Shown here piece after piece: positions 1 to 36,170 of a DNA stretch of 36,170 nucleotides. Each line of letters opens with the position of its first letter. Position 1 is the stretch's first letter. The position numbers and the translations under genes were made by a program. Source of the stretch: a virus. Location: the IMG/VR virus record IMGVR_UViG_3300029952_000082, positions 1 to 36,170 of that record; one strand, 5' to 3'. Below the pieces are notes generated by a model. That model was not told where the DNA came from. It saw nothing but the letters and a program-made list of their open reading frames with translations, and ran no database searches.

Positions 1-34
1 ATTGCTTCTAATTTGAAGTAAAAATAATAGGTTA

Positions 35-65
35 AGTGATGGTGTTCCTCAGGAACACCATCACT
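35..65 (-). terminator. Hairpin terminator after the 79-393 gene
   Basis: A 14-bp perfect stem with a 3-nt loop lies just past the stop of the minus-strand gene ending at 79. Read on the minus strand it is followed by an AT-rich stretch containing TATTATTTTT. It is the first of a series of similar unit-ending hairpins in this window. Confidence 0.7.
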
Positions 66-78
66 GCCTAACATTATT

Positions 79-393
79 CTAGAAAGTTAGTGGATGTATT
101 TTTCGAAATGGAGATAGAATACTATCGCCCCCAATGGGAGCACCGGCTTCGGGTACATATATAGAATCTTTATAATCTGTTAGGGATTCTACTTCATCAC
201 ACATAATGTAAGTCAATAACAATTCATGTGCCTGATTAGCTTTCATGGGATCGACCAGTAGAGATTGCTCGAGTGTAGAATCAAAATAGTGGAGTAATAT
301 CAGAACATCAGACAACATCAAGCATATATCGTCTTGCTCACCCTCGGCAATAAGCTTTTGTATTTTAAGTTTATTCATTACTGGTGTCTTCAT
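79..393 (-). CDS. Hypothetical protein, 104 aa
   Basis: I recognise no family. The product is acidic, with a helical N-terminal half (LIAEGEQDDICLMLSDVLIL) and a Gly/Pro-containing C-terminal part (VPEAGAPIGGDS). The ATG at 393 is preceded by AGGA about four bases upstream; the alternative ATG at 378 has no site. The first 23 bases overlap the end of the upstream gene (371-631), so the two are probably translationally coupled. A hairpin terminator follows at 35-65. Confidence 0.7.
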   Translation of the reverse strand: MKTPVMNKLKIQKLIAEGEQDDICLMLSDVLILLHYFDSTLEQSLLVDPMKANQAHELLLTYIMCDEVESLTDYKDSIYVPEAGAPIGGDSILSPFRKIHPLTF

Positions 394-631
394 ATGTTCC
401 TAAATGACAGTCTCCATTCAAATCAAATCTAATAGAAATTTTACCATGGATTTTGTAGACACTGTTATCCCAACGTTTATATGCCGCTTCTCTGATTTCC
501 ATGTATTGATTATCAAGTTTTTGAGAATTTATATAATCTCCATTAGCCCGAAATAATTCGCTTTTAATATGACGTTCGTGAGCTATTGCTCTGAATTTTA
601 GATATATTTTCCAGGAGGCATTTAGATCCAT
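371..631 (-). CDS. Hypothetical protein, 86 aa
   Basis: A basic, aromatic-rich, mostly helical small protein beginning MDLNASWKIYLKF. The ATG at 631 is chosen because AAAGGA lies seven bases upstream; the longer frame to 706 would need a TTG start. The tail overlaps the start of the next gene by 23 bases, suggesting a two-gene unit. No motif or family is recognised. Confidence 0.7.
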   Translation of the reverse strand: MDLNASWKIYLKFRAIAHERHIKSELFRANGDYINSQKLDNQYMEIREAAYKRWDNSVYKIHGKISIRFDLNGDCHLGTYEDTSNE

Positions 632-747
632 GACAATTTCCTTTATTATAATGTTAGTTTGACTCACCTTTTCATAGGGGTATTCTCTGATAATTTGGTA
701 GAACAACTAACCTCAGTATAGTGTGAGAACTAAAAACTGAACAAGGG

Positions 748-772
748 ACAGGGCTTTCGCCCCATCTCCTGT
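748..772 (-). terminator. Hairpin terminator with GNRA loop
   Basis: On the minus strand this reads GGGC-GAAA-GCCC with an outer ACA/TGT pairing across a small bulge, followed by TTGTTCAGTTTTTAG. It lies directly after the stop at 787 and closes the 787-5027 unit. Confidence 0.65.
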
Positions 773-786
773 TACAATTTCAAGAA

Positions 787-2274
787 TTATGCAAGAAGGA
801 GAAGATCGTGATCAAGTGATCGGCCGATGCTGATCACATCATACGTCTGCACACCATTCACATGTTGCATACAGACGACACGTTCCACATCACCACGTTT
901 TGGATATTCCAACTTGTTAATCAGTGCCGTTCCAACAGAATTGATGGTATGCAACAACACTTGTTCTGCAGAACGGAGACTCTTTACTCGAGACACTAAC
1001 CGAGCATCAAGTGCATTGGTGAGAATAGCAGCTCGAGAGATCCGGATCACGGTATTCTTCGCCATCATCTTGTCAATGAAAGCTCGTCGATCAATCGCTT
1101 CCTTGAAAACCCCATAGTCATATTTACTATGGCCATTCTCGTAGTAATTCACGGCATTGCAACTAATGAAGTCACCAAAGTTTTCATCCTCGGGACCAAT
1201 TCGATTGTCGGGATTGAAGAGAGCCTCGATTGCCGTATTGACAATGTTGTTGAATGTTGACCAATATTCCTTATGTTTGACCACAGAGAAATCTGCGTTG
1301 CGATCATCCAACGTGACAAGATCTTCAACACTCTCAATGCCCGTGATGCTAACACCAGGTTGAGTTGCTCGAAGTTTGCGATAAATCAGGTCATTTAGCA
1401 ATCGGCATAGAACCCGATTCATAATGTCCCACTCGCCCTTCGTTCGAGCATTCAGCACCTGCATTGCAGCACGCCAGTTGTTATGGGCAAACGCTTCCCA
1501 TACTGCATCAGCAACTGTAGAAAATTCAACAAAGCCGACTGGCACATGAAACAATTCACTATAGAAGATCACATCAGCAAAAGTACCACGGATCACTTCT
1601 TGTGGTGCATTGCAGAACACCAGTCGTCCTGCATCAATTGCAGTATTTTGTGTTGTTCGTACTGTAACTTCAGCTGTCAACATTCGTGCGTTATCATATT
1701 CGCCTGTGGCATATTCTGAGATCTTCAGAATGCCATTAACAGGTTGTTGAAATTCGGCATTTGATGCTTTGTACAGCTCAAACATGACGGGGGTTCCAAG
1801 TTCATAGTCAGTTGACTGTCCTGGTACTTGTGCCTGTGGAATAGAAAAGTTAACTGGGGCTGAAAAGACCGGAGGAGGTTGTTGAGTGCCAACAGGAGTG
1901 CTATCATAGATACCGTTGGTGGGACTCATCACATGTGAGGATCCATAACCCTGTTGTCCACCATATTGCGGATTAGGTTGTCCGTATCCTTGTTGTCCCT
2001 GAAGTGAACGGGCCACATGATCCAATGCTCGAACTGTCCAGGGTCGCAAGAGGCCAAAGAGATTCTCCTGGGAGATACCATTTCTCCAGGTATTATTGGT
2101 TTGACTGTCTAGGGTTTGAATCAGATCAGATAGAAGAGGAGAACCTGAGGGATTGAACAGATTGCTCATGAGAGCTTGGTAGACTTGTGGGGATTGTGCA
2201 CTCGTGTTACTGCGATCCACCAATGCCTTCACAGCATTACGTGCAATCTCAATGAAATAGACTGTATTGGACAT
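787..2274 (-). CDS. Hypothetical protein with Q/G/Y-rich linker, 495 aa
   Basis: An N-terminal helical domain (about 1-90) and a C-terminal domain (about 145-495) are joined by a low-complexity linker at about 92-140, rich in Gln, Gly, Tyr and then Pro (QGQQGYGQPNPQYGGQQGYG). The two-domain layout with a flexible linker would suit a virion or scaffold-like protein, but no family is recognised. The ATG at 2274 has GGAG seven bases upstream. It is the last gene of a three-gene minus-strand unit (5027, 3871, 2274), with only about 25 bases to the gene before it, and is followed by a hairpin terminator at 748-772. Confidence 0.85.
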   Translation of the reverse strand: MSNTVYFIEIARNAVKALVDRSNTSAQSPQVYQALMSNLFNPSGSPLLSDLIQTLDSQTNNTWRNGISQENLFGLLRPWTVRALDHVARSLQGQQGYGQPNPQYGGQQGYGSSHVMSPTNGIYDSTPVGTQQPPPVFSAPVNFSIPQAQVPGQSTDYELGTPVMFELYKASNAEFQQPVNGILKISEYATGEYDNARMLTAEVTVRTTQNTAIDAGRLVFCNAPQEVIRGTFADVIFYSELFHVPVGFVEFSTVADAVWEAFAHNNWRAAMQVLNARTKGEWDIMNRVLCRLLNDLIYRKLRATQPGVSITGIESVEDLVTLDDRNADFSVVKHKEYWSTFNNIVNTAIEALFNPDNRIGPEDENFGDFISCNAVNYYENGHSKYDYGVFKEAIDRRAFIDKMMAKNTVIRISRAAILTNALDARLVSRVKSLRSAEQVLLHTINSVGTALINKLEYPKRGDVERVVCMQHVNGVQTYDVISIGRSLDHDLLLLA

Positions 2275-2299
2275 GATAAGACTCCATAGATATCAGGAA

Positions 2300-3871
2300 T
2301 TATGGCAGATACTTTTTGAGTTCATCAATCTCGTCAGCATAATCAGATCGAATTACACCACCTGTTGATGAAATCTGAAGATAGGGATTGATAGATCCAG
2401 CTGCACCAGGATTCGTCTTAGAGAAAGCGATCACCGATTCAACAACCAAGATACTTGGATCAAACTGATGATCTGGTGATCCAATAACCTTTCCTGATTT
2501 TGATTGGCTGCTCTGACGCATCTTCGGAATCAACCATCCGACCATGGCATTATCCCCATAGGCAGGAGGACTTTTCTGCACGATCTTACTGTCATAGATT
2601 CGAGTAATCAAATCATCACGAATTCGAAGAATCCGTTGAATTTCCTTTTCATTCAGTTTGCGTGGATCGATATCAGTGCCACCCAGACGACGCACAGCAT
2701 CGTACCAGGAAAGATAGACAGATTTGACAATGGTTTCAACCAAAAGTTCTTCGAGATAATCTACCCGAGAAGCATAGAGATTTGTATGTGAAATACGAGC
2801 AAGTTGTTCTATCTCGCAGAAGACATACTTAAGCAACTCGTAGATGTTTGTGACGTTGATACCATAACTTTGCAATCGAGCTTGTGTGATGGGATCGAGA
2901 TACGTGTCGACACTGGAAATGTGTGTGTCGATTTTGTTCTTGTTCTGGACTTCATTCGTAACATTGCTGTAGATAATTTTCCCGAGCAAGATACGGTAGA
3001 CTGTGCCAGAGGGATCATAAAGATTCTCCACGGTATGCTTATTAAAACCAGTGAGGGTATAAAGAATACTGGCTACAAGTTTGACAATAGTAGGATCGAC
3101 AAGTTTATCTTTTCGGATCTTAAGGAACAGATCCATTGGTGGGTTTTTCTTTGCTGTTTTATTCCCTGATGATTTAGCAGCAAAATATCGAAAGGTGTCG
3201 ACATCACTTCCAATCTCAGTGACGAAGACACAATCTTCTGGTGTCAATTCAAACTGAGCAAGAGTTTCTACAAATCCAAATTTGCAGAGAAGATAATGGA
3301 TGATAGTTTCAGTAGGCAGTCTAGAAGACTTTGTACGCTTGCGATTATAGATCGTTGTTGTTGGAATTAACTCATTGCTGGACCAGGCATCAGACAACGA
3401 TTCTAGACGGAATGGTTTGTTGATATAGAAGGGAATCGGTTGACGGATTACCTTCATGGTAACCCCTTGGGAAATCCGAGAGAATGCCTGTTCTTTGATC
3501 GATCTCTGTAACACATACGTGGTATCTTCAATCAATACCACATCATTCCGAAGATACGGAATATAAAGTGGCACTGGCCATTCTCGACCATCCCATGCGA
3601 AAACATATTCAACCAATAACAGATCAGAACTGGTGATTCGACAACCACTTCGAGCTTTGAGTTCATACTCAGCCCGACGTTCTGGTGTCATTGTTCGATA
3701 GTGAAGATATGTAATTTTTCCTCCAAAGAGTTTGATTGCTTCTCGAAACATGGTGTCAACAAAAGCTGCAGCACCAGCGAGCTGTTCTGCCATAAACCCA
3801 CGCAACAAATAGTCATTGTATCGGGGTACTTTTGTATCAAGAGCATCAAGAATCTTTTTTAATTGTTGCAT
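2300..3871 (-). CDS. Hypothetical protein, 523 aa
   Basis: A large soluble-looking protein with no transmembrane segment. Residues about 110-170 (VPLYIPYLRNDVVLIED and following) have a beta-rich look that brought RNA polymerase beta to mind, but no diagnostic motif supports this, so no function is assigned. A basic patch (YNRKRTKSSR) and helical C-terminal half follow. The ATG at 3871 has AAGGA eight bases upstream. It lies 16 bases from the preceding gene (3888-5027) and about 25 from the next (787-2274), so the three are one unit. Confidence 0.85.
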   Translation of the reverse strand: MQQLKKILDALDTKVPRYNDYLLRGFMAEQLAGAAAFVDTMFREAIKLFGGKITYLHYRTMTPERRAEYELKARSGCRITSSDLLLVEYVFAWDGREWPVPLYIPYLRNDVVLIEDTTYVLQRSIKEQAFSRISQGVTMKVIRQPIPFYINKPFRLESLSDAWSSNELIPTTTIYNRKRTKSSRLPTETIIHYLLCKFGFVETLAQFELTPEDCVFVTEIGSDVDTFRYFAAKSSGNKTAKKNPPMDLFLKIRKDKLVDPTIVKLVASILYTLTGFNKHTVENLYDPSGTVYRILLGKIIYSNVTNEVQNKNKIDTHISSVDTYLDPITQARLQSYGINVTNIYELLKYVFCEIEQLARISHTNLYASRVDYLEELLVETIVKSVYLSWYDAVRRLGGTDIDPRKLNEKEIQRILRIRDDLITRIYDSKIVQKSPPAYGDNAMVGWLIPKMRQSSQSKSGKVIGSPDHQFDPSILVVESVIAFSKTNPGAAGSINPYLQISSTGGVIRSDYADEIDELKKYLP

Positions 3872-3887
3872 ACTGTTAGTCCTTGTT

Positions 3888-5027
3888 CTAGGCGGTTTTA
3901 GCAGCTTTTATTATTTTGTAAATTCCGATACCGAGCGGAAGTACAACTGCAACCGTCTTTGCAACGATACCAAGTGTGGTAATCAACTCCTTATGGAATT
4001 TCATTCGTTCTCCCGTTATAGCCAGAACTGATTCTTTTTCAGCTTGTTGTAGTTTGATCTTTTCCACTTCTAGTTTCTGTTGTGCAAGGTCAGCAGCACG
4101 ATCGTGATAATCACCACTGACCAATGCATTATATTTAGATTCAAGTGCCTTAAACCGTTGAGTGAGTTCTTTCTTTTCTTCTATTAAGGCATTGATTTTA
4201 GCAGTGTCTTCCAAGCGTGCTTGTTTAAGCATACTACCAACTGCTCCGGCTTCGATCATATCTGGCTTTTGGTTCTTTTCAATCTCCAAAACATTTACCA
4301 ACCAAGCACGACTTGTTGACATTCGCAATCCACCAAGTGTCCATACCCGAGGATCTTGTGTCAACAATTCAGTGAAGGTTGAACGATATCGTGTAAACTC
4401 ATCTGGCGAATGTTCTTTGTCTCGAAAGGCCAGAAGAACATCGTCGGGTTCATCCACGATATGTGTGACACGTACAGCACAGATACGACCTTCAACCACA
4501 ACAAATAATGAATTGATTTTATTGGTAGGATCGTTTGCAACCAATACAAAAGGAGTATCGGCTCTTCCTTTATTCACTTCAAGACGAATCTGTTGAACCC
4601 GTTCTACAATCGCTTCTTTTGAATGTGGATGCTTAGCAAATGGGATCTGGTCATAGAAGCATAAGACTGCATTAATCTCTTCTACAAAATGGGGAGATTC
4701 TCGTAGATCCTCATAGGTAATCCGCATGCTCTTATGGTTGGTCGGGGTGTTCTCAATACCCATTGAATTAAATGTACGTTTTATAGATTGTTGTCCAAGA
4801 CAAGCACGACTGCGAATTTCAACATATCGATTGTGGTGTGATAGATGTCCTGAATTTTGTTCAATTAATACTGGTCGATTATCATATCCGATGGCATATA
4901 ACTTGTCGCACAGATTGTTAACGATGATGATTTCGTTATAGAAACTACCTCTATTATGGGGCAATGCGCCAGATGAAAATGAATCGATTTCTCTTACAAC
5001 CGTGCAGGATTGCTCGGCGATGATCAT
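3888..5027 (-). CDS. Coiled-coil, C-terminally membrane-anchored protein, 379 aa
   Basis: Family unknown. The N-terminal about 240 residues form a mixed domain. They are followed by a long charged helical region with coiled-coil character (about 260-345, Lys/Glu/Gln-rich) and one C-terminal hydrophobic segment (about 352-372, GIVAKTVAVVLPLGIGIY), ending in a short basic tail. This suggests a tail-anchored protein with the N-terminal domain in the cytoplasm. The ATG at 5027 is chosen for its GGAGGAG site nine bases upstream; extension to 5048 needs a TTG start. It is the first gene after the promoter at 5069-5092. Confidence 0.8.
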   Translation of the reverse strand: MIIAEQSCTVVREIDSFSSGALPHNRGSFYNEIIIVNNLCDKLYAIGYDNRPVLIEQNSGHLSHHNRYVEIRSRACLGQQSIKRTFNSMGIENTPTNHKSMRITYEDLRESPHFVEEINAVLCFYDQIPFAKHPHSKEAIVERVQQIRLEVNKGRADTPFVLVANDPTNKINSLFVVVEGRICAVRVTHIVDEPDDVLLAFRDKEHSPDEFTRYRSTFTELLTQDPRVWTLGGLRMSTSRAWLVNVLEIEKNQKPDMIEAGAVGSMLKQARLEDTAKINALIEEKKELTQRFKALESKYNALVSGDYHDRAADLAQQKLEVEKIKLQQAEKESVLAITGERMKFHKELITTLGIVAKTVAVVLPLGIGIYKIIKAAKTA

Positions 5028-5068
5028 GTTACAGAGCTCCTCCAACAAGATTATAGCTACAACTCAAA

Positions 5069-5092
5069 GGAATAATATATATTCATTATTCC
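5069..5092 (-). promoter_or_regulatory. Putative phage promoter, ATATATATTATT type
   Basis: The minus strand reads GAATATATATTATTCC, with the core ending 44 bases before the ATG at 5027. The same core (ATATATATYATT or close to it) occurs in the same orientation upstream of the genes starting at 5376, 8366, 17089 and 34249. It resembles the phiKZ early-promoter motif TATATTAC. Promoter activity is inferred from recurrence and position. Confidence 0.6.
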
Positions 5093-5203
5093 GACGAATT
5101 GTTGACTTGTTAGAGAAACTTTTAGTCAAAGGACACCATGAGTATAAGATCGTAATTCAAAGTAGTGAATAACCTAGGAATGTAGTAAAAAAATATAGAG
5201 ACG

Positions 5204-5235
5204 AAGAAGGGATGGGCATATGCCCATCCCTTCTT
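5204..5235 (-). terminator. 32-bp perfect palindrome, terminator
   Basis: A loop-free perfect palindrome centred on GGGCATATGCCC. It follows the 38-aa gene ending at 5260. Read on the minus strand, it is followed by CGTCTCTATATTTTTTT, fitting an intrinsic terminator. The stretch from 5103 to 5203 contains no supportable gene. Confidence 0.75.
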
Positions 5236-5259
5236 TATCGCATGTGATAGTTCCTCCTA

Positions 5260-5376
5260 TTAAACAGGAGTATTTGTCATTGCCAGACGGACCAGCTCCT
5301 TGTGGCGGCGATAGGCAGTGATTGCACCGAAGATCGAGAATCCATAGACGATCGAGATACCAACAATTTTGAACAT
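5260..5376 (-). CDS. 38-aa single-span membrane micropeptide
   Basis: The reading frame gives MFKIVGISIVYGFSIFGAIT followed by a basic, hydrophilic tail (YRRHKELVRL). A hydrophobic segment at residues 3-20 with positive charge after it suggests a single membrane span with the C-terminus in the cytoplasm. AGGA lies seven bases before the ATG. The gene has its own promoter-like motif (5421-5450) and its own palindromic terminator (5204-5235), which makes such a short frame credible. No family is recognised; small phage membrane peptides can be lysis regulators or host-envelope effectors, but nothing here decides that. Confidence 0.75.
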   Translation of the reverse strand: MFKIVGISIVYGFSIFGAITAYRRHKELVRLAMTNTPV

Positions 5377-5420
5377 GACACAGTCCTGTGAGTGAGAAAA
5401 GAATACATTATTGTATCTGT

Positions 5421-5450
5421 CTTACACCTCAATGATATATATTTGAATTC
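5421..5450 (-). promoter_or_regulatory. Putative phage promoter, ATATATATCATT type
   Basis: The minus strand reads TTCAAATATATATCATTGAG, with the core ending 55 bases before the 38-aa gene's ATG. It is closely matched by the motif at 8423-8434, including a GTG(T)AAGA-like stretch just downstream in both. Confidence 0.65.
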
Positions 5451-5465
5451 CAATGAAACGCAAGA

Positions 5466-6800
5466 TCAGAACATATATGCCATTTCAACAACAGAAGAAC
5501 TTAATAGTTCTGTAAGAATTGTTTGATTGATCTTTCGCATCATTGCAACATTTAATAATGGAAGACTACAAAAAATACTGTTACATGTATTCTGACTGCA
5601 CAGAGTATTGATTGTAGTCCCAATCTGTGTCAACATAGAATTAATATATGTTATTAATTGAGATGTGGTATAAGTTGGCGTTGCCGTAGCTAAAACAATA
5701 CCGCTTGATACGACAGTAGGACTTTTTCCAGTCGTTGTCTGATCACTTGGTTGAAGATTGGTTAACAAGTTGGTTAATATACCGGGTGCATCTGGAATAT
5801 TATTTACACCTAGAATTGTAAACATAACACTCAGGGTTAATGCATCCCCCCGTTGAGAGACACTTGCCAATCGATTTTTAATCACTTGACGAGTTACATC
5901 AGTTACCATGGACGATCCCATGAGAGAAGTAAGGGTTCCACTTAGGCCGTGATCGATTGCCAATGCAGTAACTAAATTAAATTGATTTTGTTGAAATGAA
6001 TAGTCGACAATGGTAACTGGAGCAAGACCAGACACTAACCCACCTGCAGCCGTGGTAATGTCACCATATGATCCAGTTGAAATTGTAGATGGAATACCTA
6101 AAATATCAACACCACTTGCGTCTACTGCAACACCAAGACCGCCTACCCAGATACTGGCAGCTACTCCTGCAATTCCCACTACATTTGGAAAAGAGATAGC
6201 AACCTGCGTGATAAAATCTGACAATGCTGTCATATCAGGAGAAGCTGTTAATGGAAGAATCGTTATAGTTGTATCTACAATGGGTATCGTGGCATATGGT
6301 ATTGGTGTAAAAGATGCAGAATTTGTTAGATCAATAGAAAATGCTAATTTAAAATTGGCTTGTGTCTGACTGAACACGACGGCCATTGCAATAGCCAAAT
6401 CGGCATCTGTAAGAAGAGTGATTCCAGTTTGTGCTGCCAGTGCAACTTGTTGTGCCAAAGACAACAGAGATAGTGCTTGTGTTGTAGCATTCAGAGACTG
6501 ACTAAAATTAACAGGTGTAAGTTGGGTAACAGTTGGGGAGGTAATAAAAGTACCACCATACGGCTGCCCTGTTGAAAATGAAGTTCCAATTGGATCTTTA
6601 ATTGGTGTTGTTAGAATGGACAGAGCAGCATTTGCAGTATTAACAAATTGAATAGCACTACCAGCTGCGGCTAAAATATCTCCAACGGCAGCATTGGTTG
6701 CACCACCAGGAGACAACAAACTAACAACACGAGCACCTGCTACTAATGTGGATAATGCCTGCTGTTCAACAGTGGTGATACTCGAAGGTTGTACAGGCAT
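5466..6800 (-). CDS. Ala/Ser/Thr-rich hypothetical protein, 444 aa
   Basis: A low-charge protein rich in Ala, Ser, Thr, Ile and Val throughout, with several hydrophobic stretches (for example VGIAGVAASIWVGGLGVAV at about 205-225). It has few Lys or Arg residues and a cluster of Cys near the end (LCSQNTCNSIFCSLPLL). This could be a beta-rich virion protein or a membrane-associated protein; no family is recognised. The ATG at 6800 follows one base after the stop of the 51-aa gene, and its ribosome-binding site (GGAAGG, about 12 bases upstream) lies inside that gene, so the two are coupled. No convincing terminator follows. Confidence 0.8.
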   Translation of the reverse strand: MPVQPSSITTVEQQALSTLVAGARVVSLLSPGGATNAAVGDILAAAGSAIQFVNTANAALSILTTPIKDPIGTSFSTGQPYGGTFITSPTVTQLTPVNFSQSLNATTQALSLLSLAQQVALAAQTGITLLTDADLAIAMAVVFSQTQANFKLAFSIDLTNSASFTPIPYATIPIVDTTITILPLTASPDMTALSDFITQVAISFPNVVGIAGVAASIWVGGLGVAVDASGVDILGIPSTISTGSYGDITTAAGGLVSGLAPVTIVDYSFQQNQFNLVTALAIDHGLSGTLTSLMGSSMVTDVTRQVIKNRLASVSQRGDALTLSVMFTILGVNNIPDAPGILTNLLTNLQPSDQTTTGKSPTVVSSGIVLATATPTYTTSQLITYINSMLTQIGTTINTLCSQNTCNSIFCSLPLLNVAMMRKINQTILTELLSSSVVEMAYMF

Positions 6801-6801
6801 G

Positions 6802-6957
6802 TTACTGTGTTACCTTCCGATCATAATCGTTATTGCAAAACATGATGAAAGAGGGTTGTCTGTCATCAAGAATAATACCAACATCAGAGTCAAGGTTATC
6901 GATAGGAAGTTCTTTTAAAGATACTTCTTCAGATGGAGACTGGAGTTCTAAAACCAT
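6802..6957 (-). CDS. 51-aa acidic hypothetical protein
   Basis: The frame runs MVLELQSPSEEVSLKELPID to VTQ-stop and is acidic. It fits exactly between the stop of 6973-7677 (15-base gap) and the ATG at 6800, filling the space completely. The site before its ATG is a weak GGTGGG. Position between tightly packed neighbours and the coupled downstream start support it as a real small gene; function is unknown. Confidence 0.7.
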   Translation of the reverse strand: MVLELQSPSEEVSLKELPIDNLDSDVGIILDDRQPSFIMFCNNDYDRKVTQ

Positions 6958-6972
6958 TTTCCCACCCCAACA

Positions 6973-7677
6973 CTAGATGTTGTTATCAATGTGTGCTGCT
7001 CGAAAATAGGTTCCGAGAATTACCGAACTCCGTGCTCGTGAATCAGAGCCAATCGAGTTAAGTGACACCGCTCCAGTTTCTTCCAACTGCGCTCGGAATG
7101 TAGCATATGCTGGAAGATCGCCTCCTCGAACTCGAATCAATTCAGAGATCGAGACTTTAAGTCCTTTAGACAAAATTGTTTGCATTTCAACTGATGAAAT
7201 TGACGAACCTTTATCTGGTTTTACAACCTGCCCACTAAAGGCATCGATCTTTGTGTCACTGCTTGGAACTGAGATCTTTGACATCAAAAATTGCTTGAGT
7301 CGACGTACGGGTAACATCAAAACAGGATACGCCTGGGGTGTCAAATAATAGCGTTGCGTCGTACTATCCCAAAGACGTAATCTTTCAAACAAATTAAGTT
7401 TGAGATCACGTGCAGCTTTGAAAATATTCACAGGTTTAAGATTGAGTTTCATGTTAGGAACATACAGAGTTAGTTTTATCTTTCCTTCTTTTATACCTAC
7501 CATAAAACTATGAAATTGAATGTCTGACCATGCATTAAATTGGTCTTGATATCGTTTGGTATTACTACCACTAGGATCAAGCGTACTAATTGTTTTAAGG
7601 ATCAGTGCTTCTGCTGCTTTTCTCTTAGTATCTTGAGATGTACCAGCTTCCATGGCTGATTTGAGTGTACTGAACAC
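6973..7677 (-). CDS. Hypothetical protein, 234 aa
   Basis: A basic, Ser/Leu-rich soluble protein with a helical N-terminal part and a central beta-rich stretch (IKLTLYVPNMKLNLKPVN). No family is recognised. The start is uncertain: the open frame reaches a TTG at 7698, but AAGGA lies nine bases before a GTG at 7677, which I prefer; the first ATG (7653) has no site. It heads a three-gene unit with the 51-aa gene and the 444-aa gene. Confidence 0.75.
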   Translation of the reverse strand: MFSTLKSAMEAGTSQDTKRKAAEALILKTISTLDPSGSNTKRYQDQFNAWSDIQFHSFMVGIKEGKIKLTLYVPNMKLNLKPVNIFKAARDLKLNLFERLRLWDSTTQRYYLTPQAYPVLMLPVRRLKQFLMSKISVPSSDTKIDAFSGQVVKPDKGSSISSVEMQTILSKGLKVSISELIRVRGGDLPAYATFRAQLEETGAVSLNSIGSDSRARSSVILGTYFRAAHIDNNI

Positions 7678-7815
7678 TACCAAATATCCTTCTGTCAAAC
7701 CAGATCTATAGCATGTTTGCCCTTCGAAATTATTTAAATTCCTTTTGTAAACTATAAAACAAAAAATAAATCCAGACCATCTTTCAATGATCTAGATCTA
7801 TGATACAAAAGATAA

Positions 7816-8019
7816 TTATCGTCGACACCCAATATAAAGTAGAATGAGAAGTAGACATTGTGTCGGCCATAGCAGTTTCCAAGACAGATACTGTGTAATC
7901 CAAATGCCAATAGAATCCAATAATACAAATGATTTATAGGACGCAATAAAGAATTCCATAGAGTATTGTTGCTTGAGTTGATGAGGATCTGTCCACATGT
8001 AATCATTCCAATTCAACAT
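7816..8019 (-). CDS. Possible 67-aa membrane protein (weak)
   Basis: The 7678-8051 interval (about 370 bases) has no clear gene. Two overlapping minus-strand frames exist: this one (MLNWNDYMWTDPHQLKQQYS, ending in a hydrophobic stretch and GCRR) and another at 7752-8006 (84 aa, also hydrophobic). Neither has a recognisable ribosome-binding site, and both sit just after the terminator of the 88-aa gene. I list the first because its N-terminal half is more protein-like. The interval may be untranslated. Confidence 0.3.
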   Translation of the reverse strand: MLNWNDYMWTDPHQLKQQYSMEFFIASYKSFVLLDSIGIWITQYLSWKLLWPTQCLLLILLYIGCRR

Positions 8020-8051
8020 AAAAATAAAACAGACATCAAAAGAGAAGATGG

Positions 8052-8087
8052 CCCACGACGATCGTTATTAGCTACGATCGTCGTGGG
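8052..8087 (-). terminator. Hairpin terminator of the 88-aa gene
   Basis: A perfect 14-bp stem (CCCACGACGATCGT and its complement) with an 8-nt loop lies 13 bases past the stop at 8100. Read on the minus strand it is followed by CATCTTCTCTTTTG. Confidence 0.75.
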
Positions 8088-8099
8088 AGCAGTGGGGAG

Positions 8100-8366
8100 T
8101 TACGCGGTAGCACCGGCGAGAGCCGCATCAACAACATCTTTCGCAGTCGGCAGTTCTGCGGCCTTCTTGGCAGCATTCCGACGAGAGGACATGCCGATGC
8201 CGAGCATGGTGACGACGGCGAGTGCGGCGCCGACAGCGACGACCGTTCCAATGGTGCCCATGGAGATTCCAGTCTTGGCAACATCGCCGACGGTTTCGAC
8301 CACGGTGGTAACAACTTCGCCAGCAGTTTCGGTAACAGTAGCGGTGACTTCAGTGACGGTATCCAT
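8100..8366 (-). CDS. GC-rich 88-aa single-span membrane protein
   Basis: The product starts MDTVTEVTATVTETAGEVV, a Thr/Val/Glu-rich amphipathic region. One hydrophobic segment follows (about 36-58, GTIGTVVAVGAALAVVTMLG), then a basic patch (SSRRNAAKK) and an Ala-rich tail. Topology is likely a single span with a cytoplasmic C-terminus. GGAG nine bases before the ATG at 8366 decides the start over an upstream ATG at 8396. The gene is visibly GC-richer than its neighbours and uses GC-ending codons. It is monocistronic, with its own promoter-like motif and terminator, which suggests strong independent expression or a different origin. Confidence 0.75.
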   Translation of the reverse strand: MDTVTEVTATVTETAGEVVTTVVETVGDVAKTGISMGTIGTVVAVGAALAVVTMLGIGMSSRRNAAKKAAELPTAKDVVDAALAGATA

Positions 8367-8422
8367 GATAATACAGCTCCAAATGAGATAAGACATTTGA
8401 TTATGTCTGTATCTTCACTAAA

Positions 8423-8434
8423 ATGATATATATC
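8423..8434 (-). promoter_or_regulatory. Putative phage promoter, ATATATATCATT type
   Basis: The minus strand reads TCAGATATATATCATTTTAG, with the core ending 57 bases before the ATG at 8366. It shares core, spacing and downstream GTGAAGA-like bases with the 5421-5450 motif. Confidence 0.65.
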
Positions 8435-8550
8435 TGAAATAAGATGAAACTCACTAAATCAATATTATTGCTTGGGTTTTAAACGAAGGAATTGTAAGTT
8501 GTCCTATTGTTCCTTTTGTAACCCGAGCCTCCATATCACTACTTTATCAA

Positions 8551-9168
8551 TCACCCCACATTACCCTTAGGAGTTGATGATACTTTATATTTTGAAACAG
8601 TAATATCTGGTGTTGGAAAATGTTCTTCTTTATATGTCTTCAACCAAGTCGCAGCACGAAGAGCTTGTTCTTTCCATTTGGGTGTCCAAAAATCAATCAT
8701 CTCTTGTGTAAAATTTGGAGACACAACTGTCTTTGGATGATAGTCAGCTAAATATGCAATAACTTCATCAAGAGTCATACCAAACCGAAACATAGCATCA
8801 ATCATACCTGCTTCCTGTTTACTAAGTCCTTCGATGGTATTAATGCCTAACATAGATTCAGCATGACATTTCTCACATGATGTTGGAACACAGATACAAT
8901 CTCCGGCATGAGAACCAAGTAATTCTTTTGTAAACTCTTTAATTTGTTTGGTTCCACGAGCAGTAAGCCGTTCTTTAAAATTAGCAGGATGTAATTCTGC
9001 ATATGCCTTGGTTCGATCAAAATGGGTACCTTCTTTAAGATACAATCTTGCTATAGTTACATGACTTTTGAATGCTTGAAGAATTACCTTTAAACGTAAG
9101 ATTTCTTTATCATGATCATTAAGTTCAATAGTAGTTTGCAATGGATTGGGTGCATATATGATTTTCAT
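8551..9168 (-). CDS. Cys-cluster (putative zinc-binding) protein, 205 aa
   Basis: A helical protein with a compact Cys/His cluster at residues 91-102 (C91-x-C93, C98-x2-C101-H102; CICVPTSCEKCHAE) that probably binds a metal. The following region (TIEGLSKQEAGMIDAMFRFG) and a Trp-containing C-terminal helix (FWTPKWKEQALRAATWLK) look well folded. I do not recognise the family. AAAGG lies seven bases before the ATG at 9168. It stands alone: the terminator of the upstream kinase/macro group is at 9241-9274. Confidence 0.8.
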   Translation of the reverse strand: MKIIYAPNPLQTTIELNDHDKEILRLKVILQAFKSHVTIARLYLKEGTHFDRTKAYAELHPANFKERLTARGTKQIKEFTKELLGSHAGDCICVPTSCEKCHAESMLGINTIEGLSKQEAGMIDAMFRFGMTLDEVIAYLADYHPKTVVSPNFTQEMIDFWTPKWKEQALRAATWLKTYKEEHFPTPDITVSKYKVSSTPKGNVG

Positions 9169-9240
9169 AGTGGTACCTTTCTATCATACGGTTTTATATT
9201 ACTATCCTTATAATTTAATAAGTCATTATTAAAAATTAAT

Positions 9241-9274
9241 AGATGTAGATCTGTCATCTGACAGATCTACATCT
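9241..9274 (-). terminator. Hairpin terminator, 15-bp stem
   Basis: A perfect 15-bp stem (AGATGTAGATCTGTC and its complement) with a 4-nt loop follows the stop at 9299. Read on the minus strand it is followed by ATTAATTTTTAATAATG. It closes the accessory unit that begins near 11805. Confidence 0.75.
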
Positions 9275-9298
9275 TTCTGTTATGAAAATGTTATGACT

Positions 9299-9550
9299 TT
9301 AAATAGATTTTTCAGTTTCTGTTATCTTTTCTGCAGGGGGAATTTTGCGGGTATATGGTTTACGTCCAAGACATCCACAACTAAGTGCATCTCCGGCTGT
9401 TAGATATTTACCAAGTTTAACAACACGGCTACCACATTTGCACTTACAATTCCAGGTAGCTCGACTCCGAGAATCCAGACTGTGAAATGACATCACTGTC
9501 AAGTTACCAAAAACTGACCCAACCAGACTAGCACAGCGAGTAGTTTGCAT
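9299..9550 (-). CDS. Small zinc-finger protein of the HNH/AP2-associated type, 83 aa
   Basis: The pattern G-x-x-F-G-x-L-T-V, then W-x-C-K-C-K-C-G, then L-x-x-G-x-x-x-S-C-G-C-L (C35, C37, C39, C58, C60) matches the short zinc-binding module often found next to AP2 or HNH domains in phage homing-type endonucleases. Here it stands alone with no nuclease domain, followed by a Pro/Lys/Glu tail. It may be a remnant of a homing endonuclease or a free-standing DNA-binding protein. ATG at 9550 has GGAG six bases upstream; the longer frame to 9562 would need TTG. Confidence 0.75.
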   Translation of the reverse strand: MQTTRCASLVGSVFGNLTVMSFHSLDSRSRATWNCKCKCGSRVVKLGKYLTAGDALSCGCLGRKPYTRKIPPAEKITETEKSI

Positions 9551-9604
9551 GTTTATCTCCAAGTATAGATTGTTGTATCTTCGTATGATTCGTGTCTTAT
9601 TAAC

Positions 9605-10105
9605 CTACATATTCCTAATCCACTGAGTAGAAGGATATACACCATCAAATCCTTCCTCAACAGTAGGATTTACAAATGTAGTTCGCATGCGATCATCTGC
9701 TTCCACTGGAATTATTTTACCAGGACGATTCAAAAGACGCAGTTGTCTTTCTTCTTCATCCACGCGGCATACCATAGCTATCTTTCGATAGTAATCTGGT
9801 ACATCAAAAATACTACGAGAACGACTCGCAAGAGTAAGATGTGTGGCATCGTGGATAATATTTTTATTACCCAAAAGAGCTTTCTTTCGAGCAGTCTGAA
9901 CAATACCTTTGGCAGTTTCGATATAAGAAGAAAAGACTTCTGTATAAGTTGTTCCTTCTTGTTTGGCATATCGTTCAATTTCATCATCTAAACTGAGTAC
10001 AATGAGTTCATCGGGGTTCAATCGCGCACATACCGTATTACGAAATGTTGTTTTTCCAGATCCTGGAAGCCCCACCAAGACAATATAAAGAGAAGACTGA
10101 TGCAT
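9605..10105 (-). CDS. P-loop kinase, polynucleotide-kinase/AAA_33-like, 166 aa
   Basis: Residues 12-20 are a Walker A motif (GLPGSGKTT). An acidic DD pair follows at 40-41 after a beta strand (LIVLSLDD), then HDAT at 85-88, and a lid-like region NRPGK...IPVEADDRMRTTF...EGFD (126-154). This order matches the ATP-dependent 5'-kinases of the T4 Pnk / AAA_33 class, which phosphorylate 5' hydroxyl ends of RNA or DNA. There is no phosphatase domain. AAGGA precedes the ATG at 10105 by about ten bases. It sits directly after the macro-domain gene (29-base gap), suggesting related roles in nucleotide or RNA-end chemistry. The substrate cannot be told from sequence. Confidence 0.85.
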   Translation of the reverse strand: MHQSSLYIVLVGLPGSGKTTFRNTVCARLNPDELIVLSLDDEIERYAKQEGTTYTEVFSSYIETAKGIVQTARKKALLGNKNIIHDATHLTLASRSRSIFDVPDYYRKIAMVCRVDEEERQLRLLNRPGKIIPVEADDRMRTTFVNPTVEEGFDGVYPSTQWIRNM

Positions 10106-10134
10106 CGATGATCTTCCTTTTTGTTATTTGTTTG

Positions 10135-10677
10135 CTAATAATAAAACAGGGGAGCAACTTCATGCCAGGTACTAGGAACCGGATGTCCCCTCCATGCATT
10201 ATACATTTGAGTTGCAGCACTAGCTATTGATAGAAGTTCGTCTCCTGTTCCCATACCAGGACAGACAAAACGAGACGTCTGTGGACGTAGTCGCAGTGCT
10301 GCCGACATGGCCATAAACACATTGAGAGTGCCCCGAATATCACCGTGCATAACCATTGTCGGAGCATAAACAAGGACAACGCCTGGGGTAAGATCAACAG
10401 CGATTGCTGCTCCAACAGGAAGACCGGCTGGCCAATTCTCTTGAATCTTAGTTTGTACTTTCTCTTGTATATCAGGCCACCGATTTACAATAGACAGAGC
10501 AACTCCACTGTCCATAATACCAAATGAATTACCTGGAACAATTAGAGTATCACCATAACACAGCTGGTCTTCAATCTTAGAAATAGTATAAAGATAATCA
10601 GGACCAAATCTTTTTTTCAATACTCGAATGACATCAGAACTCTGATCAACAAAATGCAAACGCGGAGCATCGTCCAT
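10135..10677 (-). CDS. Macro-domain protein (ADP-ribose-binding type), 180 aa
   Basis: Macro-domain hallmarks appear in order: VPGNSFGIMDSGVA (47-60), GLPVGAA (85-91), VYAPTM (103-108), GTLNVFMAMSAAL (116-128) and PGMGTG (140-145), covering the phosphate- and ribose-binding loops. Macro domains bind or hydrolyse ADP-ribose derivatives; phage members may remove ADP-ribosylation or process NAD-derived signals. The ATG at 10677 is chosen because AGGA lies eight bases upstream and it clears the preceding stop at 10701; a longer frame to 10722 overlaps that gene. It is followed closely by the P-loop kinase. Enzymatic activity versus simple binding cannot be decided. Confidence 0.85.
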   Translation of the reverse strand: MDDAPRLHFVDQSSDVIRVLKKRFGPDYLYTISKIEDQLCYGDTLIVPGNSFGIMDSGVALSIVNRWPDIQEKVQTKIQENWPAGLPVGAAIAVDLTPGVVLVYAPTMVMHGDIRGTLNVFMAMSAALRLRPQTSRFVCPGMGTGDELLSIASAATQMYNAWRGHPVPSTWHEVAPLFYY

Positions 10678-10700
10678 TGTAAACATCCTAACAAGTGAGA

Positions 10701-11087
10701 TTAGATGGCCAGTTCCATACAAGGAAGATACTTCATTAGATATATAAAGAGGTTTTCAAATCCTTCAGTCATCAGTGTATTATTGTCAGACACTGATTCG
10801 AATATCTGCCATACTGGAATGTCTTTTCTGGATGTAATGAGAATAACATTTCCAACTGTAACATCACAGGATGAATTGAGATTACGAACATCAAGAGAAG
10901 TTGGAACATCTGCATCCGTCATCGAAACGAAAACATAAACTTGATCAGATAAAAGTGTACGAACTGCAAGATCCGCATGATGTTTTGTAACTGTAAAGAT
11001 TTCAGTCCAATGTTTTTTCTCAAGAAGTTGTAATTTTGTGATACCATATCGGTCTGCATACGCAACAATAACTGAGGCTTGCGACAT
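10701..11087 (-). CDS. Hypothetical protein, 128 aa
   Basis: A compact alpha/beta-looking protein with alternating hydrophobic strands (VYVFVSMTD, VGNVILITS) and helices, beginning MSQASVIVAYADRYG. No family is recognised. AAGGA lies seven bases before the ATG at 11087; the longer frame to 11144 lacks a site and overlaps the upstream gene. It lies between the 66-aa gene and the macro-domain gene, with gaps of 16 and 23 bases. Confidence 0.75.
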   Translation of the reverse strand: MSQASVIVAYADRYGITKLQLLEKKHWTEIFTVTKHHADLAVRTLLSDQVYVFVSMTDADVPTSLDVRNLNSSCDVTVGNVILITSRKDIPVWQIFESVSDNNTLMTEGFENLFIYLMKYLPCMELAI

Positions 11088-11103
11088 GGATATATCCTTG
11101 GTG

Positions 11104-11304
11104 TTAATGCAGGGTTTCAATATTATTACAAGTCCATTTAACAAGACAGCTATTGTCTCGAATCATAAAAGTTCCAGTCATAATACCATCTTCAACCAGG
11201 TCATGAATATCATAAACCTGAGCAAGGATTTCATTCGTATCGGATTGAGTCCACACAGTAATTTCACCAGTATCAAACGTAAGATCTCGTTTATCAGGAA
11301 TCAT
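11104..11304 (-). CDS. Small acidic hypothetical protein, 66 aa
   Basis: The product (MIPDKRDLTFDTGEITVWTQ and on) is acidic and predicted beta-rich, with two Cys near the C-terminus. AAAGGAG six bases before the ATG at 11304 is one of the strongest sites in the window. It is packed between the 157-aa and 128-aa genes. No family is recognised. Confidence 0.75.
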   Translation of the reverse strand: MIPDKRDLTFDTGEITVWTQSDTNEILAQVYDIHDLVEDGIMTGTFMIRDNSCLVKWTCNNIETLH

Positions 11305-11331
11305 AACAAACTCCTTTAATAAATAATGTTT

Positions 11332-11805
11332 TTATTTGCGGATTGCAATACCATTATCATCCAAGATCCATAGATCTGGTCGAATCAATACGCGAAGATC
11401 ATCAATGAGTCCTTCAACCTGATCATCTGATAATGCAGGACCGTTCTGTATATTCACAGCACGTTCTTCTAATGAAGGAACATCACACTCCACTAGATTA
11501 TCTGGATCAATACCGAAAACACACCTCTCATGCAACAAGTTATTGTTGAATTCAGCTAATACATTAACTCGCATGGTGATGCTGTTATCGTCTTCTTTAT
11601 CAAACACGGCAAGTGTTACGTTGTGATTAGTGGTTGTCAATCGATATAATTTCCACGGTTGAAATTTTCTCGCGACTCGTTGTACAATTTTTGGACGTTC
11701 TGCAACCCAGGCACCCCATTCGAGCATGTGGGCTTCTGTCGGATTAAACCAGTTTCCCACGGTAGCAATTCCTTTATGTTGAAGAAATGTGATAGGTGTT
11801 AACAC
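11332..11805 (-). CDS. Hypothetical protein with GTG start, 157 aa
   Basis: Family unknown. It has an N-terminal aromatic/basic region (MLEWGAWVAERPKIVQRVARK) and an acidic C-terminal half ending WILDDNGIAIRK. The only well-sited start is a GTG at 11805 with GAGGA eight bases upstream; the next in-frame ATG (11727) has none. The GTG lies inside a 28-bp perfect palindrome (11787-11814) that also follows the topoisomerase A stop at 11824, so folding of the transcript would hide this start. Confidence 0.7.
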   Translation of the reverse strand: MLTPITFLQHKGIATVGNWFNPTEAHMLEWGAWVAERPKIVQRVARKFQPWKLYRLTTTNHNVTLAVFDKEDDNSITMRVNVLAEFNNNLLHERCVFGIDPDNLVECDVPSLEERAVNIQNGPALSDDQVEGLIDDLRVLIRPDLWILDDNGIAIRK

Positions 11806-11814
11806 CTATCACAT
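11787..11814 (-). terminator. 28-bp perfect palindrome at the topoisomerase A / 157-aa junction
   Basis: The centre reads GATAGGTGTTAACACCTATC and the symmetry extends to 28 bp with no loop. It lies ten bases past the stop of the A-subunit gene and covers the GTG start of the next gene. No T-run follows on the minus strand. It may act as a terminator, a translation-blocking hairpin or an operator; position alone cannot separate these. Confidence 0.6.
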
Positions 11815-11823
11815 CCTCAGTTG

Positions 11824-14025
11824 TTACAAGAGTCGAATGTATCGATTTTTCTTTACCTCAGCAGTAGCAATATCAATCCGAGCATGATCACTGGTACCAA
11901 GAAGAGATTCCAGATCAAGAAACTCGGCTACACGAACAGAACTTCTATTTAGATATTCTGGGGGGATATTCAAAAAGAAGTGTTTATCGAGACTGTGTAC
12001 CAACAGAACAGAACCAGTTGGATTGATTGCGATCTTTGCTTTCTCTGGCGAGACGCGCTGGATTGCAATTACATTTGGAGTATTGCTGTTCAATGCCAAT
12101 ACATAATGCACACATTTTGGCTCGGGATATGTGTAGATTATATCTGTCATGCTACCACGACAGATGGTCTTTCGTAACGAGATTTCTTTTACCACTTCAA
12201 TCGTATCGATAGTTCCATTGCGTCGAATTGCTTTGGAGATTGGAGTAGTGTAGAAATACCCTTCTTTTCGCAATCCTGGAATAAATCCTTTGACACAACA
12301 AGCTACCCCGTCAAGGATGTTGACCGTGATTACTTTATCTGATTTAGGAGTAGCATCGAGATCAATCTTAATCCCGTAGATGTCCCCAGTGGTAATCTTT
12401 GGAATATAACCAGTTTCCAATTTACCAGTCTCACTCACTCTACACTGAAAAGGACCGTCGTAGATATAGATTTCCAATGTTTCTTTAGGGAAAGATTCGA
12501 TGATGGCTGGAATCTCATCAAGGGAATCAAATTGGATACACCCTCCTCCAATCCGAATATATCCGATATAGGCAGGAATTTTAGTTCTGCGTGGAGTCGG
12601 ATATCGCTTCTTAATGACCTGGGCTTCAGTGGCCATTTCATCAGAGATTCTTCCAAAGGAATCTAGTAATTCTCGAAGTGATTTTTCAAGATCGAATTTA
12701 CGTTTTTCTTGTTCTGTTCGGGAAGTGGTTGTCAGAATACGCAATCGTGTATTAACGACATAGTTGGATTGAAACAGAGTCAGGTTATATTGATCTTGTA
12801 ACAACCGGATACTGTTTTCTTCTGTGTTGACACGGAGCAATGCCACCACAGCATCAAGATTATCGCAGACAACCATCAGGGCCTCAACCTGACGAAGCTG
12901 TGTCGTCAAAGTTCCAATCTTTAATTTCTTTGAAGAAACTAAGATATTGTATCGTGCATCATACCAAATTCGCAGTAGATTCGGTTGTGATACTTGAATC
13001 ACATAACCACCATCGTTGTAGTTTGGAATAGGAGATACAGATCCGGAAAATGAAATCTTCTTGGAGATCAATTCCCAAGCTTCAAAAACGTTAACACCTC
13101 GCTTGAGTTTAATGCAGATGTTTCCAATCAATGGATTGGCAATACCTGCACTATTTTTTCCAGTAAGATCCTTAACCCACATAATATTTTTATCAAACCA
13201 GCTATTCTTTTCCTTCATCAAGTCTTCGATAACAATATCGAGTCCTTTGAAAGGAGTACCATATGGTAATGTATTGATGTGGATGGCATCCGACAGTAAG
13301 ACAACTTCACCATCCATCTTTATCTTCTGTGTAAATTTACCTTGTTTGTAAGCAGCAAGAAGTTCCCGATGATTGGTCAATGTGCAAATGCTCGGAAAAT
13401 CGGGGAGGAATTTCTCTACATGTTTCACATAGTCAAATGGTTCCAATGGGGAGTGCTTCATATGTTTACAGAAGTCAACTACAAGATCACACACATCTGC
13501 AAGATTGTGAGGAACCGTATAGCTGCTCATACCATAGCCAATTGAACTATTGGCATATAACAAAGCAGTAGGAATTGCTGGGATCAAATGGATGGGTTCG
13601 TATCCATTCAGTCCTTCATTCTGTTCTTTTGGGAGTGCTCGATATTCAATTCCTTCAAAGAACACATCCCGTGAGAATTCCGAAAGTCTTTCATTGGTAT
13701 ATTTGCTGGCAGCAGGCCGAGGATCTGCATATGTTCCACATGCACTATCAAAGATCAGTGGAAGTGGATTATATTCATGACTCTGTCCCAGTCGAGCAGC
13801 CGCATGATAGATACTATCTTCACCATGCGGATGATTTTCATTCGTCAGTGCAATTAACTTTGCACTTTTAATAACACCATTGGTGTCTCGAACCGCATCT
13901 ACGATTCTACGAAGAACTGGTTTCAATCCATCGACAGCATTTGGATGAGCAGCCTTGATCATCGACAAGGCAAATTGTGTTAGATTTTGGTCGATGATTA
14001 CCGATGCAGAAATTTCATCTGTCAT
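11824..14025 (-). CDS. Type IIA DNA topoisomerase A subunit (GyrA/ParC-like), 733 aa
   Basis: This subunit cuts and rejoins DNA in the heterotetrameric topoisomerase formed with the 14606-17089 product. Family motifs are DGLKPVLRRI (32-41), HPHGEDSIYHAAARLGQ (65-81), the catalytic loop SKYTNERL with active-site Tyr109, and TALLYANSSIGYGMSS (about 163-178). The Arg that precedes the catalytic Tyr in GyrA (R121-Y122 in E. coli) is Lys108 here. The C-terminal third has beta-strand repeats like a pinwheel domain, but I see no GyrA box, so it may be closer to a topoisomerase IV or relaxing enzyme. GAGGA lies eight bases before the ATG at 14025. The length is near ParC (about 750) and far above T4 gp52. 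Confidence 0.95.
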   Translation of the reverse strand: MTDEISASVIIDQNLTQFALSMIKAAHPNAVDGLKPVLRRIVDAVRDTNGVIKSAKLIALTNENHPHGEDSIYHAAARLGQSHEYNPLPLIFDSACGTYADPRPAASKYTNERLSEFSRDVFFEGIEYRALPKEQNEGLNGYEPIHLIPAIPTALLYANSSIGYGMSSYTVPHNLADVCDLVVDFCKHMKHSPLEPFDYVKHVEKFLPDFPSICTLTNHRELLAAYKQGKFTQKIKMDGEVVLLSDAIHINTLPYGTPFKGLDIVIEDLMKEKNSWFDKNIMWVKDLTGKNSAGIANPLIGNICIKLKRGVNVFEAWELISKKISFSGSVSPIPNYNDGGYVIQVSQPNLLRIWYDARYNILVSSKKLKIGTLTTQLRQVEALMVVCDNLDAVVALLRVNTEENSIRLLQDQYNLTLFQSNYVVNTRLRILTTTSRTEQEKRKFDLEKSLRELLDSFGRISDEMATEAQVIKKRYPTPRRTKIPAYIGYIRIGGGCIQFDSLDEIPAIIESFPKETLEIYIYDGPFQCRVSETGKLETGYIPKITTGDIYGIKIDLDATPKSDKVITVNILDGVACCVKGFIPGLRKEGYFYTTPISKAIRRNGTIDTIEVVKEISLRKTICRGSMTDIIYTYPEPKCVHYVLALNSNTPNVIAIQRVSPEKAKIAINPTGSVLLVHSLDKHFFLNIPPEYLNRSSVRVAEFLDLESLLGTSDHARIDIATAEVKKNRYIRLL

Positions 14026-14049
14026 TATCTATATCCTCATTTGCATTGT

Positions 14050-14532
14050 TTAATCTTCCTCATTGTAGGATGGTGTTCCGATTGGTAGGATCGGCGAGGT
14101 TACACGCGCATCTTCTACTTGAAGTACTCCTGGAGTTGGGGTAGATACCATCAATTTTGTAGGATCAGAACGAGACTTGGGTTTTTGTGTCAATGAAGGA
14201 CCATCAGCAGCATCCTTACTTCCAACTTCAATTAAATCACCTGTCTTTGTTCGGATGACAAATCGAACTTCTACAATATTCAGTCGTAGAATATTAAGTA
14301 GTATGAAATAAAAGAGTCTCCAGGTAATTTCATCTTTGAGTAAAGCTTTTCGTAAATTACCACGATCAGTGTTGATCCCAGAAGGTGAGCTCCCAATTCG
14401 TCGACCATATTCACCACACAGCGCAGAGAACTGATCCATGGTGATTTTGTTACGATAAAAGATCAGCCGAAGCAGACGCACTAGGGGAGATCCCACTGCG
14501 TTTACATCATCTTTGCTAAACATGAGTGCCAT
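14050..14532 (-). CDS. Hypothetical protein between topoisomerase subunits, 160 aa
   Basis: The N-terminal about 95 residues are helical with a basic core (FYRNKITMDQFSALCGEYGR...NTDRGNLRKALLKDEITWRLF). This resembles small phage proteins with an 'RGNLxKxL...ITWxxF' pattern that I know only as uncharacterised. The C-terminal 60 residues are Pro/Ser/Thr-rich and probably disordered. AGGA nine bases before the ATG at 14532 decides the start; a hairpin (14555-14594) lies between it and the B subunit. The fixed position between the two topoisomerase genes suggests a linked role, for example a regulator or adaptor, which is inference. Confidence 0.75.
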   Translation of the reverse strand: MALMFSKDDVNAVGSPLVRLLRLIFYRNKITMDQFSALCGEYGRRIGSSPSGINTDRGNLRKALLKDEITWRLFYFILLNILRLNIVEVRFVIRTKTGDLIEVGSKDAADGPSLTQKPKSRSDPTKLMVSTPTPGVLQVEDARVTSPILPIGTPSYNEED

Positions 14533-14554
14533 GGAATATCTTCCTGAAGTTGTT

Positions 14555-14594
14555 ATGTTGATGTGGATTATTCTCCCAGGATCCACATCAACAT
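14555..14594 (-). terminator. Hairpin between topoisomerase B and the 160-aa gene
   Basis: A perfect 14-bp stem (ATGTTGATGTGGAT and its complement) with a 12-nt loop starts 12 bases past the B-subunit stop. It has no T-run, so it may be a partial terminator or an mRNA processing/stability element that sets B:A expression. Confidence 0.55.
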
Positions 14595-14605
14595 TTCAAG
14601 TGACG

Positions 14606-17089
14606 TTATGTACGACTGAGGAGTTGTTTTCGTGCTGCCGTATTTTTACCAAGAAGTGCAAAGATCCGCTGTACATCACCAACCTCAGTGATCTTGTACA
14701 TATTGCGATATTGAGGATCCATACACACACGGCCCATGTCAGCAGGTTTCATACTACCAAGACCTTTGTATCGTTCGATAGAAAATTGTTTGTCAAGAGT
14801 CGTTAACATGTCATTAAGTTTCATAATCGAAACTTCACGATCTCGGAACTCGGAGCTATTCTTTGTAGTAATATATATCTGTTTTTTCCGCCATTGAATT
14901 CGGTTCATCAGAGGCAACACCGTATCAATCAGTCTTTTCCACACATTCTTAAGTGGAATGATATGGTCCTCGCTTCCGATTGTCAGAATGAGAATATTGC
15001 CATTCTGTTCATATGTAACGCGATCAACATCAGGCACCAGCTGTTTGATACGGGCAACATCAATCTTTTCTAATGAAGGATCAAGTGCTGCCGTGATATA
15101 GGTCAGTCTTTCTACAACTGGCGGATCCACCAATAGTTCTCGAGACAGGTTGTCAATAGCTTCACCAATTTCCAATACATTCCGTAATGTTCGAATACAC
15201 TCATCATGTTCTAATAGACGAGTTTTGTCTTTAGAGTGCTTAACTCTTTCACCGAATGTAAATGTTTTCATATACACATTTTCAATTAACCAATCTCGCA
15301 ATGCCAGTTCATCACGAAAATAGATATTGGGAAGATTCATCTTTTTGGCTGTATATGCCAAACTGTAAAGTGGTGGGGTAATGATATTGAGCATACCCGA
15401 GGTAATTATTTCCGGACACAATGCATAAAAGTTACCAACTAAAATTGCAGTGATATGTTGGCCATGAGAATCAGCATCTGTCAACACATTCAGACTTCTA
15501 AAATTCAAAGTATTAGGATTGAATTTGTTTGGATTAATACCCGTAATTGTAATAATATTTTGATAGATATCGTTATCACGGATATCAACTGCAGTCTGTC
15601 GAATATTGTCAATTGTTGTAATGCCGTTGAATGGTTTTCCTCGCAGTTTATAAAGAGCTTGAAATTCACTATTGCGACCTTCGATAACACTGCTCCCGGC
15701 GCTATCTCCCTCAACTAAGAACAATTCAGCAGTACTACGGTTTGTCGTCCAGCAATCCTTAAACAATTCACTGAGACCCTTAACCTCTTCAAATAGACGA
15801 TTGAAGTTTTTAACTTTGACAACACCAAGTACTTCGTTAGTATATTTGTCTTCGATATCAGCAGCCAACTGTTGATAAAGCGCTGCAATAAATGCAACAC
15901 TTTCTGGCATTGCTAATTGTTTCTTGATGGAAGGTTCATATACATTGCGAAATTCTCGAGAAAGAAATGCACTCTTTGTTGTACTTGCAAATTCTGCACC
16001 TGGATATTTAACATCGACTGCCAAATAGATAGGAACTCGATATTGATCCAGAAAGAATTTTCGAAGTGGAGCTTCCTTAATATAGACACTAATGGCCTGT
16101 TTAAGAGCATCCATAACAGTCAAGAAATGGGTACTTTTCAGGTCATCAATAGCAACATTGTTTACCATACCAAATCGTCCTCCCAATTCGGAGAATTTGA
16201 CATAGTAAAAACGTACTTCATATCGAACCATCACTTCACGAACTTCTGGTTTCGTAATGGTTGTCAGGAACGAATCATGAATGGTATTCTGCAACATAAA
16301 TGGACGAGTGATGCCAAGATAACTACGGATCCAGGCATTTCGATCAAATGTTGCTTCATTGAAAACAACTGTAGCTTCTTCTACATACTTAGCAACAATA
16401 GCTTCGGCTTCTGGAATATTGCTCAACCAAATTTTCTCTGGAAGTCCAAGAGAATGAATACGTAACTCAATATTCATCTTTCGAAAGAAACAATACTTTT
16501 GAATAAGAATAAGAAGTTGGTCTCGTCCCACTTCATAGAAAGTATCGATCCCACTTGTCATAATGATGGGATCTGGTTCAAAGATAACGGTGACACCAGT
16601 TTGTACTGGAGGAGTGTTGATCAGTTCAACCACTTCATCTGTTTTACCTTCATTGACATAAATGGCAGCTGATGCTTCCGCACAGTGGGTAATGGCTTTG
16701 AAGTGACGAGATGTACCGGCAGTTGCTTTACCACCCTGACCAAATAATCCACCACTATGTTCATATGCATTGGTATTGAATTTACCACTGGTATGCATCT
16801 TTGTATACGAGTCTAGTAGCTTACCAATTGGCAGTCCACGACCATTATCCGTTACAACAACTTGATAGGTATTTTTCTCAGCATCAAAACACAACATGAC
16901 AAGAAGTTTACCAACCATCTCAGCCATAAGAGCAATCTCATCAATACCATTCGTGATGATTTCGATTGCTTGGTGAACAAGTCCTTCGATGCCAGTGGAG
17001 GGAAGTAATGCGGTGGGACGCATTCTCACGTACTCTAGTCTCTCAGGACTCCAAATCGAATTTTCGTTGTATTGACCATATTCACTCAT
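14606..17089 (-). CDS. Type IIA DNA topoisomerase B subunit (GyrB/ParE-like), 827 aa
   Basis: This ATPase and TOPRIM subunit drives strand passage with the A subunit encoded downstream. GHKL motifs are EIITNGIDE (E43 as general base, N47 for Mg), DNGRGLP (81-87) and the ATP-lid-like HSGGLFGQGGKATAGTS (111-127). The TOPRIM domain has EGDSAGSS (459-466), then LRGKPFN, and TDADSHGQHI (536-545) with metal-binding Asp537 and Asp539. The C-terminal IERYKGLGSMKPADM (about 771) is the family signature. GGAG lies ten bases before the ATG at 17089. The length is close to GyrB and longer than ParE. A promoter-like motif lies about 200 bases upstream. Confidence 0.95.
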   Translation of the reverse strand: MSEYGQYNENSIWSPERLEYVRMRPTALLPSTGIEGLVHQAIEIITNGIDEIALMAEMVGKLLVMLCFDAEKNTYQVVVTDNGRGLPIGKLLDSYTKMHTSGKFNTNAYEHSGGLFGQGGKATAGTSRHFKAITHCAEASAAIYVNEGKTDEVVELINTPPVQTGVTVIFEPDPIIMTSGIDTFYEVGRDQLLILIQKYCFFRKMNIELRIHSLGLPEKIWLSNIPEAEAIVAKYVEEATVVFNEATFDRNAWIRSYLGITRPFMLQNTIHDSFLTTITKPEVREVMVRYEVRFYYVKFSELGGRFGMVNNVAIDDLKSTHFLTVMDALKQAISVYIKEAPLRKFFLDQYRVPIYLAVDVKYPGAEFASTTKSAFLSREFRNVYEPSIKKQLAMPESVAFIAALYQQLAADIEDKYTNEVLGVVKVKNFNRLFEEVKGLSELFKDCWTTNRSTAELFLVEGDSAGSSVIEGRNSEFQALYKLRGKPFNGITTIDNIRQTAVDIRDNDIYQNIITITGINPNKFNPNTLNFRSLNVLTDADSHGQHITAILVGNFYALCPEIITSGMLNIITPPLYSLAYTAKKMNLPNIYFRDELALRDWLIENVYMKTFTFGERVKHSKDKTRLLEHDECIRTLRNVLEIGEAIDNLSRELLVDPPVVERLTYITAALDPSLEKIDVARIKQLVPDVDRVTYEQNGNILILTIGSEDHIIPLKNVWKRLIDTVLPLMNRIQWRKKQIYITTKNSSEFRDREVSIMKLNDMLTTLDKQFSIERYKGLGSMKPADMGRVCMDPQYRNMYKITEVGDVQRIFALLGKNTAARKQLLSRT

Positions 17090-17143
17090 GGTAGTCTTTC
17101 TCCAACTGGTAGTGCATGGGGGTTTATTAAATAAGAATTATTC

Positions 17144-17200
17144 TCAGAGACTCACTCCACAACAGGATGCGTTGTGTAGCGGTGCTGTTAGATTATACAT
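17144..17200 (-). CDS. Possible 18-aa leader peptide upstream of topoisomerase B
   Basis: In the 332-base divergent gap before the B subunit, GGAG lies seven bases before an ATG opening an 18-codon frame (MYNLTAPLHNASCCGVSL). It lies between the promoter-like motif (17292-17303) and the gene, so it would be in the 5' leader. It may be a regulatory leader peptide or a chance match. Confidence 0.3.
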   Translation of the reverse strand: MYNLTAPLHNASCCGVSL

Positions 17201-17291
17201 AGAATGACTCCACGAAATAAAGGATTATTTGTCTGTATTTAGCTGCATTCTATATCAGATGTATAGTGGTGCGTCAGGTGTTATTCAATCT

Positions 17292-17303
17292 AATAATATA
17301 TAT
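17292..17303 (-). promoter_or_regulatory. Putative phage promoter for the topoisomerase unit
   Basis: The minus strand reads TTTTAGATATATATTATTAG, the same core as the other members. It ends about 203 bases before the B-subunit ATG, much farther than the 44-57 bases seen elsewhere, leaving a long 5' leader that contains a short ORF. Confidence 0.55.
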
Positions 17304-17359
17304 CTAAAATACAGGTGAATTGTCTCATCAAATTCATGATCCTTGTGTGACAAGCATTA

Positions 17360-17368
17360 TGATATAAT
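17360..17368 (+). promoter_or_regulatory. Extended -10 (sigma70-type) promoter candidate
   Basis: TGATATAAT is a perfect extended -10 element (TGnTATAAT), 53 bases before the ATG at 17422. No good -35 is present at the usual spacing, as is common for extended -10 promoters. It would let host RNA polymerase read the lone plus-strand gene. Confidence 0.5.
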
Positions 17369-17421
17369 ATAGAAGGAACCACACGGATTCTTAAATTTTA
17401 ACACCGAAAGGCGCGAAGATT

Positions 17422-17889
17422 ATGAGTGATACAACTTCTGAAATGGTCGCGCCAACAGGTGTGACTGCTGATCTTGTCCAACTGGATCAAATTTTTGATG
17501 ATGCCCGTGCAAAACGGAATGCTGTCGTCGACTTGCTAACGCCCATTATCCATAAACTGACGATTAATACAACAGAAGCTCGACAGACTGAAGTACAGAT
17601 GCAATTGATCAATACGTATCTGTCAACAATCAGTGCCAATGAAGCAGCTGCCAGTCGTCGTGTTGGTAGTAAACTGAAACAGGTTGAAGCAAACACTGCC
17701 AATAAACATAGTGCAGCAGTTGCCGAATTGTTGGCAAAGATTACAGTTGGATCTATTCAAATTGGAACAGCTTCTGTTCAGCCGAGTCCAGAACAATCAG
17801 AAGCTGATTTGGAACGAGCATTTTTAGAAAATGAGCTTGATCCTATTTCTGAGACTGAACTCAAAACAGATCATCGAGATATTGAATAA
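17422..17889 (+). CDS. Hypothetical helical protein, 155 aa
   Basis: The product is mostly helical and rich in Ala, Glu, Gln and Thr, with no Cys and no membrane span. Its central stretch (NEAAASRRVGSKLKQVEANT) is coiled-coil-like and the last about 40 residues are acidic. No family is recognised. AAAGG lies about ten bases before the ATG. It is a plus-strand gene isolated among minus-strand genes, with an extended -10 upstream and a hairpin shared with the converging fibre gene downstream, so it is an independent unit. Confidence 0.8.
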   Translation: MSDTTSEMVAPTGVTADLVQLDQIFDDARAKRNAVVDLLTPIIHKLTINTTEARQTEVQMQLINTYLSTISANEAAASRRVGSKLKQVEANTANKHSAAVAELLAKITVGSIQIGTASVQPSPEQSEADLERAFLENELDPISETELKTDHRDIE

Positions 17890-17899
17890 TACGACAGAA

Positions 17900-17933
17900 T
17901 AGTTAGCTTCAGCCCTGGGGCTGAAGCTAACTA
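17900..17933. terminator. Bidirectional hairpin terminator
   Basis: A 15-bp perfect stem around CTTCAGCCCTGGGGCTGAAG with a 4-nt loop lies between the converging stops at 17889 (plus) and 17938 (minus). It can serve both genes; neither side has a long T-run. Confidence 0.65.
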
Positions 17934-17937
17934 CATG

Positions 17938-19188
17938 TTAAATTTTAGTTGAAAGAATAGTAATACCAATATCCGAAAGAGTTGCATCTTGTGACGCCGG
18001 TGCTACAAGTTGAAAGACATCTCCTGCAGCAAATGTTACTGCAGTAGTGCAAAAAAGAGTATTGGCCGTATGACTGCTGGCAGATAACAATATCCCAGCA
18101 ATCGCAGTAGTTGTTCCACCTGAAATTTTATTAATAACAAAAAGTGAAGATCCTGCTGAAACCACTCCTGCATATGAGAAAGTTCCGGTTAAACCAATAG
18201 GAATCGTTATTGCCATTCCCATAATAAGGTTATATGTCTGAGCGGCATTAGGTTTTCCTTGAATAATAAACGATAGAGGAAAATCTAAAACCTCTGTAGG
18301 TAGCTCAGCATAAGTTAAAGTTTTATTAACCCAGTCAGTTCCGTTGTAAACCAATGCCTGATGATTGGTAGGTGAAGTAATAGCAGCATCTGTTGCACCG
18401 GAAATTGTGCTAGTGCCTGATGGTCCTTGAGGACCAACAACGTTACCAACATCGAAAATACCTGTAACAACTCCATTAACAGTTGCACTTAAAAGAAGAT
18501 GTCCAGATACATTGATAGTAGCTCCAGTATAACCGTTACCGGTCAACCCAATTGAGCCATTCGTTCCATTAATACCATTTGTGCCATTGGTACCAACAAC
18601 ATTGCCCAAATCAATGGGACCAAGTGTAGAACCGCCAGCCGAGGTTGCTGTCAGTATCAGATGTCCTGATGAGTTGATCGTCGCACCACTGAACCCAGGT
18701 CCGATTAATCCGGTCTCACCGTTTGTTCCGTTGGTACCGACAACTGCACCCAGATCAAGTGCTCCGACAACCGATCCAGCAATTGTCTGGGTTAAAAGAA
18801 GATGCCCTGATGAATTGATAGAGGCATCACTAAATCCTGAACCACCGATTCCTGGGGACCCTGGCTCACCAATAACACTTCCGAGATCGTGGGTTCCCGC
18901 TGTACTAGTACCATCAACTCCAGTTAATACCAAGTGACCAGATGAGTTAATAACTGCGGCACTATAGCCAGGACCCGTGTCGCCAGTAATGGTTCCTGTA
19001 ATAGAAACGGTGGTGTCATTGCTTAGATTAAAACTAAGTATTCCACCTGTTGAAATGCTTCCACCAACAATCGTTACCTGGGGTGGAATACCTAGATTGG
19101 AAATTGCGGCTGCTTGTGCCAAAGGACCAACGGCTGCAATTTCAGAAAAACAATTTTCAATAAGTAGGGGTTCATATCGTGCTGTCAT
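17938..19188 (-). CDS. Tail fibre protein with Gly-rich repeat modules, 416 aa
   Basis: The N-terminal 35 residues (YEPLLIENCFSEIAAVGPLA) closely match those of the adjacent fibre (19238-21451) and probably form the shared attachment domain. Residues about 70-255 are four modules of about 45 residues on the pattern GPGFSxAxINSSGHLxLT...DLGxVVGTNGTNG, with collagen-like GTNGTNG or GPQGPSG links. The C-terminal about 115 residues resemble the beta-sandwich tip domain common at phage fibre ends (IIQGKPNAAQTYNLI...GDVFQLVAP). It would be a trimeric receptor-binding fibre. AGGA lies nine bases before the ATG. No chaperone gene is seen next to it. Confidence 0.85.
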   Translation of the reverse strand: MTARYEPLLIENCFSEIAAVGPLAQAAAISNLGIPPQVTIVGGSISTGGILSFNLSNDTTVSITGTITGDTGPGYSAAVINSSGHLVLTGVDGTSTAGTHDLGSVIGEPGSPGIGGSGFSDASINSSGHLLLTQTIAGSVVGALDLGAVVGTNGTNGETGLIGPGFSGATINSSGHLILTATSAGGSTLGPIDLGNVVGTNGTNGINGTNGSIGLTGNGYTGATINVSGHLLLSATVNGVVTGIFDVGNVVGPQGPSGTSTISGATDAAITSPTNHQALVYNGTDWVNKTLTYAELPTEVLDFPLSFIIQGKPNAAQTYNLIMGMAITIPIGLTGTFSYAGVVSAGSSLFVINKISGGTTTAIAGILLSASSHTANTLFCTTAVTFAAGDVFQLVAPASQDATLSDIGITILSTKI

Positions 19189-21240
19189 GATGTTGCATCC
19201 TAGTTCTTATTATTCAATTACAGGTGCATACTACACTTTATGCTGGGACAAAATTGACTGTCGGAACACTGGTGTATGTAATAGATACCTGATCTCCAGA
19301 AACGACATTAATCCCACCTGATGTCTGTCCAGTTGGTACAGCAGTTGTCCCACGTTTAATTGTGATTGATGTTACCGCGCCACCGTTTACAAAGAGGACA
19401 CCACGCGCCAAGGCCGTATTAACATAAGGTGAACCTGAAGGCACAATGGTTACAATCGCGCCACCGGCTGTAGCTGCACCAGATGTGAGTACTGCATTAC
19501 TGCCTACCGTGAGACTACCAACGATCGTAGCGTTACCTGCGCCATCATCAAGTAAGTTTTCTGCACCCGATAGAATGTGGCCTTTGAGGCTAACCGAGAA
19601 CGTGGTGGCCTGATTGAGCACTGGAATTTGTCCCCAGGTCACACCTGCGCTACCGACACTGGTGTTGAGGTAAAGTTGTGGGATAGATGGAATGCCCTGA
19701 TTGGTGTTGATGTAAACTGAACCTGGATTGGCCGATGAGGTCGGTATACCAACACCAGTCGTGATCGTAGGACCCCCAGTTCCTCCTACAATTATAGATG
19801 GTATCATAAAAATACCAGTGTTATCTATATACCATTTTGCAGTTAATGCTGTAGCTGCAGAATAAATATCATAGGCAGCAGTTGCACTATCTTTAATAAA
19901 GATACCAGATTGAAAACGACCAGTGCCACCTGAAATTTGTAACCCATATGTTACTTTATTTGATCCCGTGCTAACGGCAAGAAAAGATCCTTTTGATGTA
20001 GCAGACAGTTGAATACTATCATCTGTTCCCGTATTGTTAGTGACATCGGATTCAATTGCCACACCGTATCCCTGAGTACCTGACGGATAGATTAAGTTAG
20101 GATTAAGTCCATACAGAGTTGAAGTCATACTGTTGGCTAAACCAACAAAATAACCAGCACTAATACCATACGATGCATTTGTTGCATCGTTGCGTACTTG
20201 CACAAATAAAGCTTGGTTGTTGCCACCTATTCCAGTCGGTGCATTGATCGCTTGAATACCAATAAGAGTGTGGCCGGTTGAATCTGTAAATCGTTGTTGA
20301 AAACCAAATCCTACAGTTGTTCCAACGTATTGTGATGAAATTCCAGGAAATGTATAAAGACTTGGCATTGAAAATGGGCCAAGTGCCAGAGATGCTACTT
20401 GTGATCCTTCATTAAGGACTCCACTAAAATTATAGCTACCTGGTGGAATGATATATGAAACGCCATATCCCATGGTTGCATTAAACGCCAGATCATCGTG
20501 TGCAATCCCATCACCAACCGCACCGTTGTCTTTAACTGTTGGTAAGGTAGCAAATCGATCGGCAAGGGTACGAGGTGTTATCCCGTGCGTACTAACCACA
20601 CTTCCACTTAGTGTCGTAAATGCACCAGATGATGGGGTAGTAGATCCAATCGGCGTGTTGTCGACAGTACCTCCGGTAATATTACTACTGGATGGTCCTG
20701 TTGGACCTTGAGGTCCAACCACACTTCCAAGATCTACTGTTCCGGTTACTACTCCAGCTGTCACTTGTCCCAGAATCAAATGACCAAAACTGTTGACAGC
20801 AGCTGAAATGTAACCAGATCCCGGTGTCCCATTTGTTCCATTGGTACCAACAACATTACCCAGATCAGTTGTTCCAGTAACGGTACCACCAACAGCTGTA
20901 TTGGTTACAATTAAGTGCCCCAATCCGTTGATCGTAGCACTACTGAACCCGGGTCCAACTTGACCTGTAGTGCCGGATGTACCAACAACATTTCCAAGAT
21001 CAACAGTTCCACTAGTAATACCACCTACAGAAGTTGTTGTTACAATTAGGTGGCCTGAACTGTTGATACTAATATCACTAAATCCAGGACCCTGCTGTCC
21101 GGCAGATCCATTACTTCCTGGTGCGCCAACAACATTACCGAGATCTGTTGTACCAGAAACAACACCAGCTGTCGTCTCAGTCAAAATTAAATGACCAGAT
21201 GAGTTAATACTGGCTGCACTGAATCCTGGGCCAATTTGTC
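18460..21240. repeat. Repeated fibre modules across two genes
   Basis: The modules in both fibre genes share near-identical DNA, for example CCATTGGTACCAACAACATT at about 18584-18603 and again at about 20838-20857, and a related copy at about 18728-18747. The stretch has eight module copies in the same orientation, interrupted by the fibre tip and start. Such repeats can recombine and change module number or swap segments. Confidence 0.7.
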
Positions 21241-21451
21241 CGGGAGCACCTATAATGTTACCTGTAACTGTAACTGTGGTTCCATTGCTCAACACCAGAG
21301 CAAGAGATCCAGTTGGCGTTATATGACTAGATTGAATAACAATAGGTGTTCCAATGCCAAGATTGGTTTGTGCGGACAGTTGAGCGGCAGGGCCAGCTGC
21401 AGCAATTTCACCAAGACAATTTTCTGCAAGTAAGGGTTCAAATGTAATCAT
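19238..21451 (-). CDS. Tail fibre/spike protein, 737 aa
   Basis: This paralogue of the 17938-19188 fibre starts FEPLLAENCLGEIAAAGPAA. It has four Gly-rich modules (about 75-250), then the fibre motif GGTVDNTPIGSTTPSSGAFT (260-279). The sequence VKDNGAVGDGIAHDD (306-320) follows; this 'DxGAxGDGxxDD' pattern marks the start of pectate-lyase-like beta-helix regions in phage tail spikes. The rest is Ser/Thr/Gly-rich beta structure ending in a small domain (VSGDQVSITYTSVPTVNFVPA). No catalytic residues can be assigned, so depolymerase activity is open. AAGGA lies about ten bases before the ATG. The two fibres probably share one transcript. Confidence 0.85.
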   Translation of the reverse strand: MITFEPLLAENCLGEIAAAGPAAQLSAQTNLGIGTPIVIQSSHITPTGSLALVLSNGTTVTVTGNIIGAPGQIGPGFSAASINSSGHLILTETTAGVVSGTTDLGNVVGAPGSNGSAGQQGPGFSDISINSSGHLIVTTTSVGGITSGTVDLGNVVGTSGTTGQVGPGFSSATINGLGHLIVTNTAVGGTVTGTTDLGNVVGTNGTNGTPGSGYISAAVNSFGHLILGQVTAGVVTGTVDLGSVVGPQGPTGPSSSNITGGTVDNTPIGSTTPSSGAFTTLSGSVVSTHGITPRTLADRFATLPTVKDNGAVGDGIAHDDLAFNATMGYGVSYIIPPGSYNFSGVLNEGSQVASLALGPFSMPSLYTFPGISSQYVGTTVGFGFQQRFTDSTGHTLIGIQAINAPTGIGGNNQALFVQVRNDATNASYGISAGYFVGLANSMTSTLYGLNPNLIYPSGTQGYGVAIESDVTNNTGTDDSIQLSATSKGSFLAVSTGSNKVTYGLQISGGTGRFQSGIFIKDSATAAYDIYSAATALTAKWYIDNTGIFMIPSIIVGGTGGPTITTGVGIPTSSANPGSVYINTNQGIPSIPQLYLNTSVGSAGVTWGQIPVLNQATTFSVSLKGHILSGAENLLDDGAGNATIVGSLTVGSNAVLTSGAATAGGAIVTIVPSGSPYVNTALARGVLFVNGGAVTSITIKRGTTAVPTGQTSGGINVVSGDQVSITYTSVPTVNFVPA

Positions 21452-21529
21452 TTTATCAGATTCCTTCTATATCGGATCCTCATAAAATGATAAAGTTAAT
21501 CATCATGTAAACAAAATTATAGAAGAAGA

Positions 21530-21562
21530 AGAAGGAGAGGGGACATAGTCCCCTCTCCTTCT
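21530..21562 (-). terminator. Hairpin terminator, 15-bp stem
   Basis: A GAAGGAGAGGGGAC stem with a 3-nt loop follows the stop at 21580. Read on the minus strand it is followed by TCTTCTTCTTCTATAATTTTG. It separates the Pro/Ala/Thr protein from the fibre genes. Confidence 0.75.
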
Positions 21563-21579
21563 CTTTCAATGAGTATTTA

Positions 21580-22326
21580 TTAAACAGTTGGCTTCTGAAG
21601 ATTCACAATCCGTGCCTGTTCCTGCAGGAACATTACAAGTGGGGCACACTTCAAACGGGACTGCAAAATATCTGGACGGATCTTTGAAGCATCTCCGATG
21701 TCTACACCATTCACGGCATGGCGAAACAGGGTATAGACAATCTCAGTGCGAAATCGAGATTGCATATCAAGTGCTGCAATCCCCTGAAGTGCAGCACCTT
21801 CCTGCATTACATCATTTTTGTGCTTAACAAAGAAGTCCCAGACTACCTGAAATACTTCAGGCGTTGGTGTTGCCAACAGACGAGCAACGATGTTGCCAAG
21901 CGTTTTTGCGGCATCTGAGAAATCTGCTTTTGCTCCACCACGACTGGTCAGATATCCTCTGTAGTTATCAAGCAACTCAACCAGGATACTCACCGCCTGA
22001 GACACAGGAGCTGTCGTAGGAGCCGGTGTTGGTTCGACAACAGGTGCTTCAGTGGAAACCGGCTCGACCACTGGAGCAGTGGTGGGTGCTGGGGTAGGAG
22101 CTGGAGTGGGCGCGAGGGTGGGAACGGGAGTTGTGGTAGGAGCAGGAGTCTGTATTACTGGAGCATCGGTGGGGGCAGGAGTAGGCGCTAGCGTAGGTGC
22201 CGGAGTCGGAGCAGGCGTTACCACAACGGGGGCTACCGTAGGTTCCGGAGTTGGTATAACTGTAGGAACTGGAGCATCCGTCAGCACTGGTGTCGGATCG
22301 ACCGGCGTAGATGGTTGGTCACTCAT
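21580..22326 (-). CDS. Pro/Ala/Thr-repeat protein, 248 aa
   Basis: Residues about 5-110 are a low-complexity repeat of APTPAPT, APVV and PVPT units, predicted extended and flexible. Residues about 115-248 form a helical domain ([44 protein letters not shown]). AAGGA eight bases before the ATG at 22326 decides the start over one at 22362. The long Pro-rich arm suggests a spacer in a virion or surface-exposed protein; no family is recognised. It lies between the RNA polymerase gene and the fibres with its own terminator. Confidence 0.8.
22030..22305. repeat. Degenerate tandem repeat encoding Pro/Ala/Thr units
   Basis: About 275 bases of imperfect repeats of roughly 12-18 bases (plus strand like GGAGTAGGAGCTGG) encode the flexible arm of the 248-aa protein. 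Copy number could vary between isolates. Confidence 0.7.
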
Positions 22327-22426
22327 TATAGTTTTCCTTGTACTGTATAGATTAAAACACAAAGATCCCGCAGGGCACGGTCATATCATGGTAGATTGTC
22401 GATATTCTTAATTAAAAAATCTACCT

Positions 22427-23782
22427 TTATATTGCAAATCTATTTAACGAGGTAATCTCAATCGATTTCGCTAAATTGAAATGCTTTGACTTTAATGCTG
22501 TTTTGGTGAAAACGCTGGTAACCGCCACCGAGACCATCGTAATCATTTCTTGATCAATCGATCTAAACAATTCTCCCATGCAGGTAAAACAGTACCCTGC
22601 CTGTGTATGGCAATAGAGAGGCGACCGCATTTGTACCGTCTGTCCAATATACTCAGTAATGTTATTAGCATCTAAGGTAATCAGTTTTCCATTAATCAAG
22701 ATGTTGCGATAATAATAGTTTTTTGCCATATCTTTTGTCAGATTGACATGAAGATATTTAGTACTGCCACAATCATCACAGATAATCTTAGTATTTTGAA
22801 AAACACGAATGATGAATTTGGTTTCTTCACCACCCTTGGCCGTTTGAACCGCACTGGCAAAAGATCCGCGACGGATTTCATTACAGATGACTGGGAAGTC
22901 TTTAACTTTCCACCCTTCTTCAAGAGAGGTACCGATGAAGTTAAACCCCTTGCCACCAAACTCTGGAATCATACCACCAGAAATGAGCATCATCTTACGA
23001 TGAATGGAATAGGATTTATCATCTCTGTCATAAAACAAAGTACTGACATCGCCTTTTAAGGAGGCTTTATCCATGGCAGTTAATTCAGTCTCAATTTGAT
23101 TCATGACAATAGCATTACCAGCAGCAAGTTCTACGGCATGCTCTTTGAGAAGTTCATTTCGCCGTTTGATAATTTTAGGATCTACTGTAAGAGATCGTTC
23201 GGTTAAACTAGGAACAGACAATTCTGTGAAGTGTCCGATAAAATGAAGATTCCGAGAATAATGTTTAAGATTTTCAACACTGATCTTACCAGTACGAAGA
23301 TTCTCAAAGATAAAGTTGTCTTCAATGCGCTGAATATCCCAAGTGGTATTGATATATGGAATAAGATCACCAAAGGAATCAGCTAAGATAGCATAGTTAA
23401 GAAGAAGTCGACCAATCGTTGTTTCTAGCTCGACATCACCAGTATAGTTGATGATATCTTTAGGCTGTAGCATAATTTTACTGTTACGCTGACAGAGCTG
23501 TGGTGCAGTCTCAATACCAAGAGGAACCACTGTTAGCTCACGGTCTCCTTTATTGGAATAAATACCATCAACTCCAGTTACACTGTAGAGCTGATTGTTA
23601 ATATTTAACAATTTCCCAGTATATATCCAGCACTGATCATTGGGAATTGCATGACCCTCTACTGTTAAATGAGCTGTTGTCTTTTCAGTTTCAGTAAACA
23701 GATCAAGAAGCTGATCCCGAATAAGAAGAGCTGGGAGATTGTCCAGTATGTGTCGAAGAATCTGTGGAGCAAGTGTGTTCAT
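22427..23782 (-). CDS. RNA polymerase beta' subunit fragment (bridge helix to trigger loop), 451 aa
   Basis: This matches the C-terminal half of bacterial RpoC. TTIGRLLLNY (121-130) corresponds to the TTxGR region. RRGSFASAVQTAKGGEETKF (304-323) corresponds to the bridge helix ([21 protein letters not shown]). The Zn2 site is DDCGS, RSPLYC, GYCFTC with C338, C391, C398 and C401 in the canonical 7- and 3-residue spacing. SVAVTSVFTKTALKSKHFN (about 418-436) aligns with the trigger-loop start. The NADFDGD catalytic loop is absent, so the rest of beta' must be in other genes, as in the split polymerases of phiKZ-related phages. GGGAG lies eight bases before the ATG, which overlaps the upstream stop by four bases (ATGA). 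Confidence 0.9.
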   Translation of the reverse strand: MNTLAPQILRHILDNLPALLIRDQLLDLFTETEKTTAHLTVEGHAIPNDQCWIYTGKLLNINNQLYSVTGVDGIYSNKGDRELTVVPLGIETAPQLCQRNSKIMLQPKDIINYTGDVELETTIGRLLLNYAILADSFGDLIPYINTTWDIQRIEDNFIFENLRTGKISVENLKHYSRNLHFIGHFTELSVPSLTERSLTVDPKIIKRRNELLKEHAVELAAGNAIVMNQIETELTAMDKASLKGDVSTLFYDRDDKSYSIHRKMMLISGGMIPEFGGKGFNFIGTSLEEGWKVKDFPVICNEIRRGSFASAVQTAKGGEETKFIIRVFQNTKIICDDCGSTKYLHVNLTKDMAKNYYYRNILINGKLITLDANNITEYIGQTVQMRSPLYCHTQAGYCFTCMGELFRSIDQEMITMVSVAVTSVFTKTALKSKHFNLAKSIEITSLNRFAI

Positions 23783-24822
23783 TTATAAAACTCCCGTGCC
23801 AATTCAAGACATCTTCCCGTAATGAATAACTGAAGAGAAGTGTCATCTGTTGTAAGCAGATCTTTGAGACGCTGAAATGTTGCATCTACATTAGCTGTAA
23901 AACTTTCTTTTGTAGAATCTTCTTTCATACATCCCAGCATCAGAGACAAGATATCTGCCTGAGATAAATATGTTCCACGCAGTCGAAAATACTCTTCATA
24001 CAGAGGAGTATTTGATTCAAACTCACGGGTAAATCTAATGACAAGAGCTTGTTCAACCGGATTGATAGATTCGGTCGGGGATTGCTGTTGTTGAAACATC
24101 CAAGCATAATTTGCTAATGTATCTGCAGTTGTTGCATTGTTTTTATAAATACTAAGTCGATTATATTGCAATTGAATGTCTGCATGCAATCCCGTATAAC
24201 TTGAATTTGCATATGTATAATCAACTGCTTTCAATAACCAACTTGTATGTTTTTGTACATAATCAAGATATGATTGTAACATTTCTGAATCAACGGGGGC
24301 TTCAAATGGAATAGTGTCAGTTGCAAGAATTGACAATACATAAGCATCAAACACTGGGGTTGATGTCAGTTTGTCGTGTAAAAATACATAGGTATCATAA
24401 AACGTATTATTGACATCTGGATAATCTAGTGCAAGATACTCCAGTATATTCTGAATAGTAGTATTGTCAGGATCCCCACCTCCATCCTGTACTGTAGCCG
24501 TTATCCAGAGTTTAAATCCCTCGGTTTCAGAAATACTCCGATACAATGGAGTTGGATATACAGCTTCAAATAACAGCAGTGTCAAATCAAGATGATACAT
24601 ATTGTCACATAAATCAGATCTTGCACAAAAGAACTCTAAGCCAATTTCATAAGACTCATCGATAAGAACAGAAAAGCATTCAAGAACCAAAGTTTGAGAT
24701 GATATTTCATCTTCACTAATCTGTTGCTGCCAGAGTTCACCACCCAAATGAGCTCGTACTCCAGGAGAAACCGAGGCCATGCGTTCAAGAAGTGATGCAT
24801 GTAGAGTCATGCTAATATCCAT
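23779..24822 (-). CDS. Hypothetical protein coupled to the RNA polymerase gene, 347 aa
   Basis: An acidic, Leu/Tyr-rich, mostly helical protein with no membrane span; no family is recognised. Its stop overlaps the ATG of the beta' fragment (ATGA), implying coupled translation and possibly a partner or accessory subunit of the polymerase, which is inference. The start ATG at 24822 has only a poor site; a second ATG four codons in is possible. A 32-bp palindrome (24849-24880) lies just upstream. Confidence 0.75.
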   Translation of the reverse strand: MDISMTLHASLLERMASVSPGVRAHLGGELWQQQISEDEISSQTLVLECFSVLIDESYEIGLEFFCARSDLCDNMYHLDLTLLLFEAVYPTPLYRSISETEGFKLWITATVQDGGGDPDNTTIQNILEYLALDYPDVNNTFYDTYVFLHDKLTSTPVFDAYVLSILATDTIPFEAPVDSEMLQSYLDYVQKHTSWLLKAVDYTYANSSYTGLHADIQLQYNRLSIYKNNATTADTLANYAWMFQQQQSPTESINPVEQALVIRFTREFESNTPLYEEYFRLRGTYLSQADILSLMLGCMKEDSTKESFTANVDATFQRLKDLLTTDDTSLQLFITGRCLELAREFYK

Positions 24823-24848
24823 TTCATGGGTTATCTAGGTATCTAGAA

Positions 24849-24880
24849 GATGGTACTTGTCCGATCGGACAAGTACCATC
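24849..24880 (-). terminator. 32-bp perfect palindrome, terminator
   Basis: Centred on GTCCGATCGGAC and fully symmetric over 32 bp with no loop. It follows the stop at 24896 and precedes the ATG at 24822, so it separates the DNA polymerase unit from the RNA polymerase unit. There is no strong T-run. Confidence 0.65.
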
Positions 24881-24895
24881 GACTTCGATTTATCG

Positions 24896-25261
24896 TCATT
24901 TGGTACTAATCATCAAACAGATCAATTCAACATCCTCTGTGTATTCAAACACACGGAGGTAATACCCAATTGTTATCAAACATGTACCAATTTTGAGTGA
25001 TGTTAATATGGTGTTTTGAAAACTATAAGCAATCAATACTCCACAAGCTGCAGAAAGTATACTATTCAATATCCCTGTAGCCACCATTAAGACGCGATGG
25101 ACTCGAAACACAATGGTGCAGTCGGTAGCAGACAAGACATATTTCAATACCATAACTGTCTGCTTAGAATCAAAATAACTGTAATCTGGTGAGATTTGAT
25201 AATGCCGAAAGAACCAAATCAATGTGCCAATGCAGAGTCGATGGCACCGGGCAAGAAACAT
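24896..25261 (-). CDS. Small membrane protein overlapping the DNA polymerase 3' end, 121 aa
   Basis: Hydrophobic segments at about 58-82 (LMVATGILNSILSAACGVLI) and 88-105 (SLKIGTCLITIGYYLRVF), plus a shorter one near the N-terminus, suggest two or three membrane spans. The ATG at 25261 lies inside the last 43 bases of the DNA polymerase gene in another frame and has AAGGA nine bases upstream, so the overlap appears real. An internal ATG at 25153 has no site. Function unknown. Confidence 0.65.
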   Translation of the reverse strand: MFLARCHRLCIGTLIWFFRHYQISPDYSYFDSKQTVMVLKYVLSATDCTIVFRVHRVLMVATGILNSILSAACGVLIAYSFQNTILTSLKIGTCLITIGYYLRVFEYTEDVELICLMISTK

Positions 25262-27378
25262 CCAAACTCGTCCTTTGTGTATATATCACTGAGCAATGTC
25301 TGATCCTTACTATCAGTATATGCAATACCAAGTGATCTCATCGTGACTATGAAGGGAGTCGAATTCGCATAGGTGATACCACGAATGTCAATGATCGGAC
25401 GTAGAATTGCAGGAACCTGTTTAAGTGTCATTGGTATCACCAATCGGGTAATCGCTCTTGGATTTTTGTCCATAAATCCAACAAGCCGTTCATACAATGG
25501 TGAATCGAATGCCTTAACTAATGCTAGATATCTAGGGTCTTTTAAGACCTTTCCATCTTGCAACAACGGAAGAACATATCCCTTCGATGGAATAACAAAT
25601 TCACCAAACTTCGATCTAAAGACTTCTTCCCACAACCTCCAATAATAGTGACTTGAAACTGCTGCATCCTTGTAGTCAGTCTCATTGCGAATGGGTGTTG
25701 TAGTCAGAAAAAGACGTTCCCCCGCTTCGAGTGATTTGATTACTTTGTTTTCATGATCCAGAACACGTGTTAAACAATCTGCAACTTCAATTGTACCTTT
25801 TTCCATAACGGTATCAAAGATCCAATTTACAAAATCCTTTCCAGCTTTCACTGTTTCTTTACACATTGCGCTAGATCGATAAGACAGTCCTTTAATATCT
25901 TCCTTTGATTTTGGAAGAACAAATCCTTCTTGGACTGCAACACGTCCAGCATATTGTTTAGGAAGTGGAGTGCGAAGCATGAGAGGATAGAGGAACTCAT
26001 TCTTCATTGCAATCCGATATCGATCTTCTCCTTCTGCTCCAAAGTTAGTACTCAATCGAGCAAATACTTGTTCTAGTGTCATTGTAATCAAAAATACTAC
26101 AAATCCATTAATAGCATATGCATCTGGACCAAAGGATACATGTCCAACATACCATTCAATCCAAGATTGTGTAGAAAAAATCACACTATCTGTATCTGAG
26201 ATGATAACAGCTTTACGAATCATATTTGGATGTGACATTGCATCTGCCACATCACAATCGACACGCAAGAATGTTGAAATCAGAGGTCCAATACCATTCA
26301 GTTTATTTTGCATGTGATTGCCAATAGCAATCAAATGTCTGACCCCATCTGGTTCTTCTATCAGTGCATCAGATACTGGTTTTCGACCAATCAGATCTGC
26401 ATTTAACCCAGATACCATGGCCAAGAGATCGCCATTACAATTGAAGATATCTGTTGGCTTTGCAGTAGGATCAATTGTTACATCAGTTCTAAAGAATTCT
26501 TTTAAGTATGGACGAAATACATGTTCATTTCGAATAAGAAGAGTCTTTAAACAATATGCATAATAAACAAATGTGCGTTCGTTCATAGAAAGAGATGCAA
26601 TAAATTTAGTGAGAGCATTTCGAAGTTTTTCTGTAATACGTTGATATAAACACAGACTGTGAATAAAGTGTTCAACTACATCACTGATGGTTGGAATAAT
26701 AATTCCATATTGGGCTACAACAGATGCTAAGTCTAGAGGACATATCCGTACCAGTTGCATGCAATAATTAATACAGTGATCTGGTGTTGGAAAGTAGAAA
26801 TTTCCTTCAAGCATCTTTTCAACATGAGCATAACCACACATAATGCTATGCCGTGCTAGACTTGTAACAGCATTATATCCAGGTTTGTCATATAGAGGAT
26901 TGTGGGCTGAACCAAAAGCTCCAGGAATGGAGTTATTTTCAATCTTAGTTGAAGCTTGTAGATAGTTATATCGTTGTTCTAAACCACGGTCTCCGACAGA
27001 AGCCGCTTTTAACATTTTCTTCTTTAGAACTTTACGAGTACCTATGTTATCTAGAATTTTTCGTTTAAGAAAACTTTCTTTGACTGAGGGTGGCATATAA
27101 ATTACACCAGCTGGTGTAATGATGTTCTTTCGCAAGGTATCTGTATAAGTTAAAAGATCTGTTGTTTCAATTTTACCATTGCCGTATGATGGATAATTGA
27201 TCATCTTTAGAGTCGGACGTCTTAACGATTTGGTTACTTCATTGTTGATGAATGTTTGAATTTGAGCGACTGGAACATGAGGATATTGTCTACATAGAAA
27301 TGCAGACATATTCTCACCATATGCCCGCAATAAGGAAACGGGATCTCTCTCATACGAATTGAATTTAAAGTAATCCAT
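25219..27378 (-). CDS. Family B DNA polymerase, C-terminal catalytic part, 719 aa
   Basis: A TPxG...R...K region (88-121, ITPAGVIYM to RKVLKKKM) and motif B (K145...NNSIPGAFGS, 145-157, for the K-x3-NS-x-YG of family B) are followed by motif C, ISDTDSVIFS (394-402), with the metal-binding DTDS. The thumb has NEFLYPLM...KQYAG...DIKG. Motif A (DxxSLYPS), which carries the other catalytic Asp, is not visible, and there is no 3'-5' exonuclease domain, so the polymerase is probably split between genes. About 200 residues separate motifs B and C, much more than usual. The ATG at 27378 has a weak site; see the TTTAAAT note in the findings. Confidence 0.85.
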   Translation of the reverse strand: MDYFKFNSYERDPVSLLRAYGENMSAFLCRQYPHVPVAQIQTFINNEVTKSLRRPTLKMINYPSYGNGKIETTDLLTYTDTLRKNIITPAGVIYMPPSVKESFLKRKILDNIGTRKVLKKKMLKAASVGDRGLEQRYNYLQASTKIENNSIPGAFGSAHNPLYDKPGYNAVTSLARHSIMCGYAHVEKMLEGNFYFPTPDHCINYCMQLVRICPLDLASVVAQYGIIIPTISDVVEHFIHSLCLYQRITEKLRNALTKFIASLSMNERTFVYYAYCLKTLLIRNEHVFRPYLKEFFRTDVTIDPTAKPTDIFNCNGDLLAMVSGLNADLIGRKPVSDALIEEPDGVRHLIAIGNHMQNKLNGIGPLISTFLRVDCDVADAMSHPNMIRKAVIISDTDSVIFSTQSWIEWYVGHVSFGPDAYAINGFVVFLITMTLEQVFARLSTNFGAEGEDRYRIAMKNEFLYPLMLRTPLPKQYAGRVAVQEGFVLPKSKEDIKGLSYRSSAMCKETVKAGKDFVNWIFDTVMEKGTIEVADCLTRVLDHENKVIKSLEAGERLFLTTTPIRNETDYKDAAVSSHYYWRLWEEVFRSKFGEFVIPSKGYVLPLLQDGKVLKDPRYLALVKAFDSPLYERLVGFMDKNPRAITRLVIPMTLKQVPAILRPIIDIRGITYANSTPFIVTMRSLGIAYTDSKDQTLLSDIYTKDEFGCFLPGAIDSALAH

Positions 27379-27451
27379 GGATCAATCCCATCAAAGTGTG
27401 TTGTGGATTCTATTAGATGTCCATCCCAAGTATGAAATAACGGTTCTTTAA

Positions 27452-27463
27452 ATATATGTAATT
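27452..27463 (+). promoter_or_regulatory. Weak plus-strand promoter candidate
   Basis: TTAAATATATGTAATTTTGA resembles the minus-strand ATATATATYATT motif with one change (GTAATT), now in the plus orientation, 70 bases before the ATG at 27533. It is the only such candidate for the plus-strand block 27533-32918. Confidence 0.35.
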
Positions 27464-27532
27464 TTGAATTTGGGTAAACCATTGCATGAGGCGAATAACC
27501 TTTTTTATTCATAGTTATACAGGAGCAATTTT

Positions 27533-27817
27533 ATGTCAGATGATATCCGCCAAGAATTGGATGAACACAAGAAAAATCTTCTTGAATTGAGGAAGCAGAT
27601 TGTTATTTATCGTGAACAAAAAAGTGGTGATCGTCAATATACATCTCAAGATGGTGTATTGGTTGTTGCTATTGATGGGTTACTAACAACCCTCGGTACA
27701 ACAGATCCAACTAAGATTACACTTGAATCTATTGTCAAGTTAGATGATGACATTCAAGAAGTGGTTCGGTCATCAGAAGTATTTCTCCAGAGGCATGCCC
27801 CGAATCCTGTTGTGTAA
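27533..27817 (+). CDS. Small hypothetical protein, 94 aa
   Basis: An acidic, helical protein with a charged N-terminal helix (ELDEHKKNLLELRKQIVIYR) that may form a coiled coil. No family is recognised. CAGGAG lies seven bases before the ATG. It is the first gene of the plus-strand block and diverges from the DNA polymerase gene. Confidence 0.75.
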   Translation: MSDDIRQELDEHKKNLLELRKQIVIYREQKSGDRQYTSQDGVLVVAIDGLLTTLGTTDPTKITLESIVKLDDDIQEVVRSSEVFLQRHAPNPVV

Positions 27818-27878
27818 TATTCTTCTTCCGGTGTCTAGGTTTAATATACTGGAAGAACTTACAGAAAGATAATCAATA

Positions 27879-28703
27879 ATGTCAGTTCTTCCAGAGGTCA
27901 TGAACATAGAGATACTCTCTGATAAATTTGTTGGTAATTATTGTAGAGATATATTTTATCGTCCCTATTTACGTAAGCTTCGCTACTTATATTTTGGTCT
28001 TGAACACAGTAACGATTTCTTTGTGTTCAGTGATACAGAAGACCTTAAATTTAAGTATTGTGAAGCACTCCAAACAACAGGTATTGTTAAAATAACCAAT
28101 GATCTACATCTTAGAGCAATCAACAATTGGTTTGCACGTCGTGGGATCGATCGTTCTGTTCCGATGTTGGTATATTTTGGCACTTTAATGACATTGTTAA
28201 GTAAAATATCCTGGGAATCTCCAGACATTAAAGTTAGACAAACCCCAGAAGGAGTTGTTCTATTTTCAGTAGGAGAAGAAATTGATGTTATGATTGCTAG
28301 ACCCTGTGATACATATTTCACGTTAACCAAATTACAAGCTTATGTAGACAAATATAATACCATATTTTTCAATCCTACTCAACCAAGTCATCGGATATCT
28401 GTACCAGAAACAACAACTCCCAACAAACTGCAGCGTTTGTCGGTATCGTGTCAAGAGCTTTATGACAACGGTTTTCTTGATAAAGATTGTTTTGATGTTA
28501 ATCTTATGCTTCTTGCAGGACGAGATGTATTGTTAATCAAATCGCTATTACAAAAAAATACATCATACTCAAGTGGAATTCGTATCTGGTCAGATACCAG
28601 TCAACGATGTTTAAATTATGGCGGATACTATACGGATGCGAATGTTTCACTATGTGGTATTCGCGATAATGTTTTCCTTTTTCCCAGAATCAAACCGGAG
28701 TAA
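27879..28703 (+). CDS. Hypothetical protein, 274 aa
   Basis: An alpha/beta soluble protein with an aromatic, basic N-terminal region (YCRDIFYRPYLRKLRYLYFG). No family is recognised. The ATG at 27879 has only a weak AGAAAG site. The stop lies five bases before the next ATG, so it is in one unit with the frameshift gene. Confidence 0.8.
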   Translation: MSVLPEVMNIEILSDKFVGNYCRDIFYRPYLRKLRYLYFGLEHSNDFFVFSDTEDLKFKYCEALQTTGIVKITNDLHLRAINNWFARRGIDRSVPMLVYFGTLMTLLSKISWESPDIKVRQTPEGVVLFSVGEEIDVMIARPCDTYFTLTKLQAYVDKYNTIFFNPTQPSHRISVPETTTPNKLQRLSVSCQELYDNGFLDKDCFDVNLMLLAGRDVLLIKSLLQKNTSYSSGIRIWSDTSQRCLNYGGYYTDANVSLCGIRDNVFLFPRIKPE

Positions 28704-28708
28704 AATAT

Positions 28709-30151
28709 ATGTCAATCGATGATGATAATGAAGTTGTCCCAGTTGAAGATACAATTGTTCCACCAGAAGTGACTATCGTTCCAGTAGAAGATGAAGATTC
28801 GGAAGTAACTGAAGAGACGTCTGAAGAAGTAACACCGGCACCTGTTATTGCCAAGATTCGTTTATTTCTAGAATCCCTAGACACCGAAGAATTATCTGCT
28901 TTGGTAGAGGCACGCCGTCGTCGTCTAGGAGATGATGCTTTTATTGTTTCCGCAACATCTCCGGGTAATTATGACTATTTATTGTCTGAACTCAGTGGTG
29001 CTCATAGCATCGAAGCAGATCGGTCACGTGCTTCTATTTCTTCTATCAAAGACTCTTCTTTGTTCAATACCAAATTGGTTCGGGGCGGAAAGACCATTCT
29101 TGGTACCATGAAGCCACATCGTGCGGCTGGAAATGGTGCGATGTTGACAGGTGCCGACGCATTGGCAGCACTTGCAATTCGTGATAAATGGATGAAACGT
29201 GTTCCACTTTATAACAGTGGATTTTCTGTTGATATCATTGCACCAACATTGTCTGCGTTGAATACTTTCTTTAATAAAGCCCATGATGTTACCAATTCGT
29301 ATGGTCGACAGTTTGGTGGATTGTTCTTCTATTTCCACGACTTGATGATTAAAGAAGCCATTGTAGAATTGGTACTTCCATTGATCATCAATTCTACTCT
29401 ACGCAATGCAAAACGTGGTGACACCCTAGTTCGCAATATCAAACTTGTTGATCTCAAACTGATTCTGAATGCCATTGGCGCATTGATGTTTCCTGATGGT
29501 TTTAATTTTACGCATGTATGTTCGAACCCAGATGGTTCCTGTACCCATCATGAAGAGGTGTTGATTGACATCAACAAACTTGCACGATATGATTTTAGCA
29601 AGTTGACTGATGACTGTATTCATCACATGACTCGTCTGACAGATATTACACCAACCCAATTGAACATCTATCAGGCACAGTTGGGCTTCAATGAAGTTGA
29701 GATTCGATACAAGCAGTATGGGTTCACCATGCAAATGCCAAGTCTGAATGACTATTTAGACTACGGTCGTAGCTACAATAGTGAACTTCTTAGTAATGTA
29801 TTTGTTTCAAATCCAGATGCTGTTGTTCGGGCTGTTATGTTCTCGTATTATCAGATCTATACTCCCTTTATAGCAAAACTTACCTTGTATAATGAGGATG
29901 ATTCTGTTGATTTTTGGACACTAGACAAAGATACTATCACTCATATGCTCCTGCGTCTCCAATCAGAAGACACAGAAGGCACATTGATCAAAAACTTCGA
30001 TGACTTCATTGCCAATTCTGAAATCGGTCGTATCTGTTATCCTGCAGTTGCATGTCCTGCTTGTAACTATGTACCAGGGAGTGGCTATTATACAGTCGAT
30101 CCGACCTTGGCTTTTTTTATTCAATCGCTAATGAAATTAGACCAGACCTGA
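28709..30151 (+). CDS. Putative structural/baseplate-type protein, zero-frame product, 480 aa
   Basis: It has an acidic Val/Glu/Thr-rich N-terminus (about 1-45), a helical middle, and two Cys/His clusters: HVCSNPDGSCTHH (269-281) and CPAC (449-452) followed by DPTLAFF (464-470). The 'CPxC...DPxxFF' ending faintly recalls T4 gp26/gp51-type baseplate assembly proteins; this is a low-confidence inference. Just after FF the zero frame stops within 11 codons (IQSLMKLDQT), while the -1 frame stays open for another 131 codons. A T_TTT_TTT heptamer sits exactly there, so the full product is probably about 601 aa. GGAG lies eight bases before the ATG. Confidence 0.8.
   Translation: MSIDDDNEVVPVEDTIVPPEVTIVPVEDEDSEVTEETSEEVTPAPVIAKIRLFLESLDTEELSALVEARRRRLGDDAFIVSATSPGNYDYLLSELSGAHSIEADRSRASISSIKDSSLFNTKLVRGGKTILGTMKPHRAAGNGAMLTGADALAALAIRDKWMKRVPLYNSGFSVDIIAPTLSALNTFFNKAHDVTNSYGRQFGGLFFYFHDLMIKEAIVELVLPLIINSTLRNAKRGDTLVRNIKLVDLKLILNAIGALMFPDGFNFTHVCSNPDGSCTHHEEVLIDINKLARYDFSKLTDDCIHHMTRLTDITPTQLNIYQAQLGFNEVEIRYKQYGFTMQMPSLNDYLDYGRSYNSELLSNVFVSNPDAVVRAVMFSYYQIYTPFIAKLTLYNEDDSVDFWTLDKDTITHMLLRLQSEDTEGTLIKNFDDFIANSEIGRICYPAVACPACNYVPGSGYYTVDPTLAFFIQSLMKLDQT
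30112..30118 (+). other. -1 frameshift slippery heptamer T_TTT_TTT
   Basis: In the zero frame the codons read GCT TTT TTT ATT, so the heptamer is in the canonical X_XXY_YYZ phase. A -1 slip moves ribosomes into the frame running to 30513. An indel in a seven-T run, by mutation or sequencing error, would give the same picture. Confidence 0.6.
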
Positions 30152-30513
30152 TTTCAGATGTAAAATATCAAGACTATATCACACGGCTACGATATATTCA
30201 AGATACCGTTTTATCTGGAGTTAAAAATGGTATCGATCGGTTCTCTGCAATCATTGCTTTCAATGAATCATTTTATCAACTGCGCACAACTGCACCTTCA
30301 ATGTTAAATGATGTTGCATATGTTTCAAGAACTGGATATCACAATACCATTTGTGAAATTGATCCACTTGCAAAACTAGTTGCACAATATCTCGTTACCA
30401 CAGATTGGGTAGAACGATATGGTCTTTCCTATGAGGCCACTCTGCAGTTAACTTATGCAGAGTGGATTCGTATGCAAAATGCTCTCAATTCTCGATCAAC
30501 CGTACCAAGTTAA
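30118..30513 (+). CDS. -1 frame continuation of the 28709 gene, 131 codons
   Basis: From TAT at 30118 the frame reads YSIANEIRPDLISDVKYQDY and on to NSRSTVPS-stop, a well-formed helical sequence with normal composition. Its only internal ATG (30301) has no ribosome-binding site and would discard the first half, so it is better read as the C-terminus of the upstream protein made by frameshifting. It ends 29 bases before the chaperonin ATG. If treated as a separate gene, the 70-aa ORF is 30301-30513. Confidence 0.65.
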   Translation, partial: YSIANEIRPDLISDVKYQDYITRLRYIQDTVLSGVKNGIDRFSAIIAFNESFYQLRTTAPSMLNDVAYVSRTGYHNTICEIDPLAKLVAQYLVTTDWVERYGLSYEATLQLTYAEWIRMQNALNSRSTVPS

Positions 30514-30542
30514 ATCTTATTAAAAGTATAGGGATAAAATAT

Positions 30543-32423
30543 ATGCTCGACGGCCAACAAACGATTACTGGAAATCACAACGTTACCAACACCTTGAGTG
30601 GTACAGAGTTCTACACTCACGTGATTTCAACATGTCAACAGATTTATGATGTGTTGGTAGCACATTGTGGTCCCCATGCGACAGATGCACTTATCATTCA
30701 ACCGAATGATGGACGAAATCTCAAAGATCCAATCTATGCCATCTTCACCAAAGATGGCATTAACATTGTTCGATCTATCGAATTTGTAAGTCCCATTCAA
30801 AAACACATCCAAAACTTGGTTGCTTATGTTGGTAGTCGCGTTGATGCAAAAAGTCATGACGGCACAACAACTGCTATGTTGTTCTTTACCTCGTTGGTTA
30901 TGGAGTATTACACCAACATTAACGATTGTTTGGTAGCAGGACAATTACCAGACTATCGGCTGATGAAAAAAGAGTTACATACCACCTTTCAGTTGCTGAT
31001 TGATGGGTTAGAAGAGGCAGTTGTCACTGTTGATAGTTTTGCTAAAGACAAACAGCTTACACGAAAAGAAGCTGTTCGTTATGTCGCATATCATCAAGCC
31101 ATGCTGTCTAGCAAAGGTGATACCGAACTATCTGATGCTATTGTAGAGGTGGTTGAAACTCTACCTGTCGAGTTGTATGGATTGTTTTCTGTTTCTCAAT
31201 CAAAGATTGAAACGGATCATCGATTCACAGTAACTCATGATGATTTTGATTTCACGATGAATGTCATCAGCAATCTTGATGATATGAATCATCGAATGGG
31301 AACTGAGTATCTGGCCGAGTCGTGTGATCTGATTGTCTCTGAAGATGATCTGGTCCGTGGCAACCCAGCACTTACGTTGATCGAAGATCATCTTACAAAT
31401 GCACATGCAGGAAATCGTACTTGTGATTTAGTTATTGTCACTAAATCCATGGATGCAACTCTCATCGGTATGATTTCAACGTATAATCGTAGCAACAAAT
31501 ACAAAATCATTGTATTTCCTTTCAGCACACACAAACCCTATAGTAGTCGTGTTACTTTGTTAAGTGCCGTTGCTGCAGTAGCAAGTGTCTCTTCCTTGGT
31601 AGAACACGTCATTGATCCAACCCTTCCCTACCTCATTCAGAATGCCAAAGTGCATTATCACAATCGTCGATTGTTCCTAAGCAATCTCTATCAGAAAGAT
31701 GGTTCTCCTTATCATCCCTCATTTCAGGATAAACATCGTTTTCTACCATATACCCTAATGGTAGCAGATATTCGAACTGAACTTGAAGGATTCACATCTG
31801 GTCGTCGTCGTATTGAAACTGCGGCCGATAGTGCCATGTATGAAGACTATGTTGACATCTATCGTCGAATGATTAGTTCGGATATTCGCAATCTTCAGAT
31901 TTCTGGAATGCGTCATGATACCCTTGCAGATCATGATGTTCTGCAAGATGCATTTGGTGCTGTGTTATCTTCGCTTGAACATGGTTTTGTATTCGATGGA
32001 TATCTCAAACTTCAGATTGCACTCGATCTAGAAGGGATTAGTAGTGATTCCGAGATGATCGTTAGTCGAACTGTTTGGAATGTTTTGAAAACTGTGCATA
32101 AGCGGGATGCACAAACCATAATTAAAATTGGACTTCAGCCAGTCCAGGAGCTTTCACAATTTGCTGACCGAATGGATATGGTTGCTTATCAAGTCAAAGC
32201 TAATCATAACTCATATCTTTACTATCCAGTGGATAGTGATCCTACTAAGCGACTTGATGAAACACAACCAGTTGGTAATGGGTTGATTCCAGAAGTAACG
32301 CCTGTTCTTCAACCAGCCGATAGCTATCGTGAATTGTTCAAGCGCGTAGAAGATCTACTGCCAAAGTTGATCAACACAAGCCGTGCTATTATTCCGAATA
32401 CGGTTAATGCAACAACGACCTGA
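30543..32423 (+). CDS. groEL: GroEL-like group I chaperonin, divergent, 626 aa
   Basis: An ATP-driven protein-folding chamber subunit. Landmarks are GPHATDALI (43-51), FTKDGINIVRSIEF (68-81) and SHDGTTTAMLF (104-114). Also present are MNHRMGTEYLAESC (the apical 'fdrGyiSpyF' region) and DAFGAVLSSLEHGFVFDG (469-486). The three catalytic Asp residues of GroEL (D52, D87, D398) align with D71, D106 and D469. The GGG nucleotide loop (414-416) is degenerate (DGY). At 626 residues it is longer than bacterial GroEL (about 548) and lacks the GGM tail. No GroES gene is in the window, as for the known phage EL and OBP chaperonins. The ATG at 30543 follows a weak AGGGA; an upstream ATG at 30462 overlaps the previous gene. 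Confidence 0.93.
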   Translation: MLDGQQTITGNHNVTNTLSGTEFYTHVISTCQQIYDVLVAHCGPHATDALIIQPNDGRNLKDPIYAIFTKDGINIVRSIEFVSPIQKHIQNLVAYVGSRVDAKSHDGTTTAMLFFTSLVMEYYTNINDCLVAGQLPDYRLMKKELHTTFQLLIDGLEEAVVTVDSFAKDKQLTRKEAVRYVAYHQAMLSSKGDTELSDAIVEVVETLPVELYGLFSVSQSKIETDHRFTVTHDDFDFTMNVISNLDDMNHRMGTEYLAESCDLIVSEDDLVRGNPALTLIEDHLTNAHAGNRTCDLVIVTKSMDATLIGMISTYNRSNKYKIIVFPFSTHKPYSSRVTLLSAVAAVASVSSLVEHVIDPTLPYLIQNAKVHYHNRRLFLSNLYQKDGSPYHPSFQDKHRFLPYTLMVADIRTELEGFTSGRRRIETAADSAMYEDYVDIYRRMISSDIRNLQISGMRHDTLADHDVLQDAFGAVLSSLEHGFVFDGYLKLQIALDLEGISSDSEMIVSRTVWNVLKTVHKRDAQTIIKIGLQPVQELSQFADRMDMVAYQVKANHNSYLYYPVDSDPTKRLDETQPVGNGLIPEVTPVLQPADSYRELFKRVEDLLPKLINTSRAIIPNTVNATTT

Positions 32424-32456
32424 TTGTGATACTATGAGTTTTATGAGGAGTAGGTT

Positions 32457-32918
32457 ATGAGTGGTTCGACATTATTGGTAAATCAAGCTGTCATCGGAGA
32501 GACAGTTACATTTACGTCTAAAAATCCAGTCGATCCGACTGTGTATAAAGGCATTATCACAGGTATCATTACACCTGCTCTTGCCACCACCTTCGGTTTC
32601 GATTCTGTTTCTTACAATGCTGGAGTACAGCGAGCGGATCCTACCGTAGGTTCTATTTCTGTACTCAACTATTTTGTTATTACACTCACCAACAACCAGC
32701 CTGCTCCAGCTAATCGTTTGTTTGCAAATGAATGGATCGCAGCTGGTTCTTTCTCAGTCATCCAGAGCGCCACTGTTTACAATATCAATGTGTATGATAT
32801 TCCAGCAACTGGTCTCAATGCGATTATAACTGTTCTTCGTTCCGCTGGATTTAATGCGGTTCCTGTAACCGCCCCATCGGGAGCAGCCTTGAGTCAGGGT
32901 TCTACCACTACTCCGTAA
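32457..32918 (+). CDS. Ala/Thr-rich hypothetical protein, 153 aa
   Basis: A low-charge, beta-rich protein (MSGSTLLVNQAVIGETVTFT) with few Lys, Cys-free, ending in an Ala/Ser/Thr tail. The composition suits a small virion or decoration-type protein, but no family is recognised. GAGGAG six bases before the ATG is very strong. It is the last gene of the plus-strand block and may be a folding client of the chaperonin next to it, which is speculation. Confidence 0.75.
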   Translation: MSGSTLLVNQAVIGETVTFTSKNPVDPTVYKGIITGIITPALATTFGFDSVSYNAGVQRADPTVGSISVLNYFVITLTNNQPAPANRLFANEWIAAGSFSVIQSATVYNINVYDIPATGLNAIITVLRSAGFNAVPVTAPSGAALSQGSTTTP

Positions 32919-32934
32919 CATGGCACAGTGCATT

Positions 32935-32982
32935 TATATCACCACAAACAACAACCGGTAATAAGCTGTTGTGGTTGATATA
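32935..32982 (+). terminator. Imperfect hairpin after the plus-strand block
   Basis: TATATCACCACAAACAACA pairs with TGTTGTGGTTGATATA with two small bulges, starting 17 bases past the stop at 32918. It is followed by TTTGTGTTGTTAATAAAA. It is less regular than the other hairpins. Confidence 0.5.
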
Positions 32983-33013
32983 TTTGTGTTGTTAATAAAA
33001 AAAGAAGAAGAAG

Positions 33014-33049
33014 AAGAGTAGGATGTGGCATATGCCACATCCTACTCTT
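33014..33049. terminator. 36-bp perfect palindrome, bidirectional terminator
   Basis: Centred on GTGGCATATGCCAC and fully symmetric over 36 bp, between the plus gene ending at 32918 and the minus gene ending at 33054. On the minus strand it is followed by CTTCTTCTTCTTTTTTTATT, a strong T-rich tail. It is the longest palindrome in the window. Confidence 0.8.
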
Positions 33050-33053
33050 TCTC

Positions 33054-33407
33054 TCATTGTACTGAACGACCGGTCCATCCCTCGATCTTCATTGCTTCAG
33101 CCACATGTGGATCGAGAGTTGCATATGGTGCGCAACAATACCAATCGAAGTAATCCCCACGCCCAATAATCGCGGCAATCAAATCCCCAGCAGAACGAAA
33201 GCTATAACCCGCAGTATCACCGTTGGTGTGTGTCCACTCCATATTGGCGAGAGATCCCCACACGGCTTTGCAGAGATCATCATCATTCAGCATGTGCTCA
33301 CCAAGAGCGCGATTGACAGCGACTTCAAACGTATCCTGTAGATCTAAAGCTCGACCTCCAGGAACACCACCAACACCACCAAAGCTCTTTGGTACATAAT
33401 CTGACAT
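33054..33407 (-). CDS. Hypothetical protein, 117 aa
   Basis: It begins MSDYVPKSFGGVGGVPGG, a Gly-rich lead, then a helical/Trp-containing body (LCKAVWGSLANMEWTHTNG, RGDYFDWYCCAPYATLDPH). No family is recognised. AAGGA eight bases before the ATG at 33407 decides the start over one at 33434. A nine-codon frame with a strong ribosome-binding site lies 40 bases upstream. Confidence 0.75.
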   Translation of the reverse strand: MSDYVPKSFGGVGGVPGGRALDLQDTFEVAVNRALGEHMLNDDDLCKAVWGSLANMEWTHTNGDTAGYSFRSAGDLIAAIIGRGDYFDWYCCAPYATLDPHVAEAMKIEGWTGRSVQ

Positions 33408-33446
33408 ATTCAACGTCCTTCTGTTTAGAGACAACCAAACGTGGGT

Positions 33447-33476
33447 TTACATTCCCAGTAGAATCGCGATCAACAT
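33447..33476 (-). CDS. Possible 9-aa peptide with strong ribosome-binding site
   Basis: TTAGGAGGTAATTATG opens MLIAILLGM-stop. The AGGAGG site is a perfect Shine-Dalgarno sequence at ideal spacing, better than most genes here, and the peptide is wholly hydrophobic. It lies between the lipoprotein gene (stop 33515) and the 117-aa gene (ATG 33407). It could be a leader peptide, a micropeptide or a ribosome-loading element. Confidence 0.4.
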   Translation of the reverse strand: MLIAILLGM

Positions 33477-33514
33477 AATTACCTCCTAAAATACCGGTAT
33501 CCTAAAAGTCGATA

Positions 33515-34021
33515 TTAGCCTTGAATGACTACAGTTTCAAGTGCCAACCTAATACGTTTGCCGAATCTTGGTGTTTTACAAACATTGGCAACCTCACCAA
33601 AGGATTCCCAGAAACGAGGAGCCACTTCTTTGATCAGAATGTCATATTCAATGTCTTCAGCTACCGGTTTATTCAAGACGGCATATTGGGCGGTTACCAT
33701 GGCTCCCATATGCCGAATGGTAATAACACCAGACCCATTATCAAAACGATCCATAACTGTTACAATTTCAGATGGATCAATTTCACCGTGTTCATGTAGA
33801 AGAAATTTCTGTTGTGCCTCATTCAGATTCGATTCGAGCTCCAGTGTATATACAACTGGTGCATAGATCGAACTGAATACCGGAGGTTCCACTGGAAGTT
33901 CTTCTGCTTCCTTTTTGATCGAAGCTGATTTTGTTTTTGAAGAACAGGAAGCAACAATTCCGATTCCACCAAGAACCAGCAGAGCAGTAGCAGAGATTCC
34001 AGCAACGAGTAGTTTTGACAT
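33515..34021 (-). CDS. Putative lipoprotein or membrane-anchored protein, 168 aa
   Basis: The N-terminus MSKLLVAGISATALLVLGGI continues to VASC (C26), a plausible lipobox after a 20-residue hydrophobic stretch; if it is not processed, this is a membrane anchor. A Ser/Lys/Glu-rich linker follows, then a folded domain (about 50-168) with no recognised family. Phage lipoproteins can act in superinfection exclusion or lysis, but nothing here proves either. AAAGG lies six bases before the ATG. Confidence 0.75.
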   Translation of the reverse strand: MSKLLVAGISATALLVLGGIGIVASCSSKTKSASIKKEAEELPVEPPVFSSIYAPVVYTLELESNLNEAQQKFLLHEHGEIDPSEIVTVMDRFDNGSGVITIRHMGAMVTAQYAVLNKPVAEDIEYDILIKEVAPRFWESFGEVANVCKTPRFGKRIRLALETVVIQG

Positions 34022-34063
34022 GATGCACCTTTTGTGTTGAGTTTGGGTATAGCAGAAAGATCA

Positions 34064-34249
34064 TTACGCCATTGGGTATCGAGTGGATCTCCATACTGTC
34101 TTATTACAAATATCACCAAGATGCCATAATTGCATATCGGTGATATCATCACAAGAAGATTTGTGAATCTGAGGATATAGTTCATCCTCAAGAATCTGCA
34201 CTGGGGAATACAGAAGGGGAGGATTATTGATCGGAATCTCAATGGGCAT
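34064..34249 (-). CDS. Small hypothetical protein, 61 aa
   Basis: An Ile/Pro-rich N-terminus (MPIEIPINNPPLLYSPVQIL) is followed by an acidic region with two Cys (SSCDDITDMQLWHLGDIC). AAAGGAG seven bases before the ATG is very strong, and a promoter-like motif lies 46 bases upstream of the start, so it probably opens a short unit with the lipoprotein gene. No family is recognised. Confidence 0.7.
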   Translation of the reverse strand: MPIEIPINNPPLLYSPVQILEDELYPQIHKSSCDDITDMQLWHLGDICNKTVWRSTRYPMA

Positions 34250-34294
34250 GAGAAAACTCCTTTGAGTAAATACAGAGTTGTATTACTTCAAATA

Positions 34295-34306
34295 AGTAAT
34301 ATATAT
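34295..34306 (-). promoter_or_regulatory. Putative phage promoter, exact TATATTAC match
   Basis: The minus strand reads TTGAAATATATATTACTTAT, including TATATTAC exactly as in the phiKZ early motif. It ends 46 bases before the ATG at 34249, the same spacing as the other members. Confidence 0.65.
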
Positions 34307-34327
34307 TTCAATGAGAATGAACTCCAG

Positions 34328-34359
34328 GTAGAACAGGATCCTAATGGATCCTGTTCTAC
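34328..34359 (-). terminator. Hairpin terminator of the metallopeptidase gene
   Basis: A perfect 14-bp stem (GTAGAACAGGATCC and its complement) with a TAAT-type 4-nt loop lies 10 bases past the stop at 34370. There is no long T-run. Confidence 0.65.
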
Positions 34360-34369
34360 TTATGGGATC

Positions 34370-35848
34370 TCAGAGATTTTTAAGTCGAGCGGCATGGTAG
34401 AACAGTGGGTTCTTAATTAGGTTATTAGATAGTTGTTGTAAGATGTCATAATCTGAAGAAAGGGAGGCTGTGCGCAGTCCATCGAGAACCGATCCTCGAG
34501 ACAATATACGCATGATTGTTCCCCAGAATAGCTGGCGTATTTTAAATCCATTTGTCTTTTTTATGTCACTGATAGTTTTTAAAAGATCTTTTGTATCATT
34601 GACAAAATATACTCGAAGTTCATCACTCAAGGAATCATCTTTGAAAACAACCATATTGTTATGAAGAATATGTTCGAGGCGTAGTAATATTGGATCATAT
34701 ACATTGTTGTTAATGTAGAAAAGCATGCCAAATGTAGATATAAGGAATCCAAGTGATCCAAGAATAACTTTAATTGTAGTATGGGCATTAATCGCATCTG
34801 TTATAACAGACCGTGCTGCACCAATTGTATCTAATTTTTTTAAAGCAGAGGCTAAAGCTGCACCAAGACCATGTCTAGAAACAAACTCATCTGCAATACG
34901 TTCATTATAACCAGCATTGGATTCTGTTATTACGAGATCTGAAGACTTATGAGAACTGCTATTAATAGTTCCAAATCGACCAGCTTCCATCAATCGGGAA
35001 ACAAATGCTGAGGCCAATGATCCTAAAAAGTTTAAGGCAATACTAAATATAACTGGATTCAGACTCTTATTTTGTGCAGGAGTCTTTTTTATATCAACAA
35101 TGATCGTATCGAATGCTTTAGACCATTCGGTATTTGGGTGTTGTTTGACTGCAGTTTCTAATGTTGAAAGAGTAGTTATAGCTGTGGTATCATCAGCATT
35201 TTCACTAAGATATCGAATACTATTACCTGCTATATCTGCTCGATGATATACATCAGCCATGTGTTCATATATACTAATAGCATGACCACATTCATGTAGA
35301 ATGACAGCAGCATGTTCTTCTGCTGTCCATGGAACAATAGTACTATTAGTTTCGTTTCCAAGATACGTGCATACAAATAAATGTAATTGCATCAAATAGT
35401 TTGATGGTTTTGCAGTAAATGCACCTTTAGTTAAATCGATTGTTGTATCGAGAGAATCAAATAATGTTGGATTAAATTCTGTATTGCTATACGAAGAAGT
35501 TCCAGAAAAGAAATCTTGTCCGATTTCTGATTCCATCCAATCTGCATTTTTAAACATAGGAACCATCATACAATTAAATATCCTGGCATCATGGCACATC
35601 ACCATAGTGTTCATATTTAATTCTGTGGTTAAAAGTTGTTGTACTTTTGGACCAAATACATCATTGCCATATTTTTTGGCTGCTTTTAATCGTGCACTCG
35701 TTGCAATTGGAATCTTACCATCTGGTAATATAATTCTTGTTGTTTCTATCCAAGTAAGAAATTCATTACAAATGCTCACTAATTTCTTAGCAAGTGAACT
35801 TTCTGTCTGAAAAGCAATTCGTTCAAAAGAAGCAATGGATTCAAACAT
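34370..35848 (-). CDS. Membrane zinc metallopeptidase (HExxH zincin), 492 aa
   Basis: HECGH at 185-189 sits in a helix (HAAVILHECGHAISIYEHM), with a later NERIADEF (315-322) whose Glu could be the third zinc ligand. This is the arrangement of M48-type integral-membrane peptidases. Two hydrophobic segments (about 265-283 and 360-378) follow the motif. The N-terminal about 170 residues are not recognised. Its substrate could be a virion or host-membrane protein; this is unknown. The ATG at 35848 with GGGGA eight bases upstream is chosen over a TTG at 35863. It is bounded by hairpins at 34328-34359 and 35873-35917, so it is a separate unit. Confidence 0.85.
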   Translation of the reverse strand: MFESIASFERIAFQTESSLAKKLVSICNEFLTWIETTRIILPDGKIPIATSARLKAAKKYGNDVFGPKVQQLLTTELNMNTMVMCHDARIFNCMMVPMFKNADWMESEIGQDFFSGTSSYSNTEFNPTLFDSLDTTIDLTKGAFTAKPSNYLMQLHLFVCTYLGNETNSTIVPWTAEEHAAVILHECGHAISIYEHMADVYHRADIAGNSIRYLSENADDTTAITTLSTLETAVKQHPNTEWSKAFDTIIVDIKKTPAQNKSLNPVIFSIALNFLGSLASAFVSRLMEAGRFGTINSSSHKSSDLVITESNAGYNERIADEFVSRHGLGAALASALKKLDTIGAARSVITDAINAHTTIKVILGSLGFLISTFGMLFYINNNVYDPILLRLEHILHNNMVVFKDDSLSDELRVYFVNDTKDLLKTISDIKKTNGFKIRQLFWGTIMRILSRGSVLDGLRTASLSSDYDILQQLSNNLIKNPLFYHAARLKNL

Positions 35849-35872
35849 AACACCAATCCCCAAAACCTACTA

Positions 35873-35917
35873 TGTTGTATGCGACGGTCAGCTATAATAA
35901 GACCACTGCATACAACA
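35873..35917 (-). terminator. Imperfect hairpin between 35848 and 35939
   Basis: GTTGTATGCGACGGTC pairs with GACCACTGCATACAAC apart from a three-position internal mismatch, with an 11-nt loop. It follows the stop at 35939 and is probably the terminator of the gene running off the right edge. Confidence 0.55.
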
Positions 35918-35938
35918 CAGTGGGGAAACTTATCAAAT

Positions 35939-36170
35939 TCAACTATGGGCCATTGGATTATGGCGAGAAGCAGTCGCCCTAAGAGGAAGTTGTGGCATAA
36001 TCTGACGAATACGCTCCGTTGTAGATGCAACCATACGTGCAGTGTGCCGATAAAGTAGTATTCCAACAGTTAGATAACATACTTGTGCTGTAATAGCAAT
36101 AAACATATCCCAGGATACAGGAACTGTAGGAATGCTTGTATAAAAGTTATACACAAGTAATACACCAGAA
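35939..36170 (-). CDS. Small membrane protein, 5' end beyond the window
   Basis: The frame stays open to the right edge, so the start is not seen; a GTG at 36154 is the outermost candidate inside the window but has no site. A hydrophobic segment (MFIAITAQVCYLTVGILLY) is followed by a basic tail (TERIRQIMPQLPLRATASRH). The bases before the GTG would add SGVLL, possibly the end of another span. Family unknown. Confidence 0.6.
   Translation of the reverse strand, partial: SGVLLVYNFYTSIPTVPVSWDMFIAITAQVCYLTVGILLYRHTARMVASTTERIRQIMPQLPLRATASRHNPMAHS

Follow-up and report, generated by a model that had tools for sequence, protein, structure and literature searches.

In the 36,170-nucleotide virus record IMGVR_UViG_3300029952_000082 (hereafter the window), one gene in all likelihood gives two products, short and long, through a programmed −1 frameshift; as in lambda G/GT, they would be forms of an assembly chaperone for the tail or baseplate hub. 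The ribosome-slippage site is very probably the heptamer T_TTT_TTT in a 480-aa ORF. Most ribosomes would complete the 480-aa protein, and some would slip back one base on the heptamer, with tRNA-Phe re-pairing, and read 131 further codons to give a 601-aa form (470 + 131) that carries an extra C-terminal domain. The two forms would probably cooperate as an assembly chaperone of the tail or baseplate hub (compare lambda gpG and gpGT), and the same arrangement recurs in phiKZ-like jumbo phages, as PHIKZ077 and a frame partly annotated as PHIKZ076.4. If true, this supplies a tail-assembly chaperone for the phiKZ-like phages and makes frameshifting testable in phages that separate transcription from translation.

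The heptamer stands in exact zero-frame phase in the ORF (gcT_TTT_TTT_att), the zero-frame TGA is the 11th codon past it, and the −1 frame, open from 30067, ends with TAA (30511–30513), 29 bases before the ATG of a chaperonin gene at 30543 (Table 1). All this agrees with the preliminary description, which had also claimed that the downstream ORF lacks a start with a ribosome-binding site: ATG, GTG and TTG are absent from the window's −1 frame before codon 61 past the slip, and the 20 bases 5' of the ATG at that codon (30301) hold no Shine-Dalgarno-like stretch. As a background we took 27 window ORFs, hand-chosen from the ORF list, which contain 18 in-phase X_XXY_YYZ heptamers. Only the one at 30112–30118 leads past its own gene's stop in the −1 frame; at the other 17 that frame reaches 0–36 codons and closes before the gene's stop.

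Table 1 Features of the putative frameshift locus in the window.
Feature	Position	Strand	Basis
Short form, zero-frame ORF, 480 aa, phrog_4585	28709–30151	+	ORF and profile match
Cys271, Cys278 and His280, all unchanged across an alignment of 21 sequences; possibly a metal site	29519–29548	+	inference
Cys449-x-x-Cys452, just 5' of the slip site, likewise unchanged across the same 21 sequences; possibly a metal site	30053–30064	+	inference
Slippery heptamer T_TTT_TTT in zero-frame phase, coding Phe469-Phe470 (30113–30118)	30112–30118	+	sequence
−1 extension from the slip onward, 131 codons followed by TAA	30118–30513	+	sequence
Zero-frame stop TGA	30149–30151	+	sequence

The window's short form matches phrog_4585 with an E value of 1.1e-38, and this profile was matched in 27 of 27 members scanned. 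With the window protein, tblastn found 106 phage records, all below 60% identity; with the LucasX homologue it found 203, of which 202 were below 60%. The carriers examined are phiKZ-like jumbo phages and their relatives, with named homologues that include phiKZ PHIKZ077, PhiPA3 gp074 and 201phi2-1 gp136, and others in Goslar and Desertfox. We compared 56 loci: the window, L002, 26 named phage loci (L003–L005, L007–L011 and L042–L059) hand-picked for diversity among the matches listed (the best 40 of 106 and the best 60 of 203), and 28 IMG/VR loci (L014–L041), several of whose genes are covered from the tblastn match onward only. Excluded from this set were L001 and L012 (the window's gene), L006 and L077 (the window and its contig again) and L013 (the same as L002).

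All 56 loci have a −1 frame that runs on for 131–181 codons past the site, and their extensions form 31 clusters at 50% identity. For codon analysis, nine near-duplicates (L016, L017, L020, L023, L024, L027, L032, L038 and L040) were removed by hand, leaving 47 genes, in which 504 of the 20,774 in-frame positions outside the site are followed by a −1 frame open for at least 130 codons. The +1 frame is mostly short and reaches 102 codons in one G+C-rich locus. The heptamer is T_TTT_TTT in 18 clusters, T_TTT_TTC in seven, G_TTT_TTT in four, and A_TTT_TTT and A_CTT_TTT in one each; T_TTT_TTY is thus found in 25 of 31 clusters and an imperfect heptamer in six. Hence, the canonical heptamer is not universal, given that A or G precedes TTT_TTT in 11 loci (Psa21, PhiPA3, Phabio, FLC9 and seven IMG/VR loci) and that pVa-21 has A_CTT_TTT, coding Leu-Phe. 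Where A or G precedes the Phe codons, just one of the two tRNAs would re-pair fully.

Codon choice at the site is distinctive. The Phe-Phe pair there begins with TTT in 46 of 46 genes, the 47th being pVa-21, whereas elsewhere in those genes only one of 24 Phe-Phe pairs does so, and single Phe codons elsewhere in the 47 genes are TTC 504 times and TTT 262 times. A T precedes the Phe codons at the site in 37 of the 47 genes. Together, the TTT-first bias and the upstream T indicate that codons, not merely residues, are kept at the site. In five phages, SPLA10, Totoro, FBKp24, BUCT660 and Ea277G (L007, L009, L010, L051 and L053), the zero frame runs for 37–44 codons past the site instead of 8–21, and the short form therefore has a longer tail.

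Homopolymer runs are prone to sequencing error, and the preliminary description had named a one-base indel in the T run as the alternative to frameshifting; such an indel would have arisen in sequencing or assembly and broken up a single continuous gene. A second contig of 86,569 bases (L001) differs from the window by one mismatch in 11,440 bases, away from the slip site, and has identical bases at the T run. The L002 protein is 70% identical to that of the window, and its gene retains the seven Ts (T_TTT_TTT) and a 133-codon extension. The agreement of L001 and the layout of L002 make an indel very unlikely; with the same two-frame layout in 54 other loci, we consider it effectively ruled out.

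The pair formed by the window and L002 also allows selection to be assessed. The upstream part has a dN of 0.23 and a dS of 1.66, and the extension a dN of 0.27 and a dS of 1.48, with a dN/dS below 0.2, so that, as far as these two sequences tell, purifying selection is acting on both parts. Over the extension region the −1 frame is free of stops, and every other frame has 6 to 14. Four of the ten zero-frame residues past the site are identical between the two, and the window's zero-frame end can be aligned to those of five homologues. Evolution of the extension is fast: a tblastn search found eight phage records with that of LucasX and none with that of the window. Support for a programmed −1 frameshift yielding two C-terminal forms is strong, coming from conservation across 56 of 56 loci, from the codons chosen at the site and from the purifying selection seen in the extension. 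What the sequences themselves show is the site, the open frame, the conservation of both and the selection (window and L002); from there we infer slippage, its efficiency and the chaperone function.

Database annotation suggests another arrangement, in which the −1 ORF is a gene in its own right, downstream and separately started, and the T run is incidental or merely couples the two. A separate small CDS is annotated in the −1 frame in 25 of the 26 phage records examined, the exception being PhiPizzaParty; several begin with ATG, and the one in Desertfox begins 28 codons ahead of the slip. None of the short forms in the records listed is flagged as joined. However, the annotated starts are inconsistent both in codon (ATG, GTG or TTG) and in place, the other 24 lying 8–85 codons after the slip, and the 1,025 codons between the slip and these later starts contain no stop (log10 P −20.9 in a base-composition model that ignores relatedness). 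The window and L002 share no common ATG, GTG or TTG in the −1 frame before codon 61, and the TTT TTY codons at the site are conserved. Separate genes with their own starts had been proposed beforehand as the observation that would count against frameshifting; the separate annotation is indeed found, but the starts differ, and no stop interrupts the −1 frame between the slip and any of them. With variable starts and a frame open right up to the slip, we rejected an independent gene as the main reading and regard it as highly improbable. If frameshifting is true, the two-gene annotation of these 25 records is corrected, and many more may need correction, given that 203 phage records hold a short-form homologue. 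The phiKZ extension has 165 codons, the last part of which is annotated as PHIKZ076.4 (80 aa). That start is seemingly misplaced (L043:3221–3718), given that upstream of it the frame stays open for 85 more codons, as far as the PHIKZ077 slip site.

The long form could also arise from RNA polymerase slippage on the T run, giving an mRNA one U longer or two shorter. Such slippage is established in other genes and is a topic of PMC5009743, as far as its available text goes, and the T run is 7 or 8 long in 34 of the 47 genes. In the remainder it is 6 (12 of 47) or 5 (1 of 47), which is short for such slippage, and both the codon phase and the TTT TTC forms suit ribosomal slippage. Polymerase slippage is accordingly the weaker reading, because of the 13 of 47 genes with runs of 5–6, and we judge it quite improbable. 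As for ribosomal slippage, a stimulatory RNA structure is common, though not universal, at −1 frameshift sites. In 34 chosen loci the 60 bases past the site have no excess stability (mean z −0.50 vs −0.44 in control windows; −2.37 in the window and −1.18 in L002), and folding without pseudoknots gave no shared structure, including no common stem. By eye, the 24 bases 5' of the site hold no shared Shine-Dalgarno-like stretch. Since no mRNA structure is conserved 3' of the slip site, one might speculate, at rather long odds, that in phiKZ-like phages, where the frameshift is unannotated in the records examined, the ratio of short to long form is set by the nascent chain or a phage-altered host ribosome and not by the message.

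A structural model of the short form, confident mainly at residues 160–480 (mean pLDDT 68 overall), suggests a function. Foldseek against predicted viral proteins gave uncharacterised phage proteins as top matches, for example those of Special G, Eowyn and RP12, followed by T4-like baseplate hub assembly chaperones at a probability of 1.00 and a TM by target of 0.45–0.59 (E values: ACP17 2.0e-5, CP220 4.9e-5, SP-15 6.8e-5 and VH7D 5.1e-4). A fold match alone does not establish function, yet because of this match the short form is itself probably a large tail-assembly chaperone, and not a protein of another type, as the preliminary description had supposed. In the DT01 record the homologue is named after T4 gp26, as a putative baseplate hub assembly protein. 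Against the PDB, Foldseek gave no match at E 0.001, and the best VIA-align Z was 3.0 among 211 chains aligned.

T4 gp26 and gp51 both match PF12322 (T4_baseplate). That family was not among the 17 found for 27 members (Pfam, E up to 1), and therefore we do not file the phrog_4585 protein as a PF12322 member; an alignment-wide Pfam scan gave chance-level matches only. Profile comparisons with gp26 and gp51, made with single sequences, with small T4-like sets and with 37 gp26 and 37 gp51 relatives, left a sequence link unconfirmed, the best hhalign probability being 38% (with the small sets). Because these comparisons fail, it is the fold match that carries the T4-like link.

Besides the fold match of the short form to T4-like hub assembly chaperones, T4 gp26 likewise ends in CPxC and Phe-Phe. 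T4 gp51 is longer and has an additional family match at its C-terminal side, to phrog_634 over residues 147–246. The difference is that T4 has two separate genes and the phiKZ-like phages would have one gene and a frameshift. The available text of PMC10885494 describes a short and a longer gene replacing frameshifting in some T4-like phages. Among 37 T4-like gp26 genes, 28 have a terminal EFF, and in 27 of these TTC comes first; L075 is the sole one with TTT TTT, and there the −1 frame closes at once. In 31 of the 37 a stop ends the −1 frame at most 9 codons past the last Phe; in the other six it runs for 136–137 codons, probably into gene 25. From the fold match, the two-gene precedent of T4-like phages and the gp26 contrast, we propose that phiKZ-like phages have a tail or baseplate-hub assembly chaperone in two forms, with the phrog_4585 protein as the short one and the putative frameshift product as the long one. 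If true, a single fold family arrives at two product forms in two ways, through a frameshift here and through separate genes in T4. We would guess that the extension is the counterpart of gp51's extra part; comparisons of the extension with gp51 give no support for equivalence, and the extension model is poor (mean pLDDT 61).

Tail assembly chaperones are characterised by binding to the tape measure protein and by absence from virions. Frameshifting in lambda has been measured and the lambda gene precedes the tape measure gene, as a tail assembly chaperone gene customarily, if not by definition, does. Here, in contrast, frameshifting is proposed from sequence, the short form is 480 aa long, and it is a chaperonin (GroEL, phrog_5725), not a tape measure protein, whose gene comes next. 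Frameshifted tail chaperones are well known, and in the best-known likeness, lambda gpG/gpGT, a −1 extension gives two forms of one protein, as proposed here (PMC5009743, available text). For the tail assembly chaperones of Vandenendeviridae and Andersonviridae, the available text of PMC12846349 reports a poly-T motif, GTTTTT, ending the short form, a downstream part annotated separately and a −1 frame open in every genome examined. These three traits recur here, although those are other phages with a locus beside the tape measure gene, likened by description and not by sequence. In jumbo phage G, the tail chaperonins gp181/gp182 are annotated by translational frameshift, as the available text of PMC8570332 has it; that locus lies near the tape measure gene, is absent among the phiKZ-like matches listed and is again likened by description. 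Among the literature matches listed, we found no report of this frameshift in phiKZ-like phages, which Vladimirov 2022, on T4-like chaperones, may mention. The words 'frameshift' and 'chaperone' are absent from the main text, as available, of the nucleus-forming phage core-genome paper, and 'frameshift' and 'tail assembly' from the available text of a 2026 jumbo-phage review. We rate this as a known trick in a new setting: the short form is much larger, the gene is not beside a tape measure gene, and the family is not so annotated.

The chaperonin gene that follows the locus (30543–32423, + strand) encodes a divergent GroEL-like protein, matched by phrog_5725 at E 1.2e-17 and by Pfam Cpn60_TCP1 below the cut-off. 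The window also encodes an RNA polymerase beta subunit-like protein and a divergent family B DNA polymerase, and between 11824 and 17089 (− strand) it carries two separate topoisomerase II subunit genes, one gyrase A-like and one gyrase B-like.
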